A program made the position numbers and the translations under genes. Below, piece by piece: positions 1 to 55,596 of a DNA stretch of 55,596 nucleotides (positions are counted from its first letter, which is position 1; each line of letters starts with the position of its first letter). The DNA is taken from the NCBI GenBank assembly GCA_009379915.1, contig WHSV01000012.1, positions 1 through 55,596 of the forward strand. Direction: 5' to 3'. The notes under the pieces were generated by a model. It was not told the DNA's origin. It worked only from the letters and a program-made list of their open reading frames with translations, and did not search any database. The DNA comes from Actinomycetota bacterium. GTDB taxonomy: Bacteria; Actinomycetota; CADDZG01; WHSQ01.

Positions 1-869
1 GCCGACCGGAGCGTGGACGCGGCCACGTCCCAGTTGACGTGCGAGGTGATGTCCTTATCTCCGGGCCGATCGAGGATCAGATCGTCGGTCCCGGTGTCCG
101 AGTACGACACCAGGGTCCCGGAGCGTCGCTCGGCGAGCTCTCGCCAGGTCGAGCCGTAATCGACCAGGAAGACAGAGCCCCGCTCGACGGCGGTGGCGCA
201 GGACCGGACGAAGGCGACGGCCTCCGCGGCGACCTCGAGTCGTTGCCCCTCGTTCGGTTCGCAGCCGGCGCCGTCGAGGAGCCGTGAGACTTGTGACGAC
301 GAGAGCGGACCGGCCACGAACTCGAGCTCCGAATCGGACGCCTGGACGTAAAGCTCGACGAACTCACCGCCACGAACCTCGAGCAGGTGCACGGGCAGGT
401 TGTCGAGGACTTCGTTGGCCATCACGGCCCCGTGGCCGACCGGCGCGACCTCTTCGATGGACGAGGACCAGACCACGTTGTCGTAGTTGCTCAGGAGACT
501 CATCTGCCGCTCGGCCAGCGCGGGAACCCTCTCGACCAGCCGGTAGGTCAGGGCGTCGGCGAAATCGCCCTCGACGACGCCGAGAATCGAGTTCGCAAAC
601 CCACCCTCACCCGGCCCTACCTCGATGAGCTCGAACGTCTCCGGCCGGTGGAGCCACTCCCAGACGCGCCGGAACCCCACCGCCCACAGGGCGCCGAAGG
701 CTGGGTCCAGCTCGGCAGAAGTCAGGAAGTGCCCCCTCCAACCGCTGCGCTGGTCGCCCGCATAGTAGCCGAACTCCGGGTGATAGAGGGCCGCGTCCTG
801 GTACTCGGCGAAGGTGATAGGTCCGTCCGAAGCGATTCGCTCGCGCAGCAGGATCTCGAGCTCGTTCAC
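1..869 (-). CDS. MidA/NDUFAF7-family SAM-dependent methyltransferase, 3' end outside window
   Basis: Partial gene; about 289 codons are visible and it runs off the left edge. Reading from a GTG at 869, the N-terminus has the MidA (old DUF185) signature ITFAEYQ followed by ALYHPEFGYYA at residues ~15-33. After that come a SAM-site-like EVGPGEGGF near 79-87 and MANEVLDNLPV near 145, all typical of the family. Mitochondrial NDUFAF7 dimethylates an arginine of complex I; the substrate of bacterial members is mostly unknown. The GTG overlaps the stop of the small upstream gene as GTGA, so the two are probably translationally coupled. The family assignment is firm and the substrate is not inferable. 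Confidence 0.85.
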   Translation of the reverse strand, partial: MNELEILLRERIASDGPITFAEYQDAALYHPEFGYYAGDQRSGWRGHFLTSAELDPAFGALWAVGFRRVWEWLHRPETFELIEVGPGEGGFANSILGVVEGDFADALTYRLVERVPALAERQMSLLSNYDNVVWSSSIEEVAPVGHGAVMANEVLDNLPVHLLEVRGGEFVELYVQASDSELEFVAGPLSSSQVSRLLDGAGCEPNEGQRLEVAAEAVAFVRSCATAVERGSVFLVDYGSTWRELAERRSGTLVSYSDTGTDDLILDRPGDKDITSHVNWDVAASTLRS

Positions 870-1177
870 CGAGGATTGCGGGGCTCGGCCTGAGGGAGGC
901 GGCCGATCGCCTTCATGGCGTCTACGCGCGTCCGCTCATAGAACGCTCGCTTGTCGTCGTAGGTCTGAACGTACGCGAGGGCGGCTTCCGCGATTCGCAC
1001 CACGTCACGGTGCCGCGCTCGATGGTCGTAGAGGGCGATCAGTCGGTCGTAGGGGCCCGACGAGTCGAATCGGGCCTCGACGATGGATTCGTAGAGGTTC
1101 ACGGCCTCGTCGACCCTGCCCACCTGCTCGAGGTTCTGGGCCTTGAGAAAACGCTTGACGAGCTCGACGTTGTCCAC
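866..1177 (-). CDS. Small helical-repeat (TPR-like) protein
   Basis: A 103-residue, mostly helical protein with no signal peptide. Residues ~10-45 read like one tetratricopeptide unit (VGRVDEAVNLYESIV) and a second, weaker helix pair follows around 45-75. Its stop overlaps the GTG start of the MidA-type gene, so it heads a two-gene minus-strand operon. The start is a GTG directly after a GAGAGG stretch, an unusually tight spacing, so the start is uncertain. I do not recognise a named family; an adaptor role is only inference from the repeat-like pattern. Confidence 0.6.
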   Translation of the reverse strand: MDNVELVKRFLKAQNLEQVGRVDEAVNLYESIVEARFDSSGPYDRLIALYDHRARHRDVVRIAEAALAYVQTYDDKRAFYERTRVDAMKAIGRLPQAEPRNPR

Positions 1178-1293
1178 CTCTCAATGGAAACACGCCCCGC
1201 GGACCGGCAGGGCTGCATGGTGCAGCCGAAGCGAGGGCGGGTAACCTCAAAGGCAGGTCTACGCTCGCACGACTCTCAGGGAGGTCCGTCTCT
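1178..1293. promoter_or_regulatory. Divergent intergenic region
   Basis: This 116-base gap separates the minus-strand TPR/MidA pair from the plus-strand DUF2090 gene and must hold promoters for both directions. A GGGAGG Shine-Dalgarno sequence (about 1279-1284) serves the plus-strand ATG at 1294. I could not pick convincing -35/-10 boxes for either side. Confidence 0.3.
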
Positions 1294-2211
1294 ATGTCTC
1301 TTGGATACGAAGGCAATCTCTACGTTCTCGCTTTCGACCACAGGGGTTCGTTCCAGAAGAAGATGTTTGGGATCGAGGGCGACCCCACGCCCGAGCAGAG
1401 CGAGGTCATCTCCGACGCCAAAACCGTCATCTTCGAGGGCTTCCGCGGGGCCGTCGACAAGGGGGCACCTAAAGATGCGGCCGGCATCCTCGTGGACGAG
1501 CAGTTCGGCGCCGACATCGCCCGGACCGCGAAGAAGGAGGATTTTCTCTTCGCCATGCCGGTGGAGAAGTCGGGCCAGAACGAGTTCGACTTCGATTACG
1601 GGGACGATTTCGGCAAGCACATCGAGGAGTTCGACCCCAGCTTCGTGAAGGTGCTCGTCCGCTACAACCCCGAGGGCGACGCCGGCATGAACAAGCGTCA
1701 ATCCGCCCGGCTCAAGAGGCTCTGCGACTGGCTTCACGAAGCCGACCGCAAGTTTCTCTTCGAGTTGTTGGTTCCCGCCGAGCCGGGACACCTCGAGGCG
1801 GTGGGGGGCGACGCCGACCGCTTCGACAAGGAGCTTCGTCCCGGCCTCATGCTCAAGACCATCGAGGAGCTTCACGCCGCGGGAATCCAGCCGGACATAT
1901 GGAAGATCGAGGGCATCGACAAGCGTGAGGATTGTGAGCGAATCGCTCAACTGACGCGCTCCGGCGGCCGAGACAAGGTTGTGTGCGTCGTACTTGGTCG
2001 GGGAGCCAATGCGGAAGCTGTCGATCACTGGCTGCAGCAGGGAGCTGGGGTGGCGGGCTACGTGGGTTTCGCGATCGGCCGAACCATCTGGTGGGACGCA
2101 CTGAAGGGCTACCTGGACAAGAGCCTCGAGCGGGATGCTGCGGCCGAGCAGATCGCGGCCAACTATGGGCACTTCATCGAGGTTTACGAAGCGGCGGAGA
2201 AGTCATCGTAA
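1294..2211 (+). CDS. DUF2090 (IolC C-terminal-type) aldolase-like protein
   Basis: A 305-residue cytoplasmic protein that matches the DUF2090 domain found at the C-terminus of actinobacterial IolC fusions, where it is annotated as 2-deoxy-5-keto-gluconate-6-phosphate aldolase. Recognisable family segments are LAFDHRGSFQKKMFG at residues ~11-25, the WKIEGIDKREDC stretch near 205-216, and the C-terminal IGRTIWWDALKGYLD. The fold is expected to be a TIM barrel like LacD-type class I aldolases. Here the domain stands alone, with no sugar kinase and no other inositol genes in view, so the substrate is open. A GGGAGG ribosome-binding site precedes the ATG. Confidence 0.75.
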   Translation: MSLGYEGNLYVLAFDHRGSFQKKMFGIEGDPTPEQSEVISDAKTVIFEGFRGAVDKGAPKDAAGILVDEQFGADIARTAKKEDFLFAMPVEKSGQNEFDFDYGDDFGKHIEEFDPSFVKVLVRYNPEGDAGMNKRQSARLKRLCDWLHEADRKFLFELLVPAEPGHLEAVGGDADRFDKELRPGLMLKTIEELHAAGIQPDIWKIEGIDKREDCERIAQLTRSGGRDKVVCVVLGRGANAEAVDHWLQQGAGVAGYVGFAIGRTIWWDALKGYLDKSLERDAAAEQIAANYGHFIEVYEAAEKSS

Positions 2212-2288
2212 GAGCATGATCGCCGGTGATCGACTCGACGATCGCGAGAATGAGGCGTCGGCGGGATCGCGGCGGGCTTTGGGGAGAG

Positions 2289-3593
2289 ATGAAGAAACTG
2301 CTGATCGCTTTGGCGGCGCTCGTTGTACTCGCGTCGGGCGTCTGGATTGCTACAGGATTCGACGCGGATCCCGATGAGCGTCCGCGCCCCGAGGCCCCGG
2401 CAGAGCCGGACGAGTCCGAACCGGAGGAGGACCCCGCCCCGAGCACGGCGGCCGCGGAGATACTGAGTCATCGGGCTCGGGCCGTGATGGGCCATGACAA
2501 GGGCGCGTTCCTGGCCTCCATCGACCCGAAGGCGAAGAGGTTTCGCAAGCAACAGCGCAAGATCTTCGACCGATTGACTTCTCTCCGCTTTGGGCGGTAC
2601 GAGCTGGAGGTGCAGACCGGCGATGGGGACCTAGCTCGACGTGAACACCGTCGGCGTTACAAGAGCGCCGACGAGGTCTTCATTCCCCGGGTCGAGGAGA
2701 CCTACCGGTTCAAGGGGTACGACGACGCGGATTTCGTAAGCAACCTGTTCTTCACCTTCGTGTTGCGTGATGGGGAATGGCTCGTCGCCGCGGACAACGA
2801 TCTGGGTAAGCGGAACAGAACCGAGCGCAATCTGTGGGACTACGGACCGGTCAAGCAGACGCGCGGCAAGAACGTCACGCTGATCCAGCACCCGTGTCGG
2901 GAAGCGGGCTGTGTCGAGATCGGCGACAGCTTCATACAACAGGCGGAAACAGCTCGCAGGCGAATCAAGCAGAAGTGGAAGGGGGCGTGGAACGGGCGCG
3001 TCGTGGTGCTCTTGACGTCGTCGCGCCGCGAAGTTCGCAGAATCATCGACGTCGACTACGCGATCTCCAACTTCGCCGCGTTCGCGTACTCTCCGTTCCT
3101 GGATACCGGGTACAGCCCCGCCCGAATCGTGGTTGATCGGGCGACTCTCGCCGCGAGCCCGCCCGACTTCGTCGAACTGCTCCTCACGCACGAAATGGCG
3201 CACGTTGCGACCAGGCGCGCGTCAGGCCCCCACATCCCGCTGTGGGTCGAGGAGGGTCTGGCCGAATGGATGACACGGCCGCCGGGCGACGACGCCGATC
3301 TCTACTACTCGAATCAGGTCGCGGTCGGAGCCGTTCAACCCAGGCTTGCCACCGATCGGGAGTTCCGACGAGGGAACGCCGAAGAACTCTTCCTTCACTA
3401 CCAGTCGAGCCGCACCGCGGTGGCGTATTTCATCGAGCGATGGGGTTACACCAAGTTCTTTCGCTTCTACAAGACGCTCGGCGATTCCCACAACGATTCA
3501 GGCGGTCGCGCCCAGCATCTTCGCTCCGCCATGCGCCGATTCACCAGGCTCAGTCCCGGTAAGTTCGAGAGGCAGTGGGCGGATAGCATCTAG
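2289..3593 (+). CDS. Membrane-anchored gluzincin-type metallopeptidase (peptidase MA-like)
   Basis: From the ATG at 2289 the product has 434 residues. It opens with a signal anchor (MKKLLIALAALVVLASG), followed by an acidic Pro/Glu-rich linker to about residue 55 and an extracytoplasmic domain. The active site is LTHEMAHVATR near residues 299-309 (HExxH zinc ligands), with VEEGLAEW about 20 residues later supplying the third, glutamate ligand, the peptidase-MA pattern. A longer in-frame reading starts 21 codons upstream, but the GGGGAG before 2289 and the signal peptide favour the shorter form. The stop lies 3 bases before thrS. The substrate is unknown; a cell-envelope role is inferred. Confidence 0.72.
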   Translation: MKKLLIALAALVVLASGVWIATGFDADPDERPRPEAPAEPDESEPEEDPAPSTAAAEILSHRARAVMGHDKGAFLASIDPKAKRFRKQQRKIFDRLTSLRFGRYELEVQTGDGDLARREHRRRYKSADEVFIPRVEETYRFKGYDDADFVSNLFFTFVLRDGEWLVAADNDLGKRNRTERNLWDYGPVKQTRGKNVTLIQHPCREAGCVEIGDSFIQQAETARRRIKQKWKGAWNGRVVVLLTSSRREVRRIIDVDYAISNFAAFAYSPFLDTGYSPARIVVDRATLAASPPDFVELLLTHEMAHVATRRASGPHIPLWVEEGLAEWMTRPPGDDADLYYSNQVAVGAVQPRLATDREFRRGNAEELFLHYQSSRTAVAYFIERWGYTKFFRFYKTLGDSHNDSGGRAQHLRSAMRRFTRLSPGKFERQWADSI

Positions 3594-3596
3594 GCG

Positions 3597-5543
3597 ATGA
3601 GCGTTCAGGCTGCACCCGACGGCAATAAAGACGGATTCGCCCTGGCCAAGGAGGCGGCGGCAAGCGCGCCGGTGATCCAGGTGGTCGACGGGGTGCAGCG
3701 AGACCTCGCGTACGTTCCCGAATCTGGTTCGAGTATCGAGATCGTGACGATGGACTCGGACGCGGGCCGCGAGGTGCTCCGGCATTCGACCGCTCATGTC
3801 TTGGCGCAGGCAGTTCTTCGACTCTTCCCCGAGGCGAAGTACTCGATCGGCCCCCCGATCACGGACGGCTTCTACTACGACTTCGAGGTCGAACGGCCCT
3901 TCACTCCGGAGGACGTCGAGGTCATCGAGGCCGAGATGCGCAAGATCGTCAAGGCAAACCAGCGCTTCGAACGAGCGGAGTTGGACCGCGACGAGGCCCT
4001 CGAGTTGTTCAAGGACCAGCCCTACAAACTCGAGATCATCGAGGGTGTTGCCGAGGGAGCCGACGCGCTCGAGCAACAGGGGGCCGTGGGCGAGGTCATA
4101 TCGATCTACTCGAATACCGAGCCTGGTGCGGACGAGCCCGTGTTCGTCGATCTCTGTCGTGGTCCGCACCTTCCGGGAACCGGACGAATCAAGGCCTTCA
4201 AGTTGCTGCGGACCGCGGGCGCCTACTGGCGCGGCGACGAGAACCGCCCGATGCTCCAGCGCATCTACGGAACCGCATGGGAGAACAAGCAGGCGCTGGA
4301 GGATCACCTCCATCAGCTCGAGGAGGCCGAGAAGCGCGACCATCGCAAGCTCGGACGCGAGCTCGAGTTGTACTCCTGGCCCGAAGAGGTCGGCAGCGGC
4401 CTCGCGGTGTGGCATCCGAAAGGCGCGACGGTTCGCAAGGAGCTCGAGGACCTCGCACGTCAGATGCACCTCGACTACGGCTACGAACCCGTCTACTCGC
4501 CGCACGTCGGAAAGTCGAACCTATGGGCGACCTCGGGTCACCTCGGTTTCTATGCGGAGACCATGTTTCCTCCGCTGACTGCGGACGAGTCCGACTACTA
4601 CCTCAAGCCCATGAACTGCCCCTTCCACGTGTTGGTGTACCGGAGCAAGACCCGGAGCTACCGTGAGCTGCCGGTGCGACTGAGCGAGCTGGGCACGGTG
4701 TACAGGCACGAACGATCGGGAGTGGTACACGGTTTGCTGCGGTCGCGCGGGTTCACCCAGGACGACTCGCACATCTTCTGCCGGCCCGACCAGGTCGTCG
4801 ACGAGCTCATGGGCGTGATCGAGTTCATGAACGCCCTCTACGGAACGGTCGGCTTCGAGCCAGAGAAGATCAGGTTCTCGACCCGGCCCCCGAAATCCGT
4901 CGGCTCGGACGAGCAGTGGGACCAGGCCGAGAAGGCGATTCCCGAAGCACTCGAACGGGCGGGGCTCGATTACGTCGTCGACGAGGGAGACGGGACGTTC
5001 TACGGACCGAAGATCGACGTCGACGTGCGCGACGCAATCGGTCGCTTCTGGCAGCTTGCGACCATCCAGGTCGACTTCCAGACCCCGGACCGCTTCGGTC
5101 TCGAATACACCGATGAGGCCGGCAGGCGTGTCCAGCCGGTCATGATCCACCGCGCCCTGTACGGATCGGTGGAACGCTTCGTGGGTGTGCTCGTCGAGCA
5201 CTTCGCAGGAGCTTTCCCGACGTGGCTGGCTCCGTTACAGGCTGCGATCGTCCCCATTGCGGACAGACACATCGACTACGGGAACGAGGTGCTCGCGCGC
5301 CTCAAGGCCCGGGGGATTCGAGCCGAGGTCGATAGCTCCGATAACACCATGGGGGCCAAGATCCGAAATCATCAGCTGCACAAGGTCCCCTACATGCTGG
5401 TCGTTGGAGACAGCGAGGCGGAGTCTCGGACCGTCTCGGTCCGCCGGCGCGACGGCGAGGAGACGCGCGGCGTAAAGGTCGACGACATCGTGGAGTCCCT
5501 CGTGAAAGAGATCACCGGCCGGTCGGTCGAGCTCACGATCTAG
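3597..5543 (+). CDS. thrS: Threonine--tRNA ligase
   Basis: Class II synthetase of 648 residues that charges tRNA-Thr. Domain order: a short TGS-like segment (about 1-50), the editing domain with HSTAH near residue 63 and the CRGPH zinc/editing motif near 187, the catalytic core with the zinc cysteine in MNCPFH near 340, motif 2 around VYRHERSG, motif 3 around VMIHRALYGS, and the anticodon-binding domain from about 540. The TGS segment looks abbreviated compared with the usual first ~60 residues. The ATG follows the preceding stop after 3 bases with no clear ribosome-binding site, so translational coupling is likely. It is followed by a HIT gene, as in mycobacteria. Confidence 0.97.
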   Translation: MSVQAAPDGNKDGFALAKEAAASAPVIQVVDGVQRDLAYVPESGSSIEIVTMDSDAGREVLRHSTAHVLAQAVLRLFPEAKYSIGPPITDGFYYDFEVERPFTPEDVEVIEAEMRKIVKANQRFERAELDRDEALELFKDQPYKLEIIEGVAEGADALEQQGAVGEVISIYSNTEPGADEPVFVDLCRGPHLPGTGRIKAFKLLRTAGAYWRGDENRPMLQRIYGTAWENKQALEDHLHQLEEAEKRDHRKLGRELELYSWPEEVGSGLAVWHPKGATVRKELEDLARQMHLDYGYEPVYSPHVGKSNLWATSGHLGFYAETMFPPLTADESDYYLKPMNCPFHVLVYRSKTRSYRELPVRLSELGTVYRHERSGVVHGLLRSRGFTQDDSHIFCRPDQVVDELMGVIEFMNALYGTVGFEPEKIRFSTRPPKSVGSDEQWDQAEKAIPEALERAGLDYVVDEGDGTFYGPKIDVDVRDAIGRFWQLATIQVDFQTPDRFGLEYTDEAGRRVQPVMIHRALYGSVERFVGVLVEHFAGAFPTWLAPLQAAIVPIADRHIDYGNEVLARLKARGIRAEVDSSDNTMGAKIRNHQLHKVPYMLVVGDSEAESRTVSVRRRDGEETRGVKVDDIVESLVKEITGRSVELTI

Positions 5544-5555
5544 CGGAGTGCAGAA

Positions 5556-6074
5556 GTGCCATCAGACGGGGGCCTGGAGCGACTATGGACACCGTGGAGA
5601 AGCGAGTACGTGACGACCGCGGGTGAGAGCGACGGCTGCATCTTCTGCGACCACGCCGAGCGGGGAGACGATCACGAGGCGCGCATCCTCTACCGGGGCG
5701 CGCAGGCCTTTGTCATCCTCAACGCCTTCCCCTACAACACGGGCCACCTGATGGTTGCGCCGTTCCGCCACGTCGGCGACATCTGCGAACTCGAGGAGGC
5801 CGAACGAGGCGAGATGATGTCGCTGACATCCGAGTCGATTGCCATCATCCGGAAGGCGATGAAAGCTCAGGGCTTCAACGTCGGCATGAACCTCGGCACC
5901 GTGGCGGGTGCCGGCATTCCGGGCCACATCCACATGCACGTCGTGCCGCGCTGGGGCGGTGACACGAACTTCATGCCGGTCGTCGGCAAGACGAAGGTGC
6001 TGCCGGAGATGATCGAGCAAACCGACGACAAGCTCCGTCCCCTGTTCGCCCGGCTGTCGGGCGGCGCGACCTAG
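5556..6074 (+). CDS. HIT-family nucleotide hydrolase/transferase (Ap4A phosphorylase-like)
   Basis: A 172-residue histidine-triad protein. The N-terminus carries LWTPWRSEY and a CIFC zinc pair near residues 28-31. The catalytic triad is HIHMHVVPRW near residues 126-135. The mycobacterial orthologue in the same place, Rv2613c, is an Ap4A phosphorylase/adenylyltransferase, so dinucleoside polyphosphate turnover is the best guess. It starts with GTG 12 bases after thrS and probably shares its transcript. Confidence 0.9.
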   Translation: MPSDGGLERLWTPWRSEYVTTAGESDGCIFCDHAERGDDHEARILYRGAQAFVILNAFPYNTGHLMVAPFRHVGDICELEEAERGEMMSLTSESIAIIRKAMKAQGFNVGMNLGTVAGAGIPGHIHMHVVPRWGGDTNFMPVVGKTKVLPEMIEQTDDKLRPLFARLSGGAT

Positions 6075-6148
6075 GACTCGGAGTTCGGTGGGAAACTTGC
6101 CGGGTGATGACCGGAAGTGTGGCCCTCGATCGCTCGGCGCGCTAACGC

Positions 6149-6697
6149 GTGCCCCTTTTCAAGAAGAGCAAAGCCAAACGACTCGCCAAGGCTGAGGACG
6201 TCACCGGGCTTCTTGCCCTGGCGACCGGACCGGAGTCACCCTCGGAGAGGGCCGACGCACTCAACGCGCTGGCGAGCTTCGATGAGGAGGCCGCGGGTCC
6301 GCACTACGGCGACGTGCTGCGCGCGGTCCGGACCGCGGTGCGAGATCCGAGCGCGGACGTCCGCACGCAGGCACTGTTCGCGCTCGGCGAGCTACGCCCA
6401 CCGGGAGCGGTCGACGACCTCCTCGCTGCGGTGGATGACACGGACTGGGGCGCCCGGCTCTTCTCCGTGATCCTGCTCGCCCATTTCCCCGAGGCGCGTG
6501 CCACCGCGCGACTGGTTGCCGTCGTCGCCGACGATGAAGAAGGCCTGGTGCGCGAGGCGGCCGCGTCGTCGTTGGGCGACCTCGGCGATCGGGGGGCCAT
6601 CGAAGCGCTCCGGCGCGCCGCCAACGAGGACCGCGAGCGCGAGGTCCGAAAGGCCGCCAGGAGTGCTCTGAGGAAGCTGGAAAGTCCGGCCGGCTGA
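6149..6697 (+). CDS. HEAT-repeat protein
   Basis: A 182-residue protein made of consecutive helical pairs of the HEAT/PBS-lyase type. Repeats can be seen around residues 55-85 (VRTQALFALGEL), 90-120, 120-150 (VREAAASSLGDLGD) and 150-178 (VRKAARSALRKL). The N-terminus is basic (PLFKKSKAKRLAKAE) with no signal peptide. Such proteins are scaffolds or lyase subunits; no specific partner can be read from the context. The GTG start lacks a clear ribosome-binding site. The gene ends 32 bases before the convergent EF-G-like gene. Confidence 0.7.
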   Translation: MPLFKKSKAKRLAKAEDVTGLLALATGPESPSERADALNALASFDEEAAGPHYGDVLRAVRTAVRDPSADVRTQALFALGELRPPGAVDDLLAAVDDTDWGARLFSVILLAHFPEARATARLVAVVADDEEGLVREAAASSLGDLGDRGAIEALRRAANEDREREVRKAARSALRKLESPAG

Positions 6698-6729
6698 GCG
6701 TTTCGCCGGCAGGGAGTTGACGCGCTTGG

Positions 6730-8796
6730 CTAGGAGTGGGCCTCGGCCTTCGCCGCTTCGAGGATCTTGTTCGCGAGGTCGTGGGGTACTTCCTGGTAGC
6801 GGCTGAAGGACCACGAGAACGTCCCCTGGCCCCCGGTCAGCGAGCGGAGATCGGTCGCGTAGTGGGTCGCCTCCCCGAACGGGACCTTCGCTCGCACGAC
6901 CTGACGGCCGCCGCCGACCGTTTCGATGCCCTCGGGGATTCCGCGCCGCTTCTGCAGGTCGCCCATCACGTCACCGGTCGATCCCTCGGGCACCATGACG
7001 TCCAGCTGCCAGATCGGCTCCAGCACGACGACGCCCGCCTTGGTGGCCGCGTCCCTCAGTGCGAGCGAGCCGGCCATCTGGAAGGCGAAGTCGTTCGAGT
7101 CGACCGTGTGGTACTTGCCGTCGTAGAGCTCGACCTTGACGTCCATCATAGAGAAGCCGGTGCCCGCTCCCTGGTCCATCGCCGCCTTGACTCCCTTTTC
7201 GACCGACGGAATGAACGAGTGGGGGATCGACCCACCGAAGATCTTGTCCTCGTAGACGAAGCCCTCGCCGCGCCCCAGGGGCTCGATGCGGATGTTGCAG
7301 ATCCCGTACTGGCCGTGGCCGCCGGATTGCTTGACGTGACGACCGAGCCCCTCGGCCTTGCCGCGAACGGTGGTTCGGTAGGGAACCTTTAGCGGAACCT
7401 CTTCGACCTCGACCGAGAACTTGTCCTTGAGCCGGTGAAGGATCACATCGAGGTGGGCGTCGCCCATCCCCCACAAGATCGTCTGGTGGGTTTCGTCGTT
7501 GCGCTCGAGCCGGACCGTCGGGTCCTCTTCGATGAGCCGTTGCAGGCCGATCATCAGCTTGTCCTCGTCGCCCTTGGTCTTGGGTTCGATCGCCTTGGGC
7601 AGCAAGGGCTCGGGTGGCTCGATCGGTGGGAAGACGACCGGCGACGCCTTGTCGGACAGGGTGTCGCCCGTGTTCGCGTGGGCCAGTTTGGCGGCGGCCC
7701 CGATGTCGCCCGCCACGACCTGATCGACCTGCTCCTGGTTCTTGCCGCGCATCGTGAAGACGTGGCCCGTGCGCTCGTCGGTCTTCTGGGTCGAGTTGTG
7801 GATCGAGCCGTCGGCCGTGAGTGTGCCCGACACGACCTTGAAGAAGCTGACCTTTCCGACGTACGGGTCTGAGAGCGTCTTGAAGATCAGGGCCGACATC
7901 GGTCCGTCGGGCTTGGGCTCCCTCACCTTGCCCCCGATCGCTTCCGTTGCGGGACGGTCGAGTGGCGAAGGGCCCGCTTTGACGATGACGTCGGCCAGCC
8001 GGTCGATACCGATCAGTCGCGTCGCAGAGGCGACCATGACGGGGAACATGGCGGCGTCATCGATGCCCTCGTGGATCGCGTTGACGATCTCGTCGCGCGT
8101 GATCTCACCGCCCTCGAGATAGCGCTCGAGCAGATCGTCCGAGCTTTCCGCAACGGAGTCGAGGAGGTCGGTGCGAACCTCTTCGAGCCTCTCCTTGCGG
8201 TCCTCGGGTACCTCGGCGTGTTTCGACTGTCCCTTGTCGTCGTATTCAAGAGCCTCCGCGTCGATGACCGAGATGATTCCTCGGAAGTCGTGCTCGCGGC
8301 CGAGTGGGAGCGATAACGGGGCTACCGCCTTGCCCCACATCTCGCGCATCTGATCCAGCGTGCGCCGGAACGAGGCGTTCTCGCGGTCGACCTTGTTGAC
8401 GAGGATCATGCGGGGGAGCCCCAGTTCCTCCGCATAGTTCCACGCGACGGTCGTCTGGACCTCGACTCCCTCCACCGCCGAGACGACGAACAGGGCGAGA
8501 TCCGCGACTCGCATCGCCGAGCGCAGTTCGCCGATGAAGTCGGCGTAGCCGGGGGCGTCGAGCACGTTGATCTTGTGCCCGTCCCACTCAACCGGCAACA
8601 ACGAGGTCGACACCGAGATCTGGCGCCGGATCTCCTCGTCGTCGAAGTCGCTGAGGGTGTTGCCCTCGGAGATCTTTCCGATCCGCGTCGTCGCTCCCGA
8701 GCGATACAGCAGCGCTTCGGCCAGGGAGGTCTTCCCGGAACCCCCGTGGCCGACGAGGACGATGTTGCGGATGTTCTCCGTGGCGTAGCTCTTCAC
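6730..8796 (-). CDS. EF-G-like translational GTPase (EF-G2 / FusA2 paralogue)
   Basis: The start chosen is the GTG at 8796, right after a GGGGGAAGAG ribosome-binding site; it gives 688 residues. A reading 40 codons longer exists but its extra N-terminus is Pro/Arg-rich and unlike EF-G. G1 is GHGGSGKTS near residue 14, G3 is DAPGYADF near 79 and G4 is NKVD near 133, followed by EF-G domains II-V with the conserved GGSIPHSFIPSVEKG in domain IV. The divergent G1 and G3 fit the EF-G2/FusA2 group, not canonical EF-G. The role of this paralogue in actinobacteria is unsettled. It stands alone, with no rpsL, rpsG or tuf beside it. Confidence 0.9.
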   Translation of the reverse strand: MKSYATENIRNIVLVGHGGSGKTSLAEALLYRSGATTRIGKISEGNTLSDFDDEEIRRQISVSTSLLPVEWDGHKINVLDAPGYADFIGELRSAMRVADLALFVVSAVEGVEVQTTVAWNYAEELGLPRMILVNKVDRENASFRRTLDQMREMWGKAVAPLSLPLGREHDFRGIISVIDAEALEYDDKGQSKHAEVPEDRKERLEEVRTDLLDSVAESSDDLLERYLEGGEITRDEIVNAIHEGIDDAAMFPVMVASATRLIGIDRLADVIVKAGPSPLDRPATEAIGGKVREPKPDGPMSALIFKTLSDPYVGKVSFFKVVSGTLTADGSIHNSTQKTDERTGHVFTMRGKNQEQVDQVVAGDIGAAAKLAHANTGDTLSDKASPVVFPPIEPPEPLLPKAIEPKTKGDEDKLMIGLQRLIEEDPTVRLERNDETHQTILWGMGDAHLDVILHRLKDKFSVEVEEVPLKVPYRTTVRGKAEGLGRHVKQSGGHGQYGICNIRIEPLGRGEGFVYEDKIFGGSIPHSFIPSVEKGVKAAMDQGAGTGFSMMDVKVELYDGKYHTVDSNDFAFQMAGSLALRDAATKAGVVVLEPIWQLDVMVPEGSTGDVMGDLQKRRGIPEGIETVGGGRQVVRAKVPFGEATHYATDLRSLTGGQGTFSWSFSRYQEVPHDLANKILEAAKAEAHS

Positions 8797-8928
8797 GCTC
8801 TTCCCCCGTTTCCGGACCCCGTGCTGTGATGGAGCCGTCGATCCTTGGTCTCGAACGGTCATGGTAATCGCAGGACGCGGGGAGACAGGGCGGGGCGGGC
8901 CAGGGCGCTTGACCACTAGGATGCGCCC
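8797..8928. promoter_or_regulatory. Divergent intergenic region between the EF-G2 gene and the PIM operon
   Basis: A 132-base gap that must contain promoters for the minus-strand EF-G2 gene and for the plus-strand pgsA-patA-pimA operon. The only clear element is the EF-G2 ribosome-binding site just upstream of 8796. If the longer EF-G2 start were used, most of this gap would be coding. Confidence 0.3.
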
Positions 8929-9531
8929 GTGCTCAACGCAAAGATCCGCGGCATCTGGGACAGGGGCATGAAACCCGTCGGCGGCTTCGTCGGCCGGAGC
9001 GGCATCACCCCGAACCAGATCACCATCTTCGGCGTCGTCGTCCAGGCCGTCGTGTCATATCTGATCGTGATCGATCGTCTCGTCGCGGCGGGGTTCGTGC
9101 TCATCGCCGCGGCTCTCCTCGACACGGTCGACGGGGCGGTGGCGAAGGCCCGGGGCCTCACGACGAAGTTCGGGGCGTTCTTGGACTCGACGTTGGACCG
9201 GCTCTCCGATGCGCTCGTGTTCCTGCCCATCGCCTGGCTCTATCTCGCCGATCCGACGCCCGAGCGGGCCGACCAGCAGTGGGTGGCGGCCCTCGCTCTC
9301 GTCACCCTGGTCCTGTCGCTCCTCGTCAGTTACGCGAAGGCCCGTGCCGAGGGCCTGGGGTTCGACTGCAACGTCGGTCTTATCGAGCGCGCCGAACGAT
9401 TGATCATCATGATCCTGGCGCTGGTGTTCAACGCGCTGCTTCCGGCCGCCCTGGTGGTGCTGGCGCTGGCGTCGCTCGTCACGCTCGTCCAACGAATCGC
9501 CCACGTCCGCAAGCAAGCCGGTGCCGGCTAA
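8929..9531 (+). CDS. pgsA: CDP-alcohol phosphatidyltransferase (phosphatidylinositol-phosphate synthase)
   Basis: A 200-residue integral membrane enzyme. The CDP-alcohol signature D-x2-D-G-x2-A-R-x8-G-x3-D-x3-D is complete, beginning DTVDGAVAKARG near residue 64 and ending GAFLDSTLDRLSD. Several transmembrane helices surround it. Because it heads an operon with an acyltransferase and a PimA-type mannosyltransferase, it is most likely the PIP synthase that joins CDP-diacylglycerol to inositol-1-phosphate, and not a PG-phosphate synthase. It starts with GTG and overlaps the next gene by 11 bases. Confidence 0.9.
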   Translation: MLNAKIRGIWDRGMKPVGGFVGRSGITPNQITIFGVVVQAVVSYLIVIDRLVAAGFVLIAAALLDTVDGAVAKARGLTTKFGAFLDSTLDRLSDALVFLPIAWLYLADPTPERADQQWVAALALVTLVLSLLVSYAKARAEGLGFDCNVGLIERAERLIIMILALVFNALLPAALVVLALASLVTLVQRIAHVRKQAGAG

Positions 9532-10453
9532 GCGGCCCGAGGGCGAGGGCCGGCTCCTACAACTCGTCTACTACGCCTACGTCGCCTTCAGTCGCCTCGC
9601 GCTCGCGATTCCCGAGTCGTGGGCCTACGGGCTGGCGGGCGGTCTCGGCTCGCTGGCGGCCCGGCGCAGCAAGAGGCGCGACCAGGTCGCACGAAATCTC
9701 GCCCGGATCACGGGCCGGCCGGCGGATTCTCCCGAGACCCAGGCTCTGGTGGTCGAGGCCTACCGGTCCTACGCGCGCTACTGGCTCGAGACCTTCCGGC
9801 TGGTGCGCGAGGGCAGGGAGTTCTTCCTCGAACGGTTTCAGGCGACGGGTCAGGAGAACCTCGACGGAGTGCTCGCCCGCGGGAAGGGCGCGGTGGTCGT
9901 CGTGGGCCATCTCGGCAACTGGGACGCGGCGGGGGCCTGGGTCGGGGCGCGGGGGAATCTCCTCGTGACCGTGGCCGAGGTTCTTCGTCCCCGCCGCATG
10001 TTCGAGTTCTTCGTGGAGCACCGCTCGAGACTGGGCATGCGCATCCATCCGGCCCAGGTGGGAGTGACGCGCACGCTCATCAAGGAGGTCAACGATGGTG
10101 CCGTGGTGGCCATCATGGGTGATCGCGATCTCAAGGGAACCGGCGTCGAGGTGGACTTCTTCGGCGCTCCCGCGACCCTGCCCGGCGGAGCGGCTTCCAT
10201 CGCGCTCAAGACCGGCGTTCCGATTCTCGTCGCCGGCGTCTACGGAGAGATCCTGAGCGACGGCAGGAGGGGCTGGAGCGCCGACATCTCCGCGCCCATC
10301 GAACTGCCGGCCAACGCAGGGCCCTCCTCGATCGCCGAGCTCACGCAGCGGGTTGGCTCCCAGCTCGAGGAGTTGATCGCCCGCCGTCCCGAGGAATGGC
10401 ACGTCTTCCAGCCCTTCTGGGTGGAGGATCGAAGGCGAGCGAAGAAGCCATGA
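9521..10453 (+). CDS. PIM/LpxL-type acyltransferase (PatA-like)
   Basis: A 310-residue member of the HtrB/LpxL acyltransferase family. The catalytic H-x4-D is visible as GHLGNWDAAGAW near residues 128-139, followed by the GDRDLKGTGVEVDFFG segment near 203-218. In mycobacteria the orthologue at this place (Rv2611c) acylates the mannose of phosphatidylinositol mannosides at the inner membrane. The GTG start lies inside the end of pgsA, and the stop overlaps the following ATG as ATGA, so pgsA, this gene and the mannosyltransferase gene are translationally coupled. Confidence 0.88.
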   Translation: MPAKRPEGEGRLLQLVYYAYVAFSRLALAIPESWAYGLAGGLGSLAARRSKRRDQVARNLARITGRPADSPETQALVVEAYRSYARYWLETFRLVREGREFFLERFQATGQENLDGVLARGKGAVVVVGHLGNWDAAGAWVGARGNLLVTVAEVLRPRRMFEFFVEHRSRLGMRIHPAQVGVTRTLIKEVNDGAVVAIMGDRDLKGTGVEVDFFGAPATLPGGAASIALKTGVPILVAGVYGEILSDGRRGWSADISAPIELPANAGPSSIAELTQRVGSQLEELIARRPEEWHVFQPFWVEDRRRAKKP

Positions 10454-11562
10454 GGATCGCCATCGTGTGCCCCTACGCGTGGGACCGTTTCGGGGGCGTC
10501 CAAACCCACGTCCGAGCTCAGGCGGCGACCCTGCGGGACCGCGGGCACGACGTCACCGTCATCGCCCCCAGGACGTGGTTGAAGCCCAAGCCTCCCGGTG
10601 ACCTCGCCCAGGTCGAAGAGGCCGTCCGCATCGGCCGCGCCGTGTCGATCCCCGCGAACGGCTCGATGGCTCCCATCGCGTTCGGCCCGGTGGCGGCCGC
10701 GGGAGTTCGGCGGACGCTCGCCGACCTGAGTCCCGACGTCGTCCACCTCCACGAGCCGCTGATTCCGAGCCTGAGCGGCCTGGCTCTGCTCAACTCGCAC
10801 GCCCCTTGTGTGGGGACTTTCCACGCGTCTTCCGAGTCGAGCATGGCTTATTGGACGGCGCGGCCCTTCCTCAGGGGGGCGATCGATCGCTTGCGCGTCC
10901 GCATCGTGGTCTCCGACGCGGCGCGCGCTCTCATAGGCCGGTACTTCCCCGGCGAGTACGAGGAGATTCCGAACGGGGTCGAGGTGGCGCGCTACGCGAC
11001 GGCTTCTCCGGTGGATCTGGGGGCCGGACGCAGGGTGTTGTTTCTCGGGCGCGTCGAGCGCCGCAAGGGACTCGTGGTCCTGATCCAGGCCATGACCCGG
11101 CTGCGCGATCTCGAGACCAAGCTCGTCATCGTCGGCACCGGGCCCGAGGAGCGTGCCTGCCGCGCTCTCGCCGCGCGGCTCGACGTCGACGTCCAGTTCA
11201 TCGGCGGCCTCCACGACGATCTCAAAGCGGGAATCTTTCGTTCGGCCGACGCCTATTGCGCGCCGGCTCTCGGAGGCGAATCGTTCGGAATCGTGCTCAT
11301 CGAGGCGATGTCGGCGGGTACGCCGGTCGTGTGCTCGGACCTGCCGGGCTTCCGGGCCGTCGCCGAGGGCGCGGCTGCGCTCGTGCCACCGGGCGACCCC
11401 GGCCGGCTGGCCGACGCGCTGAGAGAGGTCCTGACCGACGAAGGACGGGCCCGGCGTATGAGCGAATCGGGGATGGCGGTGGCCGATCGTTTCGACTGGC
11501 CCCGCCTCGCCGAGCGCCTGGAGGAGGTCTACGTCCGGGCGACGGCCGCTCCCGGGCGATGA
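10450..11562 (+). CDS. pimA: Glycosyltransferase family 4, PimA-like phosphatidylinositol mannosyltransferase
   Basis: From the ATG at 10450 the product is 370 residues, a GT-B enzyme. The start is set by the ATGA overlap and by the typical N-terminus MRIAIVCPYAWDRFGGVQTH, whose GGVQ loop binds the donor. The C-terminal half has RVERRKGL near 200 and the nucleotide-sugar site ESFGIVLIEAMSAGTPVV near 277-294. By position and sequence it should transfer mannose from GDP-mannose to phosphatidylinositol, the first PIM step. Confidence 0.9.
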   Translation: MRIAIVCPYAWDRFGGVQTHVRAQAATLRDRGHDVTVIAPRTWLKPKPPGDLAQVEEAVRIGRAVSIPANGSMAPIAFGPVAAAGVRRTLADLSPDVVHLHEPLIPSLSGLALLNSHAPCVGTFHASSESSMAYWTARPFLRGAIDRLRVRIVVSDAARALIGRYFPGEYEEIPNGVEVARYATASPVDLGAGRRVLFLGRVERRKGLVVLIQAMTRLRDLETKLVIVGTGPEERACRALAARLDVDVQFIGGLHDDLKAGIFRSADAYCAPALGGESFGIVLIEAMSAGTPVVCSDLPGFRAVAEGAAALVPPGDPGRLADALREVLTDEGRARRMSESGMAVADRFDWPRLAERLEEVYVRATAAPGR

Positions 11563-12290
11563 TGAGGAACATGGAGGACCAACACTCAGGATCGTCGCTT
11601 CCCGACTGGGGCCAGGATCGCGTAAGCGTGCCGGGGTTCGGAGCGCGGGCCCGGAGGGTCGTCGCCATCTTCGGATTCGTCCCCGTGCTGCTGCTGTTCC
11701 TCGTGCCCGCGGGCGTCGCTCCGCTCCTGGTGGCGGCTCTGATCGCGCTCTACTGTCTGGCGGTCGCCGCCTGGGTCCGGGTGCAGGGCCCCCGGGCGCT
11801 GAGCGCGGTGGGGGCGCGCCCCGGGCGCTCCGGTGAACTGGCACGGCTCGAGAACCTGGTCCAGGGACTGGCTAGCGATCTGGGCATCCCGCCGCCAGAC
11901 CTGCTCGTGACGGATGAGCCCGGGCCCAACGCGCTCGTGGCCAGGCGCTCGGGGCACGTCGTCGTCGTGACGGCGGATCTGGCGGGGGCTTTCAGCCGCA
12001 CCGAGCTGGAGGCCGTGCTCGCGCACTGTCTGGTGCGGGTCGCGTCCAACCAGGTCTCTGCCGCCCAGTTGGGCCTGGCCATGGGGCCACTCGGGGCGGG
12101 CCTCGGGGGCCTAACCGGAAGCTCGAACGATGTCCTGACGGCCGGCGTCACGAGATATCCCCCCGCCCTTGCGTCTGCGATCGAGAGATGTGAACCGCGC
12201 CGTGGCAGGTTCGCGGCCCTATGGTTCGTCGCGGAGGGGCCGACGCACGCGCCCTCCGAGGTGCGAATCTCGGTCCTCAGGGACCTCTAA
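11559..12290 (+). CDS. Degenerate M48 (HtpX-like) peptidase homologue, probable pseudoenzyme
   Basis: 243 residues from an ATG that overlaps the mannosyltransferase stop as ATGA. An N-terminal double membrane span lies at about residues 34-68 and is followed by the M48 pre-catalytic pattern LASDLGIPPPDLLV and PNALVARRSGHVVVV. At the place of the zinc motif it reads LEAVLAHCLVRVA, so HExxH has become H-C-L-V-R and the catalytic Glu and second His are gone. The reading frame is intact, which argues for a kept, non-proteolytic role over a pseudogene. It is the last gene of the PIM operon. Confidence 0.7.
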   Translation: MMRNMEDQHSGSSLPDWGQDRVSVPGFGARARRVVAIFGFVPVLLLFLVPAGVAPLLVAALIALYCLAVAAWVRVQGPRALSAVGARPGRSGELARLENLVQGLASDLGIPPPDLLVTDEPGPNALVARRSGHVVVVTADLAGAFSRTELEAVLAHCLVRVASNQVSAAQLGLAMGPLGAGLGGLTGSSNDVLTAGVTRYPPALASAIERCEPRRGRFAALWFVAEGPTHAPSEVRISVLRDL

Positions 12291-12488
12291 GCCGAGGGGA
12301 TAATGCCGGTCTTCGGCGGCCGAGCGTGTTAGCTTGCACCGAGCCGACCGGGCGCCGAGCCGCTCTGTAATCGGGTTGCTGCGCACGAGGCCAAGCCGGG
12401 ACGCAGCCGAGATGGGACCGAGCTGCGAGAGAAGCTGGCCGGTCGAGTCTGGACATCAATCGAACGTGATTCAAGGAGGACGCGCGGG
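12291..12488 (+). promoter_or_regulatory. Leader/promoter region of the DUF3048 pair
   Basis: A 198-base gap with no plausible ORF or tRNA. It ends in a strong AAGGAGGA ribosome-binding site (12473-12480) eight bases before the TTG start of the next gene. The stretch from about 12370 to 12450 is rich in complementary GC segments and contains GGGACGCA, a string also present in c-di-GMP-I riboswitches, but I cannot fit the whole fold. I could not fix a promoter. Confidence 0.3.
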
Positions 12489-13523
12489 TTGTCCACGAAG
12501 GTAAAGGCCGCAATCGTCGGCGTACTAGTAGTGCTCGTGGCGGGTGGCGTCTACGTCGCCCTCGCCGACAAAGAAGACATACCCGTCATCGGTGGAGCAC
12601 TAGCTCCGTCGAAGTGCCCACTCACGGGTGAGGAACCACGCGACGAGGGACTCCTGGACCGTCCCGCGGTTGCCGTCAAGATCGAGAATGCACCGGTCGC
12701 GTACCCGCTGTCGGGGCTCGAGGACGCCGACGTCGTGTACGAGGAGCTGGTCGAGGGTGGCGTGACCCGTTTCATGGCCATCTATCACTGTGCGGATACG
12801 CCCAAGGCAGGTCCGATTCGCAGCGCGCGCGTGGTCGACGCATCGATCATGTTGCCGACAACGCGTATTCTCGCCTTCTCCGGAGGCAACGAGGCCGTGC
12901 TGAGCAATCTGTCGGACAACGACATCGTTCGGGTGGACGAGACCAATGCAGGAAACGCGATGCAGCGGGTGCCGCGCGAGGGACTCGCGACGGAGCACAC
13001 GCTTTACGGACACAGCGGGAGGCTCAGGAGAATCGGCCAGGAGGAGTTCAGCGAGACACCTCGAACCGAGTTCGACTTCGGGAGCATCGACGACAACGGA
13101 CGCACCCGGCCGGCTCGCAACGTGACGATCAACTTCTCGTCCTCGACCACCGTGTCCTATGAGTTCAACGGCGAGCGCTACGCGCGCTCGCAGGCAGGAG
13201 CTCCGTTCGAGGCCGAGGGTCACGGTCAGGTAGGAGTCGAGAACGTGATCGTCGAACAACACACCGTGAACCTCAGCGAGATCGTCGACGTCACCGGCAC
13301 ACCGTCGATCGAGATTGCAGACGAAACCGGCTCGGGCAGAGCGACTCTGTTCAGGGACGGACGAGCGATTCGCGGCACGTGGGAGCGAGAGAACGTGGAC
13401 GACCCCGTGGTCTTCAAGACCACCGGCGGCGACGACATGGTGCTTGCTCCGGGAACCGTCTGGATTCATCTCGTTCCCAACCCCCGTAGCGAAGTGGAGG
13501 GGTCCTTTGACTTCGGCCGGTAG
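12489..13523 (+). CDS. DUF3048 (YerB-like) envelope protein, signal-anchored
   Basis: 344 residues from a TTG start backed by AAGGAGGA. An N-terminal hydrophobic segment (about 5-26, AAIVGVLVVLVAGGVYVALA) should anchor it outside the membrane. The DUF3048 core begins at CPLTGEE near 43; conserved parts are PAVAVKIENAP, the VYEELVEGGVTRFMAIY block near 78-94, and IRSAR. The C-terminal half corresponds to the second YerB domain. The function of the family is unknown. The next gene is a full-length paralogue only 4 bases away. Confidence 0.82.
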   Translation: MSTKVKAAIVGVLVVLVAGGVYVALADKEDIPVIGGALAPSKCPLTGEEPRDEGLLDRPAVAVKIENAPVAYPLSGLEDADVVYEELVEGGVTRFMAIYHCADTPKAGPIRSARVVDASIMLPTTRILAFSGGNEAVLSNLSDNDIVRVDETNAGNAMQRVPREGLATEHTLYGHSGRLRRIGQEEFSETPRTEFDFGSIDDNGRTRPARNVTINFSSSTTVSYEFNGERYARSQAGAPFEAEGHGQVGVENVIVEQHTVNLSEIVDVTGTPSIEIADETGSGRATLFRDGRAIRGTWERENVDDPVVFKTTGGDDMVLAPGTVWIHLVPNPRSEVEGSFDFGR

Positions 13524-13527
13524 ACGC

Positions 13528-14562
13528 ATGGCGGTCTTCGGCCCGCTTGTTGCGATCCTCTTGTTCGGGGCTGCCTGCACGAGCGACGAGCCGGAACCGG
13601 ACGCCGAGCCGGAGGCGGCCGCCCCCGAGGAAGTCCCTCCGATCTGTCCGCTGACCGGTGAGGACCCGCCGAAGCGTATCGATCTTGCGCGCCCCGCCGT
13701 GGCGCTCAAGATCGAGAACTCGCCGGACTCGAGGCCGCAGACCGGCCTCGACCAGGCCGACATCGTGTACGAGGAGATCGTCGAGGGTGGCGTCACCCGG
13801 TTCATGGCCATCTATCACTGCCACGACGCGGCGGCGGGCGGACCGGTTCGCAGCGCGCGTTTCGACGACCCGAAGATCGCCAAGCCGTTCACGCGCATCC
13901 TCGCTTTCTCGGGCGCCAACCAGATCGTTCTGAATGAACTGAACAAGCAGAAGTTGATCGCACTCGACGAGCAGAACGCGTCGGGCCCGCTGTTCCGCGT
14001 CCCTCCGGGAAGCACCGACGTTCACAGCGTCTTCGGAAGCACGGCTCGGCTCAGGAAGCTGGGAGCCGAGAAGAGGGCCAAGGTCGGCCCGCCCGAGAGT
14101 TCGTACTTCGAGTTCGGCGACATGCCGGACGGAGCCAGGAAGGCCAAGTCGGTGGCTCTGAACTTCAATCCCAGCAATGAGATCACCTGGCGCTGGAAGA
14201 ACGACAGGTGGGTGCGATTCGAAGCGGGCTTTCCGTTCAAGTCATCGGGTGGCGGGCAGATCGGAACACCGAACCTTCTCATTCAGGAGGTCGATGTCAG
14301 CGACTCGACGACGATCACCGACGTCGCGGGGAACCCGTCGCCGGATATCGATCTGAAGGGGAAGGGCCGGGCATTTCTGTTCCGGGACGGAAAAGTCGTC
14401 AAGGGAACCTGGAAGGCGAACAAAGATGGAGTGCCGTCCTTCAAAAACAGTCGCGGTGAGCCGTTCACGTTCGAGGTGGGTTCGACTTGGATCGAGTTGT
14501 TGCCCTCCAAGAAGGGCAACATCAAGGGATCGATCAGCTTCTCCAAGAAGGGGAACGCCTGA
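13528..14562 (+). CDS. DUF3048 (YerB-like) lipoprotein, tandem paralogue
   Basis: 344 residues from the ATG at 13528; longer readings upstream only extend into the previous gene in another frame. The signal peptide MAVFGPLVAILLFGAAC ends at Cys17 in a lipobox-like context and is followed by an acidic Glu/Pro/Ala linker, so this copy is probably a lipoprotein. The DUF3048 landmarks repeat those of the upstream gene: CPLTGEDPP, PAVALKIENSP, VYEEIVEGGVTRFMAIYHC. The identity is highest in these blocks and low elsewhere, indicating an old duplication. Confidence 0.82.
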   Translation: MAVFGPLVAILLFGAACTSDEPEPDAEPEAAAPEEVPPICPLTGEDPPKRIDLARPAVALKIENSPDSRPQTGLDQADIVYEEIVEGGVTRFMAIYHCHDAAAGGPVRSARFDDPKIAKPFTRILAFSGANQIVLNELNKQKLIALDEQNASGPLFRVPPGSTDVHSVFGSTARLRKLGAEKRAKVGPPESSYFEFGDMPDGARKAKSVALNFNPSNEITWRWKNDRWVRFEAGFPFKSSGGGQIGTPNLLIQEVDVSDSTTITDVAGNPSPDIDLKGKGRAFLFRDGKVVKGTWKANKDGVPSFKNSRGEPFTFEVGSTWIELLPSKKGNIKGSISFSKKGNA

Positions 14563-14677
14563 CGCTCCTGATAGACTGCGTTCGATAACGACCCTGGTCA
14601 GCGGCCATTTTCCGGCACGACCCCGTGCTTCTTGCTCTTCGAGTGGCCCCCAGGAATCTCAGTGAGAGGAACGCACG

Positions 14678-15574
14678 ATGGCCGACACATCCAGAGAGAC
14701 CGGAGGACTTCGCGTCAAGCGCGGGCTGGCCGAGATGCTGAAGGGCGGCGTCATCATGGACGTGACGACCGCCGAGCAGGCCAAGATCGCAGAGGACGCC
14801 GGCGCCGTCGCGGTCATGGCCCTCGAGCGCGTTCCCGCGGACATTCGGGCGGAGGGCGGTGTCGTGCGAATGGCGGACACCTCCAAGGTCCACGAGATCA
14901 TGGAGTCCGTATCGATCCCCGTAATGGCCAAGTGCCGCATCGGCCACTTCGTCGAGGCTCAGGTGCTCGAGAGCATCGGCGTGGACTACATCGACGAATC
15001 CGAGGTGCTCACCCCGGCCGACGAGTCCAACCACGTCGACAAGTGGGACTTCACCGTGCCCTTCGTGTGCGGTGCCACCAATCTAGGTGAGGCGCTTCGC
15101 CGCATTGGCGAGGGCGCCGCGATGATTCGCAGCAAAGGCGAGGCCGGCACGGGCAACGTTGTCGAGGCGGTTCGTCACATGCGCTCGATCGGCAGCGAGA
15201 TGAAGCGACTCACGACGCTCGACTCGGGCGAGCTCATGGGTGCGGCCAAGGAGTTGCGTGCTCCGTTCGAGCTGGTGCGCGAGATCGCCCAGACCGGCAA
15301 GCTGCCCGTCGTGTTGTTCACCGCGGGAGGCATAGCGACGCCCGCCGACGCCGCCCTGATGATGCAGTTGGGGGCCGAGGGCGTGTTCGTCGGCTCGGGA
15401 ATCTTCAAGAGCGGTGATCCCGCAACGAGGGCGCGTGCGATCGTCGACGCCACCACGCACTTCGCGGATCCCGACATCATCGCCAAAGTGTCGAAAGGAC
15501 TCGGCGAGGCCATGGTCGGCATCAACGTGTCCGATCTGCCCGACTCCGAGCGGCTCGCGCGGCGCGGCTGGTAA
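14678..15574 (+). CDS. pdxS: Pyridoxal 5'-phosphate synthase subunit PdxS
   Basis: 298 residues, full length. PdxS is the TIM-barrel synthase that makes PLP from ribose 5-phosphate, glyceraldehyde 3-phosphate and ammonia. Conserved segments are [18 protein letters not shown] (near 26-43), [15 protein letters not shown] with [13 protein letters not shown] (near 51-95, including the first catalytic Lys), and [16 protein letters not shown] (near 149-164, including the second Lys). A GAGAGGA ribosome-binding site precedes the ATG. The glutaminase subunit gene pdxT follows 5 bases later. Confidence 0.97.
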
Positions 15575-15579
15575 GTGGT

Positions 15580-16158
15580 TTGAAGATAGGAGTGCTCGCC
15601 CTGCAGGGCGGCGCGCGCGAACATCTCCGTGCACTGGAGTCGGCCGGGGCCACTCCCGTCGAGGTGAAGAAGCCCGCGCAACTAGCGGGAGTCGATGCCC
15701 TCGTCCTACCCGGAGGCGAGTCGACGACGATCGGCAAGCTGCTCGACCGCTTCGAGTTGCTCGAGCCATTGAAAGAGCGGGCGAACGACGGCATGCCTCT
15801 CTACGGCACTTGCGCCGGGCTCATCCTCATGGCGAACCAGATCGTCGGGGGCCAGGACGCTCCGCACCGTCTCGGCGTGATGGATGTGGGCGTGCGACGC
15901 AACGCGTACGGGCGCCAGGTCGACTCGTTCGAGTCGGAGCTGGAGGTTAAGGGTCTGGAAGCATCCTTCACCGCGGTGTTCATAAGGGCCCCCGTGATCG
16001 AGCGGGTCGGGGACGGCGTGGAGGTCCTCGCGACCTGCGACGAGGTACCCGTCCTGGTCCGCCAGGGCCGCCTCATGGCGTCGAGTTTCCACCCCGAGAT
16101 GACCGGGGATGCGAGACTGCACGAGGTGTTCGTCGAGATCGTTAGAAAGACTAAATAG
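15580..16158 (+). CDS. pdxT: Pyridoxal 5'-phosphate synthase glutaminase subunit PdxT
   Basis: 192 residues from a TTG start. PdxT hydrolyses glutamine and passes ammonia to PdxS. The start is set by the typical N-terminus KIGVLALQGGAREH. GGESTTIGKL near 47-56 is the family loop, the nucleophile Cys is in LYGTCAGLIL near 78-82, and the His/Glu of the triad are in SSFHPEMTGD near 171-180. It is directly followed, with no gap, by the GTG of yebC. Confidence 0.95.
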   Translation: MKIGVLALQGGAREHLRALESAGATPVEVKKPAQLAGVDALVLPGGESTTIGKLLDRFELLEPLKERANDGMPLYGTCAGLILMANQIVGGQDAPHRLGVMDVGVRRNAYGRQVDSFESELEVKGLEASFTAVFIRAPVIERVGDGVEVLATCDEVPVLVRQGRLMASSFHPEMTGDARLHEVFVEIVRKTK

Positions 16159-16908
16159 GTGTCCGGCCACTCCAAGTGGAGCACCATCAAGCGCAAGAAG
16201 GGCGCGGCGGACGCGCAGCGCGCCAAGCAGTGGGGCAAGCTGCTGCGCTTCGTCGAGGTCGCCGCGCGCGACGGTGGGGGCAACGTCGACTCCAACCCGA
16301 CCCTCGCGACGGCGGTGGCCAAGGCCAAGGCGGGATCGGTCCCCAACGACAACATCACGCGCGCGATCAAGCGCGGCACCGGGGAGCTCGAGGGCGAGTC
16401 CTACGAGGAGGCCGGCTACGAGGGTTACGGGCCCGGCGGGGTTGCGATCCTCGTTCAGTGCCTGACCTCCAACCGGAACCGTTCTGCCCAGGATGTGCGA
16501 AGCATCTTCAACAAGCACGGGGGCAAGATGGCCGAGCCGGGCTCGGTCGCGTTCATGTTCGAGGCCAAGGGCGTCGTAACCGTGGGCGCGCCGGGCGCGC
16601 CGGAGGACGAGGTCTTCATGGTCGCCGCGGACGCGGGGGCCGAGGACATCAGCGGCGGTGACGAGCTCATCGAGGTCATCACCCCGCCCGGGTCCTTCAA
16701 GGCCGTCACGGAGGCCCTCGCGGCCGCCGGCATCGCCGTCGAGAACGCGGACCTGACGCAGATGCCGAAGAGCACCGTGCCGGTCGAGGGTGGCGACGCA
16801 AAGAAGGTTCTCAACCTGATCGACGCATTGGAGGAGCTCGACGACGTGCAGGACGTGTACGCGAACTTCGATATCTCCGACGATGTCCTCGCCTCCGTCG
16901 CTTCCTGA
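16159..16908 (+). CDS. YebC/PmpR-family protein
   Basis: 249 residues, full length. The N-terminus SGHSKWSTIKRKKGAADAQ and the ITRAIKRGTGE segment near 70-80 are diagnostic. Members were named as transcription regulators; recent work on YebC-type proteins links some to relief of ribosome stalling at proline-rich sequences, and which role applies here cannot be told. The GTG immediately abuts the pdxT stop. Position before ruvC is classical for the family. The next gene starts 26 bases inside its 3' end. Confidence 0.95.
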   Translation: MSGHSKWSTIKRKKGAADAQRAKQWGKLLRFVEVAARDGGGNVDSNPTLATAVAKAKAGSVPNDNITRAIKRGTGELEGESYEEAGYEGYGPGGVAILVQCLTSNRNRSAQDVRSIFNKHGGKMAEPGSVAFMFEAKGVVTVGAPGAPEDEVFMVAADAGAEDISGGDELIEVITPPGSFKAVTEALAAAGIAVENADLTQMPKSTVPVEGGDAKKVLNLIDALEELDDVQDVYANFDISDDVLASVAS

Positions 16909-18073
16909 GCATCCCGAGCTGGCGGAGGTGGCCCGCTCTCTCGAGGAAGCCGGTTGGGCGGCCGAGCTCTACGACGCCGACTGGAAACTCGTGTGGGTTT
17001 CGAGCGAGATCCTCGAGCTCACGGGCGAAAGCGACCCCGCCGAGCTCGGCTACGGCGAGCACGTCCTCGAGCACATCCGGCGAACGACGTTTCAGAACAT
17101 GATCTCGGCCGAGAGCGTTGCCTCGCTGCTCGAGGTCGAGCTCCCGATGGTTCTGCACGACACCCCCGGGGGCAAGGAGGAGATGAAGCGGCTCGCCGGA
17201 GGGACGCTGGACGAGGTCATCGATCGCATCGAGGAGCGAGCTCCTCCGACCAGCTGGGCCTCCCAGATCGAGTTCCTCCAGGGAGACCTCCCGCCGATCC
17301 CGGTCAACCTCCTGGTGACGCGGCTGCATTCGCGTAAGGGCGAGCACATCGGGCGCCTGGTCCTCTACGGCCCCGCGCTGCCGACGTCCATCCTCTCTCT
17401 AGTGGCCCGCGGTGACCCTGCGATGTTCGAGCGGATGGCGCGGCTCGTCGACCCTGGGCGAAGACCCGCCGCGATTCTGTTCGCCGACGTCCAGGACTCG
17501 GGCCTCGTGTCCAAACGTCTGCCGAGCGCGTCCTACTTCGGCCTGTTGCGCGGGTTGATCACCGCCATCGACGAGGTGGTGGGGAGGTTCGGAGGAGTCG
17601 TCGGCAAGCACGCCGGCGATGGAGCTACGGCGTTCTTCATCGCGGACGACCTGGGCTCCCCGTCGGGAGCCGCGCGAGGTGCGCTCGAGGCCGCACGAGC
17701 GATCGCGGTTGTGGCGCGCGATGTCGTTAAGCGTACGAGCGATGAGTCCGAGTCCCTCGACCCCGACGACGTGAGGGTCAACGTCGGCGTTCACTGGGGC
17801 GGGCAGCTCTACATGGGCCAGCTGGTCACCGGGGGCCGGCTCGAGGTCACCGCGCTCGGAGACACGGTCAACGAGGCCGCACGTATCCAGCAATCCGCTC
17901 GCGACGGGCAGGTTCTCGCATCGAAGTCATTGCTGGAGCAACTGAGGGAGGACGACGCCAAAGCGCTGGACATCGACCCGGACGCGATGACCTATCGCAC
18001 CATCGAGGAACTGCCGGGCGCGAGCAGCAAGGCCAAGCGCGACGCGGGCACCGTTCCGGTCACCACTCTTTGA
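16883..18073 (+). CDS. Class III nucleotide cyclase with N-terminal PAS-like sensor region
   Basis: 396 residues, cytoplasmic. Residues ~10-60 look PAS-like (AELYDADWKLVWVSSEILELTG), followed by a helical segment and a class III cyclase domain from about 195. Both metal aspartates are in place (AAILFADVQDSG near 196-207 and HAGDGATAFF near 242-251), and ALGDTVNEAARIQ near 325-337 holds the transition-state Asn and Arg. It therefore looks catalytically competent; ATP is the more usual substrate, but I did not assign specificity. The ATG is inside yebC (26-base overlap), so expression is coupled to it. Confidence 0.85.
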   Translation: MSSPPSLPEHPELAEVARSLEEAGWAAELYDADWKLVWVSSEILELTGESDPAELGYGEHVLEHIRRTTFQNMISAESVASLLEVELPMVLHDTPGGKEEMKRLAGGTLDEVIDRIEERAPPTSWASQIEFLQGDLPPIPVNLLVTRLHSRKGEHIGRLVLYGPALPTSILSLVARGDPAMFERMARLVDPGRRPAAILFADVQDSGLVSKRLPSASYFGLLRGLITAIDEVVGRFGGVVGKHAGDGATAFFIADDLGSPSGAARGALEAARAIAVVARDVVKRTSDESESLDPDDVRVNVGVHWGGQLYMGQLVTGGRLEVTALGDTVNEAARIQQSARDGQVLASKSLLEQLREDDAKALDIDPDAMTYRTIEELPGASSKAKRDAGTVPVTTL

Positions 18074-18172
18074 GCATGAAAGACGTGTTTCGGTCGCATC
18101 CGCACGCTAACCTGTGGCGAACAGGCGTTCGATTGCGGCGTTCGACAGCGGGCCGGATGGATGGAGGTGGTG

Positions 18173-18673
18173 GTGCGGGTACTCGGAATCGATCCCGGCG
18201 TGGCCGTGATGGGCTACGGCGTGGTGGAACGCGTCGATAGCAAGCTCAGGCTCGTGACCTTCGGGGTCATCCGAACGCCGGCCGACGAGACTCAGGCCAG
18301 GCGACTGATGATTCTGCGAGCGAGTCTCGCCGAGGTCGTGCGCGCCCACGGTGCGGATGTCGTCGCACTCGAACGGCTCTTCTTCACCGCGAACGTGAAG
18401 ACCGCCATGGCCGTGGGCCAGGCGTCGGGTGTGGCGCTCGCCACGGCGGCGGAGGCCGGTCTCGAGGTCACCGACTACACGCCGAACGAGGTCAAGCAGT
18501 CGGTCGTCGGCTACGGGGGAGCCACGAAGCCGCAGGTACAGGCGATGATCGCGGCGCTCCTGGGGCTCGACGAGCCGCCGCGGCCCCCGGACGCAGCGGA
18601 CGCCTGCGCGCTCGCCGTCTGCCATTTGAATCGCAGCGGTCTGCGGGCCGCGATTGGAAGGGCGACGGGATGA
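18173..18673 (+). CDS. ruvC: Holliday junction resolvase RuvC
   Basis: 166 residues from the GTG at 18173, which has a GGAGG 4 bases upstream and gives the normal N-terminus RVLGIDPGVAVMGYG; an ATG 4 codons earlier is in frame but less well placed. Catalytic acidic residues are Asp in GIDPG, Glu in ALERLFF near 68 and Asp in DAADACALAVCH near 140-145. RuvC cuts four-way junctions presented by RuvAB. The stop overlaps the ruvA ATG. Confidence 0.96.
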   Translation: MRVLGIDPGVAVMGYGVVERVDSKLRLVTFGVIRTPADETQARRLMILRASLAEVVRAHGADVVALERLFFTANVKTAMAVGQASGVALATAAEAGLEVTDYTPNEVKQSVVGYGGATKPQVQAMIAALLGLDEPPRPPDAADACALAVCHLNRSGLRAAIGRATG

Positions 18674-19281
18674 TCGGGTTCCTGCACGGCCGGGTCGCGG
18701 GCCGGACCGGAGATGGCTGCTTCATCGACGTCGGCGGGGTGGGCTACAGGTTGATCTGTTCGACGCGAACACTCTCGGCGCTGCCCGCGGAGGACGAACC
18801 GGTCAAGCTCTTCACTCACACCCATGTGCGAGAGGACGCGCTCGCTCTCTTCGGGTTTCAGTCGGAGGCCGAGCAGCGCATCTTCGAGCTGCTCATCGGG
18901 GTGAGCGGCGTCGGGCCGAAGGTCGCTCTGGCGGTCTGCTCGGCCTTCTCTCCCGAGGATCTTCGCCGTGCTCTCGTGACCGACGACGTGCACGCCATCT
19001 CGTCCGTGCCGGGAATCGGCAAGAAGACGGCCCAGCGCATCGTGCTCGACCTCAAGGAGAAGATGTCGCTGCCCGACCTCGAGATCGTGGGGGCCAGACC
19101 CGAGACCGTAAGCAGGGCGCGCTCCGCGCTCGAGAACCTCGGCTACTCCGCGGGTGAGGTGCGGGCCGCGCTGAACGAGCTGACCGTCACCGATGACGAC
19201 CGCGTCGAAGACGTGGTTCGCAATGCTTTGAAGGCACTCGTCGGCGACGGGTCCACCACCGGGCGCGCGGGTCAGCTATGA
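18670..19281 (+). CDS. ruvA: Holliday junction branch-migration protein RuvA
   Basis: 203 residues. Domain I is an OB-fold ([21 protein letters not shown]), domain II has two helix-hairpin-helix motifs ([13 protein letters not shown] near 75-87 and [13 protein letters not shown] near 110-122), and the C-terminal domain III (about 150-200) contacts RuvB. It starts with an ATGA overlap on ruvC and ends overlapping ruvB, so ruvC, ruvA and ruvB are made from one coupled message. Confidence 0.97.
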
Positions 19282-20297
19282 CCGACGAGATCCTGGCCGT
19301 CGCGAGCGATCCCGCCGAGCGCGAAGCCGAGCTTTCGCTTCGCCCGCGCAACATCGACGAGTTCGTCGGACAGCCCGAGTTGAAGGAGCACCTCGGCATC
19401 GTGCTGCAGGCCGCGAGCGAGCGAAACGAGCCGACCGGACACCTCCTCCTCAGCGGCCCCCCCGGGCTCGGCAAGACGACGCTCGCACACGTGGTCGCGC
19501 GCGAGATGGGAGCCAACCTGCGGCAGACGTCCGGACCGACCCTCGAGCGAGCGGGCGACCTCGCCGCGATCCTCACGAACCTCGAGGACTCGGACATCCT
19601 GTTCATCGACGAGATTCACCGGCTCCCGCGCCCGGTCGAGGAGGTGCTCTATCCGGCGATGGAGGACTTCGAGCTCGACCTCGTCATCGGCAAGGGGCCG
19701 AGCGCCCACACCATCCGCCTGGACCTCCCGCGCTTCACTCTGGTGGGCGCGACGACCCGCGCCGGCCTGATCACCGGTCCCCTGAGGAGCCGGTTCGAGC
19801 TCACCGAGCGACTGGACTTCTACTCCCAGCAAGATCTCGACCAGATCGTCCACCGATCCGCATCGATCCTAGGCGTGGTCATCGACGCCGGCGGCGCAGC
19901 CGAGATCGCCCGGCGCTCGCGCGGCACTCCGCGCATCGCCAATCGGCTCCTTCGCCGGGTGCGCGACTACGCTCAGGTGCGGGCCTCCGGCGCGATCGAT
20001 GAGGGCGTTGCAGCTCTCGCACTCGAGATCTTCAAGGTGGACCACAAGGGACTGGACAAGGTAGACGCCGCCCTGCTCGAGGCACTGGTGGTCAAATTCA
20101 GGGGCGGGCCGGTCGGTCTCTCCACGCTGGCGGTCATGGTGTCCGAGGAACCCGACACCATCGAGGACGTCTACGAGCCCTATCTCATGCGGCTGGGATT
20201 CCTTCAACGCACACCGCGCGGGCGGATCGCAACCAGGGCTGCGTTCGAGCACCTCGGCGAGACGGTCCCAGAAGCGGCCATTCGTCTCTTCGAGTAG
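19278..20297 (+). CDS. ruvB: Holliday junction branch-migration helicase RuvB
   Basis: 339 residues, normal length. An AAA+ motor: Walker [13 protein letters not shown] near 58-69, Walker [13 protein letters not shown] near 110-121, sensor 1 in [12 protein letters not shown] near 155-166, the arginine finger in [13 protein letters not shown], and a C-terminal winged helix with RTPRGRIAT. It drives branch migration with RuvA. The ATG overlaps the ruvA stop. Confidence 0.98.
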
Positions 20298-20406
20298 TAA
20301 GATTCGGCCAGGAGCCGCCGCCCCGCGGCTTCATTCGCGTGTAGCTCTTCACCTGGGACTACCGTGAACCAAACCATAGGAACTCGTACGAAGGACGTGA
20401 CCGAGA

Positions 20407-20712
20407 GTGGATTCAGCGGCACTCACGCAGTTTTTGTTCATCGGACTCCTGATCGGAGTCTTCTACTTCATGCTGATTCGCCCGCAGAAGAAGCGGGCCG
20501 AGCAGCACCGTAACCTCATCGAGAGCGTGGGCGTCGGAGACGAGGTCGTAACCATTGGCGGCCTCCATGGAATGATCACCCGCATCGGCGAAGACGACTT
20601 CGAGATCGAGGCGGCTCCAGGGACCAAGCTGCGATTCGTGAAATCGGCGATCGCCCGCAAGGTCACCGAAGACGATGACGAGGAGATCGGCGCAACCTCG
20701 GAGGAGGAGTAG
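20407..20712 (+). CDS. yajC: Preprotein translocase subunit YajC
   Basis: 101 residues from a GTG. One transmembrane helix at about 7-23 (FLFIGLLIGVFYFMLI) is followed by the diagnostic RPQKKRAEQHR and GDEVVTIGGLHGMI. YajC associates with the SecDF complex at the inner membrane. In most actinobacteria secD and secF follow directly; here seven other genes intervene before a fused secDF. The 109-base upstream gap probably carries a promoter. Confidence 0.95.
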   Translation: MDSAALTQFLFIGLLIGVFYFMLIRPQKKRAEQHRNLIESVGVGDEVVTIGGLHGMITRIGEDDFEIEAAPGTKLRFVKSAIARKVTEDDDEEIGATSEEE

Positions 20713-20717
20713 CGCCG

Positions 20718-21509
20718 GTGAGCAATTCGGCTGATGCCGAATCTGTGGGCGAGAGCGTCACCCGTCACGTCGAGGAACTGAGTCGCTCCGCCAAGGAGGC
20801 GGCGACCGCCGCGCCCGACGAAGAACCTCTCACGCCCGAGCCCTCCTCGGGCATCACGATCGACGAGGTCTCGTCTCACGAGGGAGTGCAGACCTTCATC
20901 TCGCTGGCCGACCGCTACCTTGGCGAGATCGGATACACCGAGCACGGGTTCCGCCACGCGGGTCTCGTCAGCAAGATCTCCTACAACGTTCTTCACCGGC
21001 TGGGTTTCGACGACCGAATGGCCGAGCTCGGGGCCATAGCGGGCTACCTGCACGACATGGGGAACTTCGTGTGCCGCTCGATGCACAGCCAGACGGGGTC
21101 GGTGTTGACTTACGACATCCTCAAGGAGCTGGGAATGTCGTACAAGGAGATCGGGATCATCCTGGGGGCAATCGGCAACCACGAAGAGGAATTCGGCAAC
21201 CCGGTGAACCCCGTCGGTGCTGCGTTGATCGTGGCCGACAAGTCCGATGTGCATCGATCGAGGGTCAGGGTGAAGGACCCGACCATCTTCGACATACACG
21301 ACCGCGTTAACAACGCCGTCGAGCGGTCCTTCCTCCGTGTCGACGACGAGGCCCGCACGCTGACTCTCGAGCTCGGCATCGACATCGAGCTCGCGGGGGT
21401 CATGGAGTATTTCGAGATCTTCCTGTCGCGCATGGTCATGTGCCGGCGAGCGGCGGAGCACCTGGGATGCGAGTTCAAGATCGACATCAACGGCAACAAG
21501 CTGCTCTAG
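20718..21509 (+). CDS. HD-domain phosphohydrolase
   Basis: 263 residues, soluble. The first ~50 residues are low-complexity (Glu/Ser/Ala). The HD core is HGFRHAGLVSKI near 75-86, with the His-Asp pair in GYLHDMGNF near 112-120 and a further His in GAIGNHEEEFG near 151-161. The HD residues are present, so hydrolysis of a phosphate ester or nucleotide is expected; the substrate is unknown. It follows yajC by 5 bases and may share its transcript. It is not a GAF-linked or GGDEF-linked HD-GYP, since no GYP motif is seen. Confidence 0.8.
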   Translation: MSNSADAESVGESVTRHVEELSRSAKEAATAAPDEEPLTPEPSSGITIDEVSSHEGVQTFISLADRYLGEIGYTEHGFRHAGLVSKISYNVLHRLGFDDRMAELGAIAGYLHDMGNFVCRSMHSQTGSVLTYDILKELGMSYKEIGIILGAIGNHEEEFGNPVNPVGAALIVADKSDVHRSRVRVKDPTIFDIHDRVNNAVERSFLRVDDEARTLTLELGIDIELAGVMEYFEIFLSRMVMCRRAAEHLGCEFKIDINGNKLL

Positions 21510-21611
21510 GCTTCGGCGAAGCTTCGCTGCGCCTCGCCGAGCGAAAGGCTCGGAACCCGCCCTACGGGCAGACAAGTCCTCTAGCAAACAAGAGAAAGGG
21601 TTCGGGAGAAG

Positions 21612-22142
21612 ATGGCCGATTCTCAGCATGAGTGGCTCAAGGAATATATCCGCGACATCCCCGACTTCCCCAAGGAGGGCGTGATCTTCAAAGACATCAC
21701 CCCTCTTCTCGCTCACAAGAAAGCGTTCAGTTACACGATCGATGCGATAGCCCATCACTTCGATCGGGACGAGATCGACCTCGTGCTCGGAATCGAGGCG
21801 CGCGGCTTTATCGTTGCGGCCCCCCTCGCTTACCGGTTCACGGCCGGACTGATCCCCGTCCGAAAGAAAGGCAAGCTGCCTTTCACCGTCGAGAGCCAGC
21901 GGTACCAACTGGAGTACGGCTACGACCACCTCGAGATGCACCGGGACGCGATCACGGAGGGCGAGCGTATTCTCATCGTGGACGACGTCCTGGCGACGGG
22001 CGGGACCGCGAGGGCAACGGCCGAGCTCACCGAACGCTGCGGCGGCAAGGTCGCCGGGATCGCGACGATCATGGAGCTTGCCTTCCTCAACGGTCGCGAG
22101 AAGCTCGCCGGATACGAGTTCTTCAGCTTGATCTCGTACTAA
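21612..22142 (+). CDS. apt: Adenine phosphoribosyltransferase
   Basis: 176 residues. The N-terminus (IRDIPDFPKEGVIFKDITPLL) and the PRPP-binding loop ILIVDDVLATGGTARAT near 121-137 identify Apt, which salvages adenine to AMP. GIEARGFIVAAPLAYR near 60-75 is the second conserved block. It sits just ahead of relA, as in mycobacteria. The 102 bases before it include an inverted GC-rich stretch after the HD gene (around 21510-21535) that could weakly terminate upstream transcription. Confidence 0.95.
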   Translation: MADSQHEWLKEYIRDIPDFPKEGVIFKDITPLLAHKKAFSYTIDAIAHHFDRDEIDLVLGIEARGFIVAAPLAYRFTAGLIPVRKKGKLPFTVESQRYQLEYGYDHLEMHRDAITEGERILIVDDVLATGGTARATAELTERCGGKVAGIATIMELAFLNGREKLAGYEFFSLISY

Positions 22143-22247
22143 GGGCGAGCTGGGCCTCACGCTTCCTGGTGAAGACGCGGGACGAATGCGCCTATTTCGT
22201 CCTTCCCCCTGTCGGGGCGCCGCACCCCTCCATAGAGTTGCGCAATC

Positions 22248-22532
22248 GTGCAAGAGGGCAGAGCTCAATCGAGACGATCACTGAAGTACATCCGGCTGGC
22301 CGCATTTCTCGCGGACCAGCCGAGCCGTGTCGACCACCTCGAGATGAGCGTCAAGGAGATAGAGGACCTCATCGGGGAGAGCCTTCCGACCAACGCGCGC
22401 TATCCCTCGTGGTGGCGGAACGACGAGCGCAAGATGCACGCCCGGGCATGGTTGACCGCGGGCTGGATCGTCGAGGCCATGAGCAGAACCGACGAGATGG
22501 TCGTCTTCACGCGGGGCGGCGACGTTCAGTAG
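22248..22532 (+). CDS. Small DUF7662-like protein
   Basis: 94 residues from a GTG with weak ribosome-binding site. The conserved-looking part is KEIEDLIGESLPTNARYP followed by WWRNDE and HARAWLTAGWIVEA (residues ~35-80), which resembles the small DUF7662 family found alone or beside nucleases and phage genes. No membrane segment. Function unknown. It lies between apt and relA with 105-base and 56-base gaps, so it may be its own unit. Family assignment is from memory of the WW-ND-ARAWL-AGW pattern. Confidence 0.65.
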   Translation: MQEGRAQSRRSLKYIRLAAFLADQPSRVDHLEMSVKEIEDLIGESLPTNARYPSWWRNDERKMHARAWLTAGWIVEAMSRTDEMVVFTRGGDVQ

Positions 22533-22588
22533 GGACCCATCTCGAGGCGAAACGGTCGATTTCGTGAGCCGCAGCCGTAGAATGAAGC

Positions 22589-24895
22589 ATGGGTTCGACT
22601 CAGGAGCACGCTCAGGCGGAACAAGCCCCAACCCCCTCCACGGATTCCCAGGCCAGGGGCGTCAAGGCCGTGCTCAAGAAGGTTAGGCCGGCGCGCCAGC
22701 CGCTCGATCCGGCCCTCGACAACCTCATCAAGGAAGTCCGGAAACGCAGACCCAAGGCCGACACCAAGGCCATCGAGCGCGCCTATGCGATGGCCGAGGA
22801 GGCTCATCGAGGCCAGATGCGGAAGTCCGGCGACCCCTTCATCACGCACCCGCTTGGCGTTGCGCTGATCCTCGCCCAGCTCGGGCTCGACGAGACCTCG
22901 ATCATGGCGGCCCTTCTGCACGACGCGGTCGAGGACACCGAACTGAGCCTGGTCGAGGTCGAGCAGTCGATGGGCTTCGACGTGGCCAGCCTCATCGACG
23001 GCCTAACCAAACTGGACAAGATCCGCTTCCGCTCCAAGGAGCAGAGCAGGGCCGAGAACATCCGCAAGATGATCATCGCGACCGCTCGCGATATTCGCGT
23101 GCTGCTCATCAAGCTCGCCGACCGGCTGCACAACATGCGAACCCTTGCCCCGTTGAGGCCGGAGAAGCGGGAGGTCATCTCGATCGAGACGATCGAAGTG
23201 TACGCGCCGCTGGCCCACCGGCTCGGCATGTACGCGATCAAGTGGGAGCTCGAGGACCTTGCGTTCGCAACGATGCACCCGAAGCGCTTCGAGGAGATCT
23301 TGTCACTCGTGCAGCAGCGCGAACCTCAGCGCGAGCTCCTTCTCGAGGAAGTAACACACGGCATCGAGAAGAAGCTGCGCGAGGTCAAGATCAAATCGGA
23401 GGTGTCGGGCCGGCCGAAGCATCTCTACTCCATCTACCAAAAGCTCATGGTGCGAGGAAAGCAGTTCGACGAGATCTTCGACCTGATGGGTATCAGGGTC
23501 GTCGTGGACAACGTCAAGGATTGCTACGGAGCCCTGGGGGCGATTCATACGCTCTTCACGCCCTTGCCGGGGCGCTTCAAGGACTACATCGCGATGCCCA
23601 AGTTCAACATGTACCAGTCTCTTCACACGACCGTCATGGGCTCGACCGGCCGGCCGATCGAGATCCAGATCAGGACGCACGAGATGCACAGGGCGGCCGA
23701 GTTCGGGATCGCCGCGCACTGGCTCTACAAGGAGCAGCAGAAGGGCAAGGTGCGTGAGGAGGAGATGGCTTGGCTCCAGCGGGTCATGGACTGGCAACGG
23801 GAGTCGTCGGATCCGCGCGAGTTCATGGAATCACTGAAGATCGACCTCTATTCCGACGAGGTCTTCGTCTTCACTCCCAAGGGCGACGTCATCGACCTGA
23901 GCAGGGGCGCCACTCCGCTCGATTTCGCATACACGATTCACACCGAGGTAGGACATCGCACCGTCGGAGCGCGAGTGAACGGAAAACTCGTGGCGCTCAA
24001 TCACGAGCTGCAGAGCGGGGACTCGGTCGACATCATCACCAGCAAGGGACCCGCCCGGCCCTCGCGCGACTGGCTCGGCATCGTGCGTACACCGCGCGCT
24101 CGTAACAAGATCCGCCAGTGGTTCGCGCGCGAACGCCGCGAGGATGCGCTGGCTCAGGGACGCGAGGCCCTCGTCCAGGCGATGCGCAAACAGGGTCTGC
24201 CCGTCGACAAGGTCTCAAAGGGTCAGGTTCTCGGAACGGTCGCGGAGGAGCTGCACTACCCGGATCTGGACTCGATGCACGTTGCGATCGGCGAGGGCCG
24301 GCTCTCGACGCAATCGGTCACCTCGCGCGTCATCCGGCTCTTCGAGCCCGAGGCCGCGGAGGACGAGGACGAAGACGTCGACTTTCCCTCGAGGCCCCCG
24401 CGCACCCTTCGGCAGCGCAAGAGCCGTGGCAAAGGGGTCATAGTCGAGGGTCATGACGACCTGCTGGTCCGGCTCGCTCGCTGCTGCACCCCGGTGCCGG
24501 GGGATCAGATCGTCGGTTTTCTGACACGTGGTCGAGGTGTGTCGGTCCATCGCTTCGACTGCCCCAACGCCATGGCCCTTCGGGCGAGCAACGAAGAGGG
24601 ACGCATGATCGATGTCTGGTGGGACAGCCAGCAACAGGGCACCTTCATCGCGGCGATTCAGATAGAGGCCCTCGACAGAGCCAAGCTTCTGCGCGATGTG
24701 ACCGCGGCGATCTCGGACCAGGGGATCCACATTCTGTCATCGACGACGCGCACGGGTCGCGACGGAATCGCTGCGCTCTCCTTCACCTTCGAGCTGGGGG
24801 ACCCGAGCCATCTCGAGCACGTCATCTCGAGCATCAAGAACGTCGACTCGGTCTTCGACGCGTATCGGGTCGTCCCGTCCGCGGCCAGGGGCTAA
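22589..24895 (+). CDS. relA: Bifunctional (p)ppGpp synthetase/hydrolase (Rel)
   Basis: 768 residues. Domain order: an N-terminal tail, the HD hydrolase domain (HRGQMRKSGDPFITHPLG near 72-89 and LLHDAVEDTE near 109-118), the synthetase domain with GRPKHLYSIYQK near 272-283 and RFKDYIAMPKFNMYQSLHT near 329-347, the TGS domain (DEVFVFTPKGDVIDL near 424), a Cys-containing ZFD/helical part with RCCTPVPGD near 632, and a C-terminal ACT domain. Both catalytic halves are intact, so it should make and destroy the stringent alarmone. Its stop is 3 bases from the transpeptidase gene. Confidence 0.96.
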   Translation: MGSTQEHAQAEQAPTPSTDSQARGVKAVLKKVRPARQPLDPALDNLIKEVRKRRPKADTKAIERAYAMAEEAHRGQMRKSGDPFITHPLGVALILAQLGLDETSIMAALLHDAVEDTELSLVEVEQSMGFDVASLIDGLTKLDKIRFRSKEQSRAENIRKMIIATARDIRVLLIKLADRLHNMRTLAPLRPEKREVISIETIEVYAPLAHRLGMYAIKWELEDLAFATMHPKRFEEILSLVQQREPQRELLLEEVTHGIEKKLREVKIKSEVSGRPKHLYSIYQKLMVRGKQFDEIFDLMGIRVVVDNVKDCYGALGAIHTLFTPLPGRFKDYIAMPKFNMYQSLHTTVMGSTGRPIEIQIRTHEMHRAAEFGIAAHWLYKEQQKGKVREEEMAWLQRVMDWQRESSDPREFMESLKIDLYSDEVFVFTPKGDVIDLSRGATPLDFAYTIHTEVGHRTVGARVNGKLVALNHELQSGDSVDIITSKGPARPSRDWLGIVRTPRARNKIRQWFARERREDALAQGREALVQAMRKQGLPVDKVSKGQVLGTVAEELHYPDLDSMHVAIGEGRLSTQSVTSRVIRLFEPEAAEDEDEDVDFPSRPPRTLRQRKSRGKGVIVEGHDDLLVRLARCCTPVPGDQIVGFLTRGRGVSVHRFDCPNAMALRASNEEGRMIDVWWDSQQQGTFIAAIQIEALDRAKLLRDVTAAISDQGIHILSSTTRTGRDGIAALSFTFELGDPSHLEHVISSIKNVDSVFDAYRVVPSAARG

Positions 24896-24898
24896 CGG

Positions 24899-26650
24899 AT
24901 GAGGCTGCGACGACTCGCCCCGAGCTGGGGCCCGACCATCACGATGCTGCTCGCTCTGATGGCGGCGTCATGCACCGACGACGGGGCCAGCCGCTCGGAG
25001 ATTCCCGACCCAAACGTGGTCGCGGCCGCCCTGCTCGAGGCGTGGAACGAGGCGGACTCGGACGCGATGGCAGATCTCTTCGAGAACGACTCCACGATGC
25101 TCGAAGCGGATATCGAACGAGCCATCCGGCGAGCGCCGGGCCGGGACGTGGCCGATGGGTTCGAGGTGACGCTGGCGGAGGAGGTCGAAGCTCCAGCGGC
25201 CGAGGAGGGTCCAGAGGATGAGGACCTGTTCACGGAGGCGGAATACGACATCGTCTACGACGTCGTGGGATTCGAGGACGTGTCGCTCGAGGGGGTCTTG
25301 GAGTTGGTCTTCGACCCGGAGACCGAGGACTGGTCCGTCGTAGAGCCCGACAACCTGATGTTTCCCGATGTGCCCGACGGCGACCGGCTCGATCTGAAGG
25401 CGACGTGGCCCAAACGGGGGAGCATCCTGGCGCGCAACGGGACGCCCCTCGCGAGGGGCGATGGTCTCGATCGCTCTTACCCCTTCGGCTCGCTGGCCGG
25501 GAGCACGGTCGGTCACCTCGAAGCCGTCACCAGGAAGAGTCTGGAGGAAGCCCCCTTCGGGCACGAGGTGGGCGACCTGGTCGGTGGCTCGGGTCTCGAG
25601 GGAGCCTACGAGGAAAGACTGGCGGGGACGCCGGACCTGCTCCTCCGGGTCGTGGATAAGCGAGGGAGATCGCAGCTCGAGTTGGACGAGCAGCCGGGGA
25701 CGCCTTCGAAGAACGTGAGGGCGACACTCGACATGCGCGTGCAGCGCGCGACGTCGAACGCCTTCGGATCGACCGTCGGCGGCGCCGTCGTGCTCGACCC
25801 CGGCAGCGGAGACATCCTCGCAGCCGTAACGTCGTACGAGATCGACCCGAACGGCTACGTCGGAACCACGGGGTTCGAACCGTTCAACCGCGCGCTGTCG
25901 GGCACCTACCCACCCGGATCGGCGATGAAGGTGGTGACGGCGGGAGCGGCGCTCGACACCGGTGTCGTCAAGCCGTCGACCATGTTGACCGGTCCATCCG
26001 AGTACCAGGGGGTCAGAAACTTCGAGTCGGATGCCCACCCAAGCCTCGATTTCGCAACCGCGGTCCGCAACAGCGTCAACACTGCGTTTGCTCAAGTCGC
26101 TCTCGAGCTCGGGGCCAGAAGGCTCACCAGGTACGCCGAGTTGTTCGGCTTCAACTCGAAGCCGACGATGCCGCTCGACGCGGCGGAGTCCTCGTTTCCG
26201 TTTCCGGAGGATTCAAGTGATCTGATGTGGGGGTCGATCGGCCAGGCCCAGGTCCTTACGGCGCCTCTTCAGATGGCCACCGTGGCCGCGACCGTCGCAA
26301 ACGGCGGCCGGCGAATGGAGCCGCGCTCGTCGCTTGGAGATCCGAAAGAGGGGACGCGCGTTCTGAAGAGGTCGACGGCCAATCAGCTGGCCCTGTTGAT
26401 GGAGAGTGCCGTCAACAGTGGCACCGGGACGGCGTCTCGCATCAACGGGGTGCGCGTGGCAGGCAAGACCGGTACGGCCGAGGTCGATGTCGGCGGGGAG
26501 CGGCGCAACCACGCATGGTTCATCACCTTCGCTCCCATCGATTCACCTCAGGTCGCCATTGCCGTGGTGTCCGAGTTGGGGGGCATAGGGGGCCAGGTCG
26601 CGGCGCCGATCGCAGGCAGCATCTACACCGGCGTTCTGTCCCTCACTTGA
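24899..26650 (+). CDS. Lipoprotein-like penicillin-binding transpeptidase with MecA-type NTF2 N-domain
   Basis: 583 residues. The signal peptide ends at Cys25 in LLALMAASC, suggesting a lipid anchor in place of the usual class B PBP membrane helix. Residues ~35-145 resemble the NTF2-like MecA N-terminal domain; the PBP dimer region follows. Transpeptidase motifs are complete: SAMK near 340 (active-site Ser), SVN near 393 and KTGT near 523. It should crosslink peptidoglycan outside the membrane. No FtsW/RodA partner gene is near. It may be co-transcribed with relA, which starts 5' of it. Confidence 0.88.
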   Translation: MRLRRLAPSWGPTITMLLALMAASCTDDGASRSEIPDPNVVAAALLEAWNEADSDAMADLFENDSTMLEADIERAIRRAPGRDVADGFEVTLAEEVEAPAAEEGPEDEDLFTEAEYDIVYDVVGFEDVSLEGVLELVFDPETEDWSVVEPDNLMFPDVPDGDRLDLKATWPKRGSILARNGTPLARGDGLDRSYPFGSLAGSTVGHLEAVTRKSLEEAPFGHEVGDLVGGSGLEGAYEERLAGTPDLLLRVVDKRGRSQLELDEQPGTPSKNVRATLDMRVQRATSNAFGSTVGGAVVLDPGSGDILAAVTSYEIDPNGYVGTTGFEPFNRALSGTYPPGSAMKVVTAGAALDTGVVKPSTMLTGPSEYQGVRNFESDAHPSLDFATAVRNSVNTAFAQVALELGARRLTRYAELFGFNSKPTMPLDAAESSFPFPEDSSDLMWGSIGQAQVLTAPLQMATVAATVANGGRRMEPRSSLGDPKEGTRVLKRSTANQLALLMESAVNSGTGTASRINGVRVAGKTGTAEVDVGGERRNHAWFITFAPIDSPQVAIAVVSELGGIGGQVAAPIAGSIYTGVLSLT

Positions 26651-26676
26651 TGGTCCCGGCCGGCTGGGAGGTCTGA

Positions 26677-27126
26677 GTGCGACTCGTCGTGCAGCGGGTT
26701 TCGTCTGCCAGGGTGACCGTGGACGAACGCGTGACGGGCGCCATCGAGGCGGGTCTCATGGTGTTGATCGGTATCACCGACACCGATGGAGACGGCGAGG
26801 TCGAGTGGGCGGCGGACAAGATCTGCAACCTCCGCATCTTCAACGACGACGACGGAAAGATGAACCGCTCGCTTCGAGATGTCGGTGGCCGTGTGCTTCT
26901 CGTGTCTCAGTTCACTCTCTACGGGGATGCCAGGAAGGGAAGACGTCCGTCGTTCGTCCACGCCGCTGGGGGGGCCGAGGCCGAGTCGGTCTACTGGAGG
27001 GTCGCTGCGGCCGTCGAGGCCCGAGCCACGCGCTGCGCCACAGGTGAGTTCGGCGCGGCGATGCAGGTGAGCCTGGTCAACGAGGGACCCGTTACCGTCC
27101 TGCTCGATTCCGAGAAGGCCTTCTAG
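26677..27126 (+). CDS. dtd: D-aminoacyl-tRNA deacylase
   Basis: 149 residues from a GTG, normal length. Dtd frees D-amino acids mischarged on tRNA and also edits glycine from tRNA-Ala. The two diagnostic motifs are present: LLVSQFTLYGDARKGRRPSF near 73-92 (SQFTLY) and VNEGPVTVLL near 134-143 (NxGPVT). It begins 26 bases after the transpeptidase gene and completes a translation-quality theme shared with the aminoacyl-tRNA synthetases nearby. Confidence 0.95.
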   Translation: MRLVVQRVSSARVTVDERVTGAIEAGLMVLIGITDTDGDGEVEWAADKICNLRIFNDDDGKMNRSLRDVGGRVLLVSQFTLYGDARKGRRPSFVHAAGGAEAESVYWRVAAAVEARATRCATGEFGAAMQVSLVNEGPVTVLLDSEKAF

Positions 27127-27176
27127 CGACCCGGCCAAGCCGGTGCCCCCGTTGGATGAAGTAGCCTTCGGGGCTC

Positions 27177-27557
27177 ATGACGAATCTCGCTTGGCCCCGA
27201 CTCATCGCGACGCGCCCGTACGTGGCGCTGGCGGCGATCGTCGTGTGTTCTCTAGGCTGGTCCCTTCCGCTCGGCGATCCGGCTTCGGAGGGCGCCGAGG
27301 GCGGAACCCGGATCCTGGTCCCCGGCTTCGAGTCGGGCGTGATGAGAGCGACTCCGACCGTTGCGCCGGCGCAGGACGCGGATCGTTCGATCGATCGCCG
27401 TCCCTTCCCACCGCTCGCCGCCGTGGTGCTGCTCACCGGACTCGGAGCTCTGGCGCTCACCGTGACGACGGTGAGGGTCGAGGGCGGCAGCGGGTCCTCC
27501 AGGAAGCCGTGGTCGCCGCTGGGGTCGCGCGCTCCGCCGCGTCCCGCTCTGGCCTGA
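27177..27557 (+). CDS. Small two-span membrane protein, function unknown
   Basis: 126 residues from an ATG. Hydrophobic segments at about 15-32 (YVALAAIVVCSLGWSLPL) and 82-100 (LAAVVLLTGLGALALTVTTV) flank a roughly 50-residue extracytoplasmic or cytoplasmic loop with PGFESGVMRATPT. The tail is basic and Pro-rich. I recognise no family. Its place directly before secDF could mean an envelope role, but this is only context. In such GC-rich DNA a false ORF of this length is possible. Confidence 0.5.
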   Translation: MTNLAWPRLIATRPYVALAAIVVCSLGWSLPLGDPASEGAEGGTRILVPGFESGVMRATPTVAPAQDADRSIDRRPFPPLAAVVLLTGLGALALTVTTVRVEGGSGSSRKPWSPLGSRAPPRPALA

Positions 27558-27613
27558 CTCTCTCCGACCGGCCTGAGAAGTAGGCGGTCGCCGAACCGGA
27601 GGTTTCGTTCCTT

Positions 27614-30067
27614 ATGAAGCGCGGATTTGGATGGCGCGTGTTCCTGTCGGTGGTGGTCCTCGCAGGAGCCGCATTTCTTGTCTTCACAGAACCCATACGT
27701 CTCGGACTCGACCTGCGCGGTGGAACGCAGATCGTGCTCGAGGCTCAGGACACGGAAGAGCGGACGGTCAACGAGGACACGGTGAGCCGGACGCTCGAGG
27801 TGATGCGACGCCGCGTCGACCAACTCGGTGTGAGCGAACCGACCATTCAGGAGTCCGGCGACAGGCGGATCATCATCGAGTTGCCCGGGGTCTCCGACCC
27901 CGATGAGGCGCTCGAGGTCATCGGCCGGACCGCGCAGCTGACCTTTCACCCCGTGCTCGGGCTGGCTGATCCCGAGGACGAGGACTCGGGGCGCGAGGGA
28001 CGCCGGGGCGACAGGCAGCGCGATGAGGGGGGGCAGGACGAGGACCAGGACGTCCTGGAGCTACCGGACGAGGACGGACAGCGCATAAGGCTGGATGAGG
28101 CGAGACTCACGGGAGACGCGGTCGGCGACGCTCAGGCGATCGTCAACACTCAGGTCGGCGCCCAGTGGCAGGTATCGATCTCCTTTCGCGGCGACGGTGG
28201 CGACCGATGGGCCGAGGTGACCGGAGAGGCGGCATGCGAACCGGTCGGGTCTCCCCAACGTCGCGTCGCGATCGTCCTCGACCGCGAGGTTCTGTCGAGC
28301 CCCCAAGTGGACGAGGGTATCGAGTGCGACGTGGGAATCCCTCCGGGTGGGGACACCGTGATTACGGGCGACTTCACCGAGTCCGAGGCCAAGGATCTGG
28401 CGCTTCTGATCCGAGCGGGTGCTCTGCCGGTGCCCGTCGAGGTTGTCGAGCAGCGGACCATCGGCCCCACCCTCGGTGACGCTGCAATCGACGCCAGCGT
28501 CCAGGCGGCCCTCATCGGTGGGCTCCTGACGATTCTGTACGTCATCGCGTACTACCGGGCCCTGGGCGTGCTCGCCGCGATCGCGCTGCTCGCCTATGGG
28601 TTGATCTCCTATGCGGTGCTCCTGGCCATCGGAGCAACGCTGACCCTTCCGGGCATCGCCGGTTTCGTGCTCGCGATCGGTATGGCCGTAGACGCCAACG
28701 TCTTGATCTTCGAGCGAGGCAAGGAGGAGTTCGTCGAAGGACGAAGACTCCGCACCGCTCTATCGAGGGGCTTCGACAAGGCCTGGAGCGCAATCGCGGA
28801 CTCGAACGCGACGACGGTGCTTGCTGCGATCATCCTGTTCTTCTTCGCGTCGGGGGCCGTCCGGGGATTCGGACTCACGTTGGTGGTCGGTGTTGCCGCC
28901 TCGATGTTCTCGGCCATCCTGATCACGCGCGTGCTCGTCGACCTGGCGACGAGGGTGCGTGCCCTCGAGTCCCGGCCCAATCTCTTCGGCATGAATGTGG
29001 GCGGTCGCTTGAGGAACTACCTCAAGGAGCACCCGTTCGACATCATGTCGCGCTCGAGGATCTGGTTCGGGCTTTCCCTTGCACTGTTGGCGCTCGCAGT
29101 GGCGGGGCTGGTGTCGCGGGGTCTCAACTTCGGACTCGAGTTCACCGGAGGCCGGCTGATCGAGTACTCGACGGCTCAGGAGGTCGACCTCGACGAGCTC
29201 CGCAGCGAGCTCGCCGGAGCGGGGTTCCCGCGAGCCGTGGTGCAGGAATCGGGCTCGGGCAACGTCAGCGTGCGGGCGGCCGACGTCTCGGATACCGAGG
29301 ATGAGGCGATCGCCCAAGCCGTAGAGGCGGTCGGAGGATCGGCCGAGGTCGTGCGCGACGAGTTCATCGGCCCGACCATAGGCGACGAGTTGCGAAGGAG
29401 CGCGCTCATCGCGTTGGGGCTGGGCCTGGGAGTGCAGCTGATCTTCCTGGCCTTCCGTTTCAGGTGGACATACGGGGCCTCTGCGGTCATGGCGATGTTC
29501 CACGATCTCATCATCCTCGTTGGGATCTTCGCCTGGCTCGGCAAGGACATAGACGGTGTCTTCGTCGCGGCCCTGCTGACGGTCATCGGGTACTCGATCA
29601 ACGACAGCGTCGTCATCTTCGACCGCATCCGAGAGCAAAGAAGGTTGCGCTCCAGGGAAGCGGTGGCCGTCGTGACCAACGACGCCTGCCTGCAGACGAT
29701 TCCTCGGACGATCAACACGGGAATGGGTGCCCTGTTCATTCTCTTCGCGCTGTACTTCCTGGGCGGCGAGACACTGACGGACTTCGCCTTCGCCCTGATC
29801 GTTGGAATTCTGGCCGGGACCTATTCTTCGGTCTTCGCGGCCGCTCCCTTGGTGGTGGCCTTCGAGAACTTCGCCGATCGCAAGCAGCCCGCGGCCTCCG
29901 CGCGCAGCGCGAGGACGCCGGCACCGAAATCGGCGAGTTCGCAAGCATCGACGCCGAAAGCATCGGCGAGTGCAGGGGCATCCACCTCGGGATCGAGCGG
30001 CTCGAAGCGAAAGGGCGGCAAGTCGAAGAAGCGCTCCGGTAAGAAGCCCGCAAGGAGAGGCCGCTAG
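27614..30067 (+). CDS. secDF: Fused protein-export membrane protein SecDF
   Basis: 817 residues carrying SecD and SecF in one chain. The SecD half starts with a membrane helix, then LGLDLRGGTQIVLEA near 31-45, the P1 domain with a long acidic insert (about 120-160, Glu/Asp/Gln/Arg-rich), and six helices with AIGMAVDANVLIFERG near 354. The SecF half starts near 475 with FDIMSRSRIWFG, then NFGLEFTGGRLIEY near 506 and VIGYSINDSVVIFDRI near 656. Both RND motifs are intact, so proton-driven pulling of exported chains is expected. The C-terminus is a ~60-residue Ser/Ala/Lys/Arg-rich tail. Confidence 0.95.
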   Translation: MKRGFGWRVFLSVVVLAGAAFLVFTEPIRLGLDLRGGTQIVLEAQDTEERTVNEDTVSRTLEVMRRRVDQLGVSEPTIQESGDRRIIIELPGVSDPDEALEVIGRTAQLTFHPVLGLADPEDEDSGREGRRGDRQRDEGGQDEDQDVLELPDEDGQRIRLDEARLTGDAVGDAQAIVNTQVGAQWQVSISFRGDGGDRWAEVTGEAACEPVGSPQRRVAIVLDREVLSSPQVDEGIECDVGIPPGGDTVITGDFTESEAKDLALLIRAGALPVPVEVVEQRTIGPTLGDAAIDASVQAALIGGLLTILYVIAYYRALGVLAAIALLAYGLISYAVLLAIGATLTLPGIAGFVLAIGMAVDANVLIFERGKEEFVEGRRLRTALSRGFDKAWSAIADSNATTVLAAIILFFFASGAVRGFGLTLVVGVAASMFSAILITRVLVDLATRVRALESRPNLFGMNVGGRLRNYLKEHPFDIMSRSRIWFGLSLALLALAVAGLVSRGLNFGLEFTGGRLIEYSTAQEVDLDELRSELAGAGFPRAVVQESGSGNVSVRAADVSDTEDEAIAQAVEAVGGSAEVVRDEFIGPTIGDELRRSALIALGLGLGVQLIFLAFRFRWTYGASAVMAMFHDLIILVGIFAWLGKDIDGVFVAALLTVIGYSINDSVVIFDRIREQRRLRSREAVAVVTNDACLQTIPRTINTGMGALFILFALYFLGGETLTDFAFALIVGILAGTYSSVFAAAPLVVAFENFADRKQPAASARSARTPAPKSASSQASTPKASASAGASTSGSSGSKRKGGKSKKRSGKKPARRGR

Positions 30068-30083
30068 AGGGCTGTAGCCGCGC

Positions 30084-31043
30084 TCAGTCCTTGAGCACCC
30101 TTCGGGCGGCGTCCAGGATCGCGTCGGGCGTCAGTCCGAAGTGCTCGAGCAGCTCGTCGGGCTTGCCCGAGGTCGCATAGGTGTCGCCGATGTCGACGAA
30201 GGCCATCCGCGTGGGCTTGTGCTCACCGACGACCATCGCCACCGTCGATCCAAGGCCCCCGTACGCGAGGTGCTCTTCGGCCACCACTATGGCGCGCGTC
30301 TCGTTCGCCGCCTTCACGATGCAATCGGTGTCGATGGGTTTGACCGTGTGCATGTCGAGAACGCGCGCCTGAATTCCATCGGCGGCGAGACCCTCGGCCG
30401 CGTCGAGCGCCATTGCGACCATGATCCCGTTGGCAATGAGGGTGATGTCATCGCCCTCTCTGAGCGTGTTTGCTTTGCCGATCTGAAAATCGCTTGCCGG
30501 CCCGTAGAGGAGCGGCACCCCCGGCCGGCCGCAGCGCATGAAGGTCGGCCCCTCACGCTCGAGCAATGCGTGTGTTGCGATCGACGCGCTGGGTCCGTCC
30601 GCAGGCACCACCACCGTCATCCCCGGGAAGGCGCAAGCCTGAGCCACGTCCTCGACCGCCATCTGGCTGGGACCGTCCTCGCCGATGGAGATGCCTGCGT
30701 GCGTCCCGACGAGCTTCACGTTGAGGTTGGGGAAGGCAACCCCCATGCGAATCTGGTCGAACGCGTTGCTCAACAGAAAGGTAGAGAAAGAAGCTACAAC
30801 CGGGATCTTGCCGGCCGCGGCGAGGCCCGATGCGATGCCGATCATGTTCGACTCGGCGATCCCCACGTTGAAGAAACGATCGGGATACATGTCTTTGAAC
30901 TTGTTCGTGAAGGTCGAGTTGTTGACGTCTCCATCGATTACGATGACATCCTTGTTCGCGCCCGCCTCGGCGAGCGCTTCGCCGAACGCTTCCCGCGTGG
31001 CGGGGCCCGTCTCGAACGACACGCGTGACAGCCCGAAGCTCAT
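30084..31043 (-). CDS. Transketolase, C-terminal subunit (split enzyme)
   Basis: 319 residues covering the pyrimidine-binding and C-terminal domains of transketolase. The catalytic Glu that activates thiamine diphosphate lies in NVGIAESNMIGIASGLA near 81-97. GTHAGISIGEDGPSQM near 113-128 is typical of this subunit. It pairs with the N-terminal subunit encoded just upstream on the same strand, whose stop overlaps this ATG by 4 bases. The tail (LLEHFGLTPDAILDAARRVL) is the normal end. The pair serves the pentose-phosphate pathway. Confidence 0.93.
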   Translation of the reverse strand: MSFGLSRVSFETGPATREAFGEALAEAGANKDVIVIDGDVNNSTFTNKFKDMYPDRFFNVGIAESNMIGIASGLAAAGKIPVVASFSTFLLSNAFDQIRMGVAFPNLNVKLVGTHAGISIGEDGPSQMAVEDVAQACAFPGMTVVVPADGPSASIATHALLEREGPTFMRCGRPGVPLLYGPASDFQIGKANTLREGDDITLIANGIMVAMALDAAEGLAADGIQARVLDMHTVKPIDTDCIVKAANETRAIVVAEEHLAYGGLGSTVAMVVGEHKPTRMAFVDIGDTYATSGKPDELLEHFGLTPDAILDAARRVLKD

Positions 31044-31882
31044 AACTCAGCTCCAATCTCCTGTAGGGCCCTCGCCTCTTCCTCCTTGGGGATGGGCTTG
31101 CCGTGCCACTTGTCCTGCGCCTCCTCGAGAAGCGACACGCCCTTTCCCTTGACCGTGCGGGCGATGATCGCCTGGGGCTTGCCCGAGACACCGCGCGCCC
31201 AATCGAACGCGGCCGCGACCTCGTCGAGGCTGTGTCCGTCGATCTCGCGCGCCTCCCAGTTGAACGATTCGAATTTGTCTACGAGCGGATCGAGCGGCTG
31301 CACCTTGGCGACGGCGTCGGTTTGCTGGTGGCGGTTGCGGTCCACGATCAGCGTGAGATTATCGAGACCGTGGTTGCCGGCGTGCATTGCGGCCTCCCAC
31401 ACCTGTCCCTGCTCGACCTCTCCGTCGCCGGTCATCACGTAAGTCCGGAAGTCGCTCTCGTCCAACCGGGCCGCATGAGCGTGACCGATGCCCATCGACA
31501 GCCCCTGGCCGAGCGATCCCGTGGACGCCTCGACGCCGGCCAGCCGCCGCATGTTCGGATGGCCCTCGAGAGGCGAGCCCATCTTCCTCAGGGTCATCAG
31601 GTCTTCGACGGGGAAGAAGCCGGCCTCGGCGAGCACCGCATACAGGCCCGGTGCCCCGTGGCCCTTCGACAGGATGAAGCGGTCCCTGTCCGGCTGGTGC
31701 GGTTGCTGGGGATCGTAGCGGAGCACGCCGCCGAAGTAGAGGACGGCGACGACTTCGACCATCGACAGGGAGGTCGAGGGGTGGCCGGATCCCGCCTCGG
31801 TGGTGGACCTCACGATGTTGTGGCGGAGCCTTCTGGCGACGCGTTCGAGCTCGGTGCGCTCCTCGGTGCGAGCCTGCGGCAT
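31040..31882 (-). CDS. Transketolase, N-terminal subunit (split enzyme)
   Basis: 280 residues, the ThDP diphosphate-binding domain. GSGHPSTSLSMVEVVAVLYF near 34-53 and the ThDP motif TGDGEVEQGQVWEAAMHAGN near 152-171 are diagnostic. An AGGAGG lies 4 bases before the ATG. Together with the overlapping downstream gene it makes a heterodimeric or heterotetrameric transketolase; neither half alone has a full active site. The 96-base gap to hisS is divergent and should carry both promoters. Confidence 0.93.
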   Translation of the reverse strand: MPQARTEERTELERVARRLRHNIVRSTTEAGSGHPSTSLSMVEVVAVLYFGGVLRYDPQQPHQPDRDRFILSKGHGAPGLYAVLAEAGFFPVEDLMTLRKMGSPLEGHPNMRRLAGVEASTGSLGQGLSMGIGHAHAARLDESDFRTYVMTGDGEVEQGQVWEAAMHAGNHGLDNLTLIVDRNRHQQTDAVAKVQPLDPLVDKFESFNWEAREIDGHSLDEVAAAFDWARGVSGKPQAIIARTVKGKGVSLLEEAQDKWHGKPIPKEEEARALQEIGAEL

Positions 31883-31978
31883 GCATCCTCCTGACGGTGA
31901 AGTCGGGCCTGCGACCTATCCAAACACACGCCCACGGGGGGTCGCGCTACCGTCGCGCCTTCCCCTTAATATGACTTG

Positions 31979-33256
31979 ATGTCCGATCAACCGTCCTCCT
32001 TCAGCGCGCCCAGGGGAACCCGAGACCTGCTTCCCCCAGAGTCGTGGCGCTGGCACCGCGTCTTCGACGTGGCTCTCAATCGCGTGTTCGGACCCGCGGG
32101 CTACGAGCCCATGGACACCCCGATCTTCGAACACACGGAGGTCTTCGAGCGCGGGGTGGGTGAGGCGACCGAGGTCGTCAGCAAGCAGATGTACACGTTT
32201 AACGACCGAGGCGGGCGCTCGCTGACGCTGAGGCCCGAGGCCACGGCGGGGATCGTCCGGGCGGTGCTCGAGAACCGGCTCGACAGGGGATCGCTGCCGG
32301 TGAAGCTTCTCTGCTGGGGCCCGATGTTCCGCCAGGAGCGCCCTCAGAAGGGGCGCTACCGGCAGTTCACTCAGATCGACATCGAGGCGATCGGCTCGGA
32401 GGGCCCCGCCATCGACGCCGAGATCATCGAGCTCGCAGCTCGGTTCTTGAGCGAGGCGGGGGCCGAGTGCAGGTTGCTGCTCAACTCCCTGGGCCACCTG
32501 GATGGGTCATGCCGGCTCGGATACCTGAAAGCACTGGTGGACTACCTCCGCACCCACGAGAACGAGCTCGCCCCGGAGGACCGGAGCCGGATCGACGACA
32601 ACCCACTGCGTGCGTTCGACTCGAAAGAGGAGCCCACCATCGCGGTGATGAAGGGCGCGCCCGCGATCACCGACCACCTGTGCAACGACTGCGAACAGCA
32701 CTTCGACGAGGTGCGACGTTTGCTCGACGCTCTGGACCTCGAGTACACGATCGACCATACGCTCGTGCGCGGGCTCGACTACTACACGCGGACCGCCTTC
32801 GAGTTCGTCTCGGATGATGTCGGAGCACAGGCGTCGGTTCTCGGAGGGGGGCGCTACGACGGGCTCGCCGAGTCCCTGGGCGGAGGACATCTGCCCGGCA
32901 TCGGTTTCGCTCTGGGCGTCGACCGCCTCCTGCTCGCGTCGCGCACACTGAGCGAGTGGCAACCCCGCCACGTGGGTGTCTTCGTCGTGGCCCTCGGGGA
33001 CCGGGCCAGGAGTGAGGCGTTGCCCATCGTGACGGAACTGCGGCGGGCGGGGGTCGGGGCCGACTGGGACCTCATGGGCCGGGGCATGAAGGGTCAGATG
33101 AAGTCGGCCGATCGCTCGGGGGCGAATTGGGCTGTGATTCTCGGCGACGACGAGCTCGACGCCGGCGAGGTGACGCTCAAGGACCTCGCCACGGGCGAGC
33201 AGCAGCGCATTGCTCGAGGGCAACTGGTGATCCGAGTACGGGCGAAAGAGTCTTAA
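31979..33256 (+). CDS. hisS: Histidine--tRNA ligase
   Basis: 425 residues from the ATG at 31979; a TTG one codon earlier is a less likely start. Class II landmarks: RGTRDLLPPE near 11-20, TLRPEATAGIVRAVLE near 83-98 (motif 2 region), the histidine-specific GLDYYTRTAFEF near 263-274 and GGGRYDGLAESLGGG near 288-302. The C-terminal anticodon-binding domain covers about 330-425. It charges tRNA-His. The aspS start follows after 2 bases, so the two are an operon. Confidence 0.97.
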   Translation: MSDQPSSFSAPRGTRDLLPPESWRWHRVFDVALNRVFGPAGYEPMDTPIFEHTEVFERGVGEATEVVSKQMYTFNDRGGRSLTLRPEATAGIVRAVLENRLDRGSLPVKLLCWGPMFRQERPQKGRYRQFTQIDIEAIGSEGPAIDAEIIELAARFLSEAGAECRLLLNSLGHLDGSCRLGYLKALVDYLRTHENELAPEDRSRIDDNPLRAFDSKEEPTIAVMKGAPAITDHLCNDCEQHFDEVRRLLDALDLEYTIDHTLVRGLDYYTRTAFEFVSDDVGAQASVLGGGRYDGLAESLGGGHLPGIGFALGVDRLLLASRTLSEWQPRHVGVFVVALGDRARSEALPIVTELRRAGVGADWDLMGRGMKGQMKSADRSGANWAVILGDDELDAGEVTLKDLATGEQQRIARGQLVIRVRAKES

Positions 33257-33258
33257 GC

Positions 33259-35103
33259 GTGCTGCGCTCACACCGATGCGGTGACCTTCGAGCCGACCAC
33301 GCCGGAACGCCGGTCACGTTGTGCGGATGGGTGCACACGCGCCGCGACCACGGTGGCGTGATCTTCATCGATCTACGCGATGTGGCGGGGCTCGTCCAGA
33401 TCGTGTTCAACCCCGAGATCTCGCGCGGCTCCTACGAGATCGCGGAGTCGTTGCGAAGCGAGTTCTGCATATCGATCGCCGGCGAGGTTCGCGCTCGGCC
33501 CTCCGGCACCGTCAACGACAAGATCCCCACCGGCGCCATCGAGGTCGCGGCCGGCGAGATCGAGATTCTCTCTCGCAGTGACACTCCTCCATTCCAGATA
33601 GACGAGCACGCGGACGTGGACGAGATGCTTCGCTTGCGCTACCGCTATCTCGACCTCCGCCGGGATCGCATGCAACGCAATCTGCAGATGAGGCATCGCA
33701 TCGTGAGCGCGATACGCCGCTTCTACGACTCCGAGGGCTTCACCGAGGTCGAGACCCCGATGCTCACGCGTGCCACACCGGAGGGCGCGCGCGATTACCT
33801 CGTTCCCGCACGCCTTCACCCCGGTTCGTTTTACGCGCTTCCGCAGAGCCCCCAATTGTTCAAGCAGCTCCTGATGGTGTCGGGGCTCGATCGCTACTAC
33901 CAGATCGTTCGGTGTTTCCGCGACGAGGACCTGAGGGCCGATCGACAGCCCGACTTCACGCAGCTGGACGTCGAGATGAGCTTCGTTGAGGTCGAGGACG
34001 TCCTCGAATCCACCGAGCGCATGTTCAAATCCGTCTGGCGCGAGGTGCTGGGTGTCGAGCTCGCAGACTTCGTGCGTCTTCCGTTCGGCGAATCGATGGA
34101 TCGCTTCGGAACGGACAAGCCGGACCTGCGCTACGGGATGGAGCTCGTCGATCTCGCGGACGTATTCGCGTCGACCGAGGTCAAGGTCTTCCGCTCGGTA
34201 CTCGATGACGGAGGACTGGTCAAGGCGCTTATCGTCGAGGGCCGGGGCGGCCTCGCGCGCAAGGAGCTCGATGCGTTGGTCGACCAGGCCAAGTCGCTCG
34301 GGGCGAGAGGGCTCGTTTGGATCGGAGTGACACCGGACGGGCTCAAGTCGCCGCTCGACAAGTTCTTCACCGGCGACGAGCGCGCCGGGCTCCTCAAGGC
34401 GACGGGTGCGGGCGTGGGGGATCTCGTGCTGATCGTGGCCGACGCCAGCCACTCGATCGTGCACAAGGTTCTGGGGAACCTCCGGATAAGGCTCGCCGAA
34501 CGCTTCGGGTTGGTGCCGGAGTACGACCCAGGCGATCCCGACTACTGGAGGTTCGCCTGGATAGTGGACTTCCCCTGGTTCGAGCGAAACGAGGAGGAGG
34601 ACCGGTGGGACCCGATCCACCATCCCTTCACCGGGGTCGTCGAGGAGACCGTCGAGTACCTCGAGACGGACCCCGCGAGGGTGATCAGCAAGAGCTATGA
34701 CATCACGTTGAACGGATGGGAGCTGGCCTCGGGTTCGATTCGTATCCACGACGCCGACATGCAGAGTCGCGTCTTCAGGGCCCTCGGGATCGACGAGGCC
34801 GAACAGCGGGAGAAGTTCGGGTTCCTGCTCGACGCGTTCAAGTTCGGCCCTCCTCCGCACGGAGGTATCGCTCCGGGGATCGACAGGATCGTGGCGCTGG
34901 CGGCCGGGGAGTCGAACATCCGTGAGGTCATCGCCTTTCCGAAGACCCAGACCGCCTCCGACCCCCTGACGGGGGCCCCGGCCCCGGTGTCCGACGAACA
35001 ACTGGATGCCCTCTTCCTGAGGTCGGTCGCCGGGAAGGAATCTGAGCGCGAGAGCTCCCGCCAAACGGGCACTGCGGCACAAAGAAAGTCGGAGAGCCCC
35101 TAG
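33259..35103 (+). CDS. aspS: Aspartate--tRNA ligase, probably non-discriminating (AspRS)
   Basis: 614 residues from the GTG at 33259; a longer in-frame reading upstream is only hisS in another frame. The OB anticodon domain has CGWVHTRRDHGG with His31, then come QSPQLFKQLLMVSG, the motif 2 FRDEDLRADRQPDFTQLD, the GAD insert, and motif 3 APGIDRIVALAAGESN. His31 and a Gly near 83 match the residues reported for non-discriminating AspRS, which also makes Asp-tRNA-Asn. The last ~20 residues (ESERESSRQTGTAAQRKSES) are encoded by a copy of the palindromic repeat, so the C-terminus is locally remodelled. Confidence 0.96.
   Translation: MLRSHRCGDLRADHAGTPVTLCGWVHTRRDHGGVIFIDLRDVAGLVQIVFNPEISRGSYEIAESLRSEFCISIAGEVRARPSGTVNDKIPTGAIEVAAGEIEILSRSDTPPFQIDEHADVDEMLRLRYRYLDLRRDRMQRNLQMRHRIVSAIRRFYDSEGFTEVETPMLTRATPEGARDYLVPARLHPGSFYALPQSPQLFKQLLMVSGLDRYYQIVRCFRDEDLRADRQPDFTQLDVEMSFVEVEDVLESTERMFKSVWREVLGVELADFVRLPFGESMDRFGTDKPDLRYGMELVDLADVFASTEVKVFRSVLDDGGLVKALIVEGRGGLARKELDALVDQAKSLGARGLVWIGVTPDGLKSPLDKFFTGDERAGLLKATGAGVGDLVLIVADASHSIVHKVLGNLRIRLAERFGLVPEYDPGDPDYWRFAWIVDFPWFERNEEEDRWDPIHHPFTGVVEETVEYLETDPARVISKSYDITLNGWELASGSIRIHDADMQSRVFRALGIDEAEQREKFGFLLDAFKFGPPPHGGIAPGIDRIVALAAGESNIREVIAFPKTQTASDPLTGAPAPVSDEQLDALFLRSVAGKESERESSRQTGTAAQRKSESP
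35042..35089 (-). repeat. Palindromic repeat copy A (inside the aspS 3' end)
   Basis: On the minus strand this reads TTTCTTTGTGCC, five variable bases, GCCCGTTT, then GCGGGAGCTCTCGC. It matches the other five copies with a single break in the palindrome. It is read through as the end of aspS on the plus strand, and the next gene's frame is also open across it. Confidence 0.85.
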
Positions 35104-35104
35104 C

Positions 35105-36988
35105 CTGGACGACCTCGAGCTGCTCGTCGTCAAGGAGGGCGCGCTGTTCGCCTGCTCGCGCAGCGACGGCGACGTGCGCGCGGAGCGAGCGACGGGCGAG
35201 GGCCTCTACTTCGAAGACACGCGCTACCTCTCGGAGCTGAGCCTCACCCTCGACGGCGAAGAGCCCGTGCCGCTGAACTCGTCGGCGGGTCTGGGGCACG
35301 AAGCGACGATCGAGCTCACGACCAACCCGCTGCTCGACGTTCTCCGTGTCAGACGAGTCTCGGCGGGGCGTCTCTACGAGCGGATCGAGATTCGAAACCA
35401 CGGAACGGCGCGGGCCGAAACCGACGTCGCTATCACGCTGGGCGCGGACTTCGCAGACATGTTCGAGATTCGGGGCGTAGTGCCCGAGCCGCCGCGCGGA
35501 CTCGCTCGGCCCGCCTCGTTCGACCGCTACCAGATTCGATTCGGTTATGAGGGAGTGGACGACACCCTCAGAGAGACGATCGTAGAGATGGACCCTCCGC
35601 CCTCGACGGCCGGCGTTTCGGGCGGACGAGTCGAAGCTCGGTGGTCGTTGCGCCTGGAACCGCACGAGTCCGCGGCCATCGACCTCCTCGTCGAGCCGTC
35701 CATCGAGGGCCGGCGAGCCTCCCCCCTCTCGTTCGAAGCTGCCGGCGAGCGGGCAGAAGGGGCAGTACGCGCGTGGTTCGAGTCGTGCCGCGAGATCGAA
35801 GGACTGCGGCCGCCCTACGACCGGGTTGTCAGCGCGGCCTTGCGGGACCTGAGCTCTTTGATCACGCCCTTCGACGACCACGACGTCTTTGCCGCGGGTA
35901 TCCCCTGGTACGTGGCTCCGTTCGGGCGCGACTCGCTGATCACCGCCTACGAGATGCTGGGTGTGAATCCCGAACCTGCGCGCGCCACGCTTCGGTTCCT
36001 CGCCCGGCACCAGGCAACCGAGGACGATCCCCACAGAGATGCCGAGCCCGGCAAGATCCTGCACGAGCTCCGCCGAGGAGAGCTCGCCCGAGGTGGGTTC
36101 ATTCCGCACACCCCCTACTACGGGTCGGTTGATTCCACTCCACTGTTCGTCGCGCTCGCGGCGGAGTACTGGAGGAGGACCAAGGATCTTGACTCGATGC
36201 TCGAGCTGAGAGCGACCCTGGATGCGGCGTTGCGATGGATCGACGAGTTCGGCGACCTCGACGGCGACGGCTTTATCGAATACGAGAGACGGTCGCCGTC
36301 CGGACTGCGCAACCAGGGGTGGAAGGACTCCGACGATTCGATCGTGCACGCCGACGGGGCGCTCGCGACAGGACCCATCGCGCTCGTCGAGGCCCAGGGC
36401 TACGTCTATATGGCGAAGCATCAGATCGCCGAGGTCTACGCCGCCATGGGCGACCGAGGACGCGCCGAGGTCCTTCGACACGAAGCGGGCCGGTTGAAGA
36501 AGAGCTTCAACGACGCTTTCTGGATGCCGGAGGGGACTTTTGCCCTGGCGCTCGACGGTCGGAAGAATCGGATCTGCTCGGTGACCTCGAACCCGGGGCA
36601 CTGCCTCTTCACGGGCATCGTCGACTCGGACAAAGCCGCGGATGTGGCTAGGCGCCTGACGAGTCCGGAGGTGTTCTCGGGTTGGGGAGTCCGGACGCTT
36701 GCGTGCGACTGCGGGGCGTTCGACCCCACGAGCTACCACAACGGCTCCGTGTGGCCGCATGACAACGCGATCATCGCGACCGGGCTTCGGCGCTACGGCT
36801 TCTGGGGTGAGGCCGAGCTCATCTCGGCCGCGATGTTCGATGCCGCTCTGCAGGCCCCCGACGCGCGTCTGCCCGAGCTGTTCTGCGGATTCGACCGGAT
36901 AAAGGACGTCCCGTACGTGCCCTATCCCGTCGCATGCCGGCCCCAGGCTTGGGCCGCCGCCGCACCCCTGATGCTGCTGGGAATCTGA
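35105..36988 (+). CDS. Amylo-alpha-1,6-glucosidase-like (glycogen debranching-type) glycoside hydrolase
   Basis: About 627 residues if translation starts at the CTG at 35105, which has GGAGAG 8 bases upstream; the first standard start is the GTG at 35174 (604 residues). I prefer 35105 because LDDLELLVVKEGALF matches the normal N-terminus of this family, but a CTG start is unusual. The N-terminal beta domain has GEGLYFEDTRYLSEL. The (alpha/alpha)6 catalytic domain has FGRDSLITAYEMLG near 275-288, RNQGWKDSDDSI near 400 and a Glu in LPELFCGFDRI near 594-604. It probably cleaves alpha-1,6 branches of glycogen or a related glycan; no other glycogen genes are nearby. Confidence 0.83.
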   Translation: MDDLELLVVKEGALFACSRSDGDVRAERATGEGLYFEDTRYLSELSLTLDGEEPVPLNSSAGLGHEATIELTTNPLLDVLRVRRVSAGRLYERIEIRNHGTARAETDVAITLGADFADMFEIRGVVPEPPRGLARPASFDRYQIRFGYEGVDDTLRETIVEMDPPPSTAGVSGGRVEARWSLRLEPHESAAIDLLVEPSIEGRRASPLSFEAAGERAEGAVRAWFESCREIEGLRPPYDRVVSAALRDLSSLITPFDDHDVFAAGIPWYVAPFGRDSLITAYEMLGVNPEPARATLRFLARHQATEDDPHRDAEPGKILHELRRGELARGGFIPHTPYYGSVDSTPLFVALAAEYWRRTKDLDSMLELRATLDAALRWIDEFGDLDGDGFIEYERRSPSGLRNQGWKDSDDSIVHADGALATGPIALVEAQGYVYMAKHQIAEVYAAMGDRGRAEVLRHEAGRLKKSFNDAFWMPEGTFALALDGRKNRICSVTSNPGHCLFTGIVDSDKAADVARRLTSPEVFSGWGVRTLACDCGAFDPTSYHNGSVWPHDNAIIATGLRRYGFWGEAELISAAMFDAALQAPDARLPELFCGFDRIKDVPYVPYPVACRPQAWAAAAPLMLLGI

Positions 36989-37030
36989 GCGCGGGAGCTC
37001 CCGCCAAACGGGCACTCAGGCACAAAGATA
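36985..37030 (-). repeat. Palindromic repeat copy B
   Basis: Same orientation as copy A. It starts at the stop codon of the debranching-type gene and carries the perfect 14-base palindrome GCGGGAGCTCCCGC, the TTTGTGCC block and GCCCGTTT. It lies between that gene and the convergent 3' end of the AbiEi-DUF559 gene. Confidence 0.88.
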
Positions 37031-37053
37031 ACCAGATTCGGGATCCGGCCCCT

Positions 37054-38046
37054 CTACTCTGAAGTTCGGACGGCGGCCCGGGCCCGCGCCTTGAGGACGG
37101 CTTGTTCGACCCAAGCCGGGTGATCTCGAAGCTGGGGCCGGGTGAAGACGAGCATGTGCCAGCCCTCGTTGACGAGCTCCGTCAGGCGCCGCCGGTCCCG
37201 CTCGAATGACTCTCGATCGGAGTGGAAGGCGTACCCATCCAGCTCGATTCCGATTTTCAGTTCGGGATAGGCGAAGTCGAGCCTGGCGACGAGATGCCCA
37301 TCGACGAAGACCGGGTACTGCGCCACCGGTTCGGGCACGGTCCGCTCGCGGACGAGGGTCAAGAAGTCCCGCTCGAGCGGGCTCTCGACGGGCGATCTCT
37401 CGTCGGTCCGCTCCTCAATGAGCTTCCTCAGGTTGGTTGTCCCATTGCGCCCCTGAACGGCCGTCGCCTCGAGCCGTCGAGAAAGTGAGTCGAGCGCCAC
37501 ACCTCGGTGCAGGGCCGTGTCAAGGGCCCGCGCCAGGGTTCCGAGAGAGACGACACCGGCCAGGTCGAGCAGGGTGCGCGGGACCGTGCTCACCCGAATG
37601 CCATGGACGATCGTGACGTCGCCCGGCGGCCAGGCGGCTCGGCGATGGACGAGGACATCGCAGCTGCGAACCGAGCCCCTGGTCGTGATCTCGATGAGAG
37701 GCGGCCCCCCACCCGGGAGTTCGTGAATCTCGGCACCCGTGCGATGGGAGGCGAAGGCCTCGTGTCCGGCCCAGAGTTGGGCTGCGACGATGTCCTGCTC
37801 TCGGCTGGGCCCGGCTCCGAGCAACCTGTAAACCCCCGGGCGGACGCGGCGCAGCACCCCGCGGGAGACCAGGCGTCCGATGGCGGATTCCGACAGGCAG
37901 AGCTCGGCCAACTGAGCGCGGGTGACGAGACCGAACTGGCCCTCGGCGAGCACGAAGAGATGCCTCAATTGGTCGTCGGGCGGGAGTCGAGGGCTCACGA
38001 GTCCATCCAAGGGCAACGAGGGTCGGAGAACTGTGACGTGAGTCAC
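37054..38046 (-). CDS. AbiEi-type winged-helix plus DUF559 (Vsr-like) nuclease protein
   Basis: 330 residues, GTG start. Residues ~25-80 are the AbiEi antitoxin N-terminal winged helix (EGQFGLVTRAQLAE, then RRVRPGVYRL). Residues ~90-190 follow the AbiEi C-terminal-like pattern with STVPRTLLDLAGV. The DUF559 domain near 255-325 has RLDFAYPELKIGIELDGYAFH with the acidic residues in place and RDRRRLTELVNEGWHMLVFT, as in Vsr-like nucleases. No AbiEii toxin gene is adjacent. Two palindromic repeats lie from 10 bases upstream of the start, where an AbiEi operator would be expected. Stand-alone proteins of this type are common in actinobacteria; their role is not settled. Confidence 0.85.
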   Translation of the reverse strand: MTHVTVLRPSLPLDGLVSPRLPPDDQLRHLFVLAEGQFGLVTRAQLAELCLSESAIGRLVSRGVLRRVRPGVYRLLGAGPSREQDIVAAQLWAGHEAFASHRTGAEIHELPGGGPPLIEITTRGSVRSCDVLVHRRAAWPPGDVTIVHGIRVSTVPRTLLDLAGVVSLGTLARALDTALHRGVALDSLSRRLEATAVQGRNGTTNLRKLIEERTDERSPVESPLERDFLTLVRERTVPEPVAQYPVFVDGHLVARLDFAYPELKIGIELDGYAFHSDRESFERDRRRLTELVNEGWHMLVFTRPQLRDHPAWVEQAVLKARARAAVRTSE

Positions 38047-38055
38047 TCGGCCGCC

Positions 38056-38117
38056 GATTTCTTTGTGCCCTCACGCCCGTTTTGCGGGAGCTCCCGCGCT
38101 CAGATCCCTATAGAGGC
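38056..38117 (+). repeat. Palindromic repeat copy C (first unit of a dimer)
   Basis: Reads TTTCTTTGTGCC, CTCAC, GCCCGTTTT, then the perfect palindrome GCGGGAGCTCCCGC and GCTCAGATCC. It is inverted relative to copies A and B and forms a direct tandem with copy D at a 60-base period. Confidence 0.9.
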
Positions 38118-38177
38118 TTTCTTTGTGCCGTAGTGCCCGTTTTGCGGGAGCTCCCGCACTCAAAATCCTAGAGAGGC
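38118..38177 (+). repeat. Palindromic repeat copy D (second unit of a dimer)
   Basis: Reads TTTCTTTGTGCC, GTAGT, GCCCGTTTT, the perfect palindrome and CACTCAAAATCCTAGAGAGG. It ends 16 bases before the rarA start. The C-D pair thus fills the divergent gap between the AbiEi-DUF559 gene and rarA and must overlap both promoters. Confidence 0.9.
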
Positions 38178-38193
38178 GTGCGAGCATGAGGCC

Positions 38194-39504
38194 GTGGATC
38201 TGTTCGAGAGCAACCTCGAGGCCCGGTTCGACTCGTTCGCTCCCGTCGCCGCGCGTATGCGCCCCCAGTCCATGGACGACGTCGTGGGCCAGGACCACCT
38301 GCTCGGCGAGGGCCGGGCTCTGCGCGCTCTCATCGAGTCGGGAGAGCTCAGCTCGATCGTGCTGTGGGGGCCGGCGGGAACCGGCAAGACGACCCTGGCC
38401 TACATCATCGCCAAGTCCACGGGCGCGCACTTCGAGTCGATGAGCGCAGTCAGCGCCGGGGTCGCCGAGGTTCGCAAGCAGATCCGGGCCGCGCGAGATC
38501 GGCTCGGGCAGCAGAACGCGCGCACGGTGCTGTTCCTCGACGAGATCCACCGCTTCAACAAGGCGCAGCAGGACGCGCTCCTACCCGCGGTCGAGAACGG
38601 CTGGATCGCGCTGGTCGGCGCCACCACTGAGAACCCCGGGTTCGAGATCAACACACCCCTGATGAGCCGCAGCCTCTTGTTCAGGCTCGAGCCCCTGACC
38701 GTCGACGACGTCAAGGAGATCGTCCGCAGAACGCTGGCCGACTCCGAGCGCGGGCTCGGGAAGCTCGACGTTGCCATCGACGAGGAGGCTCTCGATCACA
38801 TCGCGGAGCGCAGCGGTGGTGATGCCCGCGCAGCATTGAACGTCCTCGAGGCCGCGGCCATGATCGCGACCACCACTACCGGAACGATCGAGTTGGCCAT
38901 CGCCGAGGAAGCGCTCCAGCAACGAGCCATTCCCTACGACAAGGCGGGCGACTGGCACTTCGACGTCATCAGCGCGTTCATCAAGTCGATGAGGGGGAGC
39001 GATCCGGACGCGGCCGTCTACTGGATGGCGCGCATGCTGGACTCCGGGGAGGACCCCCGCTACATCGCCCGCCGCATGGTCGTCTTCGCGAGCGAGGACG
39101 TCGGCAACGCGGATCCGAGCGCCCTGCAGGTTGCGGTGGCGGCCCACCACGCGCTCGAGTTCGTGGGGCTTCCCGAGGCGAGGATCAACCTCAGCCAGGC
39201 GGCGACCTACCTGGCCATCGCTCCCAAGTCCAACGCCGCCTACAAGGCCATCGGGGCCGCGCTCGAGGACGTTCGCTCGGCGGGGCCCCAGCCGGTGCCC
39301 GACCATCTCAGGGACGCGAACTCGCCGGCGAGCCGAGCGACGGGCGCGGGGAAGGGCTATCGCTACCCGCACGACCACGGAGGCTGGGCCGCGCAGCAGT
39401 ATCTGCCCGACGGGCTCGCCGACCGGCGCTACTACGAGCCGGTAAGGGGACGAGAAGCGGAGCTCAAACGCCAGCTCGACGAGCGCAAGAAGAGTTCGTC
39501 TTGA
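38194..39504 (+). CDS. rarA: Replication-associated recombination protein RarA (MgsA/WRNIP1 family AAA+ ATPase)
   Basis: 436 residues from a GTG. Clamp-loader-like AAA+ protein: RPQSMDDVVGQDHLLG near 24-39, Walker A WGPAGTGKTTLA near 60-71, Walker B VLFLDEIHRFNKAQQDAL near 112-129, sensor ATTENPGFEIN near 144-154, and the RarA-specific C-terminal tetramerisation part with ARMLDSGEDPRYIARRM near 282. It acts at stalled replication forks. The mycobacterial orthologue (Rv2559c) lies in the same alaS-proximal place. Its stop codon is the first part of repeat copy E. Confidence 0.95.
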   Translation: MDLFESNLEARFDSFAPVAARMRPQSMDDVVGQDHLLGEGRALRALIESGELSSIVLWGPAGTGKTTLAYIIAKSTGAHFESMSAVSAGVAEVRKQIRAARDRLGQQNARTVLFLDEIHRFNKAQQDALLPAVENGWIALVGATTENPGFEINTPLMSRSLLFRLEPLTVDDVKEIVRRTLADSERGLGKLDVAIDEEALDHIAERSGGDARAALNVLEAAAMIATTTTGTIELAIAEEALQQRAIPYDKAGDWHFDVISAFIKSMRGSDPDAAVYWMARMLDSGEDPRYIARRMVVFASEDVGNADPSALQVAVAAHHALEFVGLPEARINLSQAATYLAIAPKSNAAYKAIGAALEDVRSAGPQPVPDHLRDANSPASRATGAGKGYRYPHDHGGWAAQQYLPDGLADRRYYEPVRGREAELKRQLDERKKSSS

Positions 39505-39562
39505 TTTCTTTGTGCCTTCACGCCCGTTTTGCGGGAGCTCCCGCACTCAAAATCCTAGAGAC
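39503..39562 (+). repeat. Palindromic repeat copy E (first unit of a dimer)
   Basis: Begins within the rarA stop codon. Reads TTTCTTTGTGCC, TTCAC, GCCCGTTTT, GCGGGAGCTCCCGC, then ACTCAAAATCCTAGAGACG. Its variable block resembles copy C, the first unit of the other dimer. Confidence 0.9.
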
Positions 39563-39618
39563 GATTTCTTTGTGCCGTAGTGCCCGTTTGGCGGGAGCTC
39601 CCGCGCTCAGAATCCGGT
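39563..39618 (+). repeat. Palindromic repeat copy F (second unit of a dimer)
   Basis: Reads TTTCTTTGTGCC, GTAGT, GCCCGTTTG, GCGGGAGCTCCCGC and GCTCAGAATCC. Its variable block GTAGT is identical to that of copy D. The E-F pair fills the gap between rarA and the next small gene. Confidence 0.9.
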
Positions 39619-39646
39619 TTTGGGGGCGGCGGGGTAGGGTCTGGTG

Positions 39647-39835
39647 ATGATCAAGTCAGTCATCAAGATCGCTCTGGGCGCGGCGCTGGCGCTCACTCTG
39701 GATCGCTGGATCGAAGAGCGGCGCAAGAGGTGGAACCCGAGCGCGGTCATCGGCCGGGGGCTGGACACGGCGAATCAGCGTCTCGAGCAGAAGCGCGCCC
39801 GCAAGGCCGCCGCTCCGGGACGCACGACATCCTGA
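39647..39835 (+). CDS. Small membrane-anchored protein upstream of alaS
   Basis: 62 residues from the ATG at 39647 (a GTG one codon earlier is also possible). One N-terminal hydrophobic helix (IKSVIKIALGAALALTL), then a strongly basic, helical cytoplasmic tail. A small ORF at this place before alaS is common in actinobacteria, but I know no function. A short gap of 27 bases separates it from alaS, so co-transcription is likely. Confidence 0.6.
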   Translation: MIKSVIKIALGAALALTLDRWIEERRKRWNPSAVIGRGLDTANQRLEQKRARKAAAPGRTTS

Positions 39836-39862
39836 CCGACCGAGCCAGGCAAAGCGGGAAAC

Positions 39863-42505
39863 ATGGATTCGAGCATCATTCGCGATCGTTTTCTCGCGTT
39901 CTTTGAAGAGCGCGGGCACGCGCGCGTCCCCTCGGCCTCCGTGATACCGAACGACCCCTCGTTGCTGTTCACGAACGCCGGAATGAACCAATTCAAGCCG
40001 TACTTCGTCGGCGAGCAGACCGCGCCCTACAAGCGGGCCGTGAGCGTGCAGAAATGCATGCGCGCGGGCGGCAAGCACAACGACCTCGAGGAGGTGGGGC
40101 GAACCACCCGCCACCTGACCTTCTTCGAGATGCTGGGCAACTTCAGCTTCGGTGACTACTACAAGTCCGAGATCTGTTCCTGGTCGTGGGAACTGGTGAC
40201 CGAGGGCTGGGGGATGGACCCCGAGAAGCTGTGGATCACCATCTACGAGACCGACGACGAGGCGGAAGCCATCTGGGTGGACGAGGTCGGCGTCCCCCCC
40301 GAACGAGTTCATCGGCTCGGTAGGAAGGACAACTTCTGGGACATGGGCGTCGCCGGACCCTGCGGACCGTGCTCCGAGATCCACGTCGACCGCGGTGAGG
40401 CGTTCGGCCCGGCCTCCGAGCGAGGTCCGATCGACAATGATGAGCGGTACATCGAGTTCTGGAACCTCGTGTTCATGCAGAACGACTGCAACGCGGACAT
40501 CGAGCCGGTAGCGGACCTGCCGCGCAAGAACATCGATACGGGCGCGGGACTCGAACGCATCGCGATGATCCTGCAGAACAAGCGCTCAATACTCGAGACC
40601 GATCTCCTTCTCGGCATGATCGAGAAGGCCTCCTCGATCACCGGACGCGCGTACGGCGAGGACGAGCGCGTCGACTTCGGACTGCGCGTGCTGGCGGATC
40701 ACGGGCGCTCGGTAACGTTCCTGATCGCCGATGGCGTGCTTCCGTCGAACGAGGAGCGCGGTTACGTCCTGCGCCGGGTAATGCGCCGGGCCATTCGGCA
40801 CGCTCGCCTCATCGGGCACGAACAGGGAGTTCTGCCGGGCCTGGTCGACCGCTGTGTCGAGCTGATGGGCGATGTCTATCCCGAGATCGTCGAACGTCAC
40901 GAAGTCATCAAAGAGATCGTGAGCCGCGAGGAAGAGCGTTTCACGTCGACCTTGAAGCAGGGACTTTCCCTGCTCGAGAACGAGGTGGACAAAACGAAGG
41001 GAACGGGCGACTCCAAGCTCGGAGGTGACGTCGCGTTCAAGCTGCACGACACCTTTGGCTTCCCGATCGACCTCACCACGGAGATCGCGGCCGAGTCGGG
41101 ACTCGAGGTGGACCGAAGCCGGTTCTCGGAGTTGATGACCGCCCAGCGCGAGCGCGCACGGGCCGCTCGCGCCGGAGGAGGAGAGCAAACGGCAAACGAG
41201 GCCATCGCTGCGATCGCGCAGGGCCGTGGAGCAACCGAGTTCCTGGGCTACGAGCACCTGACGACCGAATCCGAGATCGTCGGCCTGGTCGATGGAGCCT
41301 CGAGCGTCGAGGTGGCAGGCGAAGGAAGCGAGGTCGACGTCGTTCTCGATCGCACGGTGTTCTACGCCGAGGGCGGAGGTCAGGTCGGCGATACGGGAAT
41401 ACTGCGCTCTTCGTCGGGCGAGGCGCGCGTCGCCGACGCACGACGGCTTCTGCCCGGGGTGACGGGGCACAGGGCGAGGGTCACGGCCGGCGAGCTGCGC
41501 GTGGGCGACGCGGTCGTGGGAGTGGTGGACGCTCGGGCCCGGCGAGGCTCCGAGCGAGCGCATACCGCAACGCACATCCTTCACTGGACGCTGCGCGACC
41601 GCCTGGGCGAGCACGCGACGCAAGCGGGCTCCCTGGTCGAACCGGGCCGCCTCCGTTTCGATTTCAATCACTTCGACGCGCTGGGCGACGCCCAGGTGGC
41701 GGACATCTCGGCCGAGTTGCAGTCGAGGGTGCTGACCGATGACGGTGTTCGTGCATTCGAAACGAGCTTCGATTACGCGAAGTCGATCGGGGCAATGGCA
41801 ATCTTCGGCGAGAAGTACGGTGACTTCGTGCGAGTCGTCGAGGTGGGGGACTACTCGAGAGAGTTGTGCGGTGGCACCCACGTCCCGCACACGGGCAACA
41901 TCGGCGTCGTCGTCCTGACGGGGGAGGGCTCGATCGGCTCCAACCTCCGACGTGTGGAGGCGCTGGTCGGCCAGGAGGGGATCGACCACCTCGCCCAGCG
42001 TGCAGCCTTGCTCGAGCAGACCGCGCATCTACTGCGCGCGCAGCCCGACGAGGTCGCGGAGCGCGTCGAGCGCCTGCTGGCTCAGAGCAAGGAGATGGAG
42101 CGCAAGCTTGCCGAAGTCGAGCGCAAGGGAGCGGACGCGGACGCGACCTCGCTCGCCGAGGCGGCCGTCGACCTCGACGGTACCCGGCTGGTCGTGGCCC
42201 GGCGCGATCTGACCGTCGATGCGTTGCGGAGCCTGGCCCAGAACCTGAGGGGCCGGCTGGGTTCCGCCGTCATCGTCCTCGGCTCTGCCGGTGAGGGACG
42301 CGCGAACCTGGTAGGTGCGCTGAGCAAAGACCTCGTGGATCGAGGATTGAACGCGCGCGATCTGCTGAAGCCGGGAGCCGACCTTCTCGGGGGAGGGGGC
42401 GGCGGAAAGCCGGACCTCGCGATCTCCGGCGGACCCAATTCGGGGGCCGTGGACGACGCGATCGAGGCCGTGACGGTTGCGGCGAAGGATGCCATTCGGC
42501 GGTGA
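39863..42505 (+). CDS. alaS: Alanine--tRNA ligase
   Basis: 880 residues, complete. The class II catalytic core starts with IRDRFLAFFEERGH and LFTNAGMNQFKPYFVG (near 32-47), with RKDNFWDMGVAGPCGPCSEI near 154-173. The editing domain has HTATHILHWTLRDRLG near 570-585 and the zinc-binding CGGTHVPHTGNIG near 669-681. The C-terminal C-Ala domain ends in GGGGGGKPDLA near 846. It charges tRNA-Ala and clears Ser/Gly errors. The stop overlaps the ruvX start as GTGA. Confidence 0.97.
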   Translation: MDSSIIRDRFLAFFEERGHARVPSASVIPNDPSLLFTNAGMNQFKPYFVGEQTAPYKRAVSVQKCMRAGGKHNDLEEVGRTTRHLTFFEMLGNFSFGDYYKSEICSWSWELVTEGWGMDPEKLWITIYETDDEAEAIWVDEVGVPPERVHRLGRKDNFWDMGVAGPCGPCSEIHVDRGEAFGPASERGPIDNDERYIEFWNLVFMQNDCNADIEPVADLPRKNIDTGAGLERIAMILQNKRSILETDLLLGMIEKASSITGRAYGEDERVDFGLRVLADHGRSVTFLIADGVLPSNEERGYVLRRVMRRAIRHARLIGHEQGVLPGLVDRCVELMGDVYPEIVERHEVIKEIVSREEERFTSTLKQGLSLLENEVDKTKGTGDSKLGGDVAFKLHDTFGFPIDLTTEIAAESGLEVDRSRFSELMTAQRERARAARAGGGEQTANEAIAAIAQGRGATEFLGYEHLTTESEIVGLVDGASSVEVAGEGSEVDVVLDRTVFYAEGGGQVGDTGILRSSSGEARVADARRLLPGVTGHRARVTAGELRVGDAVVGVVDARARRGSERAHTATHILHWTLRDRLGEHATQAGSLVEPGRLRFDFNHFDALGDAQVADISAELQSRVLTDDGVRAFETSFDYAKSIGAMAIFGEKYGDFVRVVEVGDYSRELCGGTHVPHTGNIGVVVLTGEGSIGSNLRRVEALVGQEGIDHLAQRAALLEQTAHLLRAQPDEVAERVERLLAQSKEMERKLAEVERKGADADATSLAEAAVDLDGTRLVVARRDLTVDALRSLAQNLRGRLGSAVIVLGSAGEGRANLVGALSKDLVDRGLNARDLLKPGADLLGGGGGGKPDLAISGGPNSGAVDDAIEAVTVAAKDAIRR

Positions 42506-42930
42506 TCGTCGGAATCGATCCGGGCGAGCGCAGGGTGGGTGTCGCGGTAGCCGACCTCGAAACTCGGTTCGCGCGCCCCCTCGAGGTCATCGACCGGCAA
42601 GAGGTCGACGCCATCGGGAGAATCTCGGCAATAGTGCAGGAAATGGGAGCGGATCTCATAGTGGTAGGGCGGCCGACCGGGCTCTCCGGCCGCTCGGGGC
42701 CGGCAGTTGAGTCACAGGGCGAGTTCGTTGCGGCCCTGAGGGAGGGTGTGTCCGTCGAGGTGCGGGAGTTCGACGAGCGTTTTACTTCGGTCGTCGCCGA
42801 TCGAGGGCTACGCTCCGCCGGCGTCAAGGGCAAAGACCTCAAGACGCGCCGGGACGCGGTGGCAGCCCAGATCATGTTGCAGGGCTATCTCGACGCGACA
42901 AAGCCATCGATCGAAGGGGAGCGGCCATGA
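42502..42930 (+). CDS. ruvX: RuvX/YqgF-family RNase H-fold nuclease
   Basis: 142 residues. IVGIDPGERRVGVAVAD near 2-18 holds the first catalytic Asp, VVGRPTGLSG near 53-62 is the YqgF loop, VREFDERFTSV near 87-97 the second acidic cluster and RRDAVAAQIMLQGYLD near 116-131 the last Asp. YqgF proteins process the 5' end of pre-16S rRNA; a Holliday-junction role was proposed earlier. It is coupled by overlaps to both alaS and mltG. Confidence 0.93.
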   Translation: MIVGIDPGERRVGVAVADLETRFARPLEVIDRQEVDAIGRISAIVQEMGADLIVVGRPTGLSGRSGPAVESQGEFVAALREGVSVEVREFDERFTSVVADRGLRSAGVKGKDLKTRRDAVAAQIMLQGYLDATKPSIEGERP

Positions 42931-43958
42931 GTCTGACGCGGCGCGGCAAGGCCGTGGCCACACTCGTCGTCCTCTTCCTTCTCCTCGGGATTCCGGCGGC
43001 CGTGGGCGTCGTGTACCTGAACTCGATCGGGGTCACGTCGTCGAGCTCGCCCGGTGAGCCGGTCGAGGTCGAGATTCCCGAGGGCACCACCATGACCGAG
43101 GTCGGCGAGATTCTCGAGGCGGAGGGAGTCATCAAGTCGGCCCAAGGCTTCAGGTTCGTCTCGTTCCTGGGGGGAGGCGACGAGGGGATTCAGGCCGGGA
43201 CCTACGAACTGTCGACCGGTCTGTCCGCTCGCGACGCGCTCGACAGGATGCTCGAGGGCCCCGAGGTGAGGTTCATCACGGTCACCTTTCCCGAGGGGGC
43301 GTGGTTGCCGGAGTTCGCCGAGAGGCTCGACGAGGACACCAGCATCAGGGGCCGGGATTTCCTAAGGGTGCTCGAGTCCGGCGAGGTGAAGTCGAGCATC
43401 CTCCCCAAAGACTCGAACAACTTCGAGGGGCTGCTGTTTCCCTCCACCTACCAGGTGGTCGAAGAGGACACCGCGCAGACGCTTGCCCAACGTCTGGTCG
43501 ACGAGACCGAGAAGCAACTGGCGAAGGTCGACACCTCGAGGGTCGAGGCGATGGGGTATTCGAAGTACGAGATCCTGAACGTCGCCTCGATGATCCAGGC
43601 CGAGGCCGGAGTGAGCCGGGACCGCGGCAAGATAGCGCGCGTGATCTACAATCGGCTCGACGAGAACATCGCGCTCGGTATCGACGCGACGGTGATCTAC
43701 GCGCTCGGGGAGAGGAAGAACTCGCTTACCTCCTCGGACCTCGAGATCGACTCGCCCTTCAACACGCGCAAGGTCGCGGGGCTTCCGCCGACCCCCATCG
43801 GCGCGCCGGGCGCGGAGGCCATTGAGGCGGCCGCGAAGCCGGTCGAGGGACCCTGGCTCTATTACGTGCTCAGCGACTGTGACGGAAAGCATGCGTTCTC
43901 CGTCGACTACGAGGACTTCCTCGCGGACAAGGCCGATTATCAGAACCTGACCTGCTGA
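42927..43958 (+). CDS. mltG: Endolytic murein transglycosylase MltG (YceG-like)
   Basis: 343 residues. The N-terminal transmembrane helix is at about 9-31 (VATLVVLFLLLGIPAAVGVV), followed by a LysM-like beta domain (VEIPEGTTMTEVGEILEAEG near 49-68) and the catalytic domain with the Glu in ASMIQAEAGVSRDRGKIA near 217-234 and ALGIDATVIYALG near 246. It ends nascent glycan strands at the membrane. The ATG overlaps the ruvX stop and its own stop overlaps aroE. Confidence 0.95.
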   Translation: MSLTRRGKAVATLVVLFLLLGIPAAVGVVYLNSIGVTSSSSPGEPVEVEIPEGTTMTEVGEILEAEGVIKSAQGFRFVSFLGGGDEGIQAGTYELSTGLSARDALDRMLEGPEVRFITVTFPEGAWLPEFAERLDEDTSIRGRDFLRVLESGEVKSSILPKDSNNFEGLLFPSTYQVVEEDTAQTLAQRLVDETEKQLAKVDTSRVEAMGYSKYEILNVASMIQAEAGVSRDRGKIARVIYNRLDENIALGIDATVIYALGERKNSLTSSDLEIDSPFNTRKVAGLPPTPIGAPGAEAIEAAAKPVEGPWLYYVLSDCDGKHAFSVDYEDFLADKADYQNLTC

Positions 43959-44815
43959 TGGCCGTGGGAGGCAAGAGAGACGCGTCTCATTTCGTCGGCG
44001 TGCTCGGCTGGCCTCTCGAGGTGACGCTGTCACCCCTCATGCACAACGTGGGCTTCCGCCGGCTAGGCCTCGACTGGATCTACTTGCGCTGGCCCGTCGC
44101 GCCGGACGATCTCGACCACGCCGTGCGCGGTTTGCGCGCCCTTGGAGCGGACGGAGCGAACGTGACCATGCCGCACAAGGAGTCGATCGTCGAGCACCTC
44201 GATTCTCTCGACGAGGATGCCGGGGCGATCGGCGCGGTCAACACGGTCCGGCGCTCCGGGAAAGAGCTGATTGGTCACAACACCGACGTCGTCGGGTTCT
44301 CGGAGTTCCTGGTCGAGGACGCAGGCTTCCAACCGGATGGCACCAGCGCGCTCGTGCTGGGGGCCGGGGGAGCGGCGCGCGCGGTCGTCAAGGCACTCGG
44401 GAATCTGGGGGCCGGTGACGTCACGATCGCGGCGCGCAACCGGGAGGCGGGGGCGAGCGTCGCGGCTCTGGCCGACGATGCGACGCGGTCGGCGCGCGCC
44501 ATCGGCTGGGAGGACGCGTCGGATCTCATCGATGGCGTCGACCTCGTCGTCAACGCGACGCCCATCGGGATGCGGGGCGAGGCCCTGCTGAGCCGGGGCA
44601 CTTTCAGGCCGAACCAGTGTGTGATCGACCTCATCTACTCGCCGCCGACGACTCCGCTGATCGAGCGCGCCCGGGCGAGCGGTGCCAACGGGTGGGGCGG
44701 ACTCGGGATGCTGGTGCGTCAGGCGGCCGCCTCGTTCGCCATCTGGACCGGCCAGCAGGCCCCCCTGGACGCCATGTCGGCCGCCGCGATAAGGGGGATC
44801 GGCCACCATCACTAG
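43958..44815 (+). CDS. aroE: Shikimate dehydrogenase
   Basis: 285 residues. The substrate site is LGWPLEVTLSPLMHN near 15-29, the catalytic Lys is in ANVTMPHKES near 67-76, the NADP loop is LGAGGAARAVVKALG near 132-146, and NATPIGMRGE near 203 closes the family pattern. It reduces 3-dehydroshikimate in aromatic amino-acid synthesis. Its ATG shares the last base of the mltG stop. In mycobacteria other aro genes follow soon; here the pilus/GTPase cluster follows instead. Confidence 0.94.
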   Translation: MAVGGKRDASHFVGVLGWPLEVTLSPLMHNVGFRRLGLDWIYLRWPVAPDDLDHAVRGLRALGADGANVTMPHKESIVEHLDSLDEDAGAIGAVNTVRRSGKELIGHNTDVVGFSEFLVEDAGFQPDGTSALVLGAGGAARAVVKALGNLGAGDVTIAARNREAGASVAALADDATRSARAIGWEDASDLIDGVDLVVNATPIGMRGEALLSRGTFRPNQCVIDLIYSPPTTPLIERARASGANGWGGLGMLVRQAAASFAIWTGQQAPLDAMSAAAIRGIGHHH

Positions 44816-44940
44816 AGCATCGGCCCGCTTCGGTTCAATTTCTGCGCATGCGGTTGTAGCGTGACCTCAACTCGGGCCGTTTCCATGCCGATTTCCTAGA
44901 GGCGGCCCCAATGACCGTGAGGGCCCATCAGGGAGGATCA
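44816..44940 (+). promoter_or_regulatory. Promoter region of the roadblock/GTPase/PilB cluster
   Basis: A 125-base gap after aroE ending in a strong GGGAGG ribosome-binding site (about 44933-44938) for the ATG at 44941. It is long compared with the overlaps upstream, so a new promoter is likely. TTCAAT around 44834 and TGTAGC around 44855 are only weak -35/-10 candidates. Confidence 0.35.
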
Positions 44941-45789
44941 ATGAGCAAGGCCGAACAGCTAGCAGCCGTACTTGACGAGTTTCTGTCGGTGTCCCTCGAT
45001 GTCGAGGCCGCCGCCGTCGTCAGTTCGGATGGATTGCCGATGGCCTCGGCGCTACCACCGGACGTCAAAGAGGACCGTCTCGCAGCGATGAGCGCGGCCC
45101 TGCTCAGTCTGGGCGAGCGCGCCGCGGAAGGACTGGACAAGGGCGAGCTTGCGCAGGTCTACGTCGAGGGCTCGGCCGGCAACGTCGTCCTCATGGCCGC
45201 CGGCCGGCACGCGGTCCTGGTTGCGATGACGGCGAAGCACGCCAAGGCCGGCCTCGTCCTCTACGAAATGCGAAGCAGCGCCCGCCGAGTCGAGCAGGTG
45301 CTCGAGGAGCCCGCGAGCATCGACCGGAACTACGGTCGTCACGAGGCGGTCGTGTCGCGGCACAGCGTCGACCCGACTCCCGCCCCGCCGCCCGAGGAGA
45401 GCCCCTTCACCGCGATCTCCGAAGCCGAGCCCACGACGCCCGCCTGGGAGGACCAGGCGGTTCAGGCGACTCCGGACTGGGAGGCCCAGCCGGGCGCGGA
45501 ACCGGCCTCGTCCACGGAGTGGGCGGAGCAAGCTCAGGGCGACGTCGATGAGGGCTCCGAACCGTGGGGCGAAGAGCCCGGGGGCCAAGATCAGGGCGGA
45601 CACGCCCACGAGGCCACCGGCCCACAGGGCGAGCAACAGCCCGACGAGGGACACCAGGTGTCCGACCAGAGCCACGGTTCGACCGAGCAGTGGTCGCAGG
45701 AGCAGTCCGAAGATGTACAGCGGGAGGACCGACCGAAGCAATGGGACGACGAACAGAGGGACGAGAACTCGTCCTTCACGTCCTGGTAG
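44941..45789 (+). CDS. Roadblock/LC7-domain protein with long disordered tail
   Basis: 282 residues from the ATG at 44941; an ATG 10 codons upstream lacks a ribosome-binding site. Residues 1-120 are a roadblock/LC7 domain (LDEFLSVSLDVEAAAVVSSDGLP region, then VYVEGSAGNVVLMAAG and HAVLVAMTAKHAKAG), the fold of MglB and of conservon roadblock proteins, which act on small GTPases. From ~135 the chain is Gln/Glu/Gly/His-rich and presumably disordered. A partner GTPase gene lies two genes downstream, supporting a GTPase-regulator role. Confidence 0.85.
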   Translation: MSKAEQLAAVLDEFLSVSLDVEAAAVVSSDGLPMASALPPDVKEDRLAAMSAALLSLGERAAEGLDKGELAQVYVEGSAGNVVLMAAGRHAVLVAMTAKHAKAGLVLYEMRSSARRVEQVLEEPASIDRNYGRHEAVVSRHSVDPTPAPPPEESPFTAISEAEPTTPAWEDQAVQATPDWEAQPGAEPASSTEWAEQAQGDVDEGSEPWGEEPGGQDQGGHAHEATGPQGEQQPDEGHQVSDQSHGSTEQWSQEQSEDVQREDRPKQWDDEQRDENSSFTSW

Positions 45790-45817
45790 ACGCGAGCAAG
45801 AGGGGATAGGGAGCTAA

Positions 45818-47107
45818 GTGCTCAAAGGGACACTCGACGACTTCAGCTTGCCGGACATCTTCCGGCTTGCCGCGCTCGCCAACAAGACGGGCCGGCTCGA
45901 GGTCGAGCGCCGCAACGGAAGCGGGCGGGTTTACTTCCGCGACGGGGAGGTCTACTACGCAGAGTCCACCAAGTCCAAGGAACGCCTCGGGCGCAAGTTG
46001 ACGCGCTCGGGCTGGGTGACGGACCAGCAGCTCAGGCGCGCCATGGTCGAACACGAGCAGACCGGTCGTCGAGTGGGCGAGATCCTCGTCGAGCAGGGGG
46101 CCGTTGAGGAGGAGCAAATCGAGTGGGCGGTTCGCAGCCAGATCGAGGACGGCGTCTTCGACCTGCTGCGCTGGGACCTCGGTGCTTTCGTCTGGGAACC
46201 GGACGTCGAGATCGAGGTCGAGGTGCCTCTCACGGTCACGGTGGAGAACCTGATCATCGAGGCATCGCGTCGCCTGGACGAGATCTCGCAGATCAGGAAG
46301 AAGATCCCCTCGGCCGACGTGGTTCTCGCCATGGCCGCACGCCCGCCGGACGGCGCTCACCAGATCAACATCACCTCCGAGGAGTGGCAGGTCCTGGTTC
46401 TCGTCGACGGCCGCCGCACGGTCGAGGACATCGCAACCAGCACCGGCGCCGAGGCGTATCAGACGACGAGACTGCTGTTCGGCCTCATGAACGCGGGGCT
46501 GATCGAGCACAAGCACGTGCCCGTCGAAGGCTCGGTCGAATCCGACCGGCCCTCCTCCAGATCGTTGCAGGATAGGCAGGGCGGGGCGGGCTCGGCAGGA
46601 CCGCAGGGAGGCGACCGCTGGCACAAGTCCGCCGACCCGGACAGCAACGTGGTCGAGTTGCAGCGGGGCTCGGACGCCGAGCCCGAGGGTGACCAGGAGC
46701 GGCCGGCCGTGACGACGCCACCCGCGCCTCCTCCCGCTCCCGAGAGCTACCCCGAGGACGAGGACTCGTTCGTTGCCGATCGCGGCCCGGAGCAGGGTCG
46801 AGCGCCCAGTCCGCCTCACCCCCGTCGAAGCGACGATGAGGGCGAGGACGAGGTCTCCCAGCGCGAGCAGGTTCCTCCCCCCTCCCCGAGACGGCCCGGG
46901 GGGCCGAGGGTCGACCGTGCCGCCGTCGTGCGAGAGCTCGCGGGGCTCTTCAACGAAGAGAACAAGCCGCGCCCCCGGGCGGTGCCGTCGGGCGACAGGA
47001 ACGAGAGCGAGCGGCCCGAGCCCACGCAGAAGCGGCGAGTCGAGGACGACGACCAGGTCGACCGCAAGCTCATCGGGCGCATGATCGACGGCGTGAAGGA
47101 GCTGTGA
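45818..47107 (+). CDS. DUF4388 (PATAN-like) protein with C-terminal winged-helix and disordered region
   Basis: 429 residues. The DUF4388 domain is at 1-110 (LKGTLDDFSLPDIFRLAAL, then GRVYFRDGEVYYAES). Next comes a helical part with VGEILVEQGAVEEEQIEWAV, which resembles the N-terminal MshEN-type fold also seen in the PilB of this cluster. A winged-helix-like part at ~185-225 follows (VLVLVDGRRTVEDIA). After ~240 it is Pro/Glu/Arg-rich, with two short conserved-looking segments: DRAAVVRELAGLF near 368 and DRKLIGRMIDGVKEL at the end. PATAN/DUF4388 proteins often work with GTPases and roadblock proteins in motility or pilus control. Confidence 0.85.
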   Translation: MLKGTLDDFSLPDIFRLAALANKTGRLEVERRNGSGRVYFRDGEVYYAESTKSKERLGRKLTRSGWVTDQQLRRAMVEHEQTGRRVGEILVEQGAVEEEQIEWAVRSQIEDGVFDLLRWDLGAFVWEPDVEIEVEVPLTVTVENLIIEASRRLDEISQIRKKIPSADVVLAMAARPPDGAHQINITSEEWQVLVLVDGRRTVEDIATSTGAEAYQTTRLLFGLMNAGLIEHKHVPVEGSVESDRPSSRSLQDRQGGAGSAGPQGGDRWHKSADPDSNVVELQRGSDAEPEGDQERPAVTTPPAPPPAPESYPEDEDSFVADRGPEQGRAPSPPHPRRSDDEGEDEVSQREQVPPPSPRRPGGPRVDRAAVVRELAGLFNEENKPRPRAVPSGDRNESERPEPTQKRRVEDDDQVDRKLIGRMIDGVKEL

Positions 47108-47108
47108 G

Positions 47109-47708
47109 ATGAGGCGCGTCCCGAAGGCGAAGGCTCACAGATCGACCTCACAGCGACCACTGAAGATCGTCGTCACCGGACCGTTCGCTGCCGGAAAGAC
47201 CACTCTGATCGAGACCATCAGCGAAGTGGCGATCGTCGCCACCGAACGAGACGTCAGCGAGCACGCCCTTGAGTCGGGAAAGACGCGGACGACGGTCGCG
47301 ATGGACTTCGGCAGGCTGACCTTCGGCGAAGACTGCTCGTTGTTCCTGTTCGGTACCCCCGGCCAGCGCAGGTTCGAGATGATGTGGGAGATCCTGTCCG
47401 AGGGCATGATCGGTTTCATCCTCCTGGTCCACGCGGCCGATCCTCGCTCGCTCGAGGAGGCGGCGCACATCTTCGAGCAATTCAAGCGCTACGCGGACGT
47501 TCCTTACCTGGTGGGCGTCACCCACTCGGACCTCACCGATACGCCGGACGAGGTGCTCGTCGAGGACGCGCGGAGGCGCCTGGCCCTGCCGGATGAGGTC
47601 AAGGTGGTCGTCTGTGACCCCAGGAACAGGGAGGACGTGAAGTCGCTGATGCTGACGATCCTCTACGAGGTCCACCAGCGCATCGAGGCCAAGGCTGTGG
47701 CCGGATGA
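47109..47708 (+). CDS. Ras-like small GTPase (MglA/conservon-type)
   Basis: 199 residues. G1 is VTGPFAAGKTTLIE near 22-35, the switch-I Thr is likely in KTRTTVAMDFGRLT, G3 is FGTPGQRRFEMMWE near 81-94, and G4 is VTHSDLTD near 137, where Lys of the usual NKxD is replaced. This matches the bacterial ATP/GTP-binding family that includes Streptomyces conservon CvnD and is related to MglA. A basic ~18-residue N-terminus precedes the domain. It begins 1 base after the DUF4388 gene and its stop overlaps the next ATG, so stoichiometric production is likely. Confidence 0.88.
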   Translation: MRRVPKAKAHRSTSQRPLKIVVTGPFAAGKTTLIETISEVAIVATERDVSEHALESGKTRTTVAMDFGRLTFGEDCSLFLFGTPGQRRFEMMWEILSEGMIGFILLVHAADPRSLEEAAHIFEQFKRYADVPYLVGVTHSDLTDTPDEVLVEDARRRLALPDEVKVVVCDPRNREDVKSLMLTILYEVHQRIEAKAVAG

Positions 47709-48142
47709 GGGGCTCACGCCGAGCAGCACGGAGTGCGCCGCGCGGAAGGAAACGACGAGGCCTGTGGTCGCTCATCAGCAGGCTGTTCGGCACGCCCAAG
47801 GGACGCCACGTGGCGGGCGCCCCCCAGCCGCCACGCCCGATTGCGATCGAACCCGGCCCCCGGGTAGCCGCCGAGGCCCCCGAGACCCCGCCGTCCGAGT
47901 CCTCGGGTGCCGAGGCGGCTCCCATTGGGGAATCCGAGATCGCCGACTTCACGCCGGCGTCGGCCTCCGTCGCAACGGCCGTGCAGGCATCGGTCCCGGC
48001 AGCGACGACCCCCGCCGGGCTGGCCTCGGTGCGGCTCATCTTCACCGACGGCAGCGTCGTGCCGTTGCCCGCGGGCTCCGTTGAGGAGCGCCAGGCTGAG
48101 TACCTCGCCAGACGCGTCCTGGAGGCCGGCGGACGCGGGTAA
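47705..48142 (+). CDS. Small basic/disordered protein of the GTPase cluster
   Basis: 145 residues, ATGA overlap with the GTPase gene. The N-terminus is very basic (RRAARSAPRGRKRRG), with an amphipathic stretch LWSLISRLFGTPKG near 20-33. The middle is Pro/Ala/Ser-rich and the end (VRLIFTDGSVVPLPAGS then RQAEYLARRVLEAG) looks folded. I recognise no family. The tight overlap suggests it works with the GTPase, perhaps as membrane or partner tether; that is inference. Confidence 0.6.
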   Translation: MRGSRRAARSAPRGRKRRGLWSLISRLFGTPKGRHVAGAPQPPRPIAIEPGPRVAAEAPETPPSESSGAEAAPIGESEIADFTPASASVATAVQASVPAATTPAGLASVRLIFTDGSVVPLPAGSVEERQAEYLARRVLEAGGRG

Positions 48143-48265
48143 CCAAGGCCCTGCGGTAGCCTCAAAACCCCCTTCCTTCGGCTTTAGTCGAGGCGGCGAC
48201 AGCCGATAAAATCCTCAAGAGAGAACAAGGGTCTTTTGACCTCCATCTTCGAGCTTTAGGGGCCA
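48143..48265 (+). promoter_or_regulatory. Likely internal promoter and leader before the PilB gene
   Basis: A 123-base gap that is AT-richer than its surroundings. TAAAAT at 48207-48212 resembles a -10 box, with TTAGTC (48184-48189) 17 bases upstream as a weak -35. The same stretch can fold: CGGCT (around 48180) pairs with AGCCG (48201-48205), with an inner GTCG/CGAC pair. An AGGGG precedes the ATG at 48266. Confidence 0.4.
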
Positions 48266-49966
48266 ATGAGCGTGAGCACCCAGGTACGCGCGGGAGGGCA
48301 GCTGGATCAGCTGCTTCTGGCTCGCGGCCTGCTCAGCGACGAACAGCTCACCGAGGCCAGGGAGACCGCCCAGCAGAAGGGACGATCGCTCGGCAGGGTG
48401 CTCATCGAGCTCGGCTACGTCACCGAGGCCGGTCTGGTGGCCATTCTGGCCGAGCAGCTCGGCCTCGAGTTCATCGACCTCGGAGACGCCTCTCTCGACG
48501 CTTCGGCGATCGCGCTCGTCCCCGAGGCCACCGCTCGCCGACACTCATGCATTCCGGTTCGTTTCGAGGACGACAAGCTCGTCCTCGCCATGGCGGACCC
48601 GGCCAACGTGGTCGCCGTCGACGACATCAGGGCGCTCACCAAGCGGGACGTCGTCACCGTGGTCGCGACCAAGGTCGACGTCCAGGGCGCGATCAGCCGC
48701 TACTACCGGCTCGACTCGGCGGCCGAGAGCCTCGCCGAGGAGGCCGCCGCGGCCACCGACGCCGAGCAGAAGTCCCTCGAGGAGGCCGTGGGCTCCGCGG
48801 GGGCCGAGGACGCGCCGATCATCAAGCTCGTCAACCTCCTGATCACCCAGGCCGTCAACGACCGCGCGTCGGACATCCACATCGAGCCGCAGGAGCGAGA
48901 CGTGCTCGTTCGTTACCGCGTGGACGGGGTGCTTCACGAGGTCATGCGCCCGCCCAAGTCGGTCCAGGCCGGCATGACGTCCCGCCTGAAGATCATGGCG
49001 GACGTCAACATCGCGGAGCGACGCCTTCCGCAGGACGGCCGCATCAGCCTGACCGTGCAGGGAAAGCAGATCGACATTCGAGTAGCGACTCTGCCGACGG
49101 TTCATGGCGAGAAGATCGTCATGCGAATCCTGGACAAGTCCAGCGTGCTGCTGAGGCTCTCGGACCTTGGGTTCCTGCCGGGAAACTACGAGCGATTCGA
49201 GAAAAGCTTCGTCAAGCCCTACGGCGAGATTCTCGTCACCGGTCCGACCGGTTCGGGAAAGTCGACGACGCTCTACGCGACGCTGAACATCCTCAACAAG
49301 CCCGATCGGAACATCATCACCGTGGAGGACCCGGTCGAGTATCGCCTCCCCGGAGTGAACCAGGTGCAGACCCATCCCAAGGCGGGCCTGACGTTCGCCT
49401 CGGCTCTGCGCTCGATCCTGCGAGCCGACCCCGACATCGTCCTCATCGGCGAGATTCGAGACCGTGAAACCGCCCAGATCTCCACCGAGGCGGCCCTCAC
49501 CGGTCACCTCGTGCTCTCGACTTTGCACACCAACGACGCTCCGAGCGCTCTAACGCGACTCGTCGAGATGGGTATCGAGCCGTATCTAGTGTCATCGGCT
49601 CTGGACTGCATTCTCGCCCAGCGGCTCGCCCGGAAGCTCTGCGAGAAGTGCAAGGAGCCGTACCTTCCGACCGAGGAGGAACTGCATTCGTCCGCCTTTC
49701 CGCTGCGCGGAGAGGAAGCACCGAAGTTGTTCCAGGCGGTCGGCTGCGCGGCCTGTGCCGGCACGGGCTACAAGGGCCGTATGGCGCTGCACGAGGTCAT
49801 GCCCGTCACAGAGGAGCTCGAGAAGCTCACGGTCGAGGGAGCGTCGAGCGAGGTCATGAAGAAGGTCGCCATCGAGCAGGGAATGCTAACGCTGCGAGAG
49901 GACGGGATGGAGAAGGTGCGCATGGGCCACACCTCGATCCAGGAGATCCTCCGAGTGGTCGTCTAA
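48266..49966 (+). CDS. PilB/GspE-type secretion ATPase
   Basis: 566 residues. The N-terminal MshEN domain (LDQLLLARGLLSDEQLTEA, then LGRVLIELGYVTEAGLVAIL) occupies ~10-150. The ATPase has RASDIHIEPQERDVLVRYR near 202-220, Walker A TGPTGSGKSTTLYATL near 325-340, the Asp box and Walker B region RADPDIVLIGEIRDRETAQ, and a four-Cys zinc site (CEKCKEPYLP ... CAACAGTGYKG near 460-505). It should power assembly of type IV pili or a type II-like system. No pilC, pilT, pilin or prepilin peptidase gene lies in the window, so partners must be elsewhere. Confidence 0.93.
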   Translation: MSVSTQVRAGGQLDQLLLARGLLSDEQLTEARETAQQKGRSLGRVLIELGYVTEAGLVAILAEQLGLEFIDLGDASLDASAIALVPEATARRHSCIPVRFEDDKLVLAMADPANVVAVDDIRALTKRDVVTVVATKVDVQGAISRYYRLDSAAESLAEEAAAATDAEQKSLEEAVGSAGAEDAPIIKLVNLLITQAVNDRASDIHIEPQERDVLVRYRVDGVLHEVMRPPKSVQAGMTSRLKIMADVNIAERRLPQDGRISLTVQGKQIDIRVATLPTVHGEKIVMRILDKSSVLLRLSDLGFLPGNYERFEKSFVKPYGEILVTGPTGSGKSTTLYATLNILNKPDRNIITVEDPVEYRLPGVNQVQTHPKAGLTFASALRSILRADPDIVLIGEIRDRETAQISTEAALTGHLVLSTLHTNDAPSALTRLVEMGIEPYLVSSALDCILAQRLARKLCEKCKEPYLPTEEELHSSAFPLRGEEAPKLFQAVGCAACAGTGYKGRMALHEVMPVTEELEKLTVEGASSEVMKKVAIEQGMLTLREDGMEKVRMGHTSIQEILRVVV

Positions 49967-49991
49967 GCACCGAACAACACTTTGGTACGCG

Positions 49992-50026
49992 AAGAAGGGG
50001 GGCGATGTTTCCTCGCCCCCCTTCTT
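49992..50026. terminator. Bidirectional rho-independent terminator
   Basis: A perfect 14-base-pair stem: AAGAAGGGGGGCGA (49992-50005) pairs with TCGCCCCCCTTCTT (50013-50026) across a 7-base loop. On the plus strand a short pyrimidine-rich tail follows. It sits between the convergent pilB and M36 protease genes and can stop transcription from both sides. Confidence 0.88.
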
Positions 50027-50037
50027 TCATTCTTCGG

Positions 50038-52386
50038 CTATGGCGCGCAGTCGGGATGTGTGTCGAATGCCTCCGTTCCGTCGCTGCGGCTCTCGCTGCT
50101 GCCCTGATCGGCGCTGAACCCCAAACCGCGCTTGGCGAACGCGCTCCAGATGAGGCACTGGTTGTCGCCGTCGGTCAACGCCTGGTCGGCGGCGAGGATG
50201 GCGTCACGCCCGTCGACGAAGCCCGGTCTGCAAGGCTGGAACTTCATTCCGTCCGTGACGAGCTGGATGGCGAGGTTGTTGCCACCGGTGGTCCAGCGCT
50301 TGTAGACATCATTCTTGAAGCCGTGCTCGTCGATCAGGTTCCAGTGCATCTCCCACAACATCGTGGCCCACACGTAGCCGACGCCGTGAGGAACGGCCAG
50401 CGTTTTTACATCGTCGTACGTCGACGGATTGATGGACGTGTTCGTCGAGTAGGCCGTCGGCCGGATGCCCTGAGAGTTGCGGCTCTCGTTGAAGAGGGCG
50501 TAGTTACCGACGCCGCGCGACTCGCGGTCATCGGTTGACCGTCCCGTAAGCGCGACCGCGAGATAGTCGCTCCACCCTTCGCCCATCTGCTCTTGGTTAC
50601 CGAGGCAACCAACGGTTGAGGGTCCAGCGGTCAGACGGTTGGAGATCCCATGGCCGTACTCGTGCGTGATGATTCCTGCATCGAGGTCTCCGTCGCGCAT
50701 GACGCCGACCTCCGGGTCGCGCGCGATGTTGCCGGTCGCGGGCAGCCCGGCTTTGATCGTGTTGCCGGCATCGAGCGAGACCATCGCAGAAGGAATGGTG
50801 ATGGTCGGGTCGGCCCCGCCCATGGCGCCGGGGTTTCCCGCGATGTTGTTGGCAACCAGAGCCGCAGTCGCGCCCGCATCCTGAGCGTTCTTGACCTTCA
50901 CGGTGAAGTTGCAGATGCCTCGGTCCAGCAGTGCGATCGAGCCTGAGGGGAAGCCGACCAACGGCTCACAGGCATCGGTTGTGGTACCTACTCCGTCGTC
51001 GACCAGAACGATGTCTCCCGAGACGCCTTCGGTGGAGAACTCGGGCCCGAATGCCGCGCCGCTTGCCTCGTAGGTGCCCGCTGCCGAGGACGGAGGATCG
51101 ATGGTCACGACATTCGGCCGCGCGAACTGCCACAGATACATCTGCATGCGCGGACGCAATCCGTCTACGGGAGTCGAGAAGTTTGCATTGTTGAGGCCGC
51201 CGCCGTCCTGAGCCTCCCCGCGCACGTCGTCACCGCCGAGTCCGTCGTTGCCGTAGTTGTTGACTTGGAAGTTCCCGGCCTCTTCGGTGAACCCGTACTC
51301 GTAGAAGACGTCGTGAATGATGTTGTTCCAGTAGAAGAGGTTGGTAACCGCCGCATCCGAGTACGTATGTGGATGCTGAGTGAAGTCGATCGGGAAGTCG
51401 AACTCGAGCTCTGGACCGCCGTCCGGATCGCTTCCAGGGTCGGGCACACCGTCGTTGTCGTGGTCCGTGTACGCGTGAACGTTGTTCCCGCGGGTGACCG
51501 TGTACTCGGCGCCCTTGTCGCCGTCGATGTCATGCCAGCCGAAAGGCGAGGCCGACTTCGTGGCCGGGTCCTTCACGAGCGTGCGGGCGCCGTCGAGCGG
51601 GCTTTCGAAAGGCAGCTCGAAGACGCGATAGCTCGCCTTATTGGGGTTTCGGGCCGCGGCGTCAGGAATGGTCGCGTCCGCAGCGCGACCTGCCGGCGCG
51701 ATCACTGCACCAGTCGCTTGAACGTCGTCGTGGTCGACGAGATCGACCTTGGCGAGCAACTCGCCCGTCTCGGCATCGACGCTCGCGTCCCAGTAGTGGT
51801 CACCGTCGACCTCTTCGATCGAGACATTCCACGCCAGGCGAAGATCGCCATCCACCAGCTGGTAGACGAGTTTGGCGGGGATCGTTCGAGTAGATACCCC
51901 ACCGCTGGAGACCTCGGTCTTGCGCTGAACTCCGCGCGGACTTTCGAGGACTCTGATGTCCTTGGTGGTCTCGAGCCCCAGTTCGTCGGCCGCGTCGACG
52001 GCGGCTTCGGGCGCCGTGAGAGCGACCGTGCCCGAGGGGGGCGGAAGGTTAACGAACCTGTTGCCGACGAAGAGAACATTTCCCTCGCGGTCGATGTTGA
52101 GAGACATGTTCGCCTGGGCTACATCGATTCCACCGCGCTGCTGGCGCAGGTAGACGTGCGTAACGCGGTTGTGATCCGACTGATATGAGTCGGTTACTCG
52201 GATCTCCGCGATGTCGTCGGGTGTCAGACCCAATTCTGCTGCGTGCGCACGTACGTAGTCGACGGCGATCTGGTTCGGATCGTCCGGCGCGCCCAAGGCG
52301 CTTGAGTTTCCGAACGCCATCGGCAGCGCGAGCAGCGCCGCCAGCAGGATCACGACCGCGCGCCCTCCCCTAAAGGGCTTTCTCAT
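50038..52386 (-). CDS. Secreted M36 (fungalysin-type) metallopeptidase with PA domain
   Basis: 782 residues. A signal peptide (VVILLAALLALPMAFG, about 11-26) is followed by an FTP-type propeptide (about 40-210; DSYQSDHNRVTHVYLRQQ). The catalytic M36 domain has the zinc motif ITHEYGHGISNRL near residue 576 and the downstream Glu in MGEGWSDYLAVALTG near 600-614. A PA domain is inserted at about 425-540 (ALLDRGICNFTVKVKNA), an arrangement found in bacterial M36 proteins. It should be exported and self-processed. It is monocistronic, between a terminator and an AT-rich leader. Confidence 0.92.
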   Translation of the reverse strand: MRKPFRGGRAVVILLAALLALPMAFGNSSALGAPDDPNQIAVDYVRAHAAELGLTPDDIAEIRVTDSYQSDHNRVTHVYLRQQRGGIDVAQANMSLNIDREGNVLFVGNRFVNLPPPSGTVALTAPEAAVDAADELGLETTKDIRVLESPRGVQRKTEVSSGGVSTRTIPAKLVYQLVDGDLRLAWNVSIEEVDGDHYWDASVDAETGELLAKVDLVDHDDVQATGAVIAPAGRAADATIPDAAARNPNKASYRVFELPFESPLDGARTLVKDPATKSASPFGWHDIDGDKGAEYTVTRGNNVHAYTDHDNDGVPDPGSDPDGGPELEFDFPIDFTQHPHTYSDAAVTNLFYWNNIIHDVFYEYGFTEEAGNFQVNNYGNDGLGGDDVRGEAQDGGGLNNANFSTPVDGLRPRMQMYLWQFARPNVVTIDPPSSAAGTYEASGAAFGPEFSTEGVSGDIVLVDDGVGTTTDACEPLVGFPSGSIALLDRGICNFTVKVKNAQDAGATAALVANNIAGNPGAMGGADPTITIPSAMVSLDAGNTIKAGLPATGNIARDPEVGVMRDGDLDAGIITHEYGHGISNRLTAGPSTVGCLGNQEQMGEGWSDYLAVALTGRSTDDRESRGVGNYALFNESRNSQGIRPTAYSTNTSINPSTYDDVKTLAVPHGVGYVWATMLWEMHWNLIDEHGFKNDVYKRWTTGGNNLAIQLVTDGMKFQPCRPGFVDGRDAILAADQALTDGDNQCLIWSAFAKRGLGFSADQGSSESRSDGTEAFDTHPDCAP

Positions 52387-52563
52387 ATTCCCCCCTAAAT
52401 GATTCAGAACCCTCTGGTTCCCTTGGGGGAGCCCCTAGTTCTTTCGGCCCCCCCATTAATGACGAATTAAAGAAAACAGCTTGCCCTTAGGCTGTCAATG
52501 GCATTTATTGGCAGAGAATGGTTTAGGGGCGCAGTTGGTTGGGGCCGTGCATAATCGCCGGAC
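52387..52563. promoter_or_regulatory. Divergent promoter region with a possible ribosome-binding-site hairpin
   Basis: This 177-base gap is clearly AT-richer than the coding DNA. On the minus strand a consensus TTGACA (52498-52493) is present for the M36 gene, with an unclear -10. The M36 leader carries GGGGGG at 52395-52390 next to its ATG, which can pair with CCCCC at 52439-52435 around an inner GAACC/GGTTC stem (52407-52420). On the plus strand TTGCCC (52481-52486) and TTTATT (52504-52509), 17 bases apart, are weak boxes for the ProX-like gene. Confidence 0.45.
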
Positions 52564-53496
52564 ATGAAGCGCGGCGTAAGCAAGAGACAGCGGGCGGCGG
52601 GCATGTCTATTCGTGGGGCGCTGACGGCGGTCGCCCTTCTTCTCGGCGGCGGCTGCGTGATCGGAGGCGATGGGGCCTCTGGGGAGATCACGGTCGGAGC
52701 GGTGACCTTCGCCGAGAACCAGATCGTCGCCGAGATGTACGCGCAGGTCCTGGAGGACGCGGGCTACACGGTCGGCCGTCGTTTCAATTTCCAGAACCGC
52801 GAGGCGCTCCAGCCGGACATGCGCTCCGGGACAATCGACCTGGCTCCCGAGTATCTGGCGTCCCTTCTGACCACCCTCGATCCGGAGGCGGAACCGTCGC
52901 CTGACTCTGAGGACAACGTGTCCGAGTTGCAGCGGCGGCTCGAGGACGCCGGTCTCACGCTGTTGCAACCCTCGGAGGCAAACAACACGAATGCCCTCGT
53001 CGTGGACTCGGCTACTGCGGACCGGTTCAGACTCGAGAAGGTCAGCGACCTCGAGCCGGTCGCATCGACACTGGTTTTCGGGGGCCCGCCGGAATGTCCC
53101 GAACGACGCTTCTGTCTGCAAGGTCTGCGCGACGTATACGGCTTACGCTTCAAGGAATTCAGGCCGTTGGACGCGGGCGGCCCACTCACGGCTGCTGCAC
53201 TCGGCAGCGAGAGGATCGACGTGGCCCTGCTCTTCACCACCTCGGGAATCATCGCTGAAAGAGGTTGGGTGGTGCTCGAAGACGATGGGGGACTGCAGGC
53301 CGCCGACAACATCACGCCGCTGGCTCGCAACGATGTCGTGACCCAAGAGCTCGCAGATCTCATCGACGCCGTGAGCGCCAGCCTGACAACCGAGACCATG
53401 ACGGCGCTGAACGCGCGGGTGGAGGTCCGCAATGAAGACTTCCGAGAGGTTGCAAGCGACTTCTTACAGCAGGAGCAGCTCCTTAGTCGGAGCTGA
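52564..53496 (+). CDS. ProX/OpuAC-type glycine betaine/choline-binding lipoprotein (orphan)
   Basis: 310 residues. The signal peptide ends in VALLLGGGC (Cys about 37), a lipobox, so it is an extracytoplasmic lipoprotein. The body follows the OsmF/ProX pattern: ITVGAVTFAENQIVAEMYAQ near 46-65, SGTIDLAPEYLASLL near 87-101, LRDVYGLRFKEFRPLDAGGP, and ERIDVALLFTTSGIIAERGW. It should capture a quaternary amine or similar solute. No permease or ATPase gene is next to it, which is unusual. Its 3' end overlaps the convergent histidine-kinase gene by 14 bases. Confidence 0.82.
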   Translation: MKRGVSKRQRAAGMSIRGALTAVALLLGGGCVIGGDGASGEITVGAVTFAENQIVAEMYAQVLEDAGYTVGRRFNFQNREALQPDMRSGTIDLAPEYLASLLTTLDPEAEPSPDSEDNVSELQRRLEDAGLTLLQPSEANNTNALVVDSATADRFRLEKVSDLEPVASTLVFGGPPECPERRFCLQGLRDVYGLRFKEFRPLDAGGPLTAAALGSERIDVALLFTTSGIIAERGWVVLEDDGGLQAADNITPLARNDVVTQELADLIDAVSASLTTETMTALNARVEVRNEDFREVASDFLQQEQLLSRS

Positions 53497-55066
53497 GGTC
53501 GGTGGCTGAGTTCTCGTCCTCGGTTGCAGCCAAACTCGCGTCGGGCATTGTCACGGGAAGCACCACCGAGAACATCGAGCCCCCTCCCACGACGCTGTCG
53601 ACTTCGAGCCTGCCGCCCATCAACTCCACGAGGCTCTTGGAGATGGTGAGCCCGAGGCCAATTCCGTTAACCGGCGTGGCCTCGGCCCCCAGCCGGTCGT
53701 AGGGTTCAAACAGCCGCCCGAGTTTTTCGGAGGGGATGCCGGGCCCCTCGTCGGTGACTGTGAGATGCAGGTGTGACTCGGTACGAAAGCAGCCCACCGC
53801 GACGCGGCCACCGGGCCGGTTGTACTTGATGGCGTTGGAGATCAAGTTGATGAGGACCTGATTCAGTCGCTGCAGATCGGCCGAGACGGTGGCCGTGGCG
53901 CAATCGCCGAGCGAGACCTCCACCTTGACGTCGTGTTCTGCTGCTACCTGCGAGACCATCGCCACCGCTTCCCGGACCGCTCCCTCGATTGCGACCGGGT
54001 GCATGGAAATCGACAGACCTCCCGCCTCGACGCGAGCGATGTCCAGGACGTCGGTGAGCACACCCGCGAGGTGTTTTCCGGCCTGGCGGATGCGCTCGAT
54101 GATCTCGATTTGCTCGGGCTTGAGGTCCTGGCTCGCCAGGTAATGAGAGAACCCGATCATGGCGGTAAGTGGGGTGCGGAGCTCGTGACTCGTCTTGGAG
54201 AGGAAGTCGCTCTTGGCCCAGTTGGCCTTCTCGGCGACATCCTTGGCCTGTTCCGCGCTTTCCTTGGCCTCTCGCAGCCTGCGCTCCCTGTCGGCCAGCA
54301 GGGTGGATGCCTCTCCCAACGCTTCGGCGGCTTGACCCACCTCGTCGCGCCCCGCCGGCCGGAGTGGCAGGGGGGCGCCCTTCGCCAGACGATGTGCACT
54401 GTCGGAGATGCGCTGGACGCGGTGAGCGACACCGGTGGTGAACAGCAGCATTGCGATCACCCCGCCGGCGAGGCCCAGTCCGATGGTGCCGGCGAATACG
54501 ATGCGAAGGTCTCGCTGGGAATCCTCGACCTGACCGAGGCGGTCGGCCAGTCGCTGCTCTTCTTCAGAGAGCATCGCTCCCAGCTCATCCCGCAGTTCTC
54601 GCATGAGCCGGTCGTCGCGGTCGAGAATCTGCTTCCTCGACCCTCCCAACCGAGTCGCAGCAGCCCGAAGCTCACCGAGCACCTCGAGCTTTCGGCCCGC
54701 GAGAAAACGTATGTTGGCCGCACGCACGGCCTGCGAGGTGTTGTCGCCGACCAGTCTCTCGAGCGTCGCCAGAGCCCCGGGAAGCTCGTCGAAGGCCGCT
54801 TCGTAGGGATCGAGGAAGGCCCTGTCCTGGGACAGGTCGTAGCCGCGCACACCCGTCTCGGCGTCCAGCAGCAGGTTGAGGACGGTCTGGATTTGATTGC
54901 GGACGTGCACCGTCTGGTCACCGGCGCGCTTTCTCTCGTCCGCCTCGCTCTGCACCAGATAGCCGAAGAGCGTCGCGGTCACCAGGGCCGCCATGGGGAG
55001 AGAGACCACGACGAGGCCCTTTTTTCGCAAAGGCAGGTTGGCCCACCTCGTGGAGATCCGACCCAT
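53483..55066 (-). CDS. CHASE3-domain sensor histidine kinase
   Basis: 527 residues from the ATG at 55066; a reading 14 codons longer exists. An N-terminal helix (LVVVSLPMAALVTATLFGYLV) precedes a CHASE3 domain (LLLDAETGVRGYDLSQD near 60-76), a second membrane helix near 185-205, HAMP-like and coiled-coil parts, the HisKA box SHELRTPLTAMIGFS near 300, the N box NLISNAIKYN near 420, and G boxes TDEGPGIP and NGIGLGLTISKS. The phospho-accepting His is present. There is no receiver domain and no response-regulator gene beside it, so its partner is elsewhere. Confidence 0.9.
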   Translation of the reverse strand: MGRISTRWANLPLRKKGLVVVSLPMAALVTATLFGYLVQSEADERKRAGDQTVHVRNQIQTVLNLLLDAETGVRGYDLSQDRAFLDPYEAAFDELPGALATLERLVGDNTSQAVRAANIRFLAGRKLEVLGELRAAATRLGGSRKQILDRDDRLMRELRDELGAMLSEEEQRLADRLGQVEDSQRDLRIVFAGTIGLGLAGGVIAMLLFTTGVAHRVQRISDSAHRLAKGAPLPLRPAGRDEVGQAAEALGEASTLLADRERRLREAKESAEQAKDVAEKANWAKSDFLSKTSHELRTPLTAMIGFSHYLASQDLKPEQIEIIERIRQAGKHLAGVLTDVLDIARVEAGGLSISMHPVAIEGAVREAVAMVSQVAAEHDVKVEVSLGDCATATVSADLQRLNQVLINLISNAIKYNRPGGRVAVGCFRTESHLHLTVTDEGPGIPSEKLGRLFEPYDRLGAEATPVNGIGLGLTISKSLVELMGGRLEVDSVVGGGSMFSVVLPVTMPDASLAATEDENSATDLSSD

Positions 55067-55260
55067 GTCGTGAAGCCTCACAGGTCGACGCCCGTCTTGT
55101 AAACCCACCTCGCAAGACGAGAGCCGGAAGGGCGGATGAGATCATGCGGGCGCTACTCGGGGTTGGAGGGGTGCTCGATCGAAGATCTGCGGTGGCGGGG
55201 AGAGGCGACGATGAGGCCTGGCCGTCGGAACAGGCGACGTGTCCGGCAGGACGAAAGACA
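55067..55260. promoter_or_regulatory. Upstream region of the histidine-kinase gene
   Basis: About 190 bases without a convincing ORF between the kinase start and the terminator of the gene to the right. It must carry the minus-strand promoter of the kinase unless the two genes are one unit. I saw no clear -35/-10 pair. Confidence 0.25.
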
Positions 55261-55288
55261 AAGGACCCGGAGGGTCAACCGGGTCCTT
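55261..55288 (-). terminator. Rho-independent terminator after the right-edge gene
   Basis: AAGGACCCGG (55261-55270) pairs with CCGGGTCCTT (55279-55288) across an 8-base loop. Read on the minus strand it lies 22 bases past the stop of the right-edge gene and is followed by TGTCTTTCG, a weak U-tract. It separates that gene from the histidine kinase. Confidence 0.72.
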
Positions 55289-55310
55289 GTCGTTTCAGTA
55301 CAGGAGGTCC

Positions 55311-55596
55311 TCAGCGGAGGAGGTCTGAGAGCTCCCGTACGAGAGATGAGCGGTCGAGCTTGATGTCCTTGAGAGACTCGGGGGCGCTGCCATTGGAGTG
55401 CGGCGCCGGCTCCTCCGTTCTTGCTTCCGCCGGCTCCTCCGTTCTTGCTTCCGCCGGCTCCGGGACGTACTCGGTAACCTCCGCTGCGGGTGTGACGGGG
55501 GGCGGAGGGGGAGTGGGCGCGACCGGCATCGAGTCGGCGGCCGGCATCTCGGGAGCCGCCTCTGCGGGCTCCGGCCGAACCAAGTCGGTCGCCGGC
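55311..55596 (-). CDS. C-terminus of a Pro/Glu/Ala-rich protein, 5' end outside window
   Basis: 95 codons are visible and the frame is open to the right edge, so this is the tail of a larger gene, though a TTG at 55583 could be a start. The sequence is disordered (Pro, Glu, Ala) with the octapeptide PAEARTEE repeated twice. It ends in LDRSSLVRELSDLLR, which closely resembles DRAAVVRELAGLF in the DUF4388 protein of the GTPase cluster. That resemblance suggests another DUF4388/GTPase-type component, but the folded part is outside the window. Confidence 0.65.
   Translation of the reverse strand, partial: PATDLVRPEPAEAAPEMPAADSMPVAPTPPPPPVTPAAEVTEYVPEPAEARTEEPAEARTEEPAPHSNGSAPESLKDIKLDRSSLVRELSDLLR
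55405..55461. repeat. 24-base tandem repeat, 2.4 copies
   Basis: Two perfect copies of a 24-base unit (55405-55428 and 55429-55452) and nine bases of a third. It is in frame in the right-edge gene and encodes the repeated PAEARTEE. A recent slippage or duplication event is likely because the copies are identical. Confidence 0.9.

Follow-up and report, generated by a model that had tools for sequence, protein, structure and literature searches.

What does a small Ras-like GTPase do next to the gene of a pilus extension ATPase? We analysed a stretch of 55,596 nucleotides (the window), which is the entire contig C116 of an actinomycetotal genome of 3.39 Mb assembled in 158 contigs and 95% complete. 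An earlier note on this DNA had listed the order roadblock, DUF4388, Ras-like GTPase, small basic protein and PilB, and had suggested that the GTPase may act directly on PilB. The order is exact, with all genes on the forward strand, and the spacings of 28, 1, -4 and 123 bases are borne out by the coordinates of the reading frames (Table 1). The strong terminator reported to close the set corresponds to a terminator-like stem-loop that folds on either strand, with 15 pairs and about -40 kcal/mol over the folded 95-base stretch, and was not flagged by a simple terminator scan.

The genome holds one Robl_LC7 protein, one DUF4388 protein and one GTPase of the window's family. Since each of these three is single-copy, the probability of a chance proximity to pilB would be well under 1%, and for the gene order chance is excluded because the same order recurs in relatives. 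An unrelated peptidase gene and a gene for a substrate-binding protein separate the module from a CHASE3 histidine kinase. The kinase is the same-strand neighbour of a reading frame cut by the contig end, whose sequence KLDRSSLVRELSDLLR resembles a motif of the DUF4388 linker (motif B); an identity search with this frame led to no identification, and it is possibly a further part of the system.

Table 1. Features of the module and its surroundings (positions in the window)
Feature	Position	Strand	Remarks
alaS	39863-42505	+	named from sequence reading, no family match
RuvX/YqgF-like gene	42502-42930	+	named from sequence reading, no family match
mltG	42927-43958	+	YceG/MltG by Pfam
aroE	43958-44815	+	named from sequence reading, no family match
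Roadblock/LC7 (MglB-like) protein	44941-45789	+	long acidic tail; Robl_LC7 E 5e-17
DUF4388/PATAN protein	45818-47107	+	429 aa; PF14332 E 3e-32
MshEN/GSPII-like helical insert of DUF4388	45977-46150	+	residues 54-111; two 24-residue motifs, 5-residue spacer
Winged-helix-like segment of DUF4388	46370-46522	+	residues 185-235; weak sub-cut-off Pfam match; structure comparison
Linker motif B of DUF4388, VDRAAVVRELAGLF	46910-46951	+	residues 365-378; predicted helix 367-375 in disordered linker
Tail A of DUF4388, VDRKLIGRMIDGVKEL	47057-47104	+	residues 414-429; predicted helix 412-428; candidate GTPase-docking helix
Ras-like GTPase, MglA family	47109-47708	+	ATP_bind_1 E 5e-15, Ras E 6e-8
Small basic protein	47705-48142	+	no Pfam family match
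Basic amphipathic N-terminal helix of small protein	about 47756-47791	+	from helix properties
C-terminal mini-domain VxLxFxDG of small protein	48029-48121	+	recurs between GTPase and PilB
PilB, extension ATPase	48266-49966	+	N-terminal MshEN; T2SSE E 1e-142, MshEN E 8e-24
Stem-loop after pilB	about 49991-50027	either	strong, terminator-like
M36 fungalysin-type peptidase with PA domain	50038-52386	-	right after pilB, where relatives have pilT-pilC
CHASE3 histidine kinase	53483-55108	-	3.5 kb from module
Reading frame, 3' end cut by contig end	55311-55595	-	Pro/Glu-rich linker, then KLDRSSLVRELSDLLR (motif B)

The GTPase is a single-domain protein of 199 residues and thus below the 240-residue limit of the MglA family. 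It contains the conserved motifs GPFxxGKTT (GPFAAGKTT in the window), TTVAMDFG and FGTPGQ, the first being the P-loop and the last the TPGQ-type G3, and its Pfam Ras match lies above the cut-off. The roadblock gene is found two genes upstream, within the four genes used to delimit MglA-family neighbourhoods. A PDB search with the GTPase yielded Ras proteins and spurious repeat proteins, with no MglA among the matches listed; for the roadblock protein the matches among solved structures include CvnB5. Membership in the conservons was rejected. Between aroE and pilB there is neither a histidine kinase-like protein of the CvnA type nor a DUF742 protein, as the earlier note had stated. Moreover, in a rapidly built phylogeny of 104 GTPases with SH-aLRT support only, the conservon GTPases (CvnD) form one group (support 99) excluding the window GTPase, which groups with its class relatives (support 98).

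If the GTPase controls the pilus motor, it is of special interest which protein forms the link to PilB. In the phylum, 205 of 396 sampled genomes contain a PilB match with an E-value of 1e-140 or lower. From this list we hand-picked 40 pilB regions of other Actinomycetota families, mostly one per family, and they therefore represent a spread and not a random sample. Thirteen of the 40 have a family member of the GTPase encoded near pilB, in several arrangements and with one weak match of 48 bits, and six have a DUF4388 protein encoded there without a GTPase (L171, L172, L173, L178, L200 and L206); in the others neither was found near pilB, some of these regions being cut by contig ends. In Chloroflexota and Aquificota the GTPase lies beside DUF4388 with no pilB nearby.

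The predicted amphipathic helix at the C-terminus of the DUF4388 protein, tail A, is associated with the presence of the GTPase. It is present in 50 of 57 DUF4388 proteins encoded beside a GTPase and in none of five beside pilB without GTPase, while its pattern matches 3 of 3917 other reading frames, and it extends over Actinomycetota, Chloroflexota, Aquificota and one Caldisericota record. The patterns of tail A and motif B were written after the tails had been seen. On the tree, tail loss and GTPase yield only one or two independent events, so that a test on independent pairs cannot reach significance. The net charge of the tail varies from -3 to +4 across the proteins whereas the hydrophobic pattern stays constant, a behaviour more in keeping with binding to a protein than to a membrane; a membrane-binding helix is less likely because the sign of the charge varies. 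For comparison, the C-terminal helix of MglB was described to bind an allosteric pocket of MglA (PMC6785124).

Accordingly, a direct action of the GTPase on PilB is not supported as worded in the earlier note, and DUF4388 is the likelier link, since it occurs beside pilB without GTPase, pairs with the GTPase where no pilB is nearby and carries the GTPase-associated tail. It appears unlikely that PilB, for example its MshEN domain, is bound and directly switched by the GTPase, with DUF4388 as a separate regulator: the six families lacking the GTPase, the pilB-less pairs of Chloroflexota and Aquificota and the position of the tail on DUF4388 all speak against it, although the GTPase gene abuts or overlaps pilB in L177, L181 and L208 (gap -3) and in L209 (gap 2), where the VxLxFxDG mini-domain was not found between the two.

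For the DUF4388/PATAN protein we see about an even chance that it is an adaptor which passes both the GTPase state and c-di-GMP to PilB. The roadblock protein would determine which nucleotide the GTPase carries, in the manner of MglB and MglA, and the GTPase would dock onto the tail of DUF4388. DUF4388 would in turn contact PilB via its core and perhaps also via motif B, and its insert would be the candidate site for c-di-GMP. The small protein would tether the complex to the membrane close to the base of the pilus. As output, PilB would be recruited or activated, so that GTPase state and c-di-GMP would together control pilus extension.

Regarding the contact to PilB, motif B-like sequences were detected in 9 of 24 pilB-linked DUF4388 proteins, where shuffled sequences give an expectation near zero; the enrichment is only suggestive, as the pattern postdates sight of the tails and Chloroflexota proteins have shorter linkers. 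The pilB-less group contains two matches, both from class members whose contig stops before pilB. Motif B-like sequences are also found in the proteins encoded before pilB in GTPase-lacking loci, and in loci such as L205, L207 and L210 these proteins end in a conserved VDRVLLAxEFSxLLQ segment. We did not retain a roadblock identity for the pre-pilB proteins of L205, L207, L176, L179 and L210, since the three scanned had no Pfam match other than a roadblock one, which was below the cut-off or absent.

In the small protein, a Pro/Ala-rich linker joins the N-terminal helix to the mini-domain, which nine loci, the window included, encode between GTPase and PilB. In the small proteins of L185 and L190 a hydrophobic segment takes the place of the basic N-terminal helix, and judged by sequence the N-terminus of the small protein seems membrane-anchor-like.

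The DUF4388 assignment is clear, with 111.5 bits for PF14332 against a cut-off of 25. Structure prediction is confident for about residues 1-230 and shows mostly disorder beyond, apart from the two helices of motif B and tail A. Within the confident part, the insert resembles the c-di-GMP-binding MshEN/GSPII domain in sequence and in predicted structure. It matches NF053729 (E 3e-14) and has sequence matches to Thermus thermophilus PilF and Vibrio cholerae MshE. Its four-helix fold is predicted with helices at 57-63, 69-82, 86-92 and 98-117, and the model superposes on c-di-GMP-bound PilF-GSPIIB (8pdk/8pfa) with 1.2 A over 57 residues and on MshE with 1.9 A over 59 residues. The tandem MshEN motif score of the window protein is 20 of 22, compared to a best value of 17 among 3174 unlabelled reading frames. 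Motif II is complete under the relaxed published pattern, whereas in motif I Thr occupies a hydrophobic position and the terminal Gln is replaced by His, the latter change being shared with the non-binding PilF GSPII-A; in the relative G009, motif I ends in Gln and has Leu at position 1. The insert may bind c-di-GMP. Signalling by c-di-GMP is plausible in this genome, which has nine GGDEF matches, and in Thermus c-di-GMP binding to PilF-GSPIIB affects twitching (PMC11731258). Nevertheless, more distant pilB-linked DUF4388 proteins reach a motif score of only 11 to 15 of 22, which counts against a c-di-GMP adaptor. In the window PilB, Gln and Ser occupy the motif starts where Arg is expected, and binding of c-di-GMP by PilB itself is doubtful because these residues are replaced. 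A hand-over of c-di-GMP sensing from PilB to DUF4388 that would be specific to the window was discarded, as one or both arginines are missing from numerous PilB proteins across the phylum.

The winged-helix-like segment of DUF4388 raises the question of whether the module controls transcription instead, with the winged helix binding DNA, the GTPase setting its activity and a pil promoter being regulated. Group 3 MglA systems were proposed as transcription regulators (PMC4316618). Structure comparison of DUF4388 returned winged-helix folds at Z of about 6 to 9.6, but the winged-helix matches are weak and the best structural matches include GATOR1 subunits, which do not bind DNA. Linkage alone does not separate this possibility from an adaptor role of DUF4388; we regard it as improbable.

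Within the class, we sampled 24 genomes, nine of which contain a match to the GTPase with an E-value of 1e-10 or lower; a query with the single GTPase against genome contigs had found no relative, but an alignment-based query did. The same block is present in five relatives (G002, G005, G012, G016 and, over two contigs, G003), where it is preceded by alaS-mltG-aroE and followed by pilT-pilC wherever the contig extends that far. G002, G012 and G016 share the order alaS, mltG, aroE, roadblock, DUF4388, GTPase, pilB, pilT, pilC, and in G002 the operon continues with pilM, pilN and aroC. The PilT homologue of G002 has an MshEN domain of its own (L032:11994-13634). G005 shows the same order and has an additional set of DUF4388, GTPase and roadblock genes inserted after aroE and ahead of this module (L033:7970-11365), and such an extra set was also seen in G006 (L037:1878-5671). 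The linkage to pilB, whose absence from related genomes had been named as a reason to abandon the idea, is conserved beyond the class. Two named Actinomycetota records (L059 and L072) have the same set followed by pilB-pilT-pilC, and a record of Coriobacteriia (L086), cut at its upstream end, has GTPase-pilB-pilT-pilC.

Such linkage could also reflect common descent of neighbouring operon genes without any functional connection to the pilus. The housekeeping genes alaS, mltG and aroE also stay beside pilB, being upstream of the module or of pilB in most uncut loci examined. Moreover, G010 has alaS-mltG-aroE-pilB-pilT-pilC without the GTPase module, and the module is therefore dispensable for keeping the operon. 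However, the module accompanies pilB in differing arrangements, as it lies between two pilB copies in L185, L188, L190 and L209 and upstream of aroE in L192, L193 and L201, which renders mere inheritance quite improbable. In L193 (genome G037), a region at L193:1907-7125 has three consecutive roadblock-like genes followed by a DUF4388 reading frame of 1315 residues. Taken together, we read the block as a regulatory cassette that is conserved in type IV pilus operons of Actinomycetota and is likely functional.

Is the motor itself part of a pilus system in this genome? The window PilB narrowly misses the NCBIfam equivalog cut-offs of both TIGR02538 for PilB (652.6 vs 675.65 bits) and GspE (622.8 vs 630.25 bits). 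We assign it to PilB because of the synteny with pilT and pilC in relatives, whose pilB genes directly before pilT-pilC are about 76% identical. Whereas pilT, pilC and pilin genes come right after pilB in relatives, they do not adjoin it in the window genome. Of a complete set comprising PilB, PilC, PilT, PilM/PilN and pilins, every part but PilC was located: pilM and pilN upstream of aroC on C58, PilT-like ATPases on C109 and C133, and pilin-like genes, whose complete lack would have told against the earlier idea, on the 3.2-kb contig C79. The PilC of G002 had zero matches in the window genome, and pilC may lie in an assembly gap, given the 158 contigs and the completeness of 95%. The T2SSF matches were read as probably Tad-type because the genes are short and paired. 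On C66, C26 and C147 of G000, T2SSE and paired short T2SSF genes are Tad/Flp-like by size and pairing. That the module is left over from a pilus system in decay, as the missing pilC and the opposite-strand peptidase gene in place of pilT-pilC could suggest, is very improbable with all five genes open and intact and with pilM/pilN, pilin-like and PilT-like genes elsewhere in the genome.

Routes from an MglA-type GTPase and from c-di-GMP to the pilus motor are known in few lineages. If our reading of DUF4388 as an adaptor is true, a module embedded in the pil operon across many Actinomycetota would connect GTPase state and c-di-GMP to PilB in a compact and testable way, and candidate binding segments are already named. 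More tentatively, and with some doubt, many Actinomycetota pilus motors could be gated by a dual-nucleotide switch, in which a c-di-GMP-binding PATAN adaptor with a docking helix for an MglA-type GTPase is encoded beside pilB together with a membrane-anchored small protein. At the level of titles and abstracts, no description of this locus was recognised in the open-access literature. In sections of their paper, Wuichet and Sogaard-Andersen already noted MglA/MglB genes near PATAN genes (PMC4316618), and the helical insertion of PATAN had been named by Makarova et al. 2006, as cited there; unlike the present finding, the description in these sections does not include a conserved pilB link in Actinomycetota. 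New are the MshEN-like nature of the DUF4388 insert, the GTPase-associated tail helix and the mini-domain of the small protein in nine loci.

The module resembles several known systems in part. It shares with the conservons (CvnA-D) of the same phylum a roadblock protein and an MglA-family GTPase in one operon, but differs from them in the lack of a kinase and of DUF742 and in a GTPase outside the conservon clade. As in MglA/MglB of Myxococcus xanthus and T. thermophilus, a small Ras-like GTPase is coupled to a roadblock protein. Type IV pili of Myxococcus are stimulated by MglA (PMC7519303, PMC7668184), which acts via the effector SgmX, whereas the window module adjoins pilB and has a DUF4388 partner. 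With the MshEN/GSPII domains of MshE, PilF and PilB the insert appears to have in common a predicted four-helix module with two 24-residue motifs and a 5-residue spacer, yet these domains form the N-terminus of an ATPase in the known cases and an insert of DUF4388, with motif I ending in His, in the window. Finally, PATAN/DUF4388 is tied to type IV pilus control in the cyanobacterial response regulators PixE, LsiR and PixG, and Synechocystis PixE is reported to interact with PilB1 (Jakob et al. 2019, as cited in PMC7690835). These regulators combine PATAN with CheY, whereas the PATAN protein of the window has a winged-helix-like segment, a long linker and a tail, and is encoded next to a GTPase and a roadblock protein.
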